The position numbers and the translations under genes are program-made. The notes under the pieces are model-generated. The model did not search any database. It had not been told where the DNA came from and saw only the letters and a list, made by a program, of their open reading frames with translations. This document shows positions 1 through 64,000 of a stretch of 64,000 nt of DNA, piece by piece. The stretch covers positions 682,001 through 746,000 of the forward strand of contig NZ_CP011452.2 in NCBI RefSeq assembly GCF_001008165.2, read 5' to 3'. The stretch comes from Croceibacterium atlanticum (GTDB taxonomy: Bacteria > Pseudomonadota > Alphaproteobacteria > Sphingomonadales > Sphingomonadaceae). Each line of letters begins with the position of its first letter. Position 1 is the stretch's first letter.

Positions 1-142
1 GGTCGTCGAGAGAGGCCCACTGGTCCCGTTCGATAACATGTTCGAAGGCGCCGACCTGGAACCAGTCTTCCACATCGACCGACAGGCCATTGACCACGGA
101 CTGCCCCGCTTCCCTGCCCGGGTGGCTCGTTTCAGCGTTCAC
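1..142 (-). CDS. XrtA-associated polysaccharide deacetylase, N-terminal fragment cut by window edge
   Basis: Only the first 47 codons are present; the rest lies beyond the left edge. The GTG start at 142 follows a GAGGAG ribosome site, 19 bases after the stop of the ATPase gene. The stretch NGLSVDVEDWFQVGAFEH matches the N-terminal signature of PEP-CTERM/XrtA-locus polysaccharide deacetylases (NodB-like fold, family known for a D-V-E-D metal-site start). These enzymes are presumed to N-deacetylate the exopolysaccharide made by the locus. Position at the end of the minus-strand exopolysaccharide run supports the call. The catalytic domain cannot be inspected. Confidence 0.82.
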   Translation of the reverse strand, partial: MNAETSHPGREAGQSVVNGLSVDVEDWFQVGAFEHVIERDQWASLDD

Positions 143-161
143 CTGCGCCTCCTCGGTCCCG

Positions 162-1316
162 TCAGGCCGCCCTGGACTGGTCCAGATCGTTCTCGATCCA
201 TTCGATCAGCATGGTCAGCGTCTGCCGGATGGTGCGCTCCTGCTCGATCATGCGATTTTCGAAGCGGGCCAGCTGTTCCTGCATCGTCTCGATCTCTGGC
301 CGGACGGCAGCGGCGATGGCATCGTCACGCTGTGTCGAAAGCTCGATCACGGCTTGCTGCAATTCGGCAATCTGCGCATCGCGTTCCGCCAGCATGGTTT
401 CAACTGCCTTGCGGTCAAATTGCTGGCCGCGCGGCGGGGCTTGTGGTTCAGCCTGCCCGCTACGCGGTTCCTCAGAAGGCTGAGGTGCGGAGGCCGGCAG
501 GGTTTTCTCAAGCTTCATGTCCTCCAGAACCGACTGGAGCATGGAAGCATCGATCCGCGCCCGTTTCTCAATAGCGCCAAGCAGGAGAAGGCGATTGGCA
601 ATCTGGTTCACCCGGCGCGGAATGCCGCCGCTCGCCGTGTGAAGATCCGCAAAGACTTGCTGATCGAAGGCCGGATTTCCGTTCCAGCCAACCTTTTCCA
701 GGCGGTGGATGATGTAGGGTTCGACCTCGCCTTTTTCCATCGGCCCCAGGTGATGGGCCGCGATTACGCGCTGGCGCAATTGCTCCAGCGCCTCATGTTC
801 TTGCAGGGTTGCGCGGAATTCCGGCTGACCCAGCAGCAAGGTCTGCAGCAGAGGATGATTGCCGAGCTGGAAGTTGGACAGCATCCGCAGTTCTTCCTGC
901 GCTGCGATAGAGAGGTTCTGCGCCTCGTCCACGATCAGCAGGCAGCGGCGGCCGGCACGGGCCTCTTCATGCAGGAAAGCCTCGATCGCGCCGAGAGCGC
1001 CGGCCTTGTCATGCCCGGCGATATCCAGTCCGAAAGCCTGCGCCACGACATGGACGATCTCTTCTTCGTCCAGCTTGCTGGTGACGATCTGCGCAACAGT
1101 AAGCTGCTGCGGGTCGATCGTGCTGGTCAAATGGGCCACCAGCGTTGATTTGCCGGACCCGACCTCACCCGTAATGACGATGAAGCCTTCGCCCTGTGCG
1201 AGGCCATAGCCAAGATAAGACAATGCCTTGCGATGCGTGCCGCTGCGGAAATAGAAGGCCGGATCGGGCGTAAGCTGGAACGGCTTTCCGCTCAGACCAT
1301 AGAAATCGTCGAACAT
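162..1316 (-). CDS. XrtA/PEP-CTERM system-associated ATPase (ExeA/GspA-like AAA ATPase)
   Basis: 384 residues. The start MFDDFYGLSGKPFQLTPDP is typical of ExeA/GspA-like secretion ATPases found in exosortase A loci. Walker A is GEVGSGKST at residues 50-58 and Walker B is LLIVDEAQ around 125-132. After the AAA core there is a proline/glutamine-rich linker (about 275-300) and a long predicted coiled coil to the C terminus, as in this subfamily. A strong AAGGAG ribosome site precedes the ATG. It lies 21 bases after the barrel-protein gene, so co-transcription is likely. The role in polysaccharide assembly or secretion is inferred from the family and is not biochemically settled. Confidence 0.9.
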   Translation of the reverse strand: MFDDFYGLSGKPFQLTPDPAFYFRSGTHRKALSYLGYGLAQGEGFIVITGEVGSGKSTLVAHLTSTIDPQQLTVAQIVTSKLDEEEIVHVVAQAFGLDIAGHDKAGALGAIEAFLHEEARAGRRCLLIVDEAQNLSIAAQEELRMLSNFQLGNHPLLQTLLLGQPEFRATLQEHEALEQLRQRVIAAHHLGPMEKGEVEPYIIHRLEKVGWNGNPAFDQQVFADLHTASGGIPRRVNQIANRLLLLGAIEKRARIDASMLQSVLEDMKLEKTLPASAPQPSEEPRSGQAEPQAPPRGQQFDRKAVETMLAERDAQIAELQQAVIELSTQRDDAIAAAVRPEIETMQEQLARFENRMIEQERTIRQTLTMLIEWIENDLDQSRAA

Positions 1317-1337
1317 CGTTTCGTCTCCTTCGGCCCG

Positions 1338-2978
1338 TCAGAACGAGTATCGCAGGCCAAGCAGCGCGGACGCTGACATGAAGTCTTCGAGATCTTCCCG
1401 CGTAATCCCATCGAGGCCGAGGGCGGCCGTCCCGGTCAGGTTGCGCAGGAAGGTGCGATTATATGCCAAGGTCGCGCTGTAACCGATTGCTTCGCCGCCG
1501 GAATCGAATCCGCTGTCATACAGGCTGGCATAAAGATTGGCGTTGATGCTGGAGACGGCATCCAGCCGGGTGCTGGAATAGGCGGAAAGCCAGATGTTGT
1601 CGTCCACCACGCCATCCGCCGATGCGAGAACCGTGCCCGCCGCGGCGATGAATTTGCGCCGATCATATCCGCCGCCAATACCCAGCTGGGTCCGCCCGAG
1701 ATTATAGGCATAGCTGATGGCGATGCCCCGACTGCGGAACGCCGCGGAACGCAATGAGCCCAGCACGCCGCCGATACAGCCATCGCCTTCCAGGCTGGCT
1801 ACGCAGCCGCCGATATCCCCGCTGATCGGGTTGCGGAATGTTTCGAAATCCGTCGGCAGGCCCGCCAGGCGATCCACCACCGCACCGCCGAAGCCGGTCA
1901 TGTTGTCATAGACGGAAACATTCAGGCTGCTGCGTGAATTGGGCGTATAGGACAATGTGCCGTAATAGCTGGTCGATCCGTAGCGGCGGCCGACATGCGC
2001 CTCCAGCGAGGTGCGGCGGCTTGGGCGCCACATGACCCCGACATCCCAGATCAGGCCATCCGTTTCATAGGCGATCCGTCGCGGGCCGGATTTGTCTGTG
2101 ACATAACGGCCATCATTGCCGATTACGGGAACGCCATTGCCGTCCCGCAGCGCGTCACGGCTGGAAATCTGCACGTCCTCATACCCGACGCCGCCGACCA
2201 GGGCGAGCGAGAGAGTGACGGGCACTGTCACGTCTGCGCGGATATTGCGGTCGCGAATGCGCTGATCGAGATTGGAGATATTCTGTTCGTTCCAGCTTCC
2301 GCCGACACCCAGACCAACGGGCAGAACCGTGTTCGGCGAAAAGCCCATGCGGGCCTGCGCCATATGCACGGTGCTTTCGTCGAATATGTCGGGCGCCTGC
2401 GCATTATCTGCCAGAACCAGGCGATTGGGTTCTTCGACCCTGGTATAGCCGAAGCGATAATGCGCGCTGACATCCAGATAGCCTTCGCGCGTCTTTATCG
2501 AAGGGCCCGCATAGATCGAATAGATCTGGCTGGTGGAATCGTCATTGCCGCCGAATCCGCCGAGCGAGGAAGACCCGTTGCCCTCAACCCGTGTCCGCGC
2601 GGCAAGCCCGCCTGCTTCGAAGGTAAGCGCGCGGGGAATGACCGCTATTGAGGTGCGGGCAATACCGCTGAGCGTATCACCATCCAGCGCATCATCGCCC
2701 CACCCGATCCGGCGTTCATAGCGCAGGGAGACGGTCCCGGCACTGTTCCGGCCGGTAAAACCCGCATCGACCCCGGCCGCGACGGTGGAATAGGTCAGAA
2801 CATCGCTGCCCGGCTCCAGCTCGGCGGTGAGCACCTGGGAGGCTTCGATGTAAGGCACGATGCTCACGCCCGGGCCACGCTTTCCAGACGCATTTTCGGG
2901 TGCGCTTTGGGCATTGGCCGTGGCCGCGAGGCCGAAGACGGCCAGCAATGCGGCCAGGAAAGATCCGGCAAGACGCAT
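1338..2978 (-). CDS. XrtA/PEP-CTERM system-associated outer membrane beta-barrel protein
   Basis: About 546 residues. A Sec signal peptide (MRLAGSFLAALLAVFGL, then ANAQ/S) is followed by alternating hydrophobic/polar strands. The C terminus LLGLRYSF ends in phenylalanine, a hallmark of Bam-assembled outer membrane barrels. The protein matches the large barrel family seen only in exosortase A exopolysaccharide loci. I chose the ATG at 2978 because GGGGA lies 9 bases upstream; a TTG three codons earlier has no spacing to a ribosome site. The kinase stop is only 5 bases upstream. A role as secretion channel or scaffold is inference from location and fold. Confidence 0.85.
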   Translation of the reverse strand: MRLAGSFLAALLAVFGLAATANAQSAPENASGKRGPGVSIVPYIEASQVLTAELEPGSDVLTYSTVAAGVDAGFTGRNSAGTVSLRYERRIGWGDDALDGDTLSGIARTSIAVIPRALTFEAGGLAARTRVEGNGSSSLGGFGGNDDSTSQIYSIYAGPSIKTREGYLDVSAHYRFGYTRVEEPNRLVLADNAQAPDIFDESTVHMAQARMGFSPNTVLPVGLGVGGSWNEQNISNLDQRIRDRNIRADVTVPVTLSLALVGGVGYEDVQISSRDALRDGNGVPVIGNDGRYVTDKSGPRRIAYETDGLIWDVGVMWRPSRRTSLEAHVGRRYGSTSYYGTLSYTPNSRSSLNVSVYDNMTGFGGAVVDRLAGLPTDFETFRNPISGDIGGCVASLEGDGCIGGVLGSLRSAAFRSRGIAISYAYNLGRTQLGIGGGYDRRKFIAAAGTVLASADGVVDDNIWLSAYSSTRLDAVSSINANLYASLYDSGFDSGGEAIGYSATLAYNRTFLRNLTGTAALGLDGITREDLEDFMSASALLGLRYSF

Positions 2979-2983
2979 CCGGT

Positions 2984-4015
2984 TCAATCCCCGTAACCGT
3001 AATAGGCGCCGAAGCGGCGGCCGCTGGGGCTGAAATTCGCCGCATTCAACAGCAACTGGATATCAGGGCAGGTGGAAAGCAGAGAAAGCGTGTCTTCAAG
3101 CGCGCTCTGGCCCGTCTGGTCCGCACGCACCACGACAAGCGCCTGGCTCACATATTTAGCCAGTTCCGCCGCAGGCGATGCTGCGAGCGCCGGCGGGGAA
3201 TCGAAGATGACGATCCGGTTTGGCGCGCCCTGTGTAAGACGGTCGAATATCTCGGCCGTGTGGCCGCTGGCCAGAAACTCGCTGTCGGAAGCGGTCTGGC
3301 TGCCAGCTGGCAGGACGAAAAAGCCCGGAATATCTGTAGTTATCACGCAATCTTCAACGTGGATCTGTGCATTTGCCAGGGCATCCATCAAGCCCTTCCC
3401 GCCTTGCAGGCCCAGCAGGGAGAGGATGGACGGCTTGGCGAAATCGGCATCGACCAGCAGCACTTCGCTGTCCTTCTCCGCAGCCATGGCGAGTGCGAGA
3501 TTGGTTGCGCAGAAGGTTTTTCCCTCGCCCGGCAAGGGGGAACAGACCAGCACGCGTTGCGCTCGCCCATCGCCCCGCTTCCGGGCCTTCTCCATATTGG
3601 CCAGCAATTGCCGCTTCACGATGCGGAATTCCTCGACCAGCTGGGTGACCGGACCATCCGGTTCGATCAGCCCGCTTTCCCGCAGATGTCCGCGATCAAC
3701 GGCAACGGGGGGCGCCCTGAACGCGATGCGTGGGACCGGCGGCGAAAATGCTGCCTTGTCGTCATGCGCCGGTGTGGTTTCGCCTTGATCGCCCGCGCTG
3801 CTCATATCGGCAGGGGATTGCGTCGCCGGGGCTTTCCCCGGCTGGGTAGCAGCCCGCTTCGCCACGCGGCGATTGGGCGCATCGGCCAGCTTCCCCGGCA
3901 CGGGTGCCGGCGTGAAGTTGCCAAAGCCGAATGCGTCGCCCGCCCGCTCTATCAGCGACTTGCCTTCCTTGCCTTCGCCTTCGGGCGGCAGCGGAATCTT
4001 GCTTTGCTCTGTCAT
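2984..4015 (-). CDS. XrtA-locus BY-type tyrosine autokinase
   Basis: 343 residues. A disordered Pro/Ala-rich N-terminal third is followed by a CpsD/CapB-like bacterial tyrosine kinase: Walker A SPLPGEGKTF (about 159-168), Walker A' LLVDADF (about 186-192) and a Walker B-like IVIFDSPP. The C terminus ends GAYYGYGD, a short tyrosine cluster of the kind used for autophosphorylation. The ATG at 4015 has an excellent GGAGGAG ribosome site 10 bases after the chain-length gene stop; an upstream in-frame ATG would overlap that gene and lacks family similarity. Known BY-kinases cycle phosphorylation with their Wzz-like partner to control polymer export, which is the inferred role here. Confidence 0.9.
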   Translation of the reverse strand: MTEQSKIPLPPEGEGKEGKSLIERAGDAFGFGNFTPAPVPGKLADAPNRRVAKRAATQPGKAPATQSPADMSSAGDQGETTPAHDDKAAFSPPVPRIAFRAPPVAVDRGHLRESGLIEPDGPVTQLVEEFRIVKRQLLANMEKARKRGDGRAQRVLVCSPLPGEGKTFCATNLALAMAAEKDSEVLLVDADFAKPSILSLLGLQGGKGLMDALANAQIHVEDCVITTDIPGFFVLPAGSQTASDSEFLASGHTAEIFDRLTQGAPNRIVIFDSPPALAASPAAELAKYVSQALVVVRADQTGQSALEDTLSLLSTCPDIQLLLNAANFSPSGRRFGAYYGYGD

Positions 4016-4025
4016 CCACTCCTCC

Positions 4026-5543
4026 TCAGGCCACCATGCCGCGCTGCACGAATTCGACGCCCAGCAGGACCACGAAAAGCAGCCCCAGCCCTCCGACACC
4101 GGCTGCAAACAGTTTCAGCCGCTTGCGTCGCAATGCGCGGGCCGCATCGGTCATGGTCAGCGAAATCGTGCCGATAACCGGAAGGTCGATCGCTCGCACC
4201 AGCTTGCTTGCCGTGGCGAAGGTGGAATTGAGCTGGCCCAGCGCGAAAGCTGCCCCGGCCCCGGCCCCTATTCCGACCACCAGCACGCCAAGCAGCAGGA
4301 GCGGCCGGTTGGGCGATGCGGGCACGCGCGGCGTGCTGGGCGGATCGACAACTTCGAACTGAACCGCATTATGTTCCGTCTCCACCTGCCCGCGCAGGCG
4401 CAGATCCTCTCGTTCCTGCAACAGCTCGTCATATTTCTTGCGCAGCACGTCATAGTCGCGGCTGATCCGCTGTGCCTCGGCGGCCACGGCGGGTTCTTCC
4501 GCCCGATTGGCGCTGATCGAGGCGATCTCCGCCCGCAGGGCCGCCGCCCGCGATTGCAGCGCCTGAACATTGGCGCGGCGTTCCACCAGCATGGCTTGCA
4601 GCGAGGCATAGGCAGGGTTCGGCGTGCCACTGGGCGCGGCGCCTTCCGCCACCTGTTGTTGCAATGAGGCGATCTGCTTCTTCAAGGCCACGACATCAGG
4701 GTGGCTGTCCGTCAAGCCGCGCGCCTTCATGGAGGCAAGGTTCGACTGCGCCTGCGCAAGTGTGGCGCGCGGGCCGCCAGATCCCGGAGTCACCAGCGTG
4801 CGCGGGGTGCTTGCCAATTGGCCGTCCAGCGCTGCCATTGCGCTTTGCGCAGCGGCCAGATCGGCTTCGACGCTGCGCAATTCGGCACGCGAAGCCGAAA
4901 GCTGGGCGGAAATGCTCGATGCGCCGCCGATCAGGTCGGGATATTGAGCCTCGAAAGCGAGGCGGCGTTGCTCCGCGTCTTCGAGTTCCTTTTCGCGCTG
5001 CGCCAATTGTTGATCGAGGAAGTCGAGCGCACTGCGCATTTCACCCCGCGTGCTGCCGAGATTTTCCTCCCGGAAAATATCGATCATGTGCTGGGCGATT
5101 TCCTGTGCGAGCTGCGCATTTTCTGCGTCGGACAGATCCCTGCGTCCGCTGATCGCGGTAATTTCGAAGACATTGTCCGCGTCCCCGACCACGGTAATAT
5201 CCCTGGAGAGGTCCTCCACTGCCCGTTCCATCTGGGCAGGCGTGGTGATCGTGTCCCCGATCCGGGTGGAGCGGATGACCTTTTCAAGATTTACCGAGCT
5301 GGTCAGCGTCTGTCGGACCCGTTCGATATCCTTCTGGCGCCCGCCCGCACCCAGCCCGATCTGGTTGGCCAGCACATCGTCCAGCTGCACGAAAAGCCGG
5401 GATTTGGATTCATAACTGTTTGGGATCATCGCGATTGCGAGCCATCCCAGCAGGCACACGCCCCAGGCCACGCCAAGGGCGAGCCACCGGCGGTTCCATA
5501 CGGACCATAACGCCGCGCGCGCTTCTTCGAGGATCTGGTTCAA
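4026..5543 (-). CDS. XrtA-system polysaccharide chain length determinant (Wzz/GumC-like)
   Basis: 505 residues with the PCP topology: an N-terminal transmembrane segment (about 19-40), a long periplasmic domain with heptad-rich coiled coil (about 140-400), a proline-rich SPNRP motif, and C-terminal membrane segments. Such inner-membrane proteins set polymer length and couple the kinase to the export lipoprotein. The start is TTG at 5543 with GGAG seven bases upstream, 13 bases after the export-protein stop. The kinase that follows begins 10 bases after this stop. Family and context agree, so confidence is high apart from the start codon. Confidence 0.9.
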   Translation of the reverse strand: MNQILEEARAALWSVWNRRWLALGVAWGVCLLGWLAIAMIPNSYESKSRLFVQLDDVLANQIGLGAGGRQKDIERVRQTLTSSVNLEKVIRSTRIGDTITTPAQMERAVEDLSRDITVVGDADNVFEITAISGRRDLSDAENAQLAQEIAQHMIDIFREENLGSTRGEMRSALDFLDQQLAQREKELEDAEQRRLAFEAQYPDLIGGASSISAQLSASRAELRSVEADLAAAQSAMAALDGQLASTPRTLVTPGSGGPRATLAQAQSNLASMKARGLTDSHPDVVALKKQIASLQQQVAEGAAPSGTPNPAYASLQAMLVERRANVQALQSRAAALRAEIASISANRAEEPAVAAEAQRISRDYDVLRKKYDELLQEREDLRLRGQVETEHNAVQFEVVDPPSTPRVPASPNRPLLLLGVLVVGIGAGAGAAFALGQLNSTFATASKLVRAIDLPVIGTISLTMTDAARALRRKRLKLFAAGVGGLGLLFVVLLGVEFVQRGMVA

Positions 5544-5556
5544 GCCCCTGCTCCGC

Positions 5557-6201
5557 TCAGAACATGCTTTCGGGGATGATGATCACGTCACCCGGCTTCA
5601 GCATCACATTGGCCTTGCTGTCGCCCTTCTTCAGCAGATCGTTCAGCCGCAGCGCATATTCCACCTGCTTGCCGGTGCTCTTGTCGAAACGAATCAGCTT
5701 GGCGCGGTTGCCACTGGCATATTCGCCCAGACCGCCGACAGCGATCATGGCATCCAGCAGGGTCATATTGGCGCGATAGGGCAGCGAAGCGGGCTTTTCC
5801 GATGCGCCGACAATGCGGACCTGCTGGCTGAACGTTCCCGCGAATTCGTTCACGATTACAGTGACGATGGGATCTTCGATATATTGCGAAAGCGCCAGGC
5901 GGACGTCTTCCTGCAGCATGGTCGGCGTTTTTCCGACAGCGGGCATGTCGGGCACGAGCGGGGTGGTGATACGGCCATCGGGGCGCACCTGGACCTTCGC
6001 GCCCAGCTCGTCATTGCGCCAGACATGGATGGTCAGTTCATCCAGCGGTCCGATCACATATTCCTCGCCCGGGCCTTCCTGCATGGCGACGAAGCTTGCC
6101 GGTGCCAGCTCCGGATCGCCGCTGGTGCTGGCGCAGCCCGTCAGGGCAAGGCCGGCAGTCGCCATGACGGCGAGAATATGGGCGGGAATCGTGTTTCGCA
6201 T
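5557..6201 (-). CDS. XrtA-system exopolysaccharide export lipoprotein (Wza-like)
   Basis: 214 residues. A lipoprotein signal ends LALTGC with the lipidated Cys at 23. A poly_export domain (about 45-125: IGPLDELTIHVWRNDEL, VRPDGRITTPL) and a SLBB-type domain (VRIVGASEKP, VMLKPGDVIIIPES) follow. These proteins form the outer-membrane end of the polysaccharide export machine. The ATG has AAGGA nine bases upstream. It is the first gene of the minus-strand export operon (export protein, chain-length determinant, kinase, barrel, ATPase, deacetylase). The 171-base gap upstream is expected to hold a promoter, but I could not assign its boxes. Confidence 0.92.
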   Translation of the reverse strand: MRNTIPAHILAVMATAGLALTGCASTSGDPELAPASFVAMQEGPGEEYVIGPLDELTIHVWRNDELGAKVQVRPDGRITTPLVPDMPAVGKTPTMLQEDVRLALSQYIEDPIVTVIVNEFAGTFSQQVRIVGASEKPASLPYRANMTLLDAMIAVGGLGEYASGNRAKLIRFDKSTGKQVEYALRLNDLLKKGDSKANVMLKPGDVIIIPESMF

Positions 6202-6372
6202 CTGATGCGTCCTTGCGGTTTCGAAGGGCGGACGGGGTGCCGCCAGCCTGGATCCACCGCGCTATCTCGCGAAAAAGGGTGAATATTGCGTTAGTCGTCC
6301 TGCCTCGAAATGGCCTGAAATACGGGGTTTTTCAGCGCCCGTCCCGAATGGGGACAGCAGCGGGCGAAGCTT
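6202..6372. other. Intergenic region upstream of the exopolysaccharide export operon
   Basis: This 171-base gap lies between the decarboxylase stop and the export lipoprotein start, both minus strand. On the minus strand GTCCC-CATTC-GGGAC forms a short hairpin flanked by GCCCG and GGGC just after the decarboxylase stop, which could act as a terminator although no clean T tract follows. No confident sigma-70 or sigma-54 promoter was recognised, and no coding sequence is supported. Confidence 0.4.
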
Positions 6373-7599
6373 TTAAACGAGCAATTCGCGCGCGGGGCCC
6401 TGGCCAAGGAAGGCAGATGGGCTGGCGCTGGCACCATAAGCCCCCGCGCAGAAGACAGCGACAAGCTCCCCCACTTCAGCGTGCGGCAGCATGGCCTGGT
6501 CCGCCAACCTGTCCAACGGGGTGCACAGACAGCCGACGATATTCGCTTCTTCCACCGGCTCTTCCCCGAACCGGGTCGCTATGGCAGCCGGGTAGTTTCG
6601 ACGAACCACGGTCCCGAAATTCCCCGATGCCGCCAGTTGATGGTGCAGCCCGCCGTCAGTCACCAGATAGGTCGTGCCGTGGCTTTCCTTCCGGTCGACG
6701 ATCCTCGTCAGATATACGCCTGCTTCCCCCACCAGATAACGGCCCAGTTCGATCGCGAACTCGGTATTTTCCAGCTCTTCCGGCAGGCTGGCAAAACGTT
6801 CCTCCAAGGCAGTACCGATGGCGGTGATATCGAGCGGTTGGTCCCCATTGAAATAGGGAATGCCGAAGCCGCCACCCATATTCAAATGAAGCAGATCGGC
6901 GCCGATCTCATTTGCCAGATTTGCGGCCAAAGTCAGAACATTGGCCTGCGTTTCTATGATCGCGTCTGCATCCAGTGCCTGGCTTCCGGTGAAGATGTGC
7001 AAACCCCGCCAATCCGCACCGGCGGTAATCACTTCCCGGGCAAGATCCGGCACCTTGGCGGCATCGACTCCGAATGGCTTGGCGCCGCCGCCCATCTTCA
7101 TGCCCGAACCGCGCAATTCGAAATCGGGGTTGACCCGTATCGCCAGCCGCGGCGTCTTGCCGATCCGATCGCCAATGGCGAAAGCGCGACGAGCCTCACC
7201 CACCGATTCCAGATTCAGCGTAATGCCCCCGGCGATCGCGGCTTCCAGTTCCTCGTCCCGCTTTCCCGGTCCGGCAAAACTGATGGCAGCCGGATCTAAC
7301 CCGGCAGCAAGCGCCATCTTCAACTCTCCGCCAGAAGCGATATCCAGACCGTCCACCAGGCTTCCCATCAATTCAAGAAGTGGTGCGTAAGGATTTGCTT
7401 TCATGGCATAATGAATGCGCAACCGCGCGGGCATTGCGCGCCGCAGACTGGCCACGCGTTCCTTCAGCATGGATGATGAATAGACAAAAAGCGGTGTTCC
7501 GCCCGCCCGTTCGACCAGGCTGCTCGCGCTCTGGCCGCCAATGGCCAGTTCGCCATCGAGACTATCGAATCCTGCGGGGATCGGGCCTAGCGGTTTCAT
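6373..7599 (-). CDS. XrtA-associated PLP-dependent decarboxylase (DAP/ornithine decarboxylase fold III)
   Basis: 408 residues. The alanine-racemase-like barrel carries the PLP lysine in YAMKANPY (Lys67) and the phosphate-binding NMGGGFGIPY. The C-terminal barrel has GCLCTPLD and CAGAYGASASPS. It resembles the decarboxylases restricted to exosortase A loci, related to diaminopimelate/ornithine decarboxylases; the substrate is unknown. The ATG overlaps the stop of the acyl-CoA ligase by four bases (ATGA), so the two are translationally coupled. Housekeeping LysA is the main alternative, but partner and locus argue against it. Confidence 0.88.
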   Translation of the reverse strand: MKPLGPIPAGFDSLDGELAIGGQSASSLVERAGGTPLFVYSSSMLKERVASLRRAMPARLRIHYAMKANPYAPLLELMGSLVDGLDIASGGELKMALAAGLDPAAISFAGPGKRDEELEAAIAGGITLNLESVGEARRAFAIGDRIGKTPRLAIRVNPDFELRGSGMKMGGGAKPFGVDAAKVPDLAREVITAGADWRGLHIFTGSQALDADAIIETQANVLTLAANLANEIGADLLHLNMGGGFGIPYFNGDQPLDITAIGTALEERFASLPEELENTEFAIELGRYLVGEAGVYLTRIVDRKESHGTTYLVTDGGLHHQLAASGNFGTVVRRNYPAAIATRFGEEPVEEANIVGCLCTPLDRLADQAMLPHAEVGELVAVFCAGAYGASASPSAFLGQGPARELLV

Positions 7600-9110
7600 G
7601 CTGCCTCCATCGCTTGCAAGGCGGCACGATCAATCTTGCCATTGGGGTTGAGCGGCATGGCTTCCAGCCAGCGAACCACACGCGGCTGCATGAAATTGGG
7701 CAGTTCCCGCTTCAATGCAGCGCGCAAACCATCTTCATCCCCGCTGCCGCGCACGATCAGATGCACAGCCTGCCCCAGCCTTTCATCCGGCACGCCCAAT
7801 GCAACTGCTTCGGCGACAAGGCCTGTTGCCATGGCTGCGTCCTCGATCTCTTGCGGGCTGATGCGATTGCCGGCGCTTTTGATCATCGCATCCCGCCGGC
7901 CGACGAAATAGAGCAGCCCTTCTTCGTCCCGCCGGACGCGATCCCCGGACCAGACGGCCATGCCGCCATATTCGGACATTGCGGGGGCTGGCTTGAACCG
8001 TTCCGCCGTTCGTTCTTCATCCTGCCAGTAGCCCTGAGCGACCAGCGGGCCGCAATGGACGAGTTCGCCTTCCTCCCCCGGCTTTGCAAGCTGCCCCTGA
8101 TCGTCGATCACCAATATCTCCGCAAATGGAATGGCACGGCCCATCGATGTCGGATGCGTATCGACCAGTGCGGGATCGAGGAAGGTGGAGCGGAACGCCT
8201 CGGTCAATCCATACATCGGGAAAAGCCGTGCCTGCGGAAACATGGTTCGCAACGCCCTTACCAGATCCACTGTCAGGGCACCGCCGCTATTGGTCAGCCG
8301 TCTCAGTGACGTCACGGCGTCCTGGGGCCAGTCCAGTTCGACAAGCTGGACCCACAAGGGCGGGACGGCAGCGAGCGTGGTCACACCATGACGCGCGCAT
8401 GACTTCGTGACGTCACGCGGGGTCAGGTAATCGAGCGGCACCACGCTGGCCCCGCAATACCAGCTATAGAACAGCTGGTTCTGTCCGTAATCGAAACTGA
8501 GCGGCAGGACAGCGAGCGTCACGTCATCCGCTTCCATCCCGAGATAGCTGGCCACGCTGGCCGCTCCGAGCCACATATTGGCATGGCTCAGCATCACGCC
8601 CTTCGGCCGCCCGGTTGATCCGCTGGTATAGAGAATCGCGGCCAGATCGGATGGATCGGCGCAGGACGGGGCAAGCATTTTCTCGGCAGAGGCGACTTCG
8701 GAAAGGGCAGTATCCTCACCCAGAGGCAAGCAATCGACCGGAAGATCGCCGTCCTCCAGCGTGGCGAGGCGGGCCGGCGTGCCGATCAGCAATTTCGCAC
8801 CGCTATCAGCAAGTATATGCGCGACCTGCGCCCGCTTGAGCAGCGGATTGACCGGCACATGCACCAGCCCCGCCCGCGCGGCGGCGAGCGGCAGCAGGCA
8901 AGTGAGTTCTCCCTTTGCTGCCCAGCTGGCGATCCGCGCACCCCTTTCCGGCACGCGGTCGGCCAGCCAACCGGCCAGCAAAGCGACACGCCTTCTTAAG
9001 TCCTTCCAGCTAAGCGTCGCCTTGCGCAGGACCAGCGCCGGATCTTCATCACGCCCGCATTCGGTCAGATGGTCGATGGGGCGTGGCAGGGGATCGGGCG
9101 TTATCGGCAT
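7596..9110 (-). CDS. XrtA-associated acyl-CoA ligase (AMP-forming)
   Basis: 504 residues of the ANL adenylating superfamily. The nucleotide loop YTSGSTGRPKG lies at residues 161-171, PMYGLTEAFRST forms the adenine/substrate region, WSGDRVRRDEEG the hinge-side Asp motif, and a C-terminal PNGKIDR carries the catalytic lysine. It would activate a carboxylic acid, probably loading it on the acyl carrier protein encoded on the opposite arm; that transfer is inference. It is read divergently from the FemAB gene, with only 16 bases between the chosen start codons, and its stop overlaps the decarboxylase start. Confidence 0.9.
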   Translation of the reverse strand: MPITPDPLPRPIDHLTECGRDEDPALVLRKATLSWKDLRRRVALLAGWLADRVPERGARIASWAAKGELTCLLPLAAARAGLVHVPVNPLLKRAQVAHILADSGAKLLIGTPARLATLEDGDLPVDCLPLGEDTALSEVASAEKMLAPSCADPSDLAAILYTSGSTGRPKGVMLSHANMWLGAASVASYLGMEADDVTLAVLPLSFDYGQNQLFYSWYCGASVVPLDYLTPRDVTKSCARHGVTTLAAVPPLWVQLVELDWPQDAVTSLRRLTNSGGALTVDLVRALRTMFPQARLFPMYGLTEAFRSTFLDPALVDTHPTSMGRAIPFAEILVIDDQGQLAKPGEEGELVHCGPLVAQGYWQDEERTAERFKPAPAMSEYGGMAVWSGDRVRRDEEGLLYFVGRRDAMIKSAGNRISPQEIEDAAMATGLVAEAVALGVPDERLGQAVHLIVRGSGDEDGLRAALKRELPNFMQPRVVRWLEAMPLNPNGKIDRAALQAMEAA

Positions 9111-9126
9111 GGACTCCAGGGGAATA

Positions 9127-10119
9127 ATGGCTGTGACCGCGGTCAGCTATCACGACACCGTTAACGATCTGCAAGGGCTGCCATTCACTGCGTCAGGCCC
9201 ATTCAGCCGGCCGGAATGGTTCGCCCTGCTGGAAGCATCGGGCGCAAGGCCGGTAATAGCGCTGGCGCGTGATGGTGACGATGCAGTCGCCCTGCCCCTG
9301 ATGCAGCAAGGTTCCGGGCTGGACATTCTCACAAACTGGTACGCCTTTACCTGGACCGATCTGGCCACGAACCATGTCCGGCGGGAAGCATTGCTGGGCG
9401 ATCTCGCCCGCTCGCTTGCCACCCGGGCGAGCCGCATCACCCTGTCAAAGCTGCCTGACGAGGACGGCACGGCAAGCAGGTTTGAACGCGCGTTCCGCAA
9501 GGCAGGCTGGACGGTCTTTCGCGAGATTTGCGATACCAATCATATCCTCACCCTCGCCGGGCATGATTATGCCGATTATCTTGCCGGCAGGCCGGGCAAA
9601 TTGCGCACCACGCTGAAGCGCAAGGCGAAGAAAGTCGAAGTCGAAATTCTCGAACATTTCGATGCAGATGGCTGGGCATCTTACGAATATGTCTATGGTC
9701 ATAGCTGGAAGCCCGAAGAAGGCGATCCCGCCCTGCTGCGCCGCTTCGCGCAACAGGAAGGCGCCGCTGGCCGTATTCGCCTGGGTCTTGCCCGCCATGA
9801 TGGCGAAGTGATTGCCGCGCAGTTCTGGACGGTGGAAAACGGCACGGCCTATATCCACAAGCTGGCCCATCTCGAAAGTGCGAAGCCTTTATCGGCCGGC
9901 ACCACGCTTACGGCCGCCTTGTTCCGGCATGTGATCGATCGCGATCACGTGGAGAAGGTGGATTTCGGCACGGGCAACGATCCCTACAAGGCTGACTGGA
10001 TGGAGGAGACGCGGCCCCGTTACCGCCTGACCTGCATGCGTGCGGGCGATCCGCGAAACTGGCCCGCAATCGCCAGGTCCATGCTCCGCAAGCTTGTTTC
10101 CGGCGAACGCGCTGGCTAG
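9127..10119 (+). CDS. XrtA-associated FemAB/GNAT-like acyltransferase
   Basis: 330 residues. The central and C-terminal part has the acetyltransferase fold found in FemAB-like proteins (KLRTTLKRKAKK, AAQFWTVENGTAYIHKLAH, VEKVDFGTGNDPYKADWM). Orthologues recur beside the acyl carrier protein in exosortase A loci. The ATG at 9127 was preferred because AGGGG lies five bases upstream; an in-frame ATG at 9109 overlaps the start codon of the divergent ligase gene. Donor and acceptor are unknown; the neighbouring acyl carrier protein could supply an acyl donor. Confidence 0.82.
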   Translation: MAVTAVSYHDTVNDLQGLPFTASGPFSRPEWFALLEASGARPVIALARDGDDAVALPLMQQGSGLDILTNWYAFTWTDLATNHVRREALLGDLARSLATRASRITLSKLPDEDGTASRFERAFRKAGWTVFREICDTNHILTLAGHDYADYLAGRPGKLRTTLKRKAKKVEVEILEHFDADGWASYEYVYGHSWKPEEGDPALLRRFAQQEGAAGRIRLGLARHDGEVIAAQFWTVENGTAYIHKLAHLESAKPLSAGTTLTAALFRHVIDRDHVEKVDFGTGNDPYKADWMEETRPRYRLTCMRAGDPRNWPAIARSMLRKLVSGERAG

Positions 10120-10141
10120 GGCAGACGAAGAAGCACGTGTC

Positions 10142-10450
10142 ATGACTTCCCAAGGGGCCGTAAACCCGATGACTGCCGATAGTTGCGCCTTCCAGAGCGC
10201 TGATCCGATCCTGCGAGAAGTCCTGCGGGACGTGCTGGGCCTGACGCAGGAGCGTGTTGCCGAATTTGACGCCGATACCGGCTTGTTCGGGCATCTTCCG
10301 GAACTCGATTCCATGGCTGTCGCCGGTCTGCTGACGGAAATCGAAGACAGGCTCGACATCGTGATCGAAGATGATGATGTCGATGGCGACATGCTGGAAA
10401 CCTATGGGGCGCTGTTGAGCTTCGTCGAAGCCAAGCGCAAGCAAGGTTGA
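10142..10450 (+). CDS. XrtA-associated acyl carrier protein
   Basis: About 102 residues, acidic. The phosphopantetheine site is LPELDSMAV with Ser57, followed by an acidic helix (EIEDRLDIVIEDDDVDGD). Size and motif fit a stand-alone acyl carrier protein distinct from housekeeping AcpP. A second ATG nine codons downstream is possible; neither start has a strong ribosome site. It lies 22 bases after the FemAB gene and 10 bases before hydrolase 2, so it belongs to the plus-strand arm of the XrtA module. It probably carries the intermediate activated by the divergently encoded ligase (inference). Confidence 0.85.
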   Translation: MTSQGAVNPMTADSCAFQSADPILREVLRDVLGLTQERVAEFDADTGLFGHLPELDSMAVAGLLTEIEDRLDIVIEDDDVDGDMLETYGALLSFVEAKRKQG

Positions 10451-10460
10451 CGGGCCGAAC

Positions 10461-11117
10461 GTGATTGCCGCCTGGCCATCGCCCAGCGGCGGAGAAGAAT
10501 ATGCGGTTGTCTTTGACGGCAACCGCGACAGGCGGTTGCTGATCCTCCCGGCGCTGTTCGATGAAAGCAACAAGCTTCGGCATTTCACTGTTGAAGTGAT
10601 GCGGCTGCTCGATGCGGCGGGTATGGATTGCTTCCTGCCCGACCTGCCCGGCTGCAATGAGAGCGTTGCGCCCTTGCCGGAACAGACGCTGGATAGCTGG
10701 CGCAATGCCGCCCAAGCCGCCGCCAGCCATTTTCGCGCGACATATGTGCTTGCCATTCGTGGAGGCGCGCTGGCCGCACCCCCCGGCCTCCCAGGCTGGC
10801 GCTATGGCGCGGTCAAGGGGGAGGCTCTGCTGCGGGCCATGCTTCGCGCCCGTGTGCTGGCAAGCCGTGAAGCCGGGATGGAGGAAAGCCGGGAGGAGTT
10901 GCTGGAACGCGGGAAAGCGGAAGGTCTGCAACTTGCCGGATATCGCCTTGGCCCCGAAATGATCCGCCAATTGCAAGGCGCGCTTCCCGCCGACCTTGTC
11001 GATGTTGCCCAGAATGAACTGGGCGCCCCCGGCCTGTGGTTGCGCGCGGAGCCGGACCATAATCCGGAACAGGCAAGCGCACTGGCCGATCTTCTGGCAA
11101 GGAATCAGTCAGAATGA
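10461..11117 (+). CDS. Exosortase A system-associated hydrolase 2 (alpha/beta hydrolase fold, atypical active site)
   Basis: 218 residues from a GTG start. The first half follows the alpha/beta hydrolase pattern of this XrtA-linked family: LILPALFDESNKLRH, then FLPDLPGCNES. At the nucleophile elbow the sequence is LAIRGGALAA, so the expected serine is absent, as I recall also for family relatives with G-L-R-x-G. It may therefore be a binding or non-canonical protein. The stop overlaps the start of hydrolase 1 by four bases. Substrate unknown. Confidence 0.75.
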   Translation: MIAAWPSPSGGEEYAVVFDGNRDRRLLILPALFDESNKLRHFTVEVMRLLDAAGMDCFLPDLPGCNESVAPLPEQTLDSWRNAAQAAASHFRATYVLAIRGGALAAPPGLPGWRYGAVKGEALLRAMLRARVLASREAGMEESREELLERGKAEGLQLAGYRLGPEMIRQLQGALPADLVDVAQNELGAPGLWLRAEPDHNPEQASALADLLARNQSE

Positions 11118-11884
11118 GCCGGCGCCATATCCAGTTTGCCTGCGAGACGGAGCAACTTCTCGGAACGCTGGACGATGCACCGGGGACCACGGGCCTGCTC
11201 ATGGTCACGGGCGGCAATGAAACCCGCGCGGGCGCGTTTTCCGGGCAGGCGCAACTGGCCGCCCGTATCGCATCGGCCGGCCACCCCGTCTTCCGCTTCG
11301 ATCGGCGCGGCGTGGGTGACAGCAGCGGAAAGAATGGCGGCTTCCGCGAAAGCGGGCGGGACATCGCCGCCGGTTTCGCGGCCTTTTTCCAGGAACGGCC
11401 AGACATGACGCGGGTGGTCGGCTTCGGCAATTGCGATGCAGCCAGCGCGCTGATGCTGTTTAGCGGTGGGGGATGCCATTCGCTCGTCCTCGCCAATCCG
11501 TGGACCTTTGAAGAAGATGATGGCGCGCTTCCGCCCGAAGCGATCCGCGCGCGCTATGCCGAAAAGCTAAGGAACCCGCGTGAACTGCTCCGCCTGTTGG
11601 GCGGCAAGGTATCCATTTCCAAACTGGCAGGGGGCGTGCTGCGCGCCATGCGCCCCGCCCCGCCGCCGACCAATCTGGCCCAGGAAATAGCCAGCGGGCT
11701 GGAAGCTTTTGACGGGCCGGCCCGCATCCTTCTGGCCGGTCGGGACCGCACGGCCCGCGCTTTTCTTGGCGTGTGGAACGCCGATGATCCGCGGCTTTCA
11801 ATCCGACCGGACGCGGATCATGCCTTCTCGGACCAGGGATCGCGCGACTGGCTCTTCGCCCATTTGCTGGAAGCGCTAGCGTAG
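11114..11884 (+). CDS. Exosortase A system-associated hydrolase 1 (alpha/beta hydrolase)
   Basis: 256 residues. Alpha/beta hydrolase fold with VTGGNETRAGAFSGQA, the FRFDRRGVGDSSG strand-loop, and the elbow GFGNCDAASA, where Cys107 replaces the usual serine. A late acid/histidine pair is seen in RPDADHAFSDQG. The product matches the XrtA-linked hydrolase 1 family. It is coupled to hydrolase 2 by a four-base ATGA overlap and ends nine bases inside the convergent methyltransferase gene. It could act as thioesterase or acyltransferase on the ACP-bound product (inference). Confidence 0.85.
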   Translation: MSRRHIQFACETEQLLGTLDDAPGTTGLLMVTGGNETRAGAFSGQAQLAARIASAGHPVFRFDRRGVGDSSGKNGGFRESGRDIAAGFAAFFQERPDMTRVVGFGNCDAASALMLFSGGGCHSLVLANPWTFEEDDGALPPEAIRARYAEKLRNPRELLRLLGGKVSISKLAGGVLRAMRPAPPPTNLAQEIASGLEAFDGPARILLAGRDRTARAFLGVWNADDPRLSIRPDADHAFSDQGSRDWLFAHLLEALA

Positions 11885-13072
11885 GAACAGGCTGGCCAGT
11901 TCCACATGGGTGGACCAGCGAAACTGCCCGACGGGGCGCAATTCGGCCAGCCTGAAACCGGCATCCATCAGGATTCTGCCATCGCGGGCCCAGCTGGAAG
12001 GGTTGCAGCTGATATAGGCTATCCGGGAAACGCCGCTTTGCGCCAATTGTTCGATCTGGCTGCGCGCCCCGGCACGAGGCGGATCGAGCAGGACACCGTC
12101 AAAGCCTTCCAGTTCTTTCGCGCGCATCGGGTTGCGGAACAGGTCGCGATGCACGGCCTCTACCGGCAAACGCGCCCGGCCCGCGGCCGAACGGCAGGCC
12201 AGAAAGGCATCGCGCGCCGCCTCCGCCGCGATCACTCGCGACGATCCAGCCAGAGCAAAGGCAAAGGTGCCCAGACCGGCGAACAGGTCCGCCACATTGG
12301 CGCATCCGCCCAGCCAGTCCCGCGCAGCCGCGGTCAAGGCTGCCTCCCCATCGGGCGTGGCCTGCAGAAATGCACCGGCCGGATAATCGACCGGCACATT
12401 GGAAAGGGTCACCGTGACCGGGTCCGGTTCCCAGAAAACTTCCGGGCCATAGCCCTGGTCCAGCATCAGCCGGGCCAGACCCTTGTCGCGGCAGAAATCG
12501 AGAAGCGCCTCGGTTTCTTCCAGGCCGCCTAGCTCCAGCCCCTTGATCGAACAATCGACGCCCTGATCGCACCGGACAAGTTCGATCTCCAGCGCATAGC
12601 GTCCCTTGCGCCGCCCCAGCATCACCCGGAGCGGTTCGACCATGGCGAAAAGTTCGGGCGCCAGGACATGGCATTCGCGCATATCCACGACGCGATGCGA
12701 TCCCGCTTCATTGAAACCGATAACTGGCCGGCCGCCGCCATTGATGGCGCGCAATGTGGCGCGCCTGCGGCTGCGCGGTGGGGAGAGGTGCGGCGGATAT
12801 ACTTTCTCCGCCTCCATCCCCTGCCCATGTGCAGCCAGAACCACCCGGTCGCGCACGAAATCGCCCAGCGTCTCCTCGTCGAAATGCTGCAACTGGCATC
12901 CGCCGCATTTTCCGAAATGGCGGCAGGGCGGCGCAACGTGATGCGGCCCTTCGCGCAAACTGCCATCAGCCAGCAACAGATCGCCGGGCGCGGCCATGGC
13001 CACATGTTTGCCGGACGCGGTAACGCCGTCGCCCTTGGCGGCGACGCGCAGGATTTCTTCAGTTTCACTCAC
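11876..13072 (-). CDS. RumA/RlmD-family class I rRNA m5U methyltransferase
   Basis: 398 residues. An N-terminal OB-like segment is followed by an iron-sulfur motif C50-x5-C56-x2-C59 (CRHFGKCGGC). The SAM-binding motif is DLFAGLGTFAFAL and the catalytic region LLDPPRAGA...YISCNPSSW holds the nucleophilic Cys of RNA m5U methyltransferases. It would methylate a uridine in rRNA (or tRNA) using S-adenosylmethionine. The start overlaps the stop of the NAD(P)HX repair gene by four bases. Which uridine is modified cannot be told from sequence. Confidence 0.88.
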   Translation of the reverse strand: MSETEEILRVAAKGDGVTASGKHVAMAAPGDLLLADGSLREGPHHVAPPCRHFGKCGGCQLQHFDEETLGDFVRDRVVLAAHGQGMEAEKVYPPHLSPPRSRRRATLRAINGGGRPVIGFNEAGSHRVVDMRECHVLAPELFAMVEPLRVMLGRRKGRYALEIELVRCDQGVDCSIKGLELGGLEETEALLDFCRDKGLARLMLDQGYGPEVFWEPDPVTVTLSNVPVDYPAGAFLQATPDGEAALTAAARDWLGGCANVADLFAGLGTFAFALAGSSRVIAAEAARDAFLACRSAAGRARLPVEAVHRDLFRNPMRAKELEGFDGVLLDPPRAGARSQIEQLAQSGVSRIAYISCNPSSWARDGRILMDAGFRLAELRPVGQFRWSTHVELASLFLR

Positions 13073-14457
13073 AGGCAGGCCGCGTAGGCGCCTGCGAGGG
13101 ATCTGACCAGATCGGAAGGTGTGAAAACCGGGCCTGCCTGATGCGCAGCTTCTCCATGCAACCAGATTGCCTGCGCTGCGGCATCGACCGGCGCGGCACC
13201 ATTGGCCAGCCTGCTGGCAATCAGCCCCGCCAGCACATCCCCGGTCCCCGCCGTGGAGAGCCAGCTTGGCGCGGGCCGTGCGATTCGCAATTCGCCATCC
13301 GGGGCGGCGACCAGCGTATCGGGCCCTTTTGCCGCCACAACCGCACCCGATTTGCGGGCGAGTTCATGCAGGTGGCCAATGCGGTCTTCCCCCTCAATCC
13401 CAAAGGCAGAAAACAGCTGCGCCAGTTCGCCCGAATGCGGCGTCAGGATCAACGGAGCCGTGCGTGCCGCCAGCATGGCGGGCCGCAACAGTACCAGCGC
13501 ATCGGCATCGAGCACGGTTGGCAAATCCCTGGCGAGCACAGCGGAAAGACGGTGCTGCGCCGCATCGTCTCGCGTCAGTCCCGGCCCCACCAGAAGCGCG
13601 GCGATCCTTCTATCCGCCAGGGCATGTTCGAGCGGTGAAGTATCGATTACCAATTCATCCGGCGCGCATTGCGGGTGGTGATCCGCGAACAGCTTAATAT
13701 AGCCCGCTCCGCCATGTGCAGCCGCGCGGCACGCCAGCATGGCCGCCCCCGGCATGGCCCCGCCGACGATTGCGAGAAGGCCGCGCGTATATTTATGCGC
13801 ATCCCGCGCTGGTGTGGGGAGATGTGGGCGACGGATCATGGTGCCGGCATCGGCCACCCTGCCAATTCCGATATCGACGAGACGCCTTTCCCCCATGGCC
13901 TGCATGGCGGGCATCAGCCAATGGGCATATTTCCACGCGCCGAGCGAAATGGTGAGGTCATAATCAGGCAGGCCGTCATTCAATGGCTGGCCGCTATCGC
14001 TTTCGATCCCGCTGGGCAGGTCGATCGCCACACGCGTGGCATGGTCTTCCGCCAGGCGGCAAACCAGTGCGGCAAGTTCATCTGAAAGCGGCCGCCCCAG
14101 CCCGCTGCCGAAAAGGCAATCGACGAATACACCGCCCTTGCCCATTTCTGCGAATGGACCGTGATAGGCAGCTCTTGCCGCGCGCGCCGCATCGGTCGCC
14201 GGCTCCAGCGGCGCGACAATTGACACCGGCAAGCCGCGACGCAGCAATTCCCGTGCGATTACATAGCCATCGCCGCCATTATTGCCGGGGCCGCACAACA
14301 CGGTGACGCTGCGGCCACCAGCCACGCGCCAGACCCATTCAGCGGCGCCTTTCCCGGCGCAATCCATCAGGCTTTCAACAGTTTCGCCGCCGTCGATCAG
14401 CGACTGTTCGGCGGCGCGCATTTGCGCAACGCTCAAGACCTGGTCAATCGCCGCCAT
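13069..14457 (-). CDS. nnr: Bifunctional NAD(P)H-hydrate epimerase / ADP-dependent NAD(P)HX dehydratase
   Basis: About 462 residues. The N-terminal YjeF epimerase domain (about 1-205) shows VLCGPGNNGGDGYVIA and DCLFGSGLGRPL. The C-terminal carbohydrate-kinase-like dehydratase domain has KGPDTLVAAPDGE and STAGTGDVLAGL. Together they repair hydrated NADH and NADPH. The ATG at 14457 is favoured; an upstream TTG is possible. It overlaps the end of the small lipoprotein gene upstream and is coupled to the RNA methyltransferase downstream. Confidence 0.93.
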   Translation of the reverse strand: MAAIDQVLSVAQMRAAEQSLIDGGETVESLMDCAGKGAAEWVWRVAGGRSVTVLCGPGNNGGDGYVIARELLRRGLPVSIVAPLEPATDAARAARAAYHGPFAEMGKGGVFVDCLFGSGLGRPLSDELAALVCRLAEDHATRVAIDLPSGIESDSGQPLNDGLPDYDLTISLGAWKYAHWLMPAMQAMGERRLVDIGIGRVADAGTMIRRPHLPTPARDAHKYTRGLLAIVGGAMPGAAMLACRAAAHGGAGYIKLFADHHPQCAPDELVIDTSPLEHALADRRIAALLVGPGLTRDDAAQHRLSAVLARDLPTVLDADALVLLRPAMLAARTAPLILTPHSGELAQLFSAFGIEGEDRIGHLHELARKSGAVVAAKGPDTLVAAPDGELRIARPAPSWLSTAGTGDVLAGLIASRLANGAAPVDAAAQAIWLHGEAAHQAGPVFTPSDLVRSLAGAYAACL

Positions 14458-14797
14458 GGCCGCCAATCGTCGCGGGCAGGCGATATTTGTCTGCCCCGAC
14501 GCTCACTTCTATTCCATTGTCCAGCAGGCTGATCCGGGCCGGTTCGGCACCGTCCGCAGTGGCCACGCCATTCCCATCCGCCAGCACTTCGAACCGGCGG
14601 AACCCGCCATCGGGATGGCGCAGCACGAGCATCAATCGGCCATCTTCTATCCGGCGCTCCACGCCGCATTGCCGCTCGAACCCGGCAGCGCCGCCGAGTG
14701 CACATTCGATCATGGAAGCGGGATCGCCCGATGCCCCGTCAGCCGCGCCGGAACAGGCGCCCAGCGCGCCCAGCAGGCCGGGCGCGAGCAAACGCAT
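14444..14797 (-). CDS. Small hypothetical lipoprotein
   Basis: 117 residues. A short signal ends LLGALGAC-SG, fitting a lipobox, then a compact beta-rich region (RLMLVLRHPDGGFRRFEVL, ISLLDNGIEVSVGADKYRLP). I do not recognise the family. The ATG at 14797 sits in TGATG, sharing bases with the ilvD stop, and the 3' end overlaps nnr, so ilvD, this gene, nnr and the methyltransferase look like one coupled unit. Probably exported and membrane-anchored; function unknown. Confidence 0.72.
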   Translation of the reverse strand: MRLLAPGLLGALGACSGAADGASGDPASMIECALGGAAGFERQCGVERRIEDGRLMLVLRHPDGGFRRFEVLADGNGVATADGAEPARISLLDNGIEVSVGADKYRLPATIGGHGGD

Positions 14798-16656
14798 CAA
14801 CGGGCGACCCTGATCTGGCTGACATCGCGCACGGCGCCGCGCGCCGCGCTGGTGGTCATCGCCGCATAGGCCTGCAGCGCGGCGGATACCTTGCGCTGCC
14901 GCGGCTTGGCGGGCTGCCAGGCGGCGTCGCCCTTCGCTTCCATTGCTGCCCTGCGCGCGGCCAGTTCCTCTTCGGAAATGGCAAGCTTGATGGTGCGACC
15001 GGGAATGTCGATTTCGATCGTGTCCCCATCCTGAACCAGCCCGATCGTGCCGCCTTCCGCCGCCTCTGGCGAAACGTGGCCGATGGAAAGGCCGGATGTT
15101 CCGCCGGAAAAGCGGCCATCGGTGATCAGCGCGCAGGCGGCGCCCAAACCCTTCGATTTGAGATAGCTGGTCGGATAGAGCATTTCCTGCATGCCCGGCC
15201 CGCCGCGCGGCCCTTCATAACGGATCACCACGACATCGCCCGCCACGACCTGATCGGTCAGGATCGCGGTAACGGCGGCATCCTGGCTTTCAAAAACCTT
15301 GGCCGGGCCGGTGAATTTGAGGATGGAATCATCCACGCCAGCGGTTTTCACGATACAGCCATCCAGCGCGATATTCCCCGAAAGCACGGCCAGCCCGCCA
15401 TCCTTGCTGAAAGCATGATCGGCGGAACGGATCACGCCATTTTCCCGGTCCAGATCCAGCGATTCCCAACGGCGGGACTGGCTGAAAGCCGTCTGCGTGG
15501 GGACACCGCCCGGCGCGGCGGCATAGAATTCATGCACCTTGTTGTTCTGTGTGCGGCCGATATCCCAGTCTTCCAGCGCGTCCGCCATGGTCGGGCTATG
15601 CACTGTGGGCAGCGCGGTATTGAGCAGGCCGGCTTTCTCCAGCTCGCCCAGGATCGACATGATACCGCCCGCGCGGTGCACATCTTCCATGTGCACATCG
15701 GATTTTGCGGGCGCGACCTTGCACAGCACGGGCACCTGACGCGACAGCTTGTCGATATGTTCCATGGTGAAATCGACACCTGCTTCCTGCGCAGCGGCAA
15801 GCAGATGCAGCACCGTATTCGTGGAACCGCCCATGGCGATATCCAGCGACATGGCGTTCTGGAAAGCATGGAAGCTGGCGATGGAACGCGGCAGCACGCT
15901 TTCGTCGTCTTCCTCGTAATATCTCTTCGCCAGCGTCACCACCAGGCGGCCGGCACGTTCGAACAATTGCTGCCGGTCGGAATGGGTTGCCAGTTGCGAG
16001 CCATTGCCCGGCAGGGAAAGGCCCAGCGCTTCCGTCAGGCAGTTCATGGAATTGGCCGTGAACATACCGGAACAGGATCCGCAGGTGGGACAGGCCGAGC
16101 GTTCGATGGTCTCGACTTCCTCGTCCGTCATCTTGTCATCGGCGGCGGCAACCATGGCATCCACCAGATCCAGCGCGACTTCCTTGCCCCGCAGCTGGAC
16201 CTTGCCCGCTTCCATCGGGCCGCCGGATACGAAGACGACCGGAATGTTCAGCCGCATCGCCGCCATCAGCATTCCGGGCGTGATCTTGTCGCAATTGGAA
16301 ATGCAGACCATCGCATCGGCGCAATGGGCATTGACCATATATTCCACGCTATCGGCGATCAGGTCACGGCTGGGCAGGCTGTAGAGCATGCCGTCATGGC
16401 CCATGGCGATCCCGTCATCGACGGCGATAGTGTTGAATTCCTTCGCCACGCCGCCTGCTGCTTCTATCTCGCGCGCGACGAGCTGGCCCAGATCCTTCAA
16501 ATGGACATGCCCCGGCACGAACTGGGTGAAGCTGTTCACCACGGCGATAATCGGCTTGCCGAAATCCCCGTCCTTCATGCCCGTCGCGCGCCAGAGGCCG
16601 CGCGCGCCGGCCATGTTGCGGCCGTGGGTGGAAGTGCGTGAACGATAGGCAGGCAT
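14797..16656 (-). CDS. ilvD: Dihydroxy-acid dehydratase
   Basis: 619 residues, the usual length for the E. coli-type enzyme. The start [19 protein letters not shown] aligns directly with the E. coli N terminus, fixing the ATG at 16656 rather than an upstream in-frame start. Iron-sulfur and substrate motifs are visible: [23 protein letters not shown] and [14 protein letters not shown]. It dehydrates 2,3-dihydroxy acids to 2-oxo acids in branched-chain amino acid synthesis. It heads a minus-strand run with the small lipoprotein, nnr and the methyltransferase. Confidence 0.97.
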
Positions 16657-16760
16657 GTTTTGTTTTCCGCTGGATTGAAAATTGGAAATATTGTTTCCGC
16701 GGCCCACTATAACAGATGGGCTTGCAGTCGAAGCATAAATTGCAGGAAAGGCAGAGCCGC

Positions 16761-17480
16761 CTATTCCAGTTCCTGTGCCACACGCCCGGCTATATCGGCG
16801 ATCATCGCCGCCCAGCGGGCCTGCCCTGCTTCATCCTCGATCAGATCGTTGCGCAATTCGATGGCGAGATAGGGCCGGCCATGCGCTTCTGCATGGCGGT
16901 TCATCGTGGCATTGAGCAGCCGGCCCGAATAAGGTTCGTTATCACCTACTTTCACGCCCTGCGCGGCGAACAGGCGAAGCGCATGCTGCGCGGCGCGATC
17001 ATCCTGGTTGTAGAGTATGCCGATTTCCCACGGCCGGGCCTGCGCATCACTTTCCAGCGCGGGGGTGAAGCTGTGGATCGACAGGATCAGGCCCGGCTCC
17101 GCAGCGTCCAGCCATTCGGCCATCGCCTGGTGATAGGGGATGTAATAATCGCGGATCCGCCTTTCCCGGTCGGCGCCGATATTGCCCGGGATCAGGTGCC
17201 CGTCACTCATTTCCGGGATCAGGCCGGGAGAATCCTCTTCCCGGTGAAGATCGATCACGAGCCGGCTGATGCAGGCGAGATGGGCCGGGATATCATGGCG
17301 GCGGGCAAGCCGTTCGGTAACGCCGGCAGCGCCGATATCCCATGCGATATGCTTTTCCATCAATTCTGCCGGGACACCCAGTTCGATCCCGTCAGGCACA
17401 TGGTTGGAAGCATGATCGCACACCGCGACAATGCCGCCTTTATGCGGCGTGCCGATCTGTTCGAACAGCAATTCGCTCAT
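16761..17480 (-). CDS. N-formylglutamate amidohydrolase family protein
   Basis: 239 residues. The N-terminal metal/substrate motif [12 protein letters not shown] and the later [20 protein letters not shown] and SIHSFTP are characteristic of the N-formylglutamate deformylase family. The ATG at 17480 overlaps the ispE stop in ATGA, which decides the start over an upstream alternative. No other histidine-degradation genes are nearby, so substrate assignment to N-formylglutamate is only by family. Confidence 0.9.
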
Positions 17481-18289
17481 CGCAGGGATCCTTGCATCTG
17501 CCACCAGTCCTTGTGCTCCAGAGCCAGCTTTTCCGAGGCTTCGCGCATGACGTCATGGCTGCTATACGTCGCAAAACAGGTCGCGCCCGATCCACTCATC
17601 CGGACCAGATCGGCGCCGGTATCTTGCAGAACCTCCAGCACATCGGCGATCTGCGGACATTGCGATATCGCCGGGGCTTCCAGATCGTTCCGGCCTTCCT
17701 GTGCGATCCGCGATACCGGGCCATCGGGCAGCGGCCCTCTATCCTGGCCATCCCAGGCCTTGAACACCGGCCCGGTGGATAAAGCTATGCGCGGATTGAC
17801 CAGCAGAACCGCCTTGCCGGCCAGATCGTTTTCCACCGGTTCAAGCTCGGTACCCGTGCCCCGGCCAATGCAGGTCCTGCTGGCCACGCAGGCGGGCACA
17901 TCGGCCCCAAGCCGTGCCGCGCGCTGATGCCAGTCATCCGGCAATCCATATGCCTCGCCGATCAGGCGGAAAACCGCACCCGCATCGGCAGAGCCACCGC
18001 CCAGCCCCGCCGCCACGGGCAGGTTCTTTTCCAGCTCGATCGCAAGCCCATCACCATGAGGCAGCGCAGTCAGTGCCTGTAAAACAATATTGCCAAACGG
18101 GTCAGTAAGTTGGTCGGCAAACTCGCCGGTAATTCTCAGTTCGTCCCGCTGCGCGCTGCGCGCCACGAGCCGGTCGCCCGCATCGACAAAGGCGAACAGG
18201 CTCTCCAGCTCGTGATAACCATCATCCCTCCGCCGCCGCACATGCAGCGCCAGGTTTATCTTGGCATAGGCTGTTTCGGTCAGGCGCAA
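17477..18289 (-). CDS. ispE: 4-diphosphocytidyl-2-C-methyl-D-erythritol kinase
   Basis: 270 residues, GHMP kinase fold. The N-terminal motif AYAKINLALHV and the ATP loop PVAAGLGGGSADAGA (about 91-105) are diagnostic, as is the C-terminal MSGSGATCFA. It phosphorylates CDP-methylerythritol in the non-mevalonate isoprenoid pathway. The likely start is TTG at 18289, ten bases after the upstream oxidoreductase stop; no ATG fits the family N terminus. The stop overlaps the amidohydrolase start. Confidence 0.95.
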   Translation of the reverse strand: MRLTETAYAKINLALHVRRRRDDGYHELESLFAFVDAGDRLVARSAQRDELRITGEFADQLTDPFGNIVLQALTALPHGDGLAIELEKNLPVAAGLGGGSADAGAVFRLIGEAYGLPDDWHQRAARLGADVPACVASRTCIGRGTGTELEPVENDLAGKAVLLVNPRIALSTGPVFKAWDGQDRGPLPDGPVSRIAQEGRNDLEAPAISQCPQIADVLEVLQDTGADLVRMSGSGATCFATYSSHDVMREASEKLALEHKDWWQMQGSLR

Positions 18290-18299
18290 GCGATGATGC

Positions 18300-19943
18300 T
18301 CACATATTCGGGTAATTGGGGCCGCCGCCGCCTTCGGGCGTGACCCATTCGATATTCTGCGTCGGATCCTTGATGTCGCAGGTCTTGCAGTGGACGCAGT
18401 TCTGCGCGTTGATCACCAGCTTCGGATCGCCTTCTTCCACGCCGGTAAACTCATAGACGCCTGCCGGGCAATAGCGTGCCTCCGGCCCGGCATAGAGCGG
18501 CCAGTTGATCCGTTCCGGAACTGTGGGATCCTTCAGCACGAGGTGACATGGCTGGTCCTCCTCGTGATTGGTGCCGGAAAGGAAGACCGAGGAAAGGCGA
18601 TCGAAACTGAGCGCGCCATCGGGCTTGGGATAGTCGATCGGCTGATAGAGGTCGGCCCGGCGCGTGGATTCCGCATCCGTGTGATGCTTCATGGTCAGCG
18701 GCAGGCGGATCTTCAATGTCCGCAGCCACATATCGGCCCCGGCCAGCAATGTGCCGATGGCGCCGCCGAATTTCGCGACCAGCGGCTGCGCATTCTTCAC
18801 CAGTTGCAGCTCGTCCGCGATCCAGCTTGAACGCAGCGAGCTATCATATTCGGAAAGCTCGTCTTTCTCGCGCCCGGCTGCCACTGCCGCACCGATTGCG
18901 TCAGCGGCCAGCATACCGCTCTTCATCGCAGTATGCGTGCCCTTGATGCGCGGGACGTTCACGAAACCGGCCGAACAGCCGATCAGGGCCCCGCCAGGGA
19001 AGGCCAGTTTCGGCACGCTCTGCCAACCGCCCTCATTGATCGCCCTTGCGCCATAGGCCACGCGCTTGCCCCCTTCGATCACCGCGCGGATTGCCGGATG
19101 ATGCTTCCAGCGCTGGAATTCCTGGAAGGGCGAGACATAGGGATTTGCGTAATCCAGCGCGGTCACGAAGCCGAGCGCGACCTGCCCGTTGGCCTGGTGG
19201 TAGAGAAAGCCCCCGCCCCAGGTTTCGCTTTCAGAAAGCGGCCAGCCCTGCGTGTGGATGACCCGGCCGGGTTCATGCCGTTCGGCCGGAATATCCCACA
19301 ACTCCTTGATCCCAAGCCCATAAACCTGCGGCTCACAATCGGCCTCCAGGTCAAAATGGCTCTTCATCCGCTTGGTCAGATGGCCCCGCGCCCCTTCGGC
19401 GAAGAGTGTGTATTTGGCATGCAGCTCCATCCCCGGCTCATAATCGCCTTTCCGAGATCCGTCTGAGGCGATGCCCATATCCTGCGTCGCGACGCCCATC
19501 ACCGCGCCAGCTTCGTCAAACAGCACTTCGGATGCCGGGAATCCGGGGAAAACCTGCACGCCCATTTCTTCCGCACGTTCAGCCAGCCAGCGGCAGAGAT
19601 TGCCCAGCGATCCGGTATAATTGCCATCGTTGGACATGAGCGGAGGCATGGTCAGATGCGGCATGGAAATCTTGCCGTTCCGGCTCAGCACCCAATGGTG
19701 ATTTTCCGTAACCGGCACCTGCGCCAATGGGCAGGTTTCGCGCCATTCTGGCAGCAATTCATCCAGTGCGCGCGGATCAACCACGGCGCCGGAAAGGATA
19801 TGCGCCCCGACTTCGGAACCCTTTTCCAGAACCACGACTTCAAGCGCTTCGTCGATCTGTTTCAGCCGGATTGCGGCAGCCAGGCCGGCCGCCCCCGCGC
19901 CAACAATCACCACATCGACAGGCATGGATTCACGTTCGCTCAT
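18300..19943 (-). CDS. Electron transfer flavoprotein-ubiquinone oxidoreductase
   Basis: 547 residues. An N-terminal FAD-binding loop VVIVGAGAAGLAAAIRL and a C-terminal 4Fe-4S region (CPAGVYEF, NAQNCVHCKTCDIKDP) define ETF-QO. The enzyme passes electrons from reduced ETF, fed by acyl-CoA dehydrogenases, to ubiquinone at the inner membrane. It is the first gene of the minus-strand pair with ispE. Divergent from the plus-strand gene at 20032, leaving an 88-base shared upstream region. Confidence 0.95.
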   Translation of the reverse strand: MSERESMPVDVVIVGAGAAGLAAAIRLKQIDEALEVVVLEKGSEVGAHILSGAVVDPRALDELLPEWRETCPLAQVPVTENHHWVLSRNGKISMPHLTMPPLMSNDGNYTGSLGNLCRWLAERAEEMGVQVFPGFPASEVLFDEAGAVMGVATQDMGIASDGSRKGDYEPGMELHAKYTLFAEGARGHLTKRMKSHFDLEADCEPQVYGLGIKELWDIPAERHEPGRVIHTQGWPLSESETWGGGFLYHQANGQVALGFVTALDYANPYVSPFQEFQRWKHHPAIRAVIEGGKRVAYGARAINEGGWQSVPKLAFPGGALIGCSAGFVNVPRIKGTHTAMKSGMLAADAIGAAVAAGREKDELSEYDSSLRSSWIADELQLVKNAQPLVAKFGGAIGTLLAGADMWLRTLKIRLPLTMKHHTDAESTRRADLYQPIDYPKPDGALSFDRLSSVFLSGTNHEEDQPCHLVLKDPTVPERINWPLYAGPEARYCPAGVYEFTGVEEGDPKLVINAQNCVHCKTCDIKDPTQNIEWVTPEGGGGPNYPNM

Positions 19944-20031
19944 GTCAGGCGCTCATTTTTTGCTATGACTTATAACAACCTTGGACTTGATCGCTGCCGG
20001 TCGGCAGGTCAAGACCCGCAAGGAAACACGC

Positions 20032-20793
20032 ATGGAAGATCGCCTTTCTCCCTCTCTCGCCGACAGCATATCCGCCGCAATGGATTGGTGGCGCGATGCC
20101 GGCGTGGATTGCAGCTTCGAGGATGAGCCGCAAGCCTGGCTTGCCGATCCGGTGGAAAGTGAACGCGCAGAAGCTCCGTCGGCTCCCAATCGGCCCAAGC
20201 CCAAGCCCGAAGCCGCGCCGGTTCCGAAAATCGGTGGCGATGGTGGCAATTGGCCGCAGGATCTTGCCGCCTTCCGCAATTGGTGGCTGGAAGAACCGAG
20301 CCTTGATCTAAGGGCTGCAACGCCCCGGATTGCCATGCGCGGCCCCGCCGATGCACCGCTGATGATACTTGTTCCCATGCCGGAAGCGGAAGACACCGAA
20401 ATCCTGTTTTCCGGCCCGCAGGGTATGCTGATGAATTCCATGGTGCAGGCCATGGGTTTTGCGCCGGATGCGGTGTGCCTTGCCGCCGCTCTGCCCCGGC
20501 ACATGCCGGTGCCCGACTGGGCTGGCCTGTCCGATGCGGGATTGGGCGAAATATTGCGCCATCTTGTCGCGCTGGCCAGGCCGGAGCGGCTGCTGGTGCT
20601 CGGCCGCAGCATTCCACCGCTCTTCGGGCACAATCCGGCGCAGGACTCTCCCCAAGGATTCCAAATACCTATTGATTCCGGTCCCGTGCCAGCAATGGTC
20701 GGTTACGCGCCAGAACGGTTGTTGCAACAACCGCGCCTGCGAGCCGGCCTGTGGCGACGCTGGCTCGAATGGACGGATCACGGATCGCAATGA
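20032..20793 (+). CDS. Uracil-DNA glycosylase superfamily-like protein, degenerate
   Basis: 253 residues. A Pro/Ala-rich linker (about 45-70) precedes a domain whose order of elements resembles family 4/5 uracil-DNA glycosylases (PLMILVPMPEAED, GPQGMLMNSMVQAMG, RLLVLGRSIPPLFGH). The canonical G-E-A-P-G water-activating motif reads VPMPE here and no iron-sulfur cysteines are evident, so catalytic activity is doubtful. ATG at 20032 has AAGGA upstream. Its stop overlaps the lytic transglycosylase start by four bases. Confidence is moderate for the superfamily and low for function. Confidence 0.65.
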   Translation: MEDRLSPSLADSISAAMDWWRDAGVDCSFEDEPQAWLADPVESERAEAPSAPNRPKPKPEAAPVPKIGGDGGNWPQDLAAFRNWWLEEPSLDLRAATPRIAMRGPADAPLMILVPMPEAEDTEILFSGPQGMLMNSMVQAMGFAPDAVCLAAALPRHMPVPDWAGLSDAGLGEILRHLVALARPERLLVLGRSIPPLFGHNPAQDSPQGFQIPIDSGPVPAMVGYAPERLLQQPRLRAGLWRRWLEWTDHGSQ

Positions 20794-22553
20794 AAACACT
20801 GATTTCTGCCCTGGGCGTCGCGACAGTCGCATTCGCGGCATTTCCTGCCGAAGCGCGCAGCAGCCGCGAATATTTTGTCGCCCATGCGGTCGGCCACGCC
20901 GCGCCTCGCCAGCTGAGCCAGGCCGATCACGCATATTACACGGAAGTTTTCGACCAGATCGACCGGCAGAACTGGGACCGGGTGAAGGAATTGCTGGCCC
21001 AGCGCGATGACGGGTTGCTGCAACGCGTTGCAGAAGCGGAATTCTACCTGGCGGGCAATTCTCCCCGTGTCGAACTGCCGCAAATCCTGGACTGGCTGCA
21101 ACGGGGCCGCAACCTGCCGCAGGCCGCGCAGATGGGCCGGCTCGGCCTCGCCCGCGGTGCCGCCGAACTGCCCCGACTCCCGGCGGAGAATGCCCTTTAT
21201 TCGCGCAATGGCAGCCCCAAACGCGTCAAGCCGCGCTCTGTCGACGATGGCACCATGCCCGACAATGTGCGCAGCCAGATCCTTGATCGCATCGTCAATG
21301 ACGATCCCGACGGGGCACGCCAATTGCTCGACGGGATCGACGGCGCGCTGAGCGGGGAAGCCCGCGCCGAATGGCGCCAGCGCGTCGCGTGGAGCTATTA
21401 CATCGAAAACCGGGATGAAGCTGCACTGGCCATGGCCAGTGCCGTTTCGGCCGGCAAAGGCGCCTGGGTGGCAGAGGGTGATTGGGTTGCCGGTCTTGCC
21501 GCATGGCGCCTTGGCGATTGCGGGATTGCCAGCGATGCCTTCCAGCGCGCGGCCTATGGCGCAGTCAATCCGGAACTGCGTGCCGCGTCCTATTACTGGG
21601 CGGCGCGGTCCGCCCTGCGTTGCCGCGAGCCTGACAAGAGCGCCGATTTCCTGCGCCATGCGGCCCAGGCGGACGAGACATTGTACGGCATGCTGGCGGC
21701 CGAACAACTCGGCATGGAACTTCCGGCGCGTCTCGCCCATTCCGATTTTTCCGATGCGGACTGGCGCCGGATCGGCGGCATAGAAAACGTCCGCATCGCC
21801 ATCGCCCTGTCAGAAATCGGGCGGGATCGGCTTTCAAGCGAAGTATTGCTGCATCAGGCCAGGCTGGGCGATCCGGCCGATTACGGGCCGCTGTCTCGCC
21901 TCGCTCGTGATCTCGGCATGCCTTCGACGCAGCTCTATATGGCTTACAACGCGCCCAATGGCGGAGAGCCGGACCCATCATCCTATTACCCCACCCCGAA
22001 ATGGGAGCCTGTAACGGGCTGGAGGGTCGATCCCGCGCTGGCCTATGCCCACACCCTTCAGGAATCGAACTTCCGCGCCAATGCGATCAGTCCGGCAAAT
22101 GCGCAGGGGCTTATGCAGATCACGCCGATCACGGTGCGCGAACATGCCGGCCGCCTGGGCCTCAGCGCCAGCCAGGTCGATATTCTCGATCCTGGATACA
22201 ATCTCGCTTTCGGTCAGCAAAACCTTGAAATGCTGAGAGATCAATCGGCCACAAGGGGCGCGTTGCCCAAGATCATGGCGGCCTATAATGCCGGGCTTTC
22301 CCCGGTCACGCGCTGGAACAGCGAGATCAACGATCAGAACGATCCATTGTTGTACATGGAATCGATTCCCTATTGGGAAACGCGCGGCTATGTCGCCATC
22401 GTCATGCGAAATTACTGGATGTATCAGCGGCAGGCCCATGCGCCATCGGATAGCCGCGTGGCACTGGCACAGAACGACTGGCCGAAATTCCCCGATGCCG
22501 ATGGAGATAACCGCAATGGCGGCCGCGTCTATTTGTCGGCAGGTGCGCAATAA
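20790..22553 (+). CDS. Lytic murein transglycosylase (Slt family)
   Basis: 587 residues. Signal peptide MKTLISALGVATVAFAAF ending before AEARS. A long alpha-helical superhelical region with TPR-like repeats is followed by a GH23 domain with HTLQESNFRANAISPANAQG; the catalytic Glu is residue 425. Later motifs AYNAGLSPVTRW and ETRGYVAIVMRNYWMYQR complete the fold. It cleaves peptidoglycan glycan strands to 1,6-anhydro products in the periplasm. The start overlaps the upstream stop (ATGA) and its stop overlaps the moaB start (TAATG). Confidence 0.93.
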   Translation: MKTLISALGVATVAFAAFPAEARSSREYFVAHAVGHAAPRQLSQADHAYYTEVFDQIDRQNWDRVKELLAQRDDGLLQRVAEAEFYLAGNSPRVELPQILDWLQRGRNLPQAAQMGRLGLARGAAELPRLPAENALYSRNGSPKRVKPRSVDDGTMPDNVRSQILDRIVNDDPDGARQLLDGIDGALSGEARAEWRQRVAWSYYIENRDEAALAMASAVSAGKGAWVAEGDWVAGLAAWRLGDCGIASDAFQRAAYGAVNPELRAASYYWAARSALRCREPDKSADFLRHAAQADETLYGMLAAEQLGMELPARLAHSDFSDADWRRIGGIENVRIAIALSEIGRDRLSSEVLLHQARLGDPADYGPLSRLARDLGMPSTQLYMAYNAPNGGEPDPSSYYPTPKWEPVTGWRVDPALAYAHTLQESNFRANAISPANAQGLMQITPITVREHAGRLGLSASQVDILDPGYNLAFGQQNLEMLRDQSATRGALPKIMAAYNAGLSPVTRWNSEINDQNDPLLYMESIPYWETRGYVAIVMRNYWMYQRQAHAPSDSRVALAQNDWPKFPDADGDNRNGGRVYLSAGAQ

Positions 22554-23079
22554 TGGCGATTGATGAAAGCAGGCAGTTCAAGCCGATCAATATCGCATTG
22601 CTGACCGTGTCGGATACGCGCGGACCGGATGAAGATACGTCGGGCGATCTGCTGGCCGCCAGGATAGAGGCTGCCGGCCACAAGCTGGCGGACCGCGCAA
22701 TCCTGCGGGACGATGCCGATCTGATAACGGCCAAGCTGAATGAATGGATCGAAAATCCCGATGTCGATGCCGTGATCTCCACCGGGGGACCGGGCTGACC
22801 GGGCGCGACGTAACGCCGGAAGCGCTCGACCGCGTGAAGGAGAGGGACATCCCCGGCTTTGGCGAATTGTTCCGCTGGATCAGTTACAACACGATCGGCA
22901 CCAGCACAGTTCAATCGCGGGCCTGCGCCGTGGTGGCACGTGGCACCTATGTCTTTGCCCTGCCCGGCTCCAACGGCGCGGTTAAGGATGGCTGGGACAA
23001 TATTCTGGCCGAACAGCTGGATGCCCGAAACCGGCCCTGCAACTTCGTGGAATTGATGCCCCGCCTTCGGGAAAAATAG
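22553..23079 (+). pseudogene. moaB: moaB, frameshifted (molybdenum cofactor biosynthesis protein B)
   Basis: The first 81 codons read as MoaB ([30 protein letters not shown]) and stop at 22798. The rest of the protein ([35 protein letters not shown]) continues in the +2 frame to 23079. The break falls at a run of five Gs (22784-22788): one more base there would restore [11 protein letters not shown], the family pterin-binding motif. Either a single-base loss or a sequencing error in the G run. MoaB/MogA-type proteins adenylylate molybdopterin; this copy would yield only a truncated product. The ATG overlaps the upstream stop. Confidence 0.85.
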
Positions 23080-23116
23080 CTACAGGGCGATCGACGCCCA
23101 GTTGCCCCGAGCTTTT

Positions 23117-23131
23117 GTTCTTGCTATGTTC
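23117..23131 (+). promoter_or_regulatory. SOS box (LexA site) upstream of truncated radical SAM gene
   Basis: GTTC TTGCTAT GTTC is an exact match to the alphaproteobacterial LexA consensus GTTC-N7-GTTC. It ends five bases before the ATG at 23137. The same box with the same spacing precedes the complete homologue at 24335, which supports function. Confidence 0.8.
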
Positions 23132-23136
23132 CTATT

Positions 23137-23424
23137 ATGGAACGTCGCAAGGAGCCTGCGATTCATGGACGAGGAGCGCAATCGGCGCATGTCCCGCAGC
23201 GCTTCGGCCTGGCCAATCGCGAAGCCGATGGCGACTGGCGAGATGCGATGGAGGCGCTGGACGGCCCCCCGGTAAAGTTGCGCACGAGCGTGACGGAGGA
23301 ATTTCCGAAGACCATCCTCAGCTTCAACCAATCGCCGGATATCGCCTTCGACCGTTCGATCAACGCCTATCGCGGCTGCGAGCATCTTCCCGACAGTTAT
23401 GTAGCAATAACTTCAACGAGTTAG
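23137..23424 (+). pseudogene. Truncated PA0069-type radical SAM protein, 5' fragment
   Basis: The first 83 codons align with the N terminus of the complete radical SAM gene at 24335 (shared ERFGL-like start, FPKTILSFNQSPDI, FDRSIN, GCEH). Similarity ends at 23385, right after the first Cys (Cys81) of the C-x3-C-x2-C iron-sulfur motif. Twelve unrelated codons then lead to a stop. Without the cluster and barrel it cannot be an active radical SAM enzyme. Codon use is like the surrounding chromosome, so I take this as the native 5' end severed by the insertion of the following DNA. Confidence 0.82.
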
Positions 23425-23486
23425 ATAGTTTTGGACTTCAAACCAAATGACTGCTTTGGCTCATCCTGCGGAAAAAGCTGCCTTTC

Positions 23487-23515
23487 AGCTTACGACCCGA
23501 TTGCGGACATTCGCT
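23487..23515 (+). repeat. Imperfect repeat, left copy, flanking the membrane gene
   Basis: AGCTTACGACCCGATTGCGG and the following ACATTCGCT resemble the segment at 24209-24238 (GCTT, ACCC, GGAC and TCG blocks conserved, roughly two thirds identity by eye with one gap). The pair brackets the membrane gene. The match is weak and could be chance. Confidence 0.35.
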
Positions 23516-23535
23516 TAGTCCGACAATGTCGGCCA

Positions 23536-24204
23536 ATGTGGCTTCGAGTTCATGTTGCAGAGTGGCAGACGCCCTACCGCCAGTTGGTCTACTGGTTCAT
23601 CGCCGCTTTAGCCTGCTTCGTAGCTACGTCGACGGCTTTATGGTTCGGCGGATTTATCGGAGTTCCTTTCGCTTTTCTCGCTGCGTTCGCCCTAGCCGTC
23701 GGTTGGCTCATCCTTCTACTGCTAAGCTTGAAGGTTGCTTGGGTTCGGCGGGACCGACCTAAGCAGGCGTTGTGCGCAGGAGCAGCACCGCTCGGAGCAA
23801 TCGGATTGGCTCTCGCATTTGCATTGCCAGTCATGTGGGCTGTTGCCTGGACCTTTGACTGGGCCTCCTTCCTCAACAACCGCTCGGACTATGAAGAGGT
23901 GGTCCGCCTTGCACGGGAAGGGCGGTTTGACGCCAAAGTGCGAGAGTATCAAGAGCACGATGGAACCACGTTCATGCTCGATGAGGGTCCGCCACGTCGA
24001 GTGGCCTTTCCAATGCCCGGAGGGTTCCTCGATAACTGGTCGGGAGTCATTTACGATCCGACTGGAGAGGTCATGTTGGCGGACGGCTTTGATTCAGAAA
24101 CCGGTGAATTCGCGGCACCGGAGCGGATTACCAAGCTGTTTTACGGTGACATAGTTTCCTGTCGGCACATGCTGGGCAGCTTCTACAACTGCTCTTTCAC
24201 CTGA
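23536..24204 (+). CDS. Hypothetical membrane protein on a foreign-looking segment
   Basis: 222 residues from the ATG at 23536; an earlier in-frame TTG at 23431 would read through a repeat-like region and is less likely. Three hydrophobic segments (about residues 18-40, 43-66 and 82-106) are followed by a soluble C-terminal domain with no motif I recognise (YEEVVRLAREGRFD, FMLDEGPPRRVAFPMPGG). Codon choice and base composition are visibly more A+T-rich than neighbours. It lies between the broken and complete radical SAM genes, so it is probably acquired. Function unknown. Confidence 0.62.
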   Translation: MWLRVHVAEWQTPYRQLVYWFIAALACFVATSTALWFGGFIGVPFAFLAAFALAVGWLILLLLSLKVAWVRRDRPKQALCAGAAPLGAIGLALAFALPVMWAVAWTFDWASFLNNRSDYEEVVRLAREGRFDAKVREYQEHDGTTFMLDEGPPRRVAFPMPGGFLDNWSGVIYDPTGEVMLADGFDSETGEFAAPERITKLFYGDIVSCRHMLGSFYNCSFT

Positions 24205-24208
24205 CTTC

Positions 24209-24238
24209 TGCTTCCCACCCAAATAATGGACGCTCGAT
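24209..24238 (+). repeat. Imperfect repeat, right copy, flanking the membrane gene
   Basis: TGCTTCCCACCCAAATAATG followed by GACGCTCGAT is the partner of the left repeat at 23487-23515. It starts four bases after the membrane gene stop. Function unknown; similarity is modest. Confidence 0.35.
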
Positions 24239-24314
24239 GAGTTTGAACGAGCGCCTGTAAGCGGACATTGCTCTCCGCGCGACTCCTCACTGATCTGGAT
24301 CGACAAGCCGCTCT

Positions 24315-24329
24315 GTTCTTAATATGTTC
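24315..24329 (+). promoter_or_regulatory. SOS box (LexA site) upstream of complete radical SAM gene
   Basis: GTTC TTAATAT GTTC matches the alphaproteobacterial LexA consensus exactly and ends five bases before the ATG at 24335, the same geometry as the first copy at 23117. Predicts damage-inducible expression. Confidence 0.83.
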
Positions 24330-24334
24330 CGGCA

Positions 24335-25405
24335 ATGGAATACACCAAAGGCAGAGGTGCAGCCTCCAATCGCGCCAGCGAGCGCTTCGGATTACCGGCG
24401 CATCATCAAGACGGCGAATGGCGTGAAGAGCGAGAGGCCGTGGATGGCCCTTCCATGGCTGCATCTACTGCCGTCACGGAACTGCACCCGAAGACAATTC
24501 TCTCGTTTAATCAGTCGCCTGACATCCTTTTCGACCGCTCAATTAACCCTTTTGTGGGCTGCGAACATGGCTGCATCTATTGCTTTGCCCGCCCTAGCCA
24601 TGCCTATCACGATCTTTCTCCGGGCCTGGATTTCGAGACGAAGCTTTTTGCCAAGCCCGATGCGGCCCGCCTTTTGCGTGAAACCCTGGCCCGGCGCCGA
24701 TATCGCCCGCGTCCCATAGCCATGGGGACCAATACGGATCCCTATCAGCCGATCGAAAGCCGTTACCGGATCACCCGGGAAATCCTGGAAATCTGCCTCG
24801 AAACTCGCCATCCGGTCACCATCACGACCAAGTCGGACCGCGTGCTGCGCGATCTGGATCTGCTCGTGCAATTGGCGGAACGGCAATTGGTCGCAGTCGC
24901 TTTATCCGTCACGACCCAGGACCCCCGGCTTTCCGGCCTGCTCGAACCGCGCGCCTCTTCCCCGGCAAAGCGGATGGCGGCGCTTGCCCGGCTGGTGCAG
25001 GAAGGAGTGCCTGCCCATTGTTCGGTCGCTCCGGTCATTCCCGCCATTACCGATTGCTTCATGGAAGAGATCCTGCAGCAGGCCGGCGATGCGGGGGTGA
25101 AATCCGCCGGCTGGATCGCCCTGCGCCTGCCGCATGAAGTGGCCCCTCTGTTTCGCGAATGGCTGAGCGTCCATTTCCCGGATCGCGGGGACAAGGTGAT
25201 GTCCATTGTCCGTTCCATGCGCGGCGGCAGGGACAATGATCCCCGGTTCATCTCCCGCATGAGGCCGCGCGGCGTATGGGCGGAATTGTTCCGCAGCAGG
25301 TTCCGCATCGCCCGCAAACGTGCCGGCATGGGCCGGCCTAGGTTCGAGCTGGATTGCAGCCAGTTCCGCCGTCCGCAAGATGGTGTACAGATGCAACTCA
25401 TCTAG
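24335..25405 (+). CDS. PA0069/SPL-like radical SAM protein, complete copy
   Basis: 356 residues. The motif GCEHGCIYCFARP places the 4Fe-4S cysteines at 76, 80 and 83 in a C-x3-C-x2-C pattern, as in spore-photoproduct-lyase-like proteins of the PA0069 family. Barrel motifs follow (IAMGTNTDPYQPIE, ITTKSDRVLRDLDLL, VALSVTTQD). The reaction is unknown; the SOS box suggests a DNA-damage role. The first 80-120 codons use T- and A-ending codons unlike the rest of the gene, suggesting a foreign 5' end joined to a native 3' part; see the finding on this region. Confidence 0.85.
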   Translation: MEYTKGRGAASNRASERFGLPAHHQDGEWREEREAVDGPSMAASTAVTELHPKTILSFNQSPDILFDRSINPFVGCEHGCIYCFARPSHAYHDLSPGLDFETKLFAKPDAARLLRETLARRRYRPRPIAMGTNTDPYQPIESRYRITREILEICLETRHPVTITTKSDRVLRDLDLLVQLAERQLVAVALSVTTQDPRLSGLLEPRASSPAKRMAALARLVQEGVPAHCSVAPVIPAITDCFMEEILQQAGDAGVKSAGWIALRLPHEVAPLFREWLSVHFPDRGDKVMSIVRSMRGGRDNDPRFISRMRPRGVWAELFRSRFRIARKRAGMGRPRFELDCSQFRRPQDGVQMQLI

Positions 25406-25543
25406 ATTTTCCGCACGTAATAGCCCGGTCACATTCATATAGCAGGAACCAAACGCCGCATTCGGCGTCTATGGGGCCCAGGCGCACGGAATGCGCACGG
25501 TTCGGTAAGCCTTGAGAAAGGCACCCGACACGAGGAGGAAAGA

Positions 25544-26665
25544 TTGAGGAAACTGGTAATCGGCCTCGCCACCGCCACTGCGGTTGTTGCGACGCCTGCT
25601 GTCGCTCGCGATGGTCAGCTTTATACCGGCATCGAAGGGGGCATCCTGTTCCCTGAACAGCTGGATCTGGAAGATGATGCGGACGACAGCATTTTCGTCG
25701 AAGGCAATAATGGCTGGGAAGGCGATGTCCTGCTCGGTTATGACTTCGGCATGTTCCGCCTGGAAGCGGAAGGCGGATATAAGTCCTACGGCACGGAACA
25801 GGTAATTTCGAACGCTGCGGGCATCCCCGGCATTGAAGAGCCGCTCGTGCTCGGAGCATATGATTCGATCAACAGCAGCGACGTTTCCGTGTGGAGCGGC
25901 ATGGTCAACGGCCTGCTCGACTTCGGTGGCGAAAAGGGTGTCGGCTTGTCGCTCGGTGGCGGCATCGGCATCGCGTCGGTCAAATCGAAGATCGCAACCA
26001 CGGTTGGCGGCTTCCTGAACGACCGGGATTCCGGTTTTGCCTATCAGGGCATTGCCGCCCTTCGTGTTCCCGTGACCGAACGAATCGATCTGGGCGTGAA
26101 ATATCGCTATTTCCGCGTCGACAATCTCGATTTCGTCGACACGACCGGACGCGCGCTGGAAACGGACCTTGCCACTCACTCGGTTCTGGGTTCGGTGGTA
26201 TTCAACCTCGGTGGCAAGGAAGCTGCACCGCCGCCTCCTCCGCCTCCGCCGCCGCCTCCCCCGCCGCCGCCTCCTCCGCCCCCGCCGCCTCCGCCTCCGC
26301 CTCCGCAGGCTGTGTGCAACAAGGGGCCGTACATCGTGTTCTTCGACTGGGATAAGTCGGACATCACGCCCGAGGCTGCGACCATTCTCGACAGCGCCGT
26401 CACTGCCTATGGCAATTGCGACAGCGTGCCGATCATGCTCGCAGGCTACACCGACCGTTCCGGTACGGTGGAATACAATCTCGGCCTGGCCGCTCGCCGC
26501 AATGAAAGCGTGCAGGAATATCTGACTGGCAAGGGTATCCCCGCCGGTTCGATCACCAGCGAAGCTTTCGGCGAAGCCAATCCGCGCGTTCCGACCGCTG
26601 ACGGCGTTCGCGAACCGCAGAACCGCCGCGTCGAAATCACTTACGGTCCGGGTTCGGGCATGTAA
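25544..26665 (+). CDS. OmpA-family outer membrane protein with 28-proline linker
   Basis: 373 residues from a TTG start behind a strong GAGGAGG ribosome site. Signal peptide MRKLVIGLATATAVVA up to PAVA-RDG, then an eight-strand OmpA-like barrel (about 22-225). A run of 28 uninterrupted prolines (residues 229-256) links to a C-terminal OmpA peptidoglycan-binding domain (VFFDWDKSDITPEA, AGYTDRSGTVEYNLGLAARR, NRRVEI). It should tether the outer membrane to peptidoglycan. The proline run would require EF-P for translation and may vary in length between strains. A strong terminator follows. Confidence 0.93.
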   Translation: MRKLVIGLATATAVVATPAVARDGQLYTGIEGGILFPEQLDLEDDADDSIFVEGNNGWEGDVLLGYDFGMFRLEAEGGYKSYGTEQVISNAAGIPGIEEPLVLGAYDSINSSDVSVWSGMVNGLLDFGGEKGVGLSLGGGIGIASVKSKIATTVGGFLNDRDSGFAYQGIAALRVPVTERIDLGVKYRYFRVDNLDFVDTTGRALETDLATHSVLGSVVFNLGGKEAAPPPPPPPPPPPPPPPPPPPPPPPPPPQAVCNKGPYIVFFDWDKSDITPEAATILDSAVTAYGNCDSVPIMLAGYTDRSGTVEYNLGLAARRNESVQEYLTGKGIPAGSITSEAFGEANPRVPTADGVREPQNRRVEITYGPGSGM

Positions 26666-26691
26666 GCGACGCCGCTTTCAGGCAAAAAAAG

Positions 26692-26724
26692 GGGCCGGAG
26701 GAGAAATCCTCCGGCCCTTTTTCT
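26692..26724 (+). terminator. Rho-independent terminator, bidirectional
   Basis: A perfect 11-bp stem (GGGCCGGAGGA / TCCTCCGGCCC) with a GAAA tetraloop is followed by TTTTTCTTT on the plus strand and preceded by a seven-A run, which is a T tract on the minus strand. It sits between the convergent OmpA and dnaE genes and should serve both. Confidence 0.92.
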
Positions 26725-26740
26725 TTGTGTGAGCGGCCTG

Positions 26741-29700
26741 TCAGGCAACCAGTTTGAGATGTCCCCGGCCGCCCTGCGGCTTGAAGGCAAGCACGCGCAA
26801 CCCGTCCACATTGGAAAGCTGGTCAACCAGTTCGCCATCAAGCACGAAATCCCGGCCAAGCCGCAGAAGCGGATCGTTTTCTTCGCCCAGCAGAAGCCGC
26901 GCGATCACTTCGCCGCGCCCCGGCGCGCCTTCGGCCAGAGACATGCGAAGATGCTGCAATGCCTCCACCGTCATCACTTCCAGTTGCAGCATCATCCGCG
27001 CGCTGTCAGTCACTTCGGAAAGCGGACGCGCGCCCCGCACGGTGACCCGCGGCGCCTCATCCGGACTGGGTGAATCCAGTTCGACCTGCAGCAATACGCA
27101 GGTGCCATCCGCTGCCCAGTTCTGGAAATTGCTGACGAGGCTCTCCTCGAAACAGGCAGCGCTGAACTGGCCGGTGGAATCGGAAAAATCCGCCCGGATA
27201 AATTCTGCGCCCTTGCGCGTGCGGCCTTTGTTCACGCTTTCCACCATGGCAGCGATCACGGCCGGCTTGCGCCCGCCGACCACGCCTTCTTCCATCAGGC
27301 TGGCGTAAGATCGCGCGCCATTGGCGGAAGCGATGGTGCGGTATTGTTCCACCGGATGCGCGGCGAAGAAGAAGCCGAACGTATCGCGCTCCGCAGCCAT
27401 CTGGTCGGTGCGGCTCCACGGTTCGGCCTCTGCCAGGCGCAAGGACGGTTCCTGATGATCTTCGCCCCCGAACAATCCGGCCTGCCCGCTCTGCCGTTCA
27501 CGCGCGGCAGATTCCGCGACTGCCAGCAACATTTCCGCATTGGCCAGGATCCTGGCCCGGTTCGGTTCCAGACTGTCAAAGGCGCCGGCGCCCGCCAGAC
27601 CTTCCAATTGCCGCCGGTTCATCGCCCCCTGCGGCATGCGGCGAAACAGGTCTTCCAGGCTTTCGAATTCGCCGCGCGATTCCCGTTCCGCCACGACCTG
27701 TTCCATCGCCCGTTCGCCGACATTGCGGATACCCGCCAGCGCATAGCGAACCGCGTGCCCCATCTCTGTCTGTTCGACCGTGAATTCGGCTTCCGAACGG
27801 TTCATGTCCGGGCCCAGCAGGCTGATGCCGTTGCGGCGCAGATCGTCCACGAATACGGCCAGCTTTTCCGACTGGTGCATGTCGAAACACATGGAAGCGG
27901 CGTAGAATTCTTCCGGGTAATGCGCCTTCAGCCAGGCCGTGTGATAGGACAGCAGGGCATAGGCGGCGGCGTGCGATTTGTTGAAGCCGTAACCGGCGAA
28001 CTTGTCGATCAAATCGAACAGTTCATTGGCCTTCGCCTTGTCGATGCCGGAAACTTCCTTGCACCCTTCGATGAAGCGGGCGCGCTGCTTGTCCATTTCC
28101 GCCTTGATCTTCTTGCCCATGGCGCGGCGCAGCAAGTCCGCATCGCCGAGCGAATATCCGGCCAGGATCTGCGCGGCCTGCATCACCTGTTCCTGATAGA
28201 CGAAGATGCCGTAAGTCTCCGCAAGGATGCCTTCCAGCTTGGGATGCGGATATTCGATCTCCGCCTCACCATTCTTGCGTTTGCCGAACAGGGGGATGTT
28301 GTCCATCGGCCCCGGCCGGTAGAGCGAAACGAGCGCGATGATGTCTTCGAACTTGGTCGGCTTCACCGCGCTCAGCGTGCGGCGCATGCCTTCCGATTCC
28401 AGCTGGAACACGCCGACAGTGTCACCGCGCTTCAGCAAGGCGAAAACGGCGGGATCGTCCCACGGCAATTGGTCCAGCTCCACCTCGATCCCGCGCCGGG
28501 CCAGCAAATCCACGGCTTTCTGCAACACGGAAAGCGTCTTCAGGCCGAGGAAGTCGAACTTCACCAGGCCGGAATCCTCGACATGCTTCATGTCGAATTG
28601 CGTTACCGGCATATCCGACCGCGGATCGCGGTAGAGCGGCACGAGTTCGGACAGGGGCCGGTCCCCGATCACCACACCGGCGGCATGGGTGGATGAATTG
28701 CGCGGGAACCCTTCCAGCTGCATCGCCAGATCCACGAGGCGTTTCACCTCGTTGTCATTATCATATTCCCGCTTGAAATCGGCGGCGCCATTGAGCGCCC
28801 GCGGCAAGGTCCACGGATCGGTGGGATGGTTGGGTACCATCTTGGTCAGCCGGTCCACCTGGCCATAGGGCATTTGCAGGATGCGCCCGCAATCGCGCAA
28901 CACGGCGCGGGCCTTCAGCTTACCGAAGGTGATGATCTGGGCGACCTTGTCGCGCCCATAGCGTTCCTGGACATAGCGGATCACTTCGCCGCGCCGCGTT
29001 TCGCAGAAGTCGATATCGAAGTCGGGCATGGAAACGCGTTCCGGGTTGAGGAAGCGTTCGAACAGCAAGCCAAGCCGCAGCGGATCGAGATCGGTGATGG
29101 TCAGCGCCCAGGCCGCCAGCGAACCCGCGCCGGAACCACGCCCCGGCCCAACCGGAATATTGTGATCCTTGGCCCATTTGATGAAGTCGGCAACGATCAG
29201 GAAGTAACCGGGAAAGCCCATCCCGATGATGATCCCGATCTCATATTCGAGCCGGACCTTGTACTGTTTCACTTCGTCCAGAATACCCGCAGCCGCAAGT
29301 TCGGGGAATTCGCGGCCCGGCCGATCCAGATCATCTGCCGTGGGCAGGTTCAACACCTCCGCCAGTTCGGCATGGGTCGTTTCCGGATAATAGAGTTTCA
29401 GCCTGCGCGTCAGGCCGCGCCGGGCATCTTCGGCCAGCATTTTCGCTTCGCCTTCCTGGTCACCGGCAAGGCTAGGCAGGATCGGCTTGCGCTTCGGCGG
29501 AGCGACGGCGCATCTTTGCGCGATAACCAGCGTATTGGCGGTCGCTTCCGGCAAATCCTCGAAATCCCGCGCCATCACCTCGGCGGATTTCACATAGGCT
29601 TCCGGAATTGAACGCGGGCGGTCGTCACTGTCGATCTGGGTCGAATTGGCGATACACAGCATCGCGTCATGCGCGGCATGCATATGCGGTTCGGCAAAAC

Positions 29701-30307
29701 AGGCCGGATTGGTCGCCACTATGGGCAAATCCATGCGATAGGCACAATCCAGCAACGTCTCTTCAGCGGCTTCTTCTATCGCATTGCCGCGCCGCGCCAG
29801 TTCGACATACAACCTGCCGGGAAACAGGGCGGACAGCTTTTCCAGCACTTCTTCCGCATGATCGCGCTTGCCATCGGCCAGCAGGCGCGTGACTGTTCCC
29901 TCGCTTGCGCCCGTCAGGGCGATCAGTCCGTCAGTATGGCCGGCAAAATCATCAAGCGTGACATGCGGTTCCAGCTCAAGCGGCCGTTCCAGATGCGCCT
30001 TGCTCACCAGATGACAGAGATTTTCCCACCCCGTGCCATCCTGCGCATAGAGCGGGAGATAATCGACCTCTTCGCTGCCATGCCCCCGTGACACGCCCAG
30101 CAGTGTACCCACGATGGGCTGGACGCCTTCCGAACGGCAGGCCGCGGCAAAGGCCACGGTGCCATACAAGCCGTTGCGGTCGCAGATGGCGATGGCCGGA
30201 AAATCCCGTTCCTTCGCCAGCTTGGCCAAGGCCTTCGGATCAATCGCAGCTTCGAGCATGGAGTAGCTGGAGAGAACGCGGAGCGGAACGAAGGGTGCGA
30301 AGGACAT
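26741..30307 (-). CDS. dnaE: DNA polymerase III alpha subunit
   Basis: About 1188 residues. PHP domain first (FVPLRVLSSYSMLEAAIDP, AICDRNGLYG), then the C-family polymerase core with PVGPGRGSGAGSLAAWAL and the catalytic acidic motif MPDFDIDFCE, HhH region and C-terminal OB fold. Length and order match the replicative DnaE1 type rather than the DnaE2 mutasome polymerase. The ATG at 30307 fits the family N terminus; longer in-frame extension upstream is not conserved. It catalyses chromosomal leading- and lagging-strand synthesis. Confidence 0.96.
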   Translation of the reverse strand: MSFAPFVPLRVLSSYSMLEAAIDPKALAKLAKERDFPAIAICDRNGLYGTVAFAAACRSEGVQPIVGTLLGVSRGHGSEEVDYLPLYAQDGTGWENLCHLVSKAHLERPLELEPHVTLDDFAGHTDGLIALTGASEGTVTRLLADGKRDHAEEVLEKLSALFPGRLYVELARRGNAIEEAAEETLLDCAYRMDLPIVATNPACFAEPHMHAAHDAMLCIANSTQIDSDDRPRSIPEAYVKSAEVMARDFEDLPEATANTLVIAQRCAVAPPKRKPILPSLAGDQEGEAKMLAEDARRGLTRRLKLYYPETTHAELAEVLNLPTADDLDRPGREFPELAAAGILDEVKQYKVRLEYEIGIIIGMGFPGYFLIVADFIKWAKDHNIPVGPGRGSGAGSLAAWALTITDLDPLRLGLLFERFLNPERVSMPDFDIDFCETRRGEVIRYVQERYGRDKVAQIITFGKLKARAVLRDCGRILQMPYGQVDRLTKMVPNHPTDPWTLPRALNGAADFKREYDNDNEVKRLVDLAMQLEGFPRNSSTHAAGVVIGDRPLSELVPLYRDPRSDMPVTQFDMKHVEDSGLVKFDFLGLKTLSVLQKAVDLLARRGIEVELDQLPWDDPAVFALLKRGDTVGVFQLESEGMRRTLSAVKPTKFEDIIALVSLYRPGPMDNIPLFGKRKNGEAEIEYPHPKLEGILAETYGIFVYQEQVMQAAQILAGYSLGDADLLRRAMGKKIKAEMDKQRARFIEGCKEVSGIDKAKANELFDLIDKFAGYGFNKSHAAAYALLSYHTAWLKAHYPEEFYAASMCFDMHQSEKLAVFVDDLRRNGISLLGPDMNRSEAEFTVEQTEMGHAVRYALAGIRNVGERAMEQVVAERESRGEFESLEDLFRRMPQGAMNRRQLEGLAGAGAFDSLEPNRARILANAEMLLAVAESAARERQSGQAGLFGGEDHQEPSLRLAEAEPWSRTDQMAAERDTFGFFFAAHPVEQYRTIASANGARSYASLMEEGVVGGRKPAVIAAMVESVNKGRTRKGAEFIRADFSDSTGQFSAACFEESLVSNFQNWAADGTCVLLQVELDSPSPDEAPRVTVRGARPLSEVTDSARMMLQLEVMTVEALQHLRMSLAEGAPGRGEVIARLLLGEENDPLLRLGRDFVLDGELVDQLSNVDGLRVLAFKPQGGRGHLKLVA

Positions 30308-30449
30308 AGGATAAATCTGCTGCTGTTGCGCCTTCCATTCAAGAAGACTGATGTGTGGGCTTGGGGAAAACACCGATTTTTCTTTTCACGCAAACCGGGC
30401 TGTGTTTCCTTGGCCGGACTGGCCAGACCCACAAAAGGGGGAATTCGAA

Positions 30450-31103
30450 ATGGCAGACGACAATCCGATCCAGAAATCAGGCGAAGGCATTGCCGCCCAG
30501 GCAAAGGCCATATTGACCAGGCCGAAGCAGGAATGGCCGCGCATCGCGGGCCGCGATACCGGGTGGAAACAGGCGTTCATCACTTATGCGCTGCCGCTCG
30601 CCGCAATTGGGCCGATCTGCAACCTGATTGGCGGGCAGATCTTCGGCTATGGCGGTTATGGCATATATTACAGCCCGGCATTGATGGCGGCGATCACGAC
30701 CGCCATTTCCACCTACGTCCTGAATATCTGCGCCCTGTTCATCGTGGCGTTCCTGGCCAATTTCATCAGCCAGAAATTCGGCGGCAAGGATGATTGGAAC
30801 CGCGCCTTCAAGCTGGTGACATACAGCATGACTGCCGCGTGGCTGGCGGCGATCTTCGGCCTGGTGCCCTTCCTTTCGATCCTGACGATCCTGGGGTTAT
30901 GGAGCATATACCTGTTCTATACCGGCGCCACCCCGATGATGGGCGTGCCGCATGACAGGGCCGGAGGATACACGCTCGTCACCATTCTGGCGGCAATTGC
31001 AGTGAACATCATCTTCGCTGCACTGGCAGGCGTGTTTGTCGCCAGCGGCTTTATCGCAGGCGGCACCATGATGGGCCATGGATATATGGCCCATGGCTAT
31101 TGA
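30450..31103 (+). CDS. Yip1-family membrane protein
   Basis: 217 residues. A short polar N terminus (MADDNPIQKSGEGIAAQAKA) leads into five predicted membrane spans with the Yip1 pattern: ILTRPKQEWPRIA near the start and a SIYLFYTGATPMMGVPHDRA loop. Yip1-domain proteins in bacteria have no settled function. The ATG at 30450 follows AAAGGGGGA at good spacing. Divergent from dnaE, and followed by a hairpin shared with the convergent small gene. Confidence 0.85.
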   Translation: MADDNPIQKSGEGIAAQAKAILTRPKQEWPRIAGRDTGWKQAFITYALPLAAIGPICNLIGGQIFGYGGYGIYYSPALMAAITTAISTYVLNICALFIVAFLANFISQKFGGKDDWNRAFKLVTYSMTAAWLAAIFGLVPFLSILTILGLWSIYLFYTGATPMMGVPHDRAGGYTLVTILAAIAVNIIFAALAGVFVASGFIAGGTMMGHGYMAHGY

Positions 31104-31134
31104 GGGCGCCGTGACGGCCTTTTGAGCACATTTA

Positions 31135-31166
31135 TTCGGCCCTGCCCTTGTGACGGCAGGGCCGAA
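31135..31166. terminator. Strong hairpin between convergent genes
   Basis: Perfect 12-bp inverted repeat TTCGGCCCTGCC / GGCAGGGCCGAA with an 8-base loop, located in the 70-base gap between the Yip1 gene and the minus-strand 91-residue gene. There is no long T tract on either strand, so termination is likely but efficiency is uncertain. Confidence 0.55.
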
Positions 31167-31173
31167 AGCAAAA

Positions 31174-31449
31174 TCAGCCGGGAAAATCCTTCCGCGAAGC
31201 AAGAGCCATGATCTCGGCCGGGCCGAGAAGATGATCGCCCGCTTTCTGGATCACCAGTCCGGCGCGCTCTTCTTCGGGCAAACGGCTCACCAAGGCGACC
31301 ATTTCGGCCAGCGTGCCGCTATGCAGTGCCTTGAAGCCATCCAGCACGCCGCGCCCGTCGCCTTTTTCGTGAACGGTCGCGTGATCGTCCCACTCGATGC
31401 CTTCCGGATTGCCGCCCTCGCCCCTGAACGTGCTGGGATGGTCGGTCAT
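31174..31449 (-). CDS. Conserved-looking hypothetical protein, 91 residues
   Basis: 91 residues, hydrophilic, no signal peptide or membrane span. It contains TWO-part features: a charged N terminus (EGIEWDDHATVHEKGDG) and a helical C-terminal half (EMVALVSRLPEEERAGLVIQ). The ATG follows AGGGAG at normal spacing, and codon use is native. It lies 45 bases downstream of lolD on the same strand and may be its last operon member. I do not recognise the family. Confidence 0.68.
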   Translation of the reverse strand: MTDHPSTFRGEGGNPEGIEWDDHATVHEKGDGRGVLDGFKALHSGTLAEMVALVSRLPEEERAGLVIQKAGDHLLGPAEIMALASRKDFPG

Positions 31450-31494
31450 GCGAAAACTCCCTTTTATCTGTAACGCTCTGCGGCGCTGATCATA

Positions 31495-32169
31495 TCAGAC
31501 CAGCTTGCCTTCCTGCAGCCTCACAATCCGATCCATGCGGCTGGCAAGACGTTCATTATGCGTGGCCACCAGGGCGGCACTGCCCTGCCCGCGCACCAGT
31601 TCGAGGAATTGGGCGAGAACCTTGTCGCTCGTCTTTTCATCGAGATTGCCTGTCGGCTCATCCGCAAGCACGAGTTGCGGGCGATTGGCCAGGGCCCGGG
31701 CAACGGCGACACGTTGCTGCTCCCCGCCGGAAAGGCGGCTTGGCCGGTGTTCCCGGCGTTGCGAAAGGCCCAGCGCATCGAGCAGTTCCGCTGCCCGCGC
31801 ATCGGCATCCTTGCGTTTCACCCCGGCCACGAGCTGAGGCAAAACCACATTTTCCAACGCGGTAAAATCCGGCAGCAAGTGATGGAACTGATAAACGAAG
31901 CCCAGGTGATCGCGCCGCAATTGCGTGCGATCTCCGGAAGGCAGCGTGGTTGCATCGGTGCCGGCAATCTCGATCCTGCCGCCAAATCCGCCTTCAAGCA
32001 GGCCGACTGCCTGCAACATGGTCGACTTGCCGGAGCCGGACTGGCCCAGAAGCGCAACGATCTCCCCCGGCATGATGGTGAGATCGACGCCCCGCAGCAC
32101 ATCGATCCGCACTTCGCCCTGTTCGAAACTGCGGGTCAGGCCGGTCAACCGGACAACGGGTTCACTCAT
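31495..32169 (-). CDS. lolD: Lipoprotein-releasing ABC transporter ATPase
   Basis: 224 residues. Walker [10 protein letters not shown] (42-50), signature LSGGEQQR, Walker [13 protein letters not shown], and the LolD/MacB-type length. It powers release of outer-membrane lipoproteins from the inner membrane with the adjacent permease. The ATG at 32169 overlaps the permease stop by eight bases. Confidence 0.95.
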
Positions 32170-33403
32170 AGCGAAGCACCTCCACCGGATCCGTGCTGGC
32201 CGCGCGATAGGCGGGGTAAAGCGTGGCAAGGAAGCTGAGCCCCATCGCGACCGCGCTGATCGCCAGAACTTCCATCGGATCGGTGCGTGCGGGCAGTTCA
32301 GTCAGGAAACGGATCTGGGGGTCCCAGAGGTTCTGCCCCGTAACCAGTTCCAGTCCGCGAATAATGGGCTGGCGGAAGAACAGCACCAGAAAACCGAGCG
32401 CGAGCCCTGCCAGGGTTCCGATGGCGCCGACGACCGAACCTGTCGTCACGAATATCTTCAGCAGGCTTTTCCTTGTCGCCCCCATCGTGCGCAAAATGGC
32501 GATATCGCGCGTCTTTGACCGGACCAGCATCACCAGCGAGGACAGGATGTTGAAAGCCGCGACCAGCACGATGATCGACAGGGCGAAGAACATCGCCACA
32601 CGTTCGACCTCCAATGCTTCGAACAGTGAACGGTTGATGGTTTTCCAGTCCGTCACCACGGCGCGTCCGGCCAGTTTTTCAGTGATCGGCCCCATGATTT
32701 CACCGACCCGGTCCGCATCTTCCGTCTTCACTTCGATCATGCCGATGGAATCCCCGATCAGCAGCAATGTCTGCGCATCGGGGATCGGCATGACGATGAA
32801 GGTCTGATCATAATCATATACGCCGATTTCGAAGATGGCAGTGATCGTATAACCGATCTGCCGTGGCACTGTGCCGAAGGGGGTGGACCGGCCCTGCGGA
32901 TTGATAACGGTGATCACATCGCCCACCCGCGCGCCGAGATCGGCGGCCAGGCGCGAGCCGATGGCAACATTGCCCGAATCGGGTTGCAGCGTGGCCAGAT
33001 CGCCGACGATGATATCGGGGGACAGCCGGCCGATATCTTCCGGCGTATTGCCGCGCACGATAACGCCTTCTGCCCGCCCGTTGAAAGTGGCCAGCAATGG
33101 CTGTTCGATCAGGGGGGAAGCGCGGACCACGCCTTCTGTTTCCCGCACTTCGGCCAGGACATTTTCCCAGTCGTCCAGCCGGCCGCCATATGCCTGGATG
33201 ATCGCGTGGCCATTAAGCCCCACTATCCGGTCAAGCAGTTCCGCGCGAAAGCCGTTCATCACGCTCATCACGATCACCAGCATGGCGACCGAGAGCATGA
33301 CCACGCCGATACTGATCGAAGCGACAAGGGCGATCACCGCCTCCCCGCGCCCGGGCAGCATGTAGCGTTTGGCAATTGTCCATTCGAAGGGAGATAGGAT
33401 CAA
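32162..33403 (-). CDS. Lipoprotein-releasing ABC transporter permease (LolC/E type)
   Basis: About 413 residues. Four membrane spans: one N-terminal (about 25-50) and three near the C terminus, separated by a large periplasmic MacB-like domain, the LolC/LolE topology. Only one permease gene is present, as in other alphaproteobacteria where a single subunit replaces the LolC/LolE pair. The start is uncertain: I chose the TTG at 33403 giving [18 protein letters not shown], the usual family N terminus, but no clear ribosome site is present; a TTG at 33463 is the alternative. Confidence 0.9.
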
Positions 33404-33525
33404 AGCAAAATTCGCCAAATCTAGAGGTTGCGCGGGTTTAGGTAGCGCAAGCTTGACCTGCAATGAAAAAGGCCGGGACGACGCGGTTCAAGCCGCAGCC
33501 ATTGCGCCGCCCATCCGCCCGCCAC

Positions 33526-35586
33526 CTATCCGCCGCGCAAGAGCTGCACGCCCCAATCCCGCTCGAACAGATAGAGCAGAACGCGCGCGGCCTCGCCGCG
33601 GCTGCTGGCCAGGACGCCGTCGCGTTCCACCAGCAACCGGGCATCGCTATGGGCGATGGGCAACAGCCGCTCTATCTGGTCCAGATCCGCGATATGGAAG
33701 GGCGTGTCGCCTGACTGGCGTGTACCCAGCAGCTCGCCCCCGCCACGCAGCTTCAGATCCTCTTCCGCCAGGCGGAACCCATCCTGCGTTTCGCGCATCA
33801 GGGCAAGGCGCTGCCTGCCGACCTCGCTCAGCATTTCACCGCGCAGCAACAGGCAGGTGCTTTTCTGCGATCCCCTTCCCACGCGCCCGCGCAACTGGTG
33901 CAATTGAGCAAGGCCGAACCGTTCGGCCTGTTCAATCACCATCAGCGTGGCATTGGGCACGTCCACCCCGACTTCGATCACGGTTGTCGCGACCAGCAAT
34001 TGCGCATCGCCATTGGCGAAGCGTTCCATGGCCGCGTCCTTCAGTTCCGGCCGCAATTGTCCGTGAACGAGCACCACCCCATCGCCGAAACGCTCCTTCA
34101 GAGTGGCATAGCGGGCCTCGGCAGCGGCAAGATCCTCGCCCTCGTTCTCCCGCACCATCGGGCACACCCAATAGGCCTGCGCCCCGCTTTCCAGATGGCG
34201 GGAAATAGCGGCCACGATATCCTCGATCCGCTCTGCCGAGATAACCCGCGTATCGATCGGCTGGCGACCGGGAGGCATCTCGTCGAGCCGGCTGACATCC
34301 ATCTCGCCATATTGCGCCAGGGTCAGCGTGCGCGGGATGGGTGTGGCCGTCATGGCCAGAGTGTGCGGCGTCTTCTTCCCCTTCCGGGCCAGTTGCAGCC
34401 GCTGCGAAACGCCGAAGCGGTGCTGTTCGTCGATCACGACAAGGCCCAGATTGCGGTAATTTACCGCATCCTGGAAAATCGCATGGGTGCCGACCACGAT
34501 CTGGATGCTGCCATCCAGCAGCCCCATCAGGATGCTCTCGCGCGCCTTGCCCTTGTCCCGCCCCGTCAGCAGGGCAATGTGCACGCCGGTGGGCGCGGCC
34601 AGCTTGCGCAGGGTTTCATAATGCTGCCGGGCGAGGATTTCCGTCGGCGCCAGCATTGCAGCCTGCGCACCGGCTTCCACCGCGATCAGCATCGCCTCCA
34701 GCGCGACCACCGTCTTTCCGGCGCCGACATCGCCCTGCAGCAGGCGCAACATGGGGGCTTCCTGCGCCAGATCGCTCTCGATCTCGCGATTGGACCTTTC
34801 CTGCGCCCCGGTCAGGGGGAATGGCAATTCCAGCCTGGTGCGCAGATGCCCGTCGCCGGAGAGCGGCTGCCCCCGCCGCTTGCGGTTCGCCTCCTTCACC
34901 AGCAGCAGGGCCAGCGAATTGGCCAGCATTTCGTCATAGGCCAGCCGGTCCCGGGCGGCGCTGTGTTCCCCGCGATGGGCCAGGACCATCGCTTCGCGCC
35001 AGCCCGCCCAGTCATGATCGGACAGCACGCCCGGTTCGATCCATTCCGGTAGATCGGGGCAACGGTCGAGCGCCTGGTGGGCCAACCCGGCCACGCGTGG
35101 CTGGGTCAATCCCTCCGCCAGCGGATAGACCGGCTCCACCAGATTGCCCATCGCCCCCGAACTGTCTTCCGATACATGGTCGGGATGGACGATCTGCAGC
35201 ATGTCGCCATATCGGTCCAGCTTGCCTGCAACCCAGCGTTTCGATCCTACTGGAAGCTGTTTTTTGGCGGAGTAGGAGGCGCGCCCGAAATAAGTCAGCG
35301 CCACCACATTGCCGGCTTCGTCCTGAGCCAGAACACGATAGGGCGCCCGGTTCGATCCCCCGCCGCGATGTTCGGTGACGGTGAGCGCGATGACGATCTG
35401 TTCACCCACGCTTGCCTCGTCCAGGTCGGTAACCGCGCGGCGCTGAACGAAACGATCCGGCAGGTGATAGGCAACGTCCTTCACCTTCACGAGCCCGAGC
35501 TTTTCCAGCGGCTTCTTCAGCTTCGGGCCGACGCCGTCCAGGCTTTCGGTCTCGGCGAATAGCGGGTTGAGCAATTCGGGGCGCAT
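33526..35586 (-). CDS. recG: ATP-dependent DNA helicase RecG
   Basis: 686 residues, the normal length. N-terminal wedge domain (about 60-190: LDGVGPKLKKPLEKLG, OB fold), then SF2 helicase motifs: Walker A LLQGDVGAGKTVVA, DEQH box VVIDEQHRFGVSQR, motif [14 protein letters not shown], and C-terminal QLRGRVGRG. It remodels stalled forks and branched recombination intermediates. The ATG at 35586 matches the family start MRPELLNPLFAE; a much longer in-frame extension upstream runs through sdhE on the other strand and is rejected. Confidence 0.96.
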   Translation of the reverse strand: MRPELLNPLFAETESLDGVGPKLKKPLEKLGLVKVKDVAYHLPDRFVQRRAVTDLDEASVGEQIVIALTVTEHRGGGSNRAPYRVLAQDEAGNVVALTYFGRASYSAKKQLPVGSKRWVAGKLDRYGDMLQIVHPDHVSEDSSGAMGNLVEPVYPLAEGLTQPRVAGLAHQALDRCPDLPEWIEPGVLSDHDWAGWREAMVLAHRGEHSAARDRLAYDEMLANSLALLLVKEANRKRRGQPLSGDGHLRTRLELPFPLTGAQERSNREIESDLAQEAPMLRLLQGDVGAGKTVVALEAMLIAVEAGAQAAMLAPTEILARQHYETLRKLAAPTGVHIALLTGRDKGKARESILMGLLDGSIQIVVGTHAIFQDAVNYRNLGLVVIDEQHRFGVSQRLQLARKGKKTPHTLAMTATPIPRTLTLAQYGEMDVSRLDEMPPGRQPIDTRVISAERIEDIVAAISRHLESGAQAYWVCPMVRENEGEDLAAAEARYATLKERFGDGVVLVHGQLRPELKDAAMERFANGDAQLLVATTVIEVGVDVPNATLMVIEQAERFGLAQLHQLRGRVGRGSQKSTCLLLRGEMLSEVGRQRLALMRETQDGFRLAEEDLKLRGGGELLGTRQSGDTPFHIADLDQIERLLPIAHSDARLLVERDGVLASSRGEAARVLLYLFERDWGVQLLRGG

Positions 35587-35631
35587 CGCAGCGGCATAGC
35601 GGCCGGCGCGCGCAGATGATAGGCGGGCTGA

Positions 35632-35904
35632 ATGACCGAATCCCCATCTCTTTCCGCCCGGATCGCCCGGGCCAGATTTCGCGCCTGGCATCGCGGCACG
35701 CGGGAAGCCGATTTCATGATCGGCGGCTTTTTTGACCGTTATCACGGCGACTGGAACGAAGCGGAACTCGACTGGTTCGAAGATCTGCTGGAAGAAGATG
35801 ACGTGGATGTCATGGCCTGGGCCCTGAAGACCCAGCCCGCGCCGGACCGTTTCCACGGCCCCCTGCTCCTGGCCCTGCAAAAGCTGGATTACGTCACCAT
35901 ATAG
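35632..35904 (+). CDS. sdhE: FAD assembly factor SdhE (succinate dehydrogenase assembly factor 2)
   Basis: 90 residues. The RGTREAD segment at 21-27 contains the RGxxE flavinylation motif; DRYHGDWNEAELDWFEDLLEEDD and AWALKTQPAP are typical of the family. It promotes covalent FAD attachment to SdhA. Divergent from recG with 45 bases between the starts. A clear terminator follows. Confidence 0.93.
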   Translation: MTESPSLSARIARARFRAWHRGTREADFMIGGFFDRYHGDWNEAELDWFEDLLEEDDVDVMAWALKTQPAPDRFHGPLLLALQKLDYVTI

Positions 35905-35954
35905 CTTGCGCTTCGCGGACCCATCCCCCTAGGGCTTTCGCGAATGCACAAAGG

Positions 35955-35993
35955 CCCGCCGGCGCCCCCACTTCTTCGCGTCGGCGGGTTTTT
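35955..35993 (+). terminator. Rho-independent terminator after sdhE
   Basis: An 11-bp stem (35955-35965 with 35978-35988, one G-U wobble in RNA) with a 12-base loop is followed directly by TTTTT. It separates sdhE from mfd. Confidence 0.82.
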
Positions 35994-36029
35994 GCGCGTG
36001 CCCGATGCGCAGGAAAGCCAAGCCAGAGA

Positions 36030-39000
36030 ATGCCCGACCTTAGCCGTATCCTGAAAGCCGACCGTCCGCTCACCCTGTCTTCCGTGGCGCGCGGGGCCCA
36101 GCCATTGCTGATGGCCGATCTGGCCCGCGCGGCAAAAACACGGGCAGTCTTCGTCGCGCCGGATGAACAGGCGATGCGGGCCATTACCGATGCAGCCCGC
36201 TGGTTCGCGCCGGAAATCACGGTGATCGAATTCCCGGCCTGGGATTGCCTGCCCTACGATCGCGCCAGCCCGGCGCTGACCGTCAGCGCGCGCCGCCTTT
36301 CGGCGCTGTATCAATTGCAGCGCGGCAAAGCCGGCGACCAATTGCTTGTCACCACCGTAAACGCCTTGCTGCAACGCGTGCTGACACCATTCCGGATCCG
36401 GGAATCCGTTCGCGAACTGAAACCCGGCACACGGATCGGGCATGAAAGCCTGGCCGCCATCCTGCAGAAACAGGGATACAGCCGCACCGATACAGTGGTG
36501 GATAGCGGCGAATTCGCCGTGCGCGGATCCATTTTCGATATTTACCCGTCGGGGCTGGAACAGGGGCTGCGGCTCGACTTCTTCGATGACGAGCTGGAAT
36601 CGCTGCGCCTGTTCGATCCTTCCACCCAGCGCACGACGGGCACGGTGGATTCCCACCTGCTGCTCCCCGCCAGCGAGGCATTGCTGGACGAGGAAAGCAT
36701 CAAGTGGTTCCGCAGCCGCTATCGCGGACAATTCGGCGCAACCGCCACCGGGGATCCGCTTTACCAGGCGGTAAGCGAAGGGCGCCGGCTGGCAGGCATG
36801 GAACATTGGCTGCCCCTGTTCGAGGACAGGCTTTCCACCCTGTTCGATCATCTGGCCGCCGACGACCTGATCGTGGTCGATTCCGCGGGGCTGAGCGCGG
36901 GGGAAGAACGCTTCAAGGATATTGCCGATTATCACCGCCAGCGCCGTGAAACCGCCGGGCAGGCTGCGGGCAGCTATCGCCCGCTGAATACCGATGCGCT
37001 CTATCTGACGCGCGAGGAATTCGACGCTGCGCTGGAGAAGCATTGCGCGCACCGGTCGGTGATCTTCGCCGAACCGGAAAGCGATCGCACGGTTGATTTC
37101 GGCTTCAGATCCGCCCGCGATTTCGCGCCTGAACGGTCCCGGGGCGATAATGTCTATGAAGCGGCGGCCAGGCATTTCCGCGACATCGGAAAGGCCGGCA
37201 AGCGGCCGCTCTTTGCCGCCTATTCGGTTGGCGCCCGCGCCCGTATCGCCTCTATCCTCAGCGAAGCGGGGACCGAACCCAAGCTGGCCGATAATTGGCA
37301 GGAAGCGCTTGGCATGTCGGCCAGGGGAACGCCCGTGGCCATGGTGCTGCCGCTGGATACAGGCTTCGCCAATGACGAGATGGAACTCGTCACCGAACAG
37401 GATCTGCTCGGTGATCGCCTTGTCCGCCGCCGCAAGCGCAAGAAGGATTCCGACGCTTTCCTGGCCGAACTCAGCGCCCTCAATCGCGGCGATCTGGTGG
37501 TTCACCTGGATCACGGCATCGGCAAATATCTGGGGCTTGAACCGATTTCCGTCGGCAAGAGCCAGCATGATTGCGTCATGCTGGAATATGCCGGGGGCGA
37601 TAAGCTCTACATCCCGGTCGAAAATATCGACGTGCTCAGCCGGTTTGGCTCCTCTGATGAAGGGGCGATGCTGGACCGGCTCGGCGGCGAGGCATGGCAG
37701 AAACGCCGGGCAAGGCTGAAAGAGCGCATTCAGGCGATCGCCGGCGAGTTGATGAAGACCGCCGCCGAACGCGCCTTGCGCAAGGCGCCGGTGATCGAGC
37801 CGGAGGAATCGAGCTGGAACCAGTTCGTCGAAGGCTTCCCGTGGGAAGAGACGGAGGATCAGGAAGGCGCGATCGAGGACGTGCTGAAGGACCTGTCCGA
37901 AGGCAAGCCGATGGATCGGCTGGTCTGCGGCGATGTCGGCTTCGGCAAGACCGAAGTCGCCCTGCGTGCCGCTTTCGTTGCCGCCATGGCCGGACAACAG
38001 GTGGCCGTGGTCGCGCCCACCACATTGCTCGCCCGTCAGCATTTCCAGGGTTTTTCAGAACGTTTCGCCGGTTTCCCGCTCAGGATCGGTCGGCTTTCCC
38101 GCCTCGTGCCGGCAAAGGAGATGAAGGAAACCCGCGATGCGCTGGCCGACGGCACGATGGATATCGTGGTCGGCACCCATGCCATCCTTTCCAAGACGAC
38201 GAAGTTCAAACGGCTTGGTCTCGTGATCGTGGACGAGGAACAGCGTTTCGGCGTCAATCACAAGGAGAAGCTCAAGCAATTGCGCGCCGATGTGCATATG
38301 CTGACGCTGACCGCCACACCAATTCCGCGCACGCTGCAAATGGCGATGACCGGGCTGCGCGAACTCTCCACCATCCAGACCCCGCCAGTCGATCGCCTGG
38401 CCGTGCGTACCTATGTGATGGAATGGGACGACATGGTCATGCGCGAGGCCTTGCTGCGCGAACATCATCGTGGCGGGCAAAGCTTCATCGTCGTGCCGCG
38501 TATTTCCGATATGGAACCGCTGACGGACTGGCTGCATGAAAATGTGCCGGAAGTGAAATTCGTGACGGCCCATGGCCAGATGGGCGCGGGCGAAGTGGAA
38601 GAGCGGATGAGCGCCTTCTACGAAAAGAAATATGACGTCCTGCTATCGACCACGATCGTCGAAAGCGGGCTCGACATTCCCAGCGCGAACACGATCATCA
38701 TCCACCGGGCGGACCGTTTCGGCCTGGCCCAGCTCTATCAGCTGCGCGGGCGCGTCGGCCGCTCGAAATTGCGGGCCTATGCCTATCTGACGACTCCGGC
38801 CGACACGGCGTTGAGCGAAGTCGCGGAAAAACGCCTGAAGGTTCTGGGCGATCTCGACAGTCTCGGTGCCGGGTTCCAGCTGGCCAGCCACGATCTCGAT
38901 ATACGCGGCGCCGGCAATTTGCTGGGCGACGAACAATCCGGCCATATCCGCGAAGTCGGCTTCGAACTTTACCAGTCCATGCTGGAAGAGGCGATCCTGG

Positions 39001-39515
39001 CCGCCAAGGCAGGCGATGCCGGGCTTGAACGTGACAGCACCGGCCTGAGCCCGCAGATCACCGTCGATGCCCCGATCATGATCCCGGAGGACTATGTTCC
39101 GGATCTCGCCGTCCGCATGGCGCTGTATCGCCGCCTGAACGATGCAAGGGACAAGGGCGAGATCGAAGCCATGGCGGCGGAAATGATCGACCGTTTCGGC
39201 CCCCTCCCCGCGCCCACCGCCAATCTGGTTCGCCTGATAGAAATCAAGCATCAGGCCATCATCGCCAATATCGCCAAGATCGATGTCGGTGCGCGCGGCA
39301 CGCTCGTCAGTTTCCACGAAGACAGCTTCCCGGAACCTGCCGGCCTCATCGCTTATGTCGAAAGGCTGGAAGGCACGGCGAAACTGCGGCCGGACATGAA
39401 GCTGGTTATCAACCGTGCCTGGGGCGATCCGCAAAGCCGCCTGAACGGCCTGTTCCAGCTGACCAAGGGGCTGAGCGGGATAGTCCGGCGCGCAAAGAAG
39501 AAGAAAGCAGCCTAG
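36030..39515 (+). CDS. mfd: Transcription-repair coupling factor
   Basis: 1161 residues. UvrB-homology region at the N terminus, RNA polymerase interacting CarD-like domain (about 485-580: [21 protein letters not shown]), SF2 translocase with [19 protein letters not shown] and the DEEQ box [14 protein letters not shown], RecG-like TRG motif ([10 protein letters not shown]) and a C-terminal TRCF domain. It removes RNA polymerase stalled at lesions and recruits the excision-repair machinery. The last four bases overlap the convergent EAL gene. Confidence 0.97.
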
Positions 39516-40825
39516 CTGCGGGCGACGAGCGCGGCAAAATCAGCAGCGCTGAGCGGGGTGGAACCGAGGAAGCCCTGCCACACGCTGCAACCTTCGCGCG
39601 CCACCACTTCGCGCTGGGCTTCGCTTTCCACGCCTTCGGCAATGACCTGCAGGTCGAGCGCGCTGGCCATGGCAAGGATACCCCGGAAAACCGCCAGATC
39701 GCGCGGCTGATCGGCAATGCCGTCCACCATGCTGCGATCAAGCTTCAGATATTGCAGCGGCAGTGATTTGAGATAGCGGAAATTACTGAAACCCGCGCCA
39801 AAATCATCAAGGGCAATGCGGACGCCCCGATCCACAAGTGTCTGCAACCGTTCCGCCGATCGGTCGAGTTCGGTCACCAGCAATTGTTCCGTGATTTCCA
39901 GGGTAAGCTGTTCCGGCGGAAAGCCGGTCTGGTGAAGCAGCAAACCTGTCGCAGTGGCAAAATTGCCCGTACCCAGATCCGCCGCTGTGACGTTCAGCGA
40001 CAGCCGCAAATGGTCAGGCCAACTCGCCGCTGCGGTCAGGGCCGCCCCAGCGATATGATAAGATAATTGGCCGACATGATCGGCCCGCTCGGCAATGGAG
40101 AACAGCGCCCCTGCCCCTATGCGCCCCAGTTCCGGATGCTGCCATCGCGCCAGGGCCTCTGCGCCTACGATCCGGCCGCTGGCGCAATCATATTGAGGCT
40201 GGAACAGGATCTCGATCTCGTCCCGGTCAATTGCGGCCAGCAAATCGGCTTCGAGCTGCGAGGTGGTGCGGCCCGAAATGCGCAGATCGCCATCGACCCA
40301 GACCAGTCGCTGCGCCTGATCGCGCTTCACGCTTTCCAGGGTCCTGCTGAGCCGGTCCAGCATGCGTTCCGGCTGTTCGTCGCTCATGGCGCGCAACAAG
40401 GCGGCTCGCGGCCACAGGCGCACCGTTCCACCCCCTGTCTGGCGGCTGCGGATCGGCACCATCAGGCTTTGCGACAATTCTTCCGCCAGCCAATGCCAGC
40501 GTTCACGGCTGCAATGCTTGTTCGCGGCCACCAGGAACATGCCTTCGCCCATGCAGGCCACCAGCCAGTCATCCACCATCTCGGTCTTGGCGAAGAACAG
40601 CAGGCGCGCCGCGACTTCCGCCAGAGCCTGATTGCCCACGGCTTCGCCAAATGCCCTGTTCACCGTCTCGAACCGTCGCAGGCCGAGCATCATCGCGTGG
40701 ACGGCAGGCTTTTCGCCGGCCGCGATCGCCGCACTCTGCCAGCCCGCGATTTGCGCGCAGGCGGCATCGGCGCCGATCAGACCCGTCAGCCGATCGCGAC
40801 CCTCGGCCTTATCATTCTCGTTCAT
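39512..40825 (-). CDS. Degenerate GGDEF plus EAL cyclic-di-GMP phosphodiesterase
   Basis: About 437 residues. The N-terminal GGDEF-like domain has MGEGMF where G-G-D-E-F is expected, so it is probably not a cyclase. The EAL domain keeps its key positions: AEALARWQHP, LNVTAADL, LEITE, LDDFGAGFSN, YLKLDRSMV, AEGVES and WQGFLGS, so c-di-GMP hydrolysis is likely. No membrane span or known sensor domain precedes it. Two ATG starts (40837 and 40825) are possible; neither has a strong ribosome site. It may tie c-di-GMP levels to surface behaviour, including exopolysaccharide, but that link is inference. Confidence 0.88.
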   Translation of the reverse strand: MNENDKAEGRDRLTGLIGADAACAQIAGWQSAAIAAGEKPAVHAMMLGLRRFETVNRAFGEAVGNQALAEVAARLLFFAKTEMVDDWLVACMGEGMFLVAANKHCSRERWHWLAEELSQSLMVPIRSRQTGGGTVRLWPRAALLRAMSDEQPERMLDRLSRTLESVKRDQAQRLVWVDGDLRISGRTTSQLEADLLAAIDRDEIEILFQPQYDCASGRIVGAEALARWQHPELGRIGAGALFSIAERADHVGQLSYHIAGAALTAAASWPDHLRLSLNVTAADLGTGNFATATGLLLHQTGFPPEQLTLEITEQLLVTELDRSAERLQTLVDRGVRIALDDFGAGFSNFRYLKSLPLQYLKLDRSMVDGIADQPRDLAVFRGILAMASALDLQVIAEGVESEAQREVVAREGCSVWQGFLGSTPLSAADFAALVARS

Positions 40826-40913
40826 GGACCGTGCCATGGCGGATTGGCTCGTCCATGTCTCGCGCCGCACAGCGTGCGTTGCAATTCGAGACGCTGCTTC
40901 ATAGGACTAGGCC

Positions 40914-41720
40914 ATGGAAGCGACGCCAGGTGCCCGAAGCGGCATAGAAAAATTGAACATGGCGCTGGTCGTCTCCTCCGCACCAGAGGCGGAGCAGGCT
41001 GCCGCCATGCTGCGCGAGGGCGAAACCTGGGTGCCGCTGGAAGATGCCGACCTTGTCGTCGTGCTCGGCGGAGACGGCACCATGCTGCGCGCACTGCACG
41101 CGATGATCGATGCGCGGCGCCTGATTCCCGCCTATGGCCTCAATCTGGGCACGGTCGGCTTCCTGATGAATCGGTTCCAGAAGAATATCCGCGTGCGTGA
41201 ACGCCTTGCGCGGGTGAAGCATATGGCCGTTTCCCCGCTGCGGATGGAAGCGACGACGCAGGCCGGCGAACAATTCAGCTATTACGCGATCAACGAAGTC
41301 TCCCTGCTGCGTGAAACGCGACAGACGGCGAAAATCGAAATTGGCGTCAATGACCGCGTCCGTATTGCCGAACTGGCAGGAGACGGCGTGCTGCTGTCCA
41401 CCCCGGTCGGTTCCACCGCCTATAATTTTTCAGCCAACGGGCCGATTCTGCCGCTCGATTCGCAAATGCTGGCGCTCACCCCGATCAGCCCCTTCCGTCC
41501 GCGACGCTGGAAAGGCGCGATCCTGCCGGACCGCAGCCGCGTGACCTTCCGCGTGCTCGAACCCGAGAAGCGGCCGGTCTCCGCCGTGGCCGACATGAAG
41601 GAAGTCCGCGATATCGCCGAGGTGCGCCTTGAAATCGCACGGGAAATGCAGATGACCCTGCTGTTCGACCCCGGACATGCGCTGGATGAACGGATCGTGG
41701 CGGAACAATTCGCCCACTGA
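40914..41720 (+). CDS. nadK: NAD kinase
   Basis: 268 residues. The NAD kinase signature LGGDGTML lies at 51-58, NLGTVGFLMN follows, then GDGVLLSTPVGSTAYNFSA. It phosphorylates NAD to NADP. The ATG at 40914 follows AGGACTAGG; an internal ATG at 40959 is possible. Divergent from the EAL gene and upstream of the tRNA-Asn gene. Confidence 0.95.
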   Translation: MEATPGARSGIEKLNMALVVSSAPEAEQAAAMLREGETWVPLEDADLVVVLGGDGTMLRALHAMIDARRLIPAYGLNLGTVGFLMNRFQKNIRVRERLARVKHMAVSPLRMEATTQAGEQFSYYAINEVSLLRETRQTAKIEIGVNDRVRIAELAGDGVLLSTPVGSTAYNFSANGPILPLDSQMLALTPISPFRPRRWKGAILPDRSRVTFRVLEPEKRPVSAVADMKEVRDIAEVRLEIAREMQMTLLFDPGHALDERIVAEQFAH

Positions 41721-41766
41721 TTTCCCTTCAATCGGCAAAGCTTTTCACAAGGATGCAGGACAGGGC

Positions 41767-41795
41767 TTGCAAAAGTTTCGGGCCGATCATATAGG
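41767..41795 (+). promoter_or_regulatory. Probable sigma-70 promoter of tRNA-Asn
   Basis: TTGCAA (-35) and TATAGG (-10) are separated by 17 bases, with a GC-rich discriminator (CCCAGCCCTGCCC) downstream, as expected for a stringently controlled stable-RNA promoter. The tRNA begins about 30 bases after the inferred start site. Confidence 0.55.
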
Positions 41796-41831
41796 CCCAG
41801 CCCTGCCCGGGAACACGGGTTTCTGGGCTGC

Positions 41832-41906
41832 TCCCCGATAGCTCAGCGGTAGAGTAGGTGACTGTTAATCACTTGGTCGTTGGTTCGAATCCAACTCGGG
41901 GAGCCA
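41832..41906 (+). tRNA. tRNA-Asn (anticodon GTT)
   Basis: 75 bases including an encoded CCA. Acceptor stem TCCCCGA pairs with TCGGGGA, the D arm is AGCTCAGCGGTAGAGT, the anticodon loop CTGTTAA holds GTT, and the T arm is GTTGGTTCGAATCCAAC. Confidence 0.97.
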
Positions 41907-41935
41907 CTTCTTTCCTGACATGGAAGAAGGCGCCA

Positions 41936-41956
41936 CCGGGCCCCATGCGGGCCCGG
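41936..41956. terminator. GC-rich hairpin between tRNA-Asn and the convergent methyltransferase gene
   Basis: Perfect 8-bp stem CCGGGCCC / GGGCCCGG with loop CATGC. It lies 30 bases past the tRNA and 10 bases past the end of the convergent methyltransferase frame. No T tract, so termination is a guess. Confidence 0.4.
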
Positions 41957-41965
41957 CGTTCCTGA

Positions 41966-42721
41966 TCATTCAGGCTTCACGAATCGGAAGGCGAATTTGT
42001 CGGTGCGGCCTGCCACGGCCGGATCGCGGACTGCCACGTCATGCGGATCATCGGGATTATGCAGAATGTCCGATTCTGCCTGCAATTCGAATCCCGCAGC
42101 CCTGACCTATTCCTTCACCGTTTCCGGATCGATTCGATGCAGGGTGGATGCTTCATCTATGCCCGTTCCCGGGGCGGAATGATCCTCGACGAAATAGATG
42201 CCGCCGGGCTTCAGCGCGTCGAACACTGATTCGTTCACCGCCGCGATGTTGCCATTGGCCATGTCGTGGTAATTTTCGGTGGTCCAGACCAGGTCGACCG
42301 GCTGATCGAGGGTGAAATCGGCAAAATCGACGACGACGACGGTGACATTGGGATATTGCCCGGCCAGCGCGTTGATCGCGTCGAGCCCGCCGGGCCGATC
42401 CGCGAAGAATTGCGGCACCATGGCATAGACACGGCCTTCGGGCCCGACAGCCCTGGCAAGGATCCTTGTGTAATATCCGCCGCCCGGCGCGATTTCCGCA
42501 ATCACATCGCCAGGTTCGACGCCTGCGAATTCCACGATCTCGGCCGGCTTGCGATCCGGATCGCGGTTCCGATCTTCTTCCGGCCGCAAGGGATCCGCCA
42601 CGGCATCGGCAATCGGGCTGCTCTCCGCTTCCTGCGCCGCGTCCACGGGTGCCTCATCAGCAGGACTGCCGCAAGCCGACAGGCCCAGGATCACAATCGC
42701 CGCAATTGCACTGCTTTTCAT
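41966..42721 (-). pseudogene. Secreted class I SAM-dependent methyltransferase-like lipoprotein, interrupted by an amber codon
   Basis: From ATG 42721 the frame runs to a TAG at 42107-42109 (204 codons) and then continues in the same frame, without other stops, for a further 46 codons to TGA at 41966. The continuation (AAGFELQAESDILHNPDDPH, then DKFAFRFVKP) resembles the usual end of this methyltransferase family, so TAG probably replaced GAG. A lipoprotein signal (VILGLSAC) precedes a Rossmann core with IAEIAPGGGYYTRILA and DLVWTTENYHDM. The truncated protein would lack the last beta strands. Partial function or read-through cannot be excluded. Confidence 0.75.
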
Positions 42722-42779
42722 CTTGTCATCTCCCGTTGCTGCGAGGACGGGCAGAATTCAGCGGTGCCGCGCCTGAAGC

Positions 42780-42977
42780 CTATTCCGAAGCGGCCCGGCG
42801 ATAACGCTGCGCCGCCTTGCTGGCCGATTCCTTGTTCTCTTCCTCGCAATCGCTTTCGACCAGATCCTCTATCCGGTCGGAAGCTTGTTTGAGCATGCCC
42901 TGAAGCGCGCGCTTTTCCGCTTCCTTGTTGCGCAATTCATGCCTGAGTTTCCGTTCCGCTTCTTCGTCCTGGGACAT
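42780..42977 (-). CDS. Small charged helical protein, hypothetical
   Basis: 65 residues, very rich in Glu, Lys and Arg (MSQDEEAERKLRHELRNKEA), predicted as a single coiled-coil helix. ATG at 42977 directly follows GGGTGG. It overlaps no other supported gene and has native codon use. No family recognised; it could be a small scaffold or regulatory protein. An in-frame extension upstream overlaps the divergent transporter and is rejected. Confidence 0.55.
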   Translation of the reverse strand: MSQDEEAERKLRHELRNKEAEKRALQGMLKQASDRIEDLVESDCEEENKESASKAAQRYRRAASE

Positions 42978-43044
42978 CCACCCTACTCTCAAAATCACCG
43001 TCAGGGCGGATGCTAACGCGGAATATGCATCTGGCAAGGGCGGC

Positions 43045-44556
43045 TTGAACACGCCTTGCAATGCCGTAATCTGCGGGCCGGATAGCAGAGAGGAAACGCC
43101 TATCTCCAGCAGTCCAGCGCATCCCGCCGCGGCCATTCCGGCCCGCCTCGACCGTCTGCCGTGGAGCCGGTTCCACTGGCTGGTCGTGGTCGCACTCGGG
43201 ATTACCTGGATCCTTGACGGGCTGGAAGTCACGCTGGCCGGATCGGTCGCGGGCGCCTTGCGTGAAAGCCCGGTCCTGCAATTTTCCGCCTCCGATGTCG
43301 GATTTGCCAATTCGGCCTATCTGGTCGGCGCGGTCACGGGCGCGCTGTTCTTCGGCTGGCTGACCGACCGTTGGGGTCGAAAGCGGCTCTTTTCCATCAC
43401 GCTGGGCCTGTATCTGCTCGCCACCGCAGGCACTGCATTCGCGTGGGATCTGCCTAGTTTCGTCATCATGCGGTTTCTGACGGGCGCAGGCATTGGCGGG
43501 GAATATTCCGCGATCAATTCAGCCATTCAGGAACTCATTCCCGCAAGACGGCGCGGCTGGACCGATCTGGTCATCAATGGAAGCTTCTGGATCGGCGCAG
43601 CGCTGGCCAGCGGGGCATCCATATTGCTGCTCGACCCCCGCATCGTGGATCCGGAATATGGCTGGCGTATTGCCTTCTTCGGCGGCGCTGCCATCGGCCT
43701 TGTCATATTATGGCTGCGACGTTTCCTGCCGGAAAGCCCGCGCTGGCTGGCCACGCATGGCCATGCCGAAGAGGCAGAGCGCGTGATCGAGGGGATTGAA
43801 CACAGGGTGGAGGCGCAAGGCCATCACATTCCCGACACGCCGCCGGTGGAGGCGCATGTCCACGCCCGCAAATCCACCCCCATGGCCGAAGTGTTCCGCG
43901 CCCTTTTCAAAACCTATCCCCAGCGGACATTCTATTGCCTGGTGCTGATGGCCGCGCAGGCGTTCTTCTACAACGCGATCTTCTTCACCTATGCGATGAT
44001 GCTGACCGATTTCTATTCCGTGCCCAGCGGCCGGGTCGGCTATTATATCCTGCCTTTCGCCGCCGGGAACGTTCTCGGCCCGTTGCTGCTGGGCCGGTTG
44101 TTTGACAGCTGGGGGCGGCGGCCCATGATCATCCTGACATATTCCGCTTCGGGGATTCTGCTGGCCGCCACGGGTTTGGCCTTCGAGGCAGGCCATCTGA
44201 CCCCCACCACGCAGACATTATGCTGGAGCGTGACCTTCTTCTTCGCCTCCGCTGCGGCGAGTGCTGCCTATCTGACTGCGGCGGAAAATTTTCCGCTGGA
44301 AATGCGCGCGCTGGCCATCGCGATTTTTTATGCGCTGGGCACGCTGTTGGGCGCTGTGGCCCCGTGGGTTTTCAGCCTGCTGATCGAAAGCGGATCGCGC
44401 GGGCAAGTGCTGCTTGGCTATCTGTTCGGGGCCGCCCTGATGCTGGTGGCCGCATTGGTGACAATATTCTTCGGCGTGGCGGCGGAGCGGCGCCCCCTGG
44501 AAGAGGTCGCCCGCCCGCTCAGCTGGAAGGCGCCTCCGCTCGAGCCCGGTCGCTGA
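43045..44556 (+). CDS. MFS transporter (sugar/metabolite:proton symporter type)
   Basis: About 503 residues with 12 predicted spans. MFS signatures GWLTDRWGRKR (loop 2-3) and the second-half GRLFDSWGRRP, plus RFLTGAGIGGEYSAINSAIQ and FLPESPRWLATHG, place it in the SP/AAHS-like group. The substrate is unknown. Start uncertain: TTG at 43045 has AAGGGCGG upstream, while the best-spaced ribosome site (AGAGAGGAA) precedes an ATC codon at 43102; neither is a normal start. The 3' end overlaps the convergent MFS gene by 38 bases. Confidence 0.85.
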   Translation: MNTPCNAVICGPDSREETPISSSPAHPAAAIPARLDRLPWSRFHWLVVVALGITWILDGLEVTLAGSVAGALRESPVLQFSASDVGFANSAYLVGAVTGALFFGWLTDRWGRKRLFSITLGLYLLATAGTAFAWDLPSFVIMRFLTGAGIGGEYSAINSAIQELIPARRRGWTDLVINGSFWIGAALASGASILLLDPRIVDPEYGWRIAFFGGAAIGLVILWLRRFLPESPRWLATHGHAEEAERVIEGIEHRVEAQGHHIPDTPPVEAHVHARKSTPMAEVFRALFKTYPQRTFYCLVLMAAQAFFYNAIFFTYAMMLTDFYSVPSGRVGYYILPFAAGNVLGPLLLGRLFDSWGRRPMIILTYSASGILLAATGLAFEAGHLTPTTQTLCWSVTFFFASAAASAAYLTAAENFPLEMRALAIAIFYALGTLLGAVAPWVFSLLIESGSRGQVLLGYLFGAALMLVAALVTIFFGVAAERRPLEEVARPLSWKAPPLEPGR

Positions 44557-45715
44557 TCCGCACGGCGGAAACCCCCGCCAGCAACGCCACCAGCGCAATC
44601 ATCGCCGCGCCCAGATACCAAGGCGCATCGTGATGGATTTCGTAGATGAGGCCGAAGATCGGCGGCGCGATGATGCGCCCGATTGCATTGCTGGCCATCA
44701 GCAGGCCCATGGTTCCGCCCTGCCGTTCCGGCGGCGTGTTACGCGAAAGCAGCGCCCCTGCGGATGGAAATGCAAGACTGTGGCCGACCATCAACAGGCC
44801 CATCAGCAACACGCCCGCAACGGGCAGGCGGATAATCGGCTGCAGCAGCATTGAAATGGCGAGGACGGCAAGCCCGATCATGATGACCCGCGCTTCGCCA
44901 TAACGATGCGCCAATGGCCCGATCAGCACCAATTGGGCGAACAGGCCGCCGCCACCAATGGCGATGAAGGCAAAGCCCAGTTCATGCGCGCTCCACCCGA
45001 AATTCTCTTCACTCCACAGGCCATAAATGGCTTCCATCGAAGCGAAGGCGGCAATTCCGAAAAAGGCGATCGTGAACAGGCGCACCAACAGGGGCTTGCT
45101 CCCGACAAAGCTGAACGCCTCGTGATAGCGCGGCATCGGGGCGCCCTTCCCCTTTGGCGGGATGGCATCGCGCAGCACGATCAGGCACCAGATTGACGCC
45201 AGGATCGAAAACGCGCCGGCAATGAAGATCGGCATACGGAAACTGGCCGCCACCGCTTCCTCACCCGCAAAGACCCCGCCTACCACCGGGCCCAGTGCCA
45301 TGCCGAGGCTGAATGCCGCGCCGAAATAGCCCATGGTCTTGGCCCGCCGTTCTGGCGGGGAGACATCGGCGATGAAGCCCTGGCAAGTGCTGAGCGTGCC
45401 GGAGAAGAAACCGCTGATGATACGAATGCCGATGGCCGCCCACAGGGTCGGCGCATAAGCGAAGGCGAAATAGCTGAGGCCTGCGATGAAGGTGGTGGCG
45501 GCCAACACCTTGCGCCGCCCCCAGACATCCGATTGGCGGCCCCAGTGGATTTCGCCAAAGACATTGCCGAAGCTGTAAGCCGCGAACAACAGCCCGATTT
45601 CAAACGGGCCCGCGTTGAAGACCTGCCCGTAAAAGGGCAGCAGCGGCAGGATCAGGCTGAAGCCCGCGATGTTGATGAACACTGCGACAAGCAGCGGCGG
45701 CAGGCGTTTATCCAT
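44519..45715 (-). CDS. MFS transporter (TetA/multidrug-like)
   Basis: 398 residues, 12 predicted spans. Begins directly with a membrane helix (MDKRLPPLLVAVFINIAG), has GRQSDVWGRRKVL in loop 2-3, and SGTLSTCQGFIADVSPPERR in the TetA-like motif C region. Likely a drug or metabolite exporter; substrate unknown. Its ATG at 45715 lies inside the last codons of the short SMP-30-like remnant upstream, so translation may be coupled to that short frame. Confidence 0.88.
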   Translation of the reverse strand: MDKRLPPLLVAVFINIAGFSLILPLLPFYGQVFNAGPFEIGLLFAAYSFGNVFGEIHWGRQSDVWGRRKVLAATTFIAGLSYFAFAYAPTLWAAIGIRIISGFFSGTLSTCQGFIADVSPPERRAKTMGYFGAAFSLGMALGPVVGGVFAGEEAVAASFRMPIFIAGAFSILASIWCLIVLRDAIPPKGKGAPMPRYHEAFSFVGSKPLLVRLFTIAFFGIAAFASMEAIYGLWSEENFGWSAHELGFAFIAIGGGGLFAQLVLIGPLAHRYGEARVIMIGLAVLAISMLLQPIIRLPVAGVLLMGLLMVGHSLAFPSAGALLSRNTPPERQGGTMGLLMASNAIGRIIAPPIFGLIYEIHHDAPWYLGAAMIALVALLAGVSAVRISDRARAEAPSS

Positions 45716-45797
45716 TGCTGATCGCCTGCTGAGCCGCGTTCCAGACAGGGCCTTCGCCCGCGCTGTAACGCGGCAAGTCCAGTTGCGTGATCTTCAT
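45708..45797 (-). pseudogene. 29-codon remnant resembling the N terminus of an SMP-30/gluconolactonase protein
   Basis: ATG at 45797 with GGGGAGCGAGGGAA upstream starts LPRYSAGEGPVWNAAQQA, close to the start of SMP-30/gluconolactonase-family proteins (consensus LGEGPVWD...), then ends ISNG-stop where the family would continue with its first beta-propeller blade. The stop overlaps the MFS start codon. Either a deletion removed the rest of a sugar-lactonase gene, or it is a short leader peptide for the transporter. The family match rests on one motif. Confidence 0.5.
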
Positions 45798-45908
45798 GCC
45801 GGTTCCCTCGCTCCCCGGCACAACCATAACATCCGTTACGATATGAGCAATGCCCCCGGCCCGGCATATTGCCGTCCGGGGGCATGAATTACCTGCAAAT
45901 GAGCGCGG

Positions 45909-48656
45909 TCAGGCGGCGCCGTGGCAATGTTTGTACTTGTTGCCGGAACCGCAGGGGCACGGTGCATTGCGGCTGACATTCTTGTCCGCATAGGGATTCT
46001 CGCGATTGGCGCCGCCCGGCCCGACTGCGGCCATGGGCGAACCTGCCAGCGCGCCAAACAGCGCTTCCTGCCCGCGCGAACCGTCCCCGTCATTCGAATC
46101 ATCTTCACCCAGGAAGGGATCGATATGGCCAGTCAGGAAATCCGGCAGATCCGGCAGCTCACGCGGCGGAGGCGGCGGGGTGAGGCGCAGTTCCATCGTC
46201 ATCAGCACGCGCGTCACATCCTCGCGGATGGCATCCAGCATGTTTTCGAACAGACCGAACGCTTCCTGCTTGTATTCGTTGATCGGCTGCTTCTGCGCAT
46301 AGGCGCGCAGGAACACGACCTGGCGCAACGCGTCGAGCGTGGCGAGATGTTCCTTCCAGTGATGATCGAGCCGGTCGAGCAGGATGCCCTTTTCCACCTG
46401 TCGCCATACACTATCGTCGGCATCCGCCATCTTGGCACTGAGCTTTTCTTCGGAAAGTTCCTGCAGCCGTTCCTCGATCAGTTCGGGTTCGACCGTTTCT
46501 TCCTGCAGCCAGTCGTCAATCGGCGGCTGCAGGCCCAGCACTTCGCTGACCCGCTGCTTCAGGCCATCGACATTCCACTGTTCCGGATAGGATCCCGGGG
46601 GGCACGCTTCGGTCACGATAGCGTTGATGGCGTCGCGGCGCATATCGCCAACCACATCGTCCACCCGTTCGCTGTCCATGATCTCGGCGCGCTGTTCATA
46701 AACCACGCTGCGCTGGTCGTTCATCACATTGTCGTATTCGACGACCTGCTTGCGCGCTTCGTAATTGCGCGCTTCGACCTTCTTCTGCGCCGTCTCGATG
46801 GCCTTGGACAGCCATTTGGACCCGATTGCCTCACCATCGGCAAGGTTGGAATTCATCATCTTGGCGAACAGCGTATCGGGGCCGAAAATACGCAGCAGAT
46901 CGTCTTCCAGGCAGAGATAGAAGCGCGACAGGCCGGGATCGCCCTGACGGCCCGACCGGCCGCGCAGCTGGTTATCGATCCGGCGGCTTTCATGTCGTTC
47001 GGTGCCCAGCACGAACAAGCCGCCGGCTTCCAGTACCTTCTGCCTTTCGGCTTCGACCTCTTCCTTCAGCCGGGCAATCGCGGCGTCGCGTTCAGGCCCT
47101 TCCTCCATGTCGCGGAGTTCGTCCTCGATACGGAAATCGACATTGCCGCCCAGCTGGATGTCGGTGCCGCGGCCAGCCATGTTGGTGGCGATGGTAACCG
47201 CGCCCAAGCGGCCCGCCTGCGCCACGATATGCGCTTCGCTTTCGTGCATGCGGGCGTTCAGCACATTGTGCTTCACCCCTTCCTTGTCCAGGAAGCTGCT
47301 GAGCAGTTCGGATTTCTCGATCGAAACCGTGCCGACCAGCACCGGCTGCCCGGTCTCGTTCTTTTCGCGGATCGCCTTGGCGATGGCTTTGAACTTGTCC
47401 TGCGTGTTCTTGTAGAACTCGTCTTCCTCGTCCACGCGCTGCACCGGCAGGTTGGTTGGGATTTCCACGACATTCAGCTTGTAAACGTCCCAGAATTCCG
47501 GCGCTTCGGTGGCGGCCGTGCCCGTCATGCCCGACAGTTTCGGATACATGCGGAAGAAATTCTGGAACGTGATCGAGGCCATGGTCTGGTTCTCGGGCTC
47601 GATCTTCACGCCCTCCTTGGCCTCAACTGCCTGGTGCAGGCCGTTGGACCAGCGGCGCCCTTCCATCATGCGGCCGGTGAATTCATCGATGATGACGACC
47701 TTGTTGTCCTTCACGATGTAATCAATATCGCGCTTGAACATCACGACCGCGCGCAGCGCCTGGTCCAGATGGTGGACCACCAGCGTGTTTTCGACGTCGT
47801 AGAGATTATCGGTTTCGAGCAGGCCCGCTTCGATCAGGCGCCGCTCTATTTCCTCGACGCCGTCTTCGGTCAGGGAAACGTTCTTCGATTTCTCGTCCGC
47901 TTCGTAATATTCCTCTTCCAGCCCCTTCACGACCTTGTCGATCGAGACATAGAGTTCGGACTTGTCCTCGGTCGGCCCGGAAATGATCAGCGGGGTACGC
48001 GCTTCGTCGATCAGGATTGAATCGACCTCGTCCACGATCGCGTAATTGAACGGGCGGTGCACCTGCTGGCTGCGCTCGTGCTTCATGTTGTCGCGCAGAT
48101 AATCGAAGCCGAATTCGTTATTCGTGCCGTAAGTGATATCGGCAGCATAGGCGGCGCGGCGTTGCTGTTCCGGCAGATTGGGAACGATCACGCCCACGGT
48201 CAGGCCCAGGAAGCCATGCAGGCGGCCCATCCATTCCGCGTCGCGGCGGGCCAGATAATCGTTCACGGTGACAACGTGAACGCCCTTGCCTTCGATCGCG
48301 TTGAGATAGGTGGCGAGCGTTGCCACCAGGGTCTTGCCCTCACCCGTGCGCATTTCGGCGATTTCGCCGCGATGGAGCACGATGCCGCCGATCATCTGCA
48401 CATCGAAATGGCGCATTCCCAGCACACGTTTCGACGCTTCGCGAACAGTGGCAAAGGCCTCTGGCAGAATATCGTCCAGCGTCTTGCCTTCGGCCAGCTG
48501 GTCGCGGAACTTCTGCGTCTGGGCGGCGAGCTGTTCGTCAGTCAGCGCCTCCAGTTCGGGTTCCAGCGCGTTGATCCGGTCAACGGTTTTCTGGAGAGAT
48601 TTTACGTAACGGTCATTGGCGGAACCGAAAATAGACTTGGCGAGCGCGCCGAACAT
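45909..48656 (-). CDS. secA: Preprotein translocase ATPase SecA
   Basis: 915 residues. DEAD motor with Walker [12 protein letters not shown] (102-112), DEVD box [14 protein letters not shown], preprotein cross-linking domain, second motor half ([17 protein letters not shown]), and the C-terminal SEC-C zinc motif [13 protein letters not shown]. It drives secretion through SecYEG. The ATG at 48656 gives [16 protein letters not shown], the family start; a longer frame upstream is not conserved. Confidence 0.98.
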
Positions 48657-48756
48657 GGGCGTATCCTGTCTGTAATATGGCGGAAATATAACGGAAATGG
48701 CCGCGCGCGCTGGCGCAGGCCGGAAACGGGTGCAAACCTGGCTGGAGCCGCGCGAT

Positions 48757-49020
48757 CTATTCGTGCGCGCGGTCAACCTGCAGCATCAGCGGCGGAACCA
48801 TGATAACAGGCTTCGGCCGGGGGCAGATCCGGGGCGGATCGGCCTGCTGCACGCCCCATGCCGCGGAAAATATGACAGCATGGCTTTGCATCGCGCAATC
48901 GCGATCCTGCTGCTGGGTCAACCCCACATTTTCCACATCGACGATGCGCGCCTGAGCCGGTTCCGCGAGCGCGGCAAGGCCGGTAAGCATGGCAAAGACG
49001 GTGAGCAGCTGACGTAGCAT
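48757..49020 (-). CDS. Small secreted hypothetical protein
   Basis: 87 residues. The N terminus [20 protein letters not shown] with cleavage after AQA is a good Sec signal peptide. The mature part is short with two cysteines (RDCAM, RICPR) and a proline-rich end. No family recognised. It lies between secA (same strand, 100 bases downstream) and the divergent argJ. Confidence 0.58.
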
Positions 49021-49106
49021 TACTTGCGAAGATAGGTGTTCGAAGCTGTCAGGTCCAGCATTCAAGCGCGTTTACGCACCGAAAGGCCGGGTCTAAAGGC
49101 CCTTGC

Positions 49107-50333
49107 ATGGACCTTGAACGCTCACCGCTCGCCCTGCCCTTCCCCGAAATCCCCGCCATCGCCGGGGTCACGCCGCGCATTGCCCGGGCGCGTTACAAGC
49201 AATGGGATCGCTGCGACCTGACCTATATCGAGCTTGCGGAAGGAACCTCCGTCGCGGGTGTTTTCACGAAAAATGTCTGCTGTTCCAGTGAAGTAGAGCT
49301 GGGCCGAGAACAGGTTAAGTCCGGCCATGCGCGGGCGCTGGTGGTCAATGCGGGCAATTCCAACGCCTTTACCGGATATCGCGGGCGCGAGGCGGTGGAA
49401 CAGATCATGGACCAGGTCGCCGCCCATCTGAACTGCGACAGGACAGAGGTTTTCGTATCCTCAACCGGCGTGATCGGGGTTCCCCTGCCCAAGGACAAGG
49501 CGCGGGACGGCGTCGCTGCCGTGCTGACTGCCGAGCCTTGCAGCTGGGAAGAAGCGGCCGCGACAATCGGCACGACTGACACATTCGAAAAGGGTGCGGT
49601 TGCGCAGGCGATTATTGGCGACAAGCGCGTCACCTTCGGCGGCATCGTAAAAGGCAGCGGGATGATCGCGCCCGACATGGCGACCATGCTCGGCTATATC
49701 TTCACCGATGCCGCGGTGGAGCCTGCTTTCCTGCAGCAATGCCTGTCCGCCGCGAATCTGCAGACTTTTTCCTGCATCACCGTCGATTCCGACACTTCCA
49801 CTAGCGATACGGTGCTGGCTTTCGCCACGGGCAAGGCCGGGAACACTCCGATCGCTTCTTTCGACGATCCGGGCGCGGATGCCGTTGCGGCGGCGATCAG
49901 GGATGTCTGCCGCCAGCTCGCCCATCTCGTGGTAAGGGATGGCGAAGGCGCGCAGAAATTCATCGAGGTGCAGGTCAGCGGCGCAGTGTCTGACGAAAGC
50001 GCTCGCAAGGTGGGCCTTGCCATCGCCAATTCCCCCCTCGTGAAGACAGCGATTGCCGGGGGCGACGCCAATTGGGGCCGCGTGGTGATGGCGGTGGGCA
50101 AGGCCGGGGAACCTGCGGACCGTGACAAGCTTTCTATCGGCTTCGGCGGAACCTGGGCCGCCCGCGAAGGCCTGCCGCTGCCCGATTATGATGAAACGCC
50201 AGTGGCGGAACACATCAAGGGCCGCGAAATCACCATACAGGTGGATCTGGGCCTGGGGGATGGCCACGCCGCCGTGTGGACCTGCGACCTCACCCACGGA
50301 TATATCTCGATCAATGCGGATTATCGCTCGTGA
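49107..50333 (+). CDS. argJ: Bifunctional glutamate N-acetyltransferase / ornithine acetyltransferase
   Basis: 408 residues. Autoprocessing site in KGSGMIAPDMATML with nucleophilic Thr193. Other ArgJ motifs: VFTKNVCCSSEVELGRE, VVNAGNSNAFTG and VSSTGVIGVPLP. It recycles acetyl groups in arginine biosynthesis. Its stop overlaps the following GTG start by four bases. Confidence 0.97.
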   Translation: MDLERSPLALPFPEIPAIAGVTPRIARARYKQWDRCDLTYIELAEGTSVAGVFTKNVCCSSEVELGREQVKSGHARALVVNAGNSNAFTGYRGREAVEQIMDQVAAHLNCDRTEVFVSSTGVIGVPLPKDKARDGVAAVLTAEPCSWEEAAATIGTTDTFEKGAVAQAIIGDKRVTFGGIVKGSGMIAPDMATMLGYIFTDAAVEPAFLQQCLSAANLQTFSCITVDSDTSTSDTVLAFATGKAGNTPIASFDDPGADAVAAAIRDVCRQLAHLVVRDGEGAQKFIEVQVSGAVSDESARKVGLAIANSPLVKTAIAGGDANWGRVVMAVGKAGEPADRDKLSIGFGGTWAAREGLPLPDYDETPVAEHIKGREITIQVDLGLGDGHAAVWTCDLTHGYISINADYRS

Positions 50334-51133
50334 GCCTGCTGGACCGCGAAATTCTGGCGTTGATGCGCGAGGTAGCGGACAAGGTCATCCTGCCCCGTTT
50401 CCGGAACCTCGCCCATGGAGAGATCGAGGACAAGGGCGGCAACGATCCCGTGACCGTGGCCGACCGCGAAGCCGAAGCGCTGCTGCGCGAAGGGCTCGCC
50501 AGGCTGAACGACAATATCGGCTTTGTCGGTGAAGAAGCGGCCCATGCCGATTCGTCCATTCTGGACCGGCTGGCTGGCCCTTGCTGGATCGTGGACCCGC
50601 TGGACGGCACCCGCAATTTCGCGGGCGGCAAACCACCTTTCGGGATCATGATTGCCATGGCCGATGGCGGAGAAGCCCAATCAGGATGGATCTATGACTG
50701 CCTGAGCGGACGCTTCTGCGCTGCCCATAAGGGCGAAGGAGCCTTCGTCGATGGTGAAAGAATCACCGCGAGGGAAACCAGCGAAACACCGCCGCTCGCC
50801 GCGATATCGCTCCTCTTCATGGACGATAGCCAGCGGGAACGCATGAAGGATGGGATCGCCCCGCATTACCAGCTGGTCGACATTCCCTATTGCGCGGCGG
50901 AGCAATATCCGCGGCTGGCGCTGGGCGTGAACGACGTATCGATTTTTGAAAGAACGCTCGCCTGGGACCATGCCGCGGGCGTGCTGTGGCTGAACGAAGC
51001 CGGCGGCAAGGCCGCGCGATTTGACGGTTCCGCCTATCGCGTGGACGAGGTGGGCCGCACGGGACTGATAGGCGCGGCCTCACCTCGACGCTGGGACGAG
51101 CTGGCGGCACGACTGGCCGCCCTGCCCGCCTGA
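50330..51133 (+). CDS. Inositol-monophosphatase-family phosphatase
   Basis: 267 residues from GTG at 50330 in a GTGA overlap with argJ. Metal-binding motifs GEEAAHAD, WIVDPLDGTRNFAGG and WDHAAGVLWLNEAGG are complete. Family members in alphaproteobacteria include histidinol-phosphate phosphatases (HisN) and inositol monophosphatases. Coupling to argJ favours an amino-acid role such as histidinol phosphate dephosphorylation, but the substrate cannot be read from sequence. Confidence 0.9.
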   Translation: MSLLDREILALMREVADKVILPRFRNLAHGEIEDKGGNDPVTVADREAEALLREGLARLNDNIGFVGEEAAHADSSILDRLAGPCWIVDPLDGTRNFAGGKPPFGIMIAMADGGEAQSGWIYDCLSGRFCAAHKGEGAFVDGERITARETSETPPLAAISLLFMDDSQRERMKDGIAPHYQLVDIPYCAAEQYPRLALGVNDVSIFERTLAWDHAAGVLWLNEAGGKAARFDGSAYRVDEVGRTGLIGAASPRRWDELAARLAALPA

Positions 51134-51137
51134 ACTG

Positions 51138-51458
51138 TCAGAGTACGCTTTCGATCCAGCCCTTCAGCTGGCTCTTCGGGGCGGCGCCGAGCTTCTGCGC
51201 AACGACTTCGCCATTCTTGTACAGAACCATCATCGGGATCGACTGCACGCCAATCTGGCCCGGCACTTCCGGGTTTTCCATGATGTCCATCTTGGCGATA
51301 GTGACCTGATCGGCCAGTTCCTCGCTGATTTCTTCCAGCGCCGGGGCGATCATCTTGCAGGGGCCGCACCAATCCGCCCAGAAATCGACCAGCACGGGCT
51401 TCTCGGAATCGAGGACATCCTGCTGGAAGCTGGCATCGGTAACGTTCTTGGTGGCCAT
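51138..51458 (-). CDS. trxA: Thioredoxin
   Basis: 106 residues. Active site DWCGPCKM with Cys31 and Cys34; cis-proline motif VQSIPMM. Cytosolic disulfide reductant. ATG at 51458 fits the family N terminus. It follows addA on the same strand with a 58-base gap, a neighbourhood common in Sphingomonadales. Confidence 0.96.
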   Translation of the reverse strand: MATKNVTDASFQQDVLDSEKPVLVDFWADWCGPCKMIAPALEEISEELADQVTIAKMDIMENPEVPGQIGVQSIPMMVLYKNGEVVAQKLGAAPKSQLKGWIESVL

Positions 51459-51516
51459 AATTCTTGCTCCTCTTGTGTCTCGCCCATCTAGGGCGGCTCG
51501 GCTTTCAGGCAAGCTC

Positions 51517-54500
51517 TTACCCGCCCAAGCTTTCCTGCTTTGCGGCCAAGCCGGGTTTGTGCGCGGCCAGCATATCCTGTGGAATGACGATCAATTGCGG
51601 CGTCTGCGTGTATAACAATGCCGCCTCTATCCGGCGCCCCGGATAGATCGTGCCGAGCGCCGCGGCATAGGCCGCCATCTGGCGTATCGTTGGCACCGGC
51701 ACTTCTTCCAGCGCGTGCGGCGGGCGGCGCGAAGTCTTGAAATCGGCAACCATGATCCGCTCCGGCTCGATCAGCAATCTGTCGGCGGTACCCGCGATGA
51801 CCTGGCCGCCCACAGTGGCCGCAAGCGGGACTTCCGCCAGTGCATCAGGGCCGAACAGATCAGCCCATTGCGGTTCATCCAGCACGCCGAGCGATCGGGC
51901 GAGCATTTCCTCGCGATCGGCAAGCGGCATATCGCCTGCATTACGCTCCAGCCAGTTACGCGCCCGTTCTTCTCGCTGGGGTCCGGGCACGTCGGGCAGA
52001 CGTTCAAGCAGGCGATGGATCAGCACGCCGCGCCGTGCGGCCAGCTCGCTCACCTCTGGCGGCAATGGCGGGTCGGAACCCTGATCCTCGCCCGCAGAGG
52101 ATGGTGCAAGCGGCCGGGGCGGCCGTGGTTCCGGGCCGATCGGGCGCACGGCCCATTGCGGGAGAGAGGGCGGTATAGGCAATTCCGCCTGAGCCGCGAT
52201 TGTCCCGCCTTCAGCCCGTTCGCCAAACTCCCGGCGTTCACCCCAGATCGGATCCTCGATCACTTCCTGCGGCATGAGCGGCGCGAGCCGGGCATACCAG
52301 CTATCCGGCGCAGGTTCCCCCTTGTCGCGCTGGCCCAGCGCGCCGCCGACGAACAAGGCCTCTTCCGCGCGGGTCATGGCGACATAGAGCAGACGCCAGT
52401 GCTCCTGCCGCTCCGCCTTGCGCTCCGCCTCTTCCGCTTCCGAAACACGGCCGACCTTTTCCGCCTTGCGCAGACCCGGTAACGGAATGCTGCGTTCCCC
52501 ATCGGGCAACGAAATCTCGCGAACCGGCGAACTGTCGGGATTGCCAGTGGCATCGGCCAGGATCACGATTGGCGCCTGCAACCCCTTGGACCCATGGACC
52601 GTCATCACCCGGACCAGCCCTTCACCCGCACCCGGATCCCGCTTCAGTTCACCCTCGCCCGCATCGAACCACTGGATGAAGCCCTGCAGGCTGGGAATAT
52701 GCGCCCCGGCATAGGACAAGGCGGCATTGAGCAATTCGTCAATCGGATCGTTCGCTTCTCGCCCAAGCCGCGCAACAAGCTTGCGCCGCCCTTGCCAGGG
52801 GCCGACCAGCATCCAATGGAGCAGTGCCTGCGGCAGTTCGAAATCGGCGCGGGCCAGCAGGTCGAGCAGCATGTCCACCGATTGCCGGACATCCGGATCG
52901 GTGCTGCGCTGCAAATGGGCCCAGAGCGGAACGCCCTTGGCGCGATAGCCATGTTCCAGCAATTGTTCCTGGCTCCACCCGAACAGGGGGGAGACAAGCA
53001 CGCTGGCGAGGCTGAGATCGTCAAGCGGTTGAGCGGCGAAACGCAGCGCGGCCATCAGATCCTTGACGGGAAGCGGTGCGCCCAGCCGCAGGCGATCGAC
53101 ACCGGCAACAGGCACGCCCGCCGCATGAAGCCGGGCCACGATCAGTCCGGCAAGTTCGCGCCTCTTGCGCACCAGCACCATGATATCGCCCGGTCCGGCA
53201 GCACGTTTGCCGCCCTTCACAAGGGTAAAGCTGCCGATCATGGATTTGATCTGCGCCGCGATCCTGTCCGCCATGCGCCGTTCGGGCGCAGGAAGCCAAT
53301 TGTCAGGCGCATCCTCGTCGTCATCGTCGTCCGGCATGGGATTGACCGGCTTCCACAATGTGACCAGCCCGGGCCGATCATCGCCGATATGCGGATCCGG
53401 CGCGTTATCCAGGCCGAATTCCCGGTACCCAATTGCCTCTATGCTGCGATCCACGAATTGCAGCACGCTTTGCGCCGTACGGTAGGAACGGCCAAGTCCC
53501 AGTTCCACCAGTTCGCGCGCATCCAGATTCTCGCGCAACTGGCGTGCAGCCGCTGCCCGATCGGCCATGGCCTTGCGAAACCGTTCGCGCGCGCGCTGGA
53601 AATTTTCGGGGCTTGTGCCCTGGAAACGGAAGATGGCCTGCTTGTAATCGCCAACCACGAAAATCGTGCGCAATTTCCCGTCGCGCTGCCCTTCACCGGC
53701 AAAGAAATCGTCAGTCAGCGCACGGATGATCGACCATTGCGCCTCATTCGTATCCTGGGCTTCATCCACCAGGATGTGATCGATCTGGCGGTCCAGCTTG
53801 TATCGGATCCACGGCCCCAGCCCGCCATCGGCCAGCAGCGCGGCGGCGCGGCGGATCAGATCGTCGAAATCGACCAGACCTTCGCGCTGTTTGGCATCGT
53901 CCCATGCCAATGCGAACCGCCGCCCGACAGTTAGAGCCGGCGTCGCAAAATCGGCCACCGCCAGCAGCGCCCTGTGGTCCAGAACGGCAGACAGGCTGAC
54001 GCGCACGGCATCCACGTTGCGCGGAAAGATCGGGTCCTTCTTTTCCAGCGCTTTGAGCGAGCGCGGCTCACCCTTCTGCGTGAACAACGCCTTGAACAGA
54101 TCATCGGCTGTTTCGGCGCGCCGCGCAGGGCTGGCCGCAAGCCAGGATGCGATGACATCCGCCGCCGCCAGCCCGGTCTTGGTTCCCCAGGCCGCATTGG
54201 CTTCGCTGCAGGCGCGCAGGGACCGGACATCGAACTGATCGTCACCACACAGGGCGGCCAGGCTTTCAGGCCCGGCATCAGATTCCAGCCCAAGCAATTG
54301 CCGGATTCGCCCGCCCAGCGGTTCCTGCCAGGCACCTGGCCCGATCCAGGCCTCCCGCGCATTGGCGCAGCGCATCAGCCACGTCCGCGCACCATCGGGG
54401 CCGAGCCGGAGAGACAGCTTCTCCAATGCGCCAAGAAGATCCTTCTCACCGCGATTCTGCCAATCCACCAGCAGATCCGCCAGCACGCGGTGGGCGAGCA

Positions 54501-54966
54501 ATTCGCGGTCGCGATCTTCCATCGCCTGCGTGCCCGGGATCAGCCCCGCCTCTTCGGGGAAAGCGCCCAGCAACCATTGGGAAAAGGCATGGATCGTATC
54601 GATGCGCAGGCCGCCGCCCGGGCAATCCAGCACGCTGGCAAAAAGCGTCCGTGCCCGCGCCTGTGTTTCGGGCCGGGCATCGGCACCGATTGCCAGCAGA
54701 TCGCCGGCCAGCGCTTCTGGCTTCGTACGCACCCAGCTGGCCAGCACCGCATTGACGCGTTCGGCCATTTCGGCCGCGCCCGCCTTGGTGAAAGTCAGGC
54801 ATAATATATGTTCAGGACGCACATCCTCGCGCAGCAACAGGCGCAGGACACGCGCCGAAAGAACCTGCGTCTTGCCCGTACCGGCGGAGGCGGAGAGCCA
54901 CACGCTGTCCTGCGGATCCACGGCGAGCGCTTGTTCGCCTTTCAGCGGAAAGACCTTCGCACTCAT
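51517..54966 (-). CDS. addA: Double-strand break repair helicase-nuclease AddA
   Basis: 1149 residues. UvrD-type helicase with Walker A SASAGTGKT (25-33), HILCLTFTKAGAAEMA, DEAQDTNEAQW, and GDYKQAIFRFQG. The C-terminal RecB-like nuclease shows GTADRLLIE and VADFKTSRRPP. With AddB it resects double-strand ends for RecA loading, the alphaproteobacterial counterpart of RecBCD. ATG at 54966 overlaps the addB stop (ATGA). Confidence 0.96.
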   Translation of the reverse strand: MSAKVFPLKGEQALAVDPQDSVWLSASAGTGKTQVLSARVLRLLLREDVRPEHILCLTFTKAGAAEMAERVNAVLASWVRTKPEALAGDLLAIGADARPETQARARTLFASVLDCPGGGLRIDTIHAFSQWLLGAFPEEAGLIPGTQAMEDRDRELLAHRVLADLLVDWQNRGEKDLLGALEKLSLRLGPDGARTWLMRCANAREAWIGPGAWQEPLGGRIRQLLGLESDAGPESLAALCGDDQFDVRSLRACSEANAAWGTKTGLAAADVIASWLAASPARRAETADDLFKALFTQKGEPRSLKALEKKDPIFPRNVDAVRVSLSAVLDHRALLAVADFATPALTVGRRFALAWDDAKQREGLVDFDDLIRRAAALLADGGLGPWIRYKLDRQIDHILVDEAQDTNEAQWSIIRALTDDFFAGEGQRDGKLRTIFVVGDYKQAIFRFQGTSPENFQRARERFRKAMADRAAAARQLRENLDARELVELGLGRSYRTAQSVLQFVDRSIEAIGYREFGLDNAPDPHIGDDRPGLVTLWKPVNPMPDDDDDEDAPDNWLPAPERRMADRIAAQIKSMIGSFTLVKGGKRAAGPGDIMVLVRKRRELAGLIVARLHAAGVPVAGVDRLRLGAPLPVKDLMAALRFAAQPLDDLSLASVLVSPLFGWSQEQLLEHGYRAKGVPLWAHLQRSTDPDVRQSVDMLLDLLARADFELPQALLHWMLVGPWQGRRKLVARLGREANDPIDELLNAALSYAGAHIPSLQGFIQWFDAGEGELKRDPGAGEGLVRVMTVHGSKGLQAPIVILADATGNPDSSPVREISLPDGERSIPLPGLRKAEKVGRVSEAEEAERKAERQEHWRLLYVAMTRAEEALFVGGALGQRDKGEPAPDSWYARLAPLMPQEVIEDPIWGERREFGERAEGGTIAAQAELPIPPSLPQWAVRPIGPEPRPPRPLAPSSAGEDQGSDPPLPPEVSELAARRGVLIHRLLERLPDVPGPQREERARNWLERNAGDMPLADREEMLARSLGVLDEPQWADLFGPDALAEVPLAATVGGQVIAGTADRLLIEPERIMVADFKTSRRPPHALEEVPVPTIRQMAAYAAALGTIYPGRRIEAALLYTQTPQLIVIPQDMLAAHKPGLAAKQESLGG

Positions 54967-57914
54967 TCCTCGCGCCCCATCCATTCGTCGAGCCGCATGA
55001 GCTGATCGTAATCATTATAGCCGGGAAAATCGGGATTTGGCCGCGCGGTGAACGGCCGATCGCCCAGGATCCAGCCCGCGATCGCATCGTGCAGGAAGGC
55101 CCGCGTTTCAGGCAGGAAATCCTCCGGGTCGAGGCCAGAGCTCTTTTTCCCGACCTTCAGCGGGATGTCGGCATAACCGAAACCGTCACCCCCCTTCTGC
55201 TTGGCGAGCGACCAATATTCGAACGCCGTCACATCGCCCTGCACATTCTCGACCCCGCCCGCTTCCACGATCAGGCCCGTCAGGCCGAGTTGCAGGCGAT
55301 AACCCTTGGCCACTTCCGCTGCGGAGGGCGGCGATCCGGTCTTGTAATCGACCACGGCGAGCGATCCGTTCGCCAGGCGGTCGATCCGGTCCACGCGACC
55401 ATGAATGCGAACGCCGTCGAAGATCATTTCGCAGGCTTTCTCGGTCGCAATGACTTCGCGGCCTTCCATCTTCCCGACCGTTTCGGCCACCCATTTCAGG
55501 GCTTCGAAAAGGCGTGGCTGCCACAGTCCGCGCATCAGCGGATGGGCATTCATTTCCTGCAATTCTTCCTGGGCGATCGCGTAAATATCGCCGCGCTCCT
55601 GATGCCAGCGGCGCAGGATCTCGTGCGCGAGAGTGCCCTGCCACGCCGGGGACGGCCTGGCATCGAGCGCCTCGAGCGCGTTCAGGCCAAGGATGCGCCG
55701 GGCATAGAACTGGAATGGATCCCCCCGCAGCGTATCGAGTGCGGTGACTGAAATATCGACCTTGCGCTGCTCGGCCGTGGGAACTGGCCGCGGCTGACCA
55801 TGCGGCTTTGCGGCCGGGCCGTCATCCAGCGCCCGGGCCATGGTGACATAGGCCTGGTCCTCGTGCCGGCGGACAAGATCTTCCCCCAGCAATGCGCGGA
55901 CGCGCAGCCAGAAGCGCGAAGCGATGGCAGGGCCGGAAGCATCGCGTTCCGATCTGCTGAGGACGATTTCCGGCGCCCCCAGCGCACCGGCAAGGTCATG
56001 CGCGGCAAGCCCGATGCGGAAATCGTTGCCCGGCACACCGAGTGCCCGCAGGACGGGCGGCGCCAGCAGTGGATCGGCAGCAGGCGTCCCGGGCCAGCTT
56101 CCGTGGTTCAAACCGGCGCAGATCACCAGATCCGCGCGGGTCATGCGCGATTCCAGCAGGCCATAAACGGCCACGCGAGGATGGCCGCCATAGGGCGGGC
56201 GCACGGCAACCCGTTCCATTGCGTCGCGCAAGGCGGCGGGGAGCTCCGCCGGATCGAGCATTGTCCCGACATCGCGCGCCTGCAGGCGCAATTCCTCGAT
56301 GAAGGCGGAAAGCGCGCGGCCATCTTCCCTTTCCCACAGGGACGCGCCGCAAAGTTCCTCCCCCACCGTGGCAAGCCGATCGAGCTGGTCCGCAAGCGGT
56401 GCTTCCCCTTCCGCGAATAGCGGCGCGAGCAGGCCTTCGACGCCTGCCCACCAGGGAGAGAGACTTTCCCCTTTCGCATAGTCGCCGATTGAGGCGATGC
56501 CGGGAGCGGGCCGCGGCCCGCGCATGTTCTTTTCCAGCTTGCGTGCAGCTTCCAGCCATTCGCTGCGGCCATTTTCGCGCCGGACCAGCGGATGCTGCAA
56601 CAATGCCACCAGCGGAACCGGTGCGGCATTTTCCGCCCCGACTTCGGCCAGCAACAGGAATAACCGGCCAGCAGGTGTCTGGGAAAGCGGCCGTCCGGCA
56701 GTATCGTCAGCCTCGATATTCCAGCGCCGCAAATGCTGCACGACGCGCGCGGCAAGCCCGCGATCCGGTGTAACTACGGCGACGCGTTTCTCTTTTTCTT
56801 CAAGCGTTTCCCGCACCATCAGGGCAATGGCCTGCGCTTCCTCTTCAGGATTGGCGCTTTGCATCAGGCGGACGCCCGAGAGCCGTCGCCTCTCAGGCGG
56901 AAGATCGACCCATGCCTTGCTCGCTTCCGGAGGAAGGAACAGGCTGGAAATTGCATGGCTGCGCTCCGGCGGGCCCTTGCCCATGCCCGCGCGATGCCAA
57001 TGCTGGACTTCATCGCGCGCCACACCCATCCGGTTCAGCAACAGCTTGAGATGATATTGCGGATGGGTGACGGCATCGCCGCGCGCCAGGGGCGTTTCGG
57101 CATCCGGCGCGCCTGCTGATCCAAGCTCCTCCCAGACTTCGGCCGGCATCGAAAGATCGAGATCGGGCAGCACCACCGCGCCTTGCGGCAGGTCCGCCAC
57201 GACGCGCAGCAGTTTCGCCAATGCGGGCGCCGCGCTCGTCACGCCGGCCGCAACGATTGGTGTGGCGGGCGGATCGGCCTTCCAGCGTTTCGCCGCCAGG
57301 CGGAACAGGGCATTGCGGCGGGCCGCGGCATCCTGTTCACCGCGCTGCTGCAATTCGGCCAGCCAGCGGAGCTGAACCCGCGCGAATATACGCAGGCTGT
57401 CCTGCCAATGGCCCGCCAGATCTCCCAGAAAATCGAGCACGCCCCGTTCGAGCAATTGTTCGGGCCGGATCTCTTCCACCAGCAGCCGGTCCATCGCCCG
57501 CCCGGCTTCGAATGCGAGGCGGAGCAATGCGCTCCCCTTCACGGGATCGGAACTGCGTTCTTCTCCGATCAGCTCGGCAAGCCTCAGCCAGCGGCGGGTC
57601 GGGTCGGCGGCAGGTGCGATATCGCCGCCCGCACCCAGCGGATCGAGCAATGGGCCCAGTGTCTCGTCCAGATCGAGATCGCCGATAACGGCCATTCGGG
57701 GCATGAGCAGGCCGGGCGCGTCACTTGCGCCGAAATGCCGGATGAAGGCCTCGCTCATCGTGCGCATGGCGCGGCTGCTGGGCAGGAGGAGCGTCAGCTT
57801 CGCAAGGCCGGTATCCTTGTCGGCGTAGCGCGGCACCAGCCCCGCCACCAGCGCATCGGCAAACCCGCGATGCGCGGCAATGGAATAAAGCTTTGGCCCC
57901 GGCAGATCAGGCAC
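54963..57914 (-). CDS. addB: Double-strand break repair protein AddB
   Basis: 983 residues from a GTG start. The N terminus has the inactivated helicase-like fold of AddB (LLLPSSRAMRTMSEAF in place of a canonical Walker A). The C-terminal nuclease domain carries IHGRVDRIDR and VVDYKTGSPP. Its start overlaps the murU stop by eight bases and its stop overlaps addA, so the complex subunits are translationally coupled. Confidence 0.95.
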   Translation of the reverse strand: MPDLPGPKLYSIAAHRGFADALVAGLVPRYADKDTGLAKLTLLLPSSRAMRTMSEAFIRHFGASDAPGLLMPRMAVIGDLDLDETLGPLLDPLGAGGDIAPAADPTRRWLRLAELIGEERSSDPVKGSALLRLAFEAGRAMDRLLVEEIRPEQLLERGVLDFLGDLAGHWQDSLRIFARVQLRWLAELQQRGEQDAAARRNALFRLAAKRWKADPPATPIVAAGVTSAAPALAKLLRVVADLPQGAVVLPDLDLSMPAEVWEELGSAGAPDAETPLARGDAVTHPQYHLKLLLNRMGVARDEVQHWHRAGMGKGPPERSHAISSLFLPPEASKAWVDLPPERRRLSGVRLMQSANPEEEAQAIALMVRETLEEKEKRVAVVTPDRGLAARVVQHLRRWNIEADDTAGRPLSQTPAGRLFLLLAEVGAENAAPVPLVALLQHPLVRRENGRSEWLEAARKLEKNMRGPRPAPGIASIGDYAKGESLSPWWAGVEGLLAPLFAEGEAPLADQLDRLATVGEELCGASLWEREDGRALSAFIEELRLQARDVGTMLDPAELPAALRDAMERVAVRPPYGGHPRVAVYGLLESRMTRADLVICAGLNHGSWPGTPAADPLLAPPVLRALGVPGNDFRIGLAAHDLAGALGAPEIVLSRSERDASGPAIASRFWLRVRALLGEDLVRRHEDQAYVTMARALDDGPAAKPHGQPRPVPTAEQRKVDISVTALDTLRGDPFQFYARRILGLNALEALDARPSPAWQGTLAHEILRRWHQERGDIYAIAQEELQEMNAHPLMRGLWQPRLFEALKWVAETVGKMEGREVIATEKACEMIFDGVRIHGRVDRIDRLANGSLAVVDYKTGSPPSAAEVAKGYRLQLGLTGLIVEAGGVENVQGDVTAFEYWSLAKQKGGDGFGYADIPLKVGKKSSGLDPEDFLPETRAFLHDAIAGWILGDRPFTARPNPDFPGYNDYDQLMRLDEWMGREE

Positions 57915-58623
57915 CGGACAAGGCAGCCTCGGTAGGCCTTATCGATTGCGGATTGCCCACTTCAAACCATTCGCCGTTGAAGGCGACCCCGTAAAGGCGC
58001 CCTTCCTCCATGGCGCGGTCCCACAACAGATTGGTAGAAAACGGGCCCGCGGGGGCATCGCGCAAAAGGCGCTTGGATGCGAGCTGCACGCCGGTAAAAA
58101 TGAAGGGCGCCACGCGGCCCGAACGGCGACGGATCAGCCGCCCCGCCCCGTTCATGTGAAAATCGCCCTTGCCGCGAAAATTCCGGGCGCCGGTATGCGG
58201 CACGAGCAGCAGCAGCGCGTCCATTTTTTCCGGATCCCACGCGTGGGACAATTCGCTGAAGGCATCGAAGGGGCCATCCAGCCAAATATTGTCGCTATTC
58301 ACGCTGAAGAACGGATCGGGCAGCAGATCGGCGGCCTTCACCAGCCCTCCCCCTGTTTCCATCAGCAGGCCGCGTTCGTCGGAAATGGTAACGGCCGGTT
58401 TGGCCCGTTCCTTGACATGGGCAATGATCGCATCGCCCAGATAATGGACATTCACCACCGCCTTGGCCACGCCTGCTTCAGCCAGGCGATCCAGCGCGTG
58501 ATCCAGCAACGGCTTGCCGGCCACCCGCACCATCGGTTTGGGCTGCGTGGCCGTCAATGGCCGCATGCGCTTGCCCAGCCCGGCAGCCAGAACCATCGCG
58601 GTGTCGGTCACGAGCTTGCTCAC
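57907..58623 (-). CDS. murU: N-acetylmuramate-1-phosphate uridylyltransferase (MurU-like)
   Basis: 238 residues from GTG at 58623, which overlaps the amgK stop (GTGA). Nucleotidyltransferase motifs VLAAGLGKRMRPLT and KPMVRVAGKPLLDHALDRL, then ETGGGLVKAADLL. Adjacent AmgK points to MurU of the peptidoglycan recycling route that converts MurNAc-1-P to UDP-MurNAc, bypassing the fosfomycin-sensitive MurA step. A mannose-1-phosphate guanylyltransferase is the alternative by sequence alone. Confidence 0.88.
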   Translation of the reverse strand: MSKLVTDTAMVLAAGLGKRMRPLTATQPKPMVRVAGKPLLDHALDRLAEAGVAKAVVNVHYLGDAIIAHVKERAKPAVTISDERGLLMETGGGLVKAADLLPDPFFSVNSDNIWLDGPFDAFSELSHAWDPEKMDALLLLVPHTGARNFRGKGDFHMNGAGRLIRRRSGRVAPFIFTGVQLASKRLLRDAPAGPFSTNLLWDRAMEEGRLYGVAFNGEWFEVGNPQSIRPTEAALSGA

Positions 58624-59597
58624 TGGATTTCTCCGCCGAATGTGTCGCGGATTTCCTGCGGAATGTTCCGGGCGAACCAATCCGCCACAGGCGCCAGCGC
58701 GGGATGCGCCAGATCGCGCTCCATCGCTTCCCACACACGCGGAATCATCGGCAGATAGCGCGGCTTGGAATCGCGCTTCCACAAACGCGCGAAAATACCC
58801 ACGATCTTGGCATTCCGCTGGGCGCCGAGCCGTGCGTAATCCGCCTTGAAATCCTCGCCCGCATCCATTGCTGACAGATAACGGTCCAGCATGGCCTGTT
58901 CCAGATCCGACGAAACGTCCCGCCGGGCATCCTGCAACAGCGAGACAAGATCATAGGCGCGGTGCCCCACAAGGGCATCCTGAAAATCGATCAGCCCCTG
59001 TTCGCCATTGGCGAGCAGCATGATATTTTCCGCGTGATAATCGCGCAGCACCGTCACGCCCGGGGTCTGCCGCGGAAGCATGGGGGCCAGCACCTCGTCC
59101 CAGGCGGCCAGATAGGCTTCCGAATCCACCTCAAGGCCCATCAACGGGCAATACCATTCGGTCAGGAGCGCAGCCTCACGCCGATAGGTCTGCATGTCAT
59201 AAGGATCGAAGGGACCGGGCGGCCGTTTGTGCAATTCCACCAGCGCATCGATCGCCCTGGAATACACGTCCTCTTCCGCCTCTGGATGAAGGTCCAGCCA
59301 GTCCCGCATCCGATCCTGGCCGAAATCTTCGATCAGCACCAGGCCACGCTCCGGCCTTTCGGCATAGATATGCGGCGCGCGCATACCCTGTTCGGACAAC
59401 CATTTGCCGACATGGAGGAACGGGCCCGGATCTTCGTTCGGCGGCGGCGCATCCATCAGCATCGCAGTATTGCCGCCGCTGCGGACACGGAAATAACGGC
59501 GAAAACTGGCATCTCCGGGCAAGGGTTCGATTTGCGAACCGCCCCAACCGGCAGCGTCCAGAAATTCGTCCAGCCCTTCGGGCAAAGCTTCGTTCAT
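58620..59597 (-). CDS. amgK: N-acetylmuramate/N-acetylglucosamine anomeric kinase (AmgK-like)
   Basis: 325 residues of the aminoglycoside-phosphotransferase fold: LPGDASFRRYFRV, catalytic loop LRDYHAENIML and metal loop GLIDFQDA. AmgK phosphorylates MurNAc (and GlcNAc) at C1 for MurU. ATG at 59597 overlaps the tsaE stop (ATGA). The pair suggests cell-wall recycling; it fits with the lytic transglycosylase at 20790 as a source of turnover products (inference). Confidence 0.9.
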   Translation of the reverse strand: MNEALPEGLDEFLDAAGWGGSQIEPLPGDASFRRYFRVRSGGNTAMLMDAPPPNEDPGPFLHVGKWLSEQGMRAPHIYAERPERGLVLIEDFGQDRMRDWLDLHPEAEEDVYSRAIDALVELHKRPPGPFDPYDMQTYRREAALLTEWYCPLMGLEVDSEAYLAAWDEVLAPMLPRQTPGVTVLRDYHAENIMLLANGEQGLIDFQDALVGHRAYDLVSLLQDARRDVSSDLEQAMLDRYLSAMDAGEDFKADYARLGAQRNAKIVGIFARLWKRDSKPRYLPMIPRVWEAMERDLAHPALAPVADWFARNIPQEIRDTFGGEIQ

Positions 59598-60037
59598 GGG
59601 ATACGGCTTTGCCAATTGGCACCGGCTTCGACAATCGCCTTCCGTCCCTTTCCCGATATTTCCAACGTGATGGAAAGGCAGGATGGCTCATGCGCGAAGC
59701 CGCCTGCATGATCGGGCCATTCTGCGATCAGGGCCGCACCTTCGCGGTAATCGTCCAGCCCGATCTCTTCAGCCTCGGAAGGATCTTCAAGGCGATAGAA
59801 ATCCGCATGGACCAGCGGGAGGCGGACGGATGGCGGATCATAGGTTTCCACAATGGTAAATGTGGGGGACGGAACTTCGCCCGCATGACCAAGCGCCGCG
59901 ATGATCGAACGGGCCAGCGTGGTCTTGCCCGCGCCGAGCCCGCCAGTCAGCGCGACGACATCGCCAGGTTGCAACTTCGCGGCGATCCGCTGGCCCAGGC
60001 TTTCCATCGCCGACAGGTCGGGCAGGTCAACAATCAT
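59594..60037 (-). CDS. tsaE: tRNA threonylcarbamoyladenosine biosynthesis ATPase TsaE
   Basis: 147 residues. Walker A GGLGAGKTT (32-40), VPSPTFTIVETYD, and HADFYRLEDPSEAEEIGLDD. It supports t6A37 synthesis with TsaB and TsaD. ATG overlaps the divL stop (ATGA), and its own stop overlaps amgK. Confidence 0.96.
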   Translation of the reverse strand: MIVDLPDLSAMESLGQRIAAKLQPGDVVALTGGLGAGKTTLARSIIAALGHAGEVPSPTFTIVETYDPPSVRLPLVHADFYRLEDPSEAEEIGLDDYREGAALIAEWPDHAGGFAHEPSCLSITLEISGKGRKAIVEAGANWQSRIP

Positions 60038-62376
60038 GGCAATAATATCGTGGCGGTCGTGCCGCTCCCCTTTTCGGATTGCAGTTCCAGGCGCCCGCCA
60101 TGCGCTTCGATCAATTGGCGGGCCAGCGGCAGGCCAAGGCCGCCACGGCGCTTGGCCGGCTTGCCATCCGCATCCAGCCGGTATCCGTCCAGCGCGCGCG
60201 CCAGTTCGCTTGGCTTCATCCCCTGACCATTGTCGGAAATGACGATCTTCACACCCTTCTGGCGGCGGGAAAGGGCCACCAGAATTCGCCCGCCCTTCGG
60301 GGTGGCGGAAATCGAATTGTCGAGGATGTTGCCCAGCGCACGGCCCAGCTGCCGTTTGTCGGCCATGACCTTTCCGGCCGAACGGTCGCCGCGCAGATCC
60401 AGCGACAGGCCGCCATTCTCGATCGCTTCCTCGCGCTCGCGCACGATCTGGGTGACGAAAGGCAGCAGTTCCACTTCCTCCGTCGCCAGGGGCAGCAGGC
60501 CCGCCTCGCTCTGCGTCAGGTCCAGAACCGTTTCGATCTGCGAGGACAATCGTTCCACTGACGAGATAATCGCGTCGACATATTCCTTCGCCTGGTCGCT
60601 CAGATCCCCGGCGACACCGCTTTGCAGCAATTCCGCAAAGCCGCCGATGGAAGTCAGCGGCGTGCGGAATTCATAGGACATATTGGCCAGGAAACGCGTC
60701 TTCACCGCATCCGCTTCTTCCAGAGCCGATGCCCGTTCGCGCAGGGCGTCTTCCGCCTTCTTGCTGTCGGTAACGTCCAGAACGGTCAGCAATCCGTTCC
60801 CGTCCGGCAGCGGAACCCCGGCAAATTCCAGCGTGCGCCCATCCGAAAGCTGGACACGCCCGCTGCGCTGCTTGCGATCCAGCGTGGCGGAACGGACCAC
60901 GTCGCCAATGGCCTTGCGCTGCGCAGGGCGCGCAAGATGCGGCCCGATGGCATCGAGCAATTCGTCCGCGCGGGGATGCTCGTCCAGATATTCTTCAGGC
61001 AGACCCCATATTTCGGGGAAGCGACGATTCCACAGCTGCATCCGCCCATCCGGCGCGAATACCGCCAGCGATTCGAACAGGCTGTCGAACGTGGCAGTGC
61101 GGGTGCGCAGCAGCGTGTCGCGCGTGGCCGACAGGGCCAGTTGTTCCGAACGATCTTCCGCAATGAAGACCAGTCCGCCATCGGGCATGGGTTGCGCCAC
61201 GATCCGCAGATGTGTGCCATCATGCAGGGTCCACGCATCCTCATGCGCCTCGCCCGCGGTGAAGATCGCGGTCAGTTCCTTGCGCCAGGCGGGAAAATCC
61301 CGGACTTCCGGCAGACGCCCTGCATCGCGGGCAATATCCAGAAAACGGTCGAATGGCGGCGGATCGAGCTGCGTCGTACCCGGCAGGGCAAAGATACGGC
61401 GGAATGGCTGATTCGCGAATTCGAGCAATTGATCGGCATTGAATTGCGCCACACCGACCGAGAGCTGATCGAGCATGGACCGCTGCGCCTCGCGGAAGGC
61501 GCGGAAGGCGCGGGCCTGCTCCTCCATTTCTTCGATGTCGATGGCATAGCCGGCAACGCCCTCCTTGCCGAGCGGCAGGTCGCTGACGCGCAATGTGCGG
61601 CGCTGGCTGCCGACAGTCGCCTGCACGATCCGTTCAAACGGCATGTCCTGCTCTCGTGCCTGTTGCGCGATCTGCGCCGCGCTCAGCCCGTCAACCGGCT
61701 CTATCAGTTCGATCTGGTCCTTGACGACGCTATCGGCGCTCTGCGCCCCGACCGCCTTCACATAGGCGCTGTTGACCAGCCTCAGCTCGGCATCGTCGCT
61801 GCGGAACCACATCGGCATCGGCGCGGCTTCAATCAGCCCCACCAGTGCGGCGAAATCGGTCCGGGCGCCCGCTGCTTCGGCCCGCAATTTGCTCAGTTCG
61901 CTCTGGCTTTCGGAAAAGTCGAACCACCAGACCAGTGCAGTGCCGCTCTGCGCCACGACCGGATCGGCCTGATGGCCGCGCAGGGCCAGGCTCTTGCGCG
62001 AACCGACCGGCGTCACGACCATGCGAAAGGGCGAAGCGGTTTTCTGGGTGCGGCGGACGGCATCACCCAGATGAGCCAGATCGTCAGCGTCGAGCCCTGC
62101 ATCCTCACCGGCGAGCTCGCTCAGATAATCAGGTAGCGCATCGAAGCCGAGCCATGCGGCGAGCCTGTCCGGCCCTTCGATCCTGCCATCCGGTCGCACC
62201 AGCAGCGGGATAGCGGGCGAATCCTCGATCATGTAGGTGAGCCTGCGGGCCATGCCGCGGGCAGTCCGTGCCTGGCGGGCGCGCTTCTGGGCTGCCAGAA
62301 CAAGCCATACCGCGCCAAAAGTCCAGCCTGCCAGCAGCAGGCCAAGCAATACCAGTGCGATCGGCGAGAGTTCCAT
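60034..62376 (-). CDS. divL: DivL-type PAS-domain tyrosine pseudokinase (cell-cycle sensor)
   Basis: 780 residues. One N-terminal membrane span (about 7-27), several PAS-like domains, then a DHp region with FLANMSYEFRTPLTSIGGFA and an HATPase domain (DNSISATPKGG, ISDNGQGMKP, GGLGLPLARQLIEAHGG). The residue at the phospho-acceptor position is Tyr568, not His, the hallmark of Caulobacter DivL (Tyr550), which controls the CckA-CtrA relay. Length and neighbours agree with DivL. Stop overlaps tsaE by four bases. Confidence 0.88.
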   Translation of the reverse strand: MELSPIALVLLGLLLAGWTFGAVWLVLAAQKRARQARTARGMARRLTYMIEDSPAIPLLVRPDGRIEGPDRLAAWLGFDALPDYLSELAGEDAGLDADDLAHLGDAVRRTQKTASPFRMVVTPVGSRKSLALRGHQADPVVAQSGTALVWWFDFSESQSELSKLRAEAAGARTDFAALVGLIEAAPMPMWFRSDDAELRLVNSAYVKAVGAQSADSVVKDQIELIEPVDGLSAAQIAQQAREQDMPFERIVQATVGSQRRTLRVSDLPLGKEGVAGYAIDIEEMEEQARAFRAFREAQRSMLDQLSVGVAQFNADQLLEFANQPFRRIFALPGTTQLDPPPFDRFLDIARDAGRLPEVRDFPAWRKELTAIFTAGEAHEDAWTLHDGTHLRIVAQPMPDGGLVFIAEDRSEQLALSATRDTLLRTRTATFDSLFESLAVFAPDGRMQLWNRRFPEIWGLPEEYLDEHPRADELLDAIGPHLARPAQRKAIGDVVRSATLDRKQRSGRVQLSDGRTLEFAGVPLPDGNGLLTVLDVTDSKKAEDALRERASALEEADAVKTRFLANMSYEFRTPLTSIGGFAELLQSGVAGDLSDQAKEYVDAIISSVERLSSQIETVLDLTQSEAGLLPLATEEVELLPFVTQIVREREEAIENGGLSLDLRGDRSAGKVMADKRQLGRALGNILDNSISATPKGGRILVALSRRQKGVKIVISDNGQGMKPSELARALDGYRLDADGKPAKRRGGLGLPLARQLIEAHGGRLELQSEKGSGTTATILLP

Positions 62377-62418
62377 GCGCTGTCAGCTATGCGGCGCGCA
62401 CGGCGGATGCAATGGCTG

Positions 62419-62452
62419 CCGCGCGCCTCCACACAGATGCGGAGGCGCGCGG
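62419..62452. terminator. Perfect 12-bp hairpin between ahcY and divL
   Basis: CCGCGCGCCTCC pairs with GGAGGCGCGCGG across a 10-base loop. It lies 15 bases downstream of the ahcY stop and 43 bases before divL on the minus strand. No T tract, so it may be a partial terminator or mRNA stabiliser separating ahcY from the divL operon. Confidence 0.5.
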
Positions 62453-62466
62453 TGCCTGTCTTCAGA

Positions 62467-63885
62467 TCAGTAGCGGTAGTGATCCGGCTTGAACGGACCA
62501 TTCACCGGCACGCCGATATAATCGGCCTGCTTCTGGGTCAGCTTGGTAAGCTGCACGCCCAGCTTTTCGAGGTGGAGCGCGGCCACCTTCTCGTCCAGAT
62601 GCTTCGGCAGGACGTAAACGTCGTTCTCATACTCGTCACCCTTGGTGAAAAGTTCGATCTGCGCCAGCGTCTGGTTGGTGAAGGAACAGCTCATCACGAA
62701 GCTCGGGTGGCCGGTGGCGCAGCCCAGATTGACCAGGCGCCCCTTGGCCAGAACGATGATCTGCTTGCCGTCCGGGAAGGTTACCAGATCCGTACCCGGC
62801 TTGATTTCCTTCCATTCGTAATTGTCCAGCGCCCCGATCTGGATCTCGCTGTCGAAGTGGCCGATATTGCAGACGATGCTCATCGGCTTCATCGCCTTCA
62901 TATGTTCGGCGGTGATCACGTCTTCATTGCCGGTTGTGGTCACGAAGATGTCGCAACGCTTCGTCGCCTCTTCCATGGTGACGACTTCATAGCCTTCCAT
63001 CGCCGCCTGCAGGGCGCAGATCGGGTCGATTTCAGTAACCAGCACGCGTGCGCCGCCCTGGCGCAGCGAATCGGCGGAGCCCTTGCCGACATCGCCGAAA
63101 CCGGCAACGCAGGCGACCTTGCCCGAAAGCATCACGTCCGTCGCACGGCGGATCGCATCGACCAGCGATTCGCGGCAGCCATAGAGGTTGTCGAACTTCG
63201 ACTTGGTGACGCTGTCATTCACATTGATCGCCGGGAACGGCAGCTTGCCGGCCTTGGCAAGGTGATACAGGCGATGCACGCCCGTGGTCGTCTCTTCCGA
63301 AACGCCCTGGATGTTCTGCACGCTCTTGGTCAGATAGCCGGGCTTGCGCTTCAGGAATTCCTTCAGCGAACGCTGCATCTCGATTTCTTCGGCATTCTGC
63401 GGGTCCGGCATGGTCTCGCCGGCTTCGATGCGCGCACCCCACAGGGCGAACATGGTGGCATCGCCGCCATCATCCAGGATCATGTTGGCAGTGCAATCGG
63501 GATCTTCGTCGCTCGACCAGTCGAAGATCTTGCCGACATAATCCCAGTATTCGGCCAGGCTTTCGCCCTTCACGGCGAAGACCGGGATGCCCTGTTCGGC
63601 AATGGCGGCTGCGGCGTGATCCTGCGTCGAGAAGATGTTGCAGGTGGCCCAACGCACTTCGGCGCCCAGCGCCACGAGCGTTTCTATCAGGACAGCCGTC
63701 TGGATCGTCATGTGCAGCGAGCCGGTGATGCGCGCGCCCTTCAGCGGCTTGCTGTCACCATATTCCTCGCGCGTTGCCATCAGGCCCGGCATTTCGGTTT
63801 CGGCGATGTTGATTTCATCGCGTCCGTAACCGGCCAGGCTGATGTCTTTAATGATATAGTCGTGCTCTGCAGCTGCAGTCGCCAT
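62467..63885 (-). CDS. ahcY: Adenosylhomocysteinase
   Basis: 472 residues. Substrate and NAD motifs: [40 protein letters not shown] and [10 protein letters not shown], ending PFKPDHYRY. It hydrolyses S-adenosylhomocysteine to keep methylation running. ATG at 63885 with GCAGGAGAAG upstream fixes the start; the longer upstream frame is not conserved. Confidence 0.98.
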
Positions 63886-63952
63886 ACACTTCTCCTGCGA
63901 TTTGGGGTGAAAGCGCTGCCGGGGCTCCACGCGGCGCCAGATTTATGCGCCG

Positions 63953-63980
63953 TTTATACGTTCCCTACCCTGTTCGTAAA
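63953..63980 (-). promoter_or_regulatory. Candidate ahcY promoter
   Basis: On the minus strand TTTACG and TATAAA are separated by 16 bases, with a short GC hairpin (CGGCGC / GCGCCG) in the expected leader. The leader is about 60 bases. I see no match to the SAH riboswitch consensus. Confidence 0.45.
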
Positions 63981-64000
63981 CCCCGGCTCCCCTAAACTGT

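What the first reader, a model, noticed from the sequence alone, without database searches (positions are those of the whole stretch)
23137..25405. A radical SAM gene appears severed by inserted DNA that also supplies a replacement 5' end
Seen: a native-looking 5' fragment ends at the first iron-sulfur Cys codon (23374-23385, GGCTGCGAGCAT). About 1.18 kb later a complete homologue contains nearly the same 12 bases (24557-24568, GGCTGCGAACAT). The DNA between is A+T-richer and includes the 5' part of the second copy, while the 3' part of that copy has native codon use. Inference: incoming DNA joined within this conserved motif and carried its own SOS box plus a diverged 5' end, restoring a hybrid gene, as some integrative elements do when they use a gene as attachment site. 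No recombinase is visible.
Basis: partly seen in the sequence, partly recalled or inferred. Interest (0 to 1): 0.78.

Follow-up and report, generated by a model that had tools for sequence, protein, structure and literature searches.

The report
Gene cassette inserted in SOS-controlled enzyme gene
A small piece of foreign DNA carrying one unknown membrane-protein gene has slipped into the middle of an SOS-controlled enzyme gene and brought its own replacement front half, and the same thing has happened with unrelated cargo genes at exactly the same codons in related bacteria, at a site that phages also appear to use.

Summary
The native PA0069-family radical SAM gene is cut in its first iron-sulfur Cys codons. 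1,175 bp of A+T-richer DNA follow: a left terminus, one gene (222 aa, unknown), a LexA-type box, and 75 new codons that rebuild a hybrid gene. It is not a one-off. Seven other genomes (Sphingomonadales where named) have the same layout at the same codons with unrelated cargo. The eight inserts share only the radical SAM 5' module and the left terminus. N-terminal halves of the restored genes group together; C-terminal halves go with their hosts. Two phage contigs run into a radical SAM gene with the same type of 5' end. One of them has a serine-integrase gene beside the cassette terminus motif; an exact core-plus-motif pattern, written to fit it, hit no other IMG/VR contig. Two islands with tyrosine-recombinase-like operons use the same codons. 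Best reading: recombinase-less single-gene cassettes, kin to serine-integrase phages, with the 5'-restoring habit known from SXT/prfC and dusA islands. Which enzyme moves them, and whether they still move, is inferred. New variant of a known kind.

The parts
23117..23131 (+). LexA-type (GTTC-N7-GTTC) box of the native radical SAM promoter
   Evidence: the name LexA/SOS box for this motif in Alphaproteobacteria is recalled
23137..23384 (+). native 5' fragment of the PA0069-family radical SAM gene (residues 1-82 and two bases of the His codon)
   Evidence: 89% aa to the same-genus gene of G001; NF033668 match 3e-14
23377..23384 (+). left copy of the core, TGCGAGCA (attL-type junction)
   Evidence: fragments of all eight cassette genomes end here
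23385..23408 (+). left terminus of the insert (a divergent member of the set whose consensus is nCCCCGCAACGGTTGTGTAA)
   Evidence: mean pairwise identity among the eight cassettes 0.64, 0.48, 0.27 in successive 10-base steps after the core
23536..24204 (+). cargo gene, 222 aa, membrane protein by eye, function unknown
   Evidence: matches in 10 of 297 other family genomes, one of them only 26 aa, best 81% aa in G014; codon-position identities 0.87, 0.90, 0.69 against G014; no Pfam, PADLOC or PHROG match
24315..24329 (+). LexA-type box brought by the insert
24335..24559 (+). replacement 5' coding end (75 codons); this module is the only coding part that all eight cassettes share
24545..24559 (+). 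right terminus of the insert, translated as Asn-Pro-Phe-Val-Gly
   Evidence: the residue before Gly-Cys is Arg in 0 of 8 restored genes, in 10 of 11 fragments and in 30 of 32 other complete genes
24560..24567 (+). right copy of the core, TGCGAACA (attR-type junction)
24568..25405 (+). native 3' part of the hybrid radical SAM gene
   Evidence: 81% aa to G001; residues 75-120 identical to G001

Best explanation
The locus is an integrated single-gene cassette. A DNA unit of about 1.18 kb, probably circular, recombined by a site-specific recombinase at an 8-bp core (TGYGARCA) that encodes the first Cys of the CxxxCxxC motif of an SOS-box-controlled radical SAM gene. Integration cut off the native promoter and first 82 codons. 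The cassette's right end carries a promoter with its own LexA-type box and 75 substitute codons, so the gene was rebuilt as a hybrid. The cassette encodes no recombinase. It belongs to a family with unrelated cargo genes whose 5' module and left-terminus motif recur in phage contigs; the likeliest catalyst is a phage-type large serine integrase acting in trans. Shown: hybrid gene, recurrence, same codons, common 5' module, unrelated cargo, phage contigs with the same type of 5' end, one of them with a serine-integrase gene and the terminus motif. Inferred: circular intermediate, catalyst, action in trans, present mobility, function of the boxes.
For: Hybrid gene. Recurrence: 6 of 357 family genomes that have the N-terminal region (positions) plus two named genomes. 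Of 18 family genomes with a doubled or partial gene that I looked at, 12 break at the core: six cassettes, islands G161 and G387, G021, G066, G300, G275. The eight inserts are all A+T-richer than their flanks and share only the last 210-270 bp and the left terminus. Two empty sites in the genus. A scan of 84,980 named species genomes for native end plus CCC gave 3 hits, all cassettes, all Sphingomonadales. Phage link: L138/L143 and L140 have phage genes next to a radical SAM gene with cassette-type 5' end. L140 has a serine-integrase N-part (phrog_95, E 1e-24) with AACGGTTGTGTAA (exact in cassette G398, one mismatch in G095) 55 bp before it and a 2-mismatch copy after a core-like octamer; expected 0.11 matches, 0 of 200 shuffles with two. 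Core + 7-8 bases + ACGGTTGTGTA occurs in one IMG/VR contig, L140.
Against: No recombinase has been shown to act. The 13-mer test and the pattern were cut after L140 had been seen (the consensus itself was noted earlier), so L140's match is not independent; only the lack of other hits is. The window's own left terminus is far from the consensus: neither it nor four other cassette hosts turned up in a 3-mismatch search of 397 genomes, which found G095 and five unrelated places, control 1. Terminal inverted repeats are weak: no single cassette significant (p 0.08-0.36), pooled p 0.003. In L140 no radical SAM fragment precedes the motif, and the integrase ORF is cut short. The phages' hosts are unknown. 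With two phage sequences added, the restored 5' ends no longer form one exclusive group. No INPHARED phage matched this 5' end.
Confidence: 0.64

Rival explanations
1. Prophage relic: a temperate phage integrated at the core and later lost its interior, leaving both ends, the 5' module and one right-end gene.
For: Phage contigs with the same 5' module exist; phages often carry accessory genes near an end (recalled). L140 itself looks deleted.
Against: All eight inserts keep both ends and hold room for about one ORF; none of the seven cargo proteins tested matches a PHROG (G398's was not tested); sizes fall in a narrow band, 0.63-1.18 kb. By eye, the copies of the window's cargo gene in G014 and G125 do not stand among phage genes.
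Confidence: 0.22
2. The cassettes are moved in trans by GInt/SE-like tyrosine-recombinase operons, which also use this site.
For: Two islands with operons of 436/664/819/165 aa (G161) and 431/624/729/158 aa (G387) sit at the same codons; a divergent homologue of the second gene is in same-genus G001.
Against: Island termini (GTTATGTCGGG, GTTCTCCGTAG) do not resemble the cassette consensus; the islands do not restore the 5' end in place; the five cassette hosts in the 298-genome sample are not among the 9 genomes with that gene. The motif in L140 points to a serine integrase.
Confidence: 0.12
3. Homology-facilitated illegitimate recombination: a foreign linear fragment paired in the radical SAM gene on one side and joined at random on the other.
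For: Would give a 5' fragment plus a hybrid gene; the right-hand boundary in the window is not sharp in composition.
Against: Breaks would scatter; instead eight cassettes, two islands and several relics break at the same codons, the cassettes with a common left terminus.
Confidence: 0.02
4. Ordinary tandem paralogues, one decayed.
For: Two copies lie side by side.
Against: Both same-genus relatives held have one copy; 349 of the 357 matching family genomes have one N-terminal match; the two halves of the complete gene have different histories.
Confidence: 0.01

Closest known systems
dusA-specific integrative elements (IMEVchUSA3) and ICE SXT in prfC (PMC8409611, passages; PMC4542580, passages)
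   Different: Those are large elements with int and rdf genes; here the unit is under 1.2 kb with one gene and no recombinase, and replaces about 75 codons up to a Cys of the iron-sulfur motif.
Streptomyces phage Samy and its serine integrase (PMC12924846, passages and section 16)
   Same: Serine-integrase phage with attB inside a radical SAM gene of the Rv2578c family; the window's protein matches that family's model too, below its cut-off (197 of 430 bits).
   Different: Streptomyces host; the target gene is said to be inactivated in the native host, not restored; its att sequences were not in the text held, so whether the site is equivalent is untested.
phiJoe / SCO2603 elements (PMC5311408, passages)
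   Same: Serine-integrase elements of very different size and content share one site in a radical SAM gene.
   Different: Site is 74 bp from the 3' end of a B12-binding radical SAM gene; the elements described keep their recombination genes.
GInts (PMC5385486, parts 1-2 of 6) and strand-biased circularizing elements (PMC10214605, passages)
   Same: Islands G161 and G387 at the same codons have a comparable four-gene recombination operon at one end.
   Different: The cassettes have no operon and other termini.
Tn552-II, a Tn554 relative with a target-gene-like gene (PMC12486829, passages)
   Same: Element carries a stand-in for the gene it breaks; compare G387, whose island carries a whole radical SAM paralogue.
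   Different: Drug-resistance transposon of staphylococci with tnpABC.
Integron gene cassettes (recalled)
   Same: One gene per unit, no recombinase, fixed entry site next to a host promoter.
   Different: attC and IntI were not looked for; cargo faces either way (about half and half); the cassette restores the gene it enters; no array was seen.

Membership tests
PA0069-family radical SAM protein | NCBIfam NF033668 at curated cut-off | tested here: met
   438 bits against cut-off 360 for the complete gene
Integrated element that restores the 5' end of its target gene | Hybrid gene with element-borne 5' codons and promoter motif, and a core at both junctions | tested here: met
   promoter activity not tested
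Integrated element that restores the 5' end of its target gene | Empty site in close relatives | tested here: met
   G001 and G002
Serine-integrase phage or element | Encodes a large serine integrase | tested here: not met
   No recombinase among the ORFs of the insert. The related contig L140 has an integrase N-part
Serine-integrase phage or element | att sites recombined by a serine integrase | not testable with these tools
   needs an assay
GInt (the cassette) | ginABCD-type operon in the element | tested here: not met
   absent from the insert; no homologue of G161's first gene or of the second-gene profile in the window's genome
GInt (islands G161, G387) | three integrase-like genes plus a small gene next to the left junction | tested here: inconclusive
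   Order fits. In G161 the first gene matches integrase models (phrog_1, 3e-21), the third weakly (phrog_216, 6e-6; PF00589 0.001), the second none. Homology to GinABCD itself was not tested
Integron cassette | attC recombination site, integron integrase | not tested
   no attC search was made
Non-autonomous mobile cassette | circular form or movement observed | not testable with these tools
   only static genomes

The most novel reading that the evidence does not exclude
Sphingomonadales have an integron-like system built on a phage serine integrase: single-gene cassettes are moved in trans into a fixed SOS-controlled radical SAM gene, each bringing a spare promoter and front half so that the platform gene survives every round, and cargo facing forward falls under the host's SOS promoter.
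Probability: 0.25. Interest if true: 0.85.

Novelty: new variant of a known kind. Interest (0 to 1): 0.64.

Why it matters
It shows a mobile unit far smaller than the known 5'-restoring islands: one cargo gene plus a spare front half of the target gene, recurring with unrelated cargo. It makes a gene with a DNA-damage-type promoter a shared landing site for cassettes, phages and recombinase islands, may explain odd hybrid N-termini in databases, and offers a testable trans-mobilisation system.

Tried and rejected
Tyrosine operon as resident mobiliser: no sign in the window genome. Left terminus elsewhere in the family: 6 of 397 genomes matched at up to 3 mismatches (one control hit); one is a cassette (G095), the other five lie in unrelated sequence. 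Cargo function: no match in Pfam, PADLOC or PHROGs for seven cargo proteins; no plasmid or phage match for the window's. 'Cargo under SOS control' as a general rule: by longest plausible ORF, cargo faces forward in the window, G107, G128, G398 and backward in G068, G095, G355, G397, so it is not a rule; the choice is uncertain in G095, G355 and G398. LexA-type box in the insert: perfect in 5 of 8 (window, G107, G128, G068, G095), one mismatch in G397, none within 110 bp in G355 and G398. Amino-acid change-point: codon 46, not the core. Hairpin near the right end: no signal (z -0.98). Viral contigs: one hit by a looser cassette pattern had no radical SAM similarity; the terminus pattern GCANCCCCRYAACGGTTGTG had none. 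Doubled or partial genes that do not break at the core, 6 of 18 looked at: G007 and G009 look frameshifted, G141 has only residues 262-356, and G124, G246, G297 are cut by contig ends; G124's contig ends just after the core. Partial genes ranked below the listing were not seen. Fragments put in the trees were found with a regular expression that asks for the Gly-Cys-(Glu/Asp) codons. One search printed core distances one base too long for all eight; the text uses corrected values.

Full report
What is there. Window 23137-23384 is the native start of a PA0069-family radical SAM gene (NF033668). It stops in the codons for Gly-Cys-Glu-His, the first Cys of the iron-sulfur motif. A complete copy starts at 24335 and passes through the same codons at 24557-24568. 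Between the two 8-bp cores (23377-23384 and 24560-24567) lie 1,175 bp. They hold a left terminus, a 222-aa ORF (23536-24204), a LexA-type box (24315-24329) and 75 new codons. Upstream stand genes that look like a lytic transglycosylase and moaB, downstream an OmpA-like gene (by eye). G002 shows the same order around one uninterrupted radical SAM gene, and G001's gene is collinear with the window's flanks.

The complete gene is a hybrid. The fragment is 89% identical to G001's N-terminus; the complete gene is 59% identical there and 81% in residues 76-356. Among 27 native relatives mean identity is 0.81 for the N-part and 0.82 for the C-part; for the hybrid it is 0.57 and 0.77, a gap 7.2 s.d. 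out. Residues 75-120 equal those of G001. The exact right-hand switch cannot be read from composition in this copy alone.

It recurs. A profile of the N-terminal region matched 357 of 397 family genomes; eight have two matches. Six are cassettes: the window genome, G068, G095, G107, G128, G355. G387 is an island (below) and G007 one gene in two pieces. The last two (G397, G398) were confirmed to have a complete gene downstream. The pattern sees only cassettes that begin with CCC; the window's does not. Core-to-core distances, corrected by one base, are 1183, 1108, 782, 818, 633, 707, 625 and 695 bp.

What the cassettes share. All eight are A+T-richer than their flanks. In all-against-all translated comparison they share the last 210-270 bp, the radical SAM 5' module, and short matches at the left terminus. 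Left termini resemble each other for about 20 bp and then diverge (0.64, 0.48, 0.27). Inverted similarity of the two ends is weak, pooled p 0.003. The residue before Gly-Cys is Arg in 0 of 8 restored genes, 10 of 11 fragments and 30 of 32 other complete genes. The exceptions are telling. G355's fragment has itself a cassette-type 5' end, as if a second cassette had cut the first. G002 and G148 have cassette-type 5' ends without a fragment seen upstream; G148's contig ends about 1.1 kb upstream. GC3 of the restored 5' end is below that of the fragment in 8 of 8 and below that of the next 20 codons in 6 of 8; the window and G355 are the two that fail.

Phylogeny. Restored N-parts, with L004, L020 and G355's fragment, form one group (92/88, 69 columns, not starred). 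C-parts scatter with hosts; holding them together is rejected (p 2e-5). Placing the window's restored N-part with natives is not rejected (p 0.23). Adding two phage sequences loosens the group.

Where genes break. Of 18 family genomes with a doubled or partial gene that I looked at, 12 break at the core, three are cut by contig ends and three break or shift elsewhere.

Who else uses the site. G161 and G387 carry a four-gene operon directly after a radical SAM fragment ending at the same codons. In G161 the first gene is clearly integrase-like, the third weakly, the second matches no model; three genes compared between the two islands are 33-42% identical. G387's island spans about 45 kb to a headless 3' part and carries a whole radical SAM paralogue preceded by a GTTC-N7-GTTC box. 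In viral contigs, L138/L143 (endolysin) and L140 (major head protein, tape measure, serine integrase N-part) run into radical SAM genes with cassette-type 5' ends; two further contigs, L141 and L142, have native-type ends. In L140 a 13-mer that is exact in cassette G398 lies 55 bp before the integrase, with a near copy after a core-like octamer. A scan of IMG/VR for core plus spacer plus motif returned that contig alone; the pattern had been written to fit it. No radical SAM fragment precedes the motif there, so L140 is not a clean prophage, and its host is unknown.

Mechanism. The simplest account is site-specific integration of a circular unit, with the target's front half supplied by the unit. 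A phage serine integrase in trans fits L140; a tyrosine operon is possible; relics of prophages are possible. No recombinase is in the cassette, and none was identified in the host, where serine integrases were not searched.

Prior art. [quoted passage not shown] Serine-integrase phages in radical SAM genes are known in Streptomyces (PMC12924846, passages and one section; PMC5311408, passages). GInts and related elements: PMC5385486 (parts 1 and 2 of 6), PMC10214605 (passages). A target-like rescue gene in Tn552-II: PMC12486829 (passages). In the listings of searches with 'radical SAM', 'PA0069', 'serine integrase', 'Sphingomonadales' and related terms (several capped) I saw no title or abstract on single-gene cassettes at this site; the library lacks most subscription journals.

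Verdict. New variant of a known kind.

Noticed in passing
window 22553-23079: The moaB-like gene just upstream is split between two reading frames in the window, while both same-genus relatives have it in one frame; sequencing error or pseudogene not decided.
   Followed up: partly
L098 5109-6185 (G387): An island with a tyrosine-recombinase-like operon at the same site carries a complete radical SAM paralogue and a large gene that looks like a methyltransferase (by eye) as cargo.
   Followed up: partly
L004 and L020 (G002, G148): Complete radical SAM genes with cassette-type 5' ends but no fragment seen upstream; they may be old insertions cleaned up, or donors.
   Followed up: partly
L097 1788-2018 (G355): The truncated fragment itself has a cassette-type 5' end, suggesting two rounds of insertion; its frame runs open into the cargo region.
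   Followed up: partly
L077 3545-4350 (G066): Radical SAM codons from the core to about codon 161 are missing, the gap starting at the core.
   Followed up: no
L100 (G275): Decayed radical SAM gene broken at a degenerate core, followed by one long ORF and a scrap of the 3' part; perhaps a further, ruined cassette.
   Followed up: no
window 17653, 18715, 21786, 23503, 24261, 43923: GCGGACRTT occurs six times (expected 1.75, 0 of 100 shuffles as many), twice flanking the cargo gene; perhaps a dispersed intergenic repeat.
   Followed up: partly
L116 (G001 C1:2435013): Same-genus relative carries a divergent homologue of the second island gene, away from its radical SAM gene.
   Followed up: no
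window, about 26227-26308: Long run of proline codons in the OmpA-like gene downstream.
   Followed up: no
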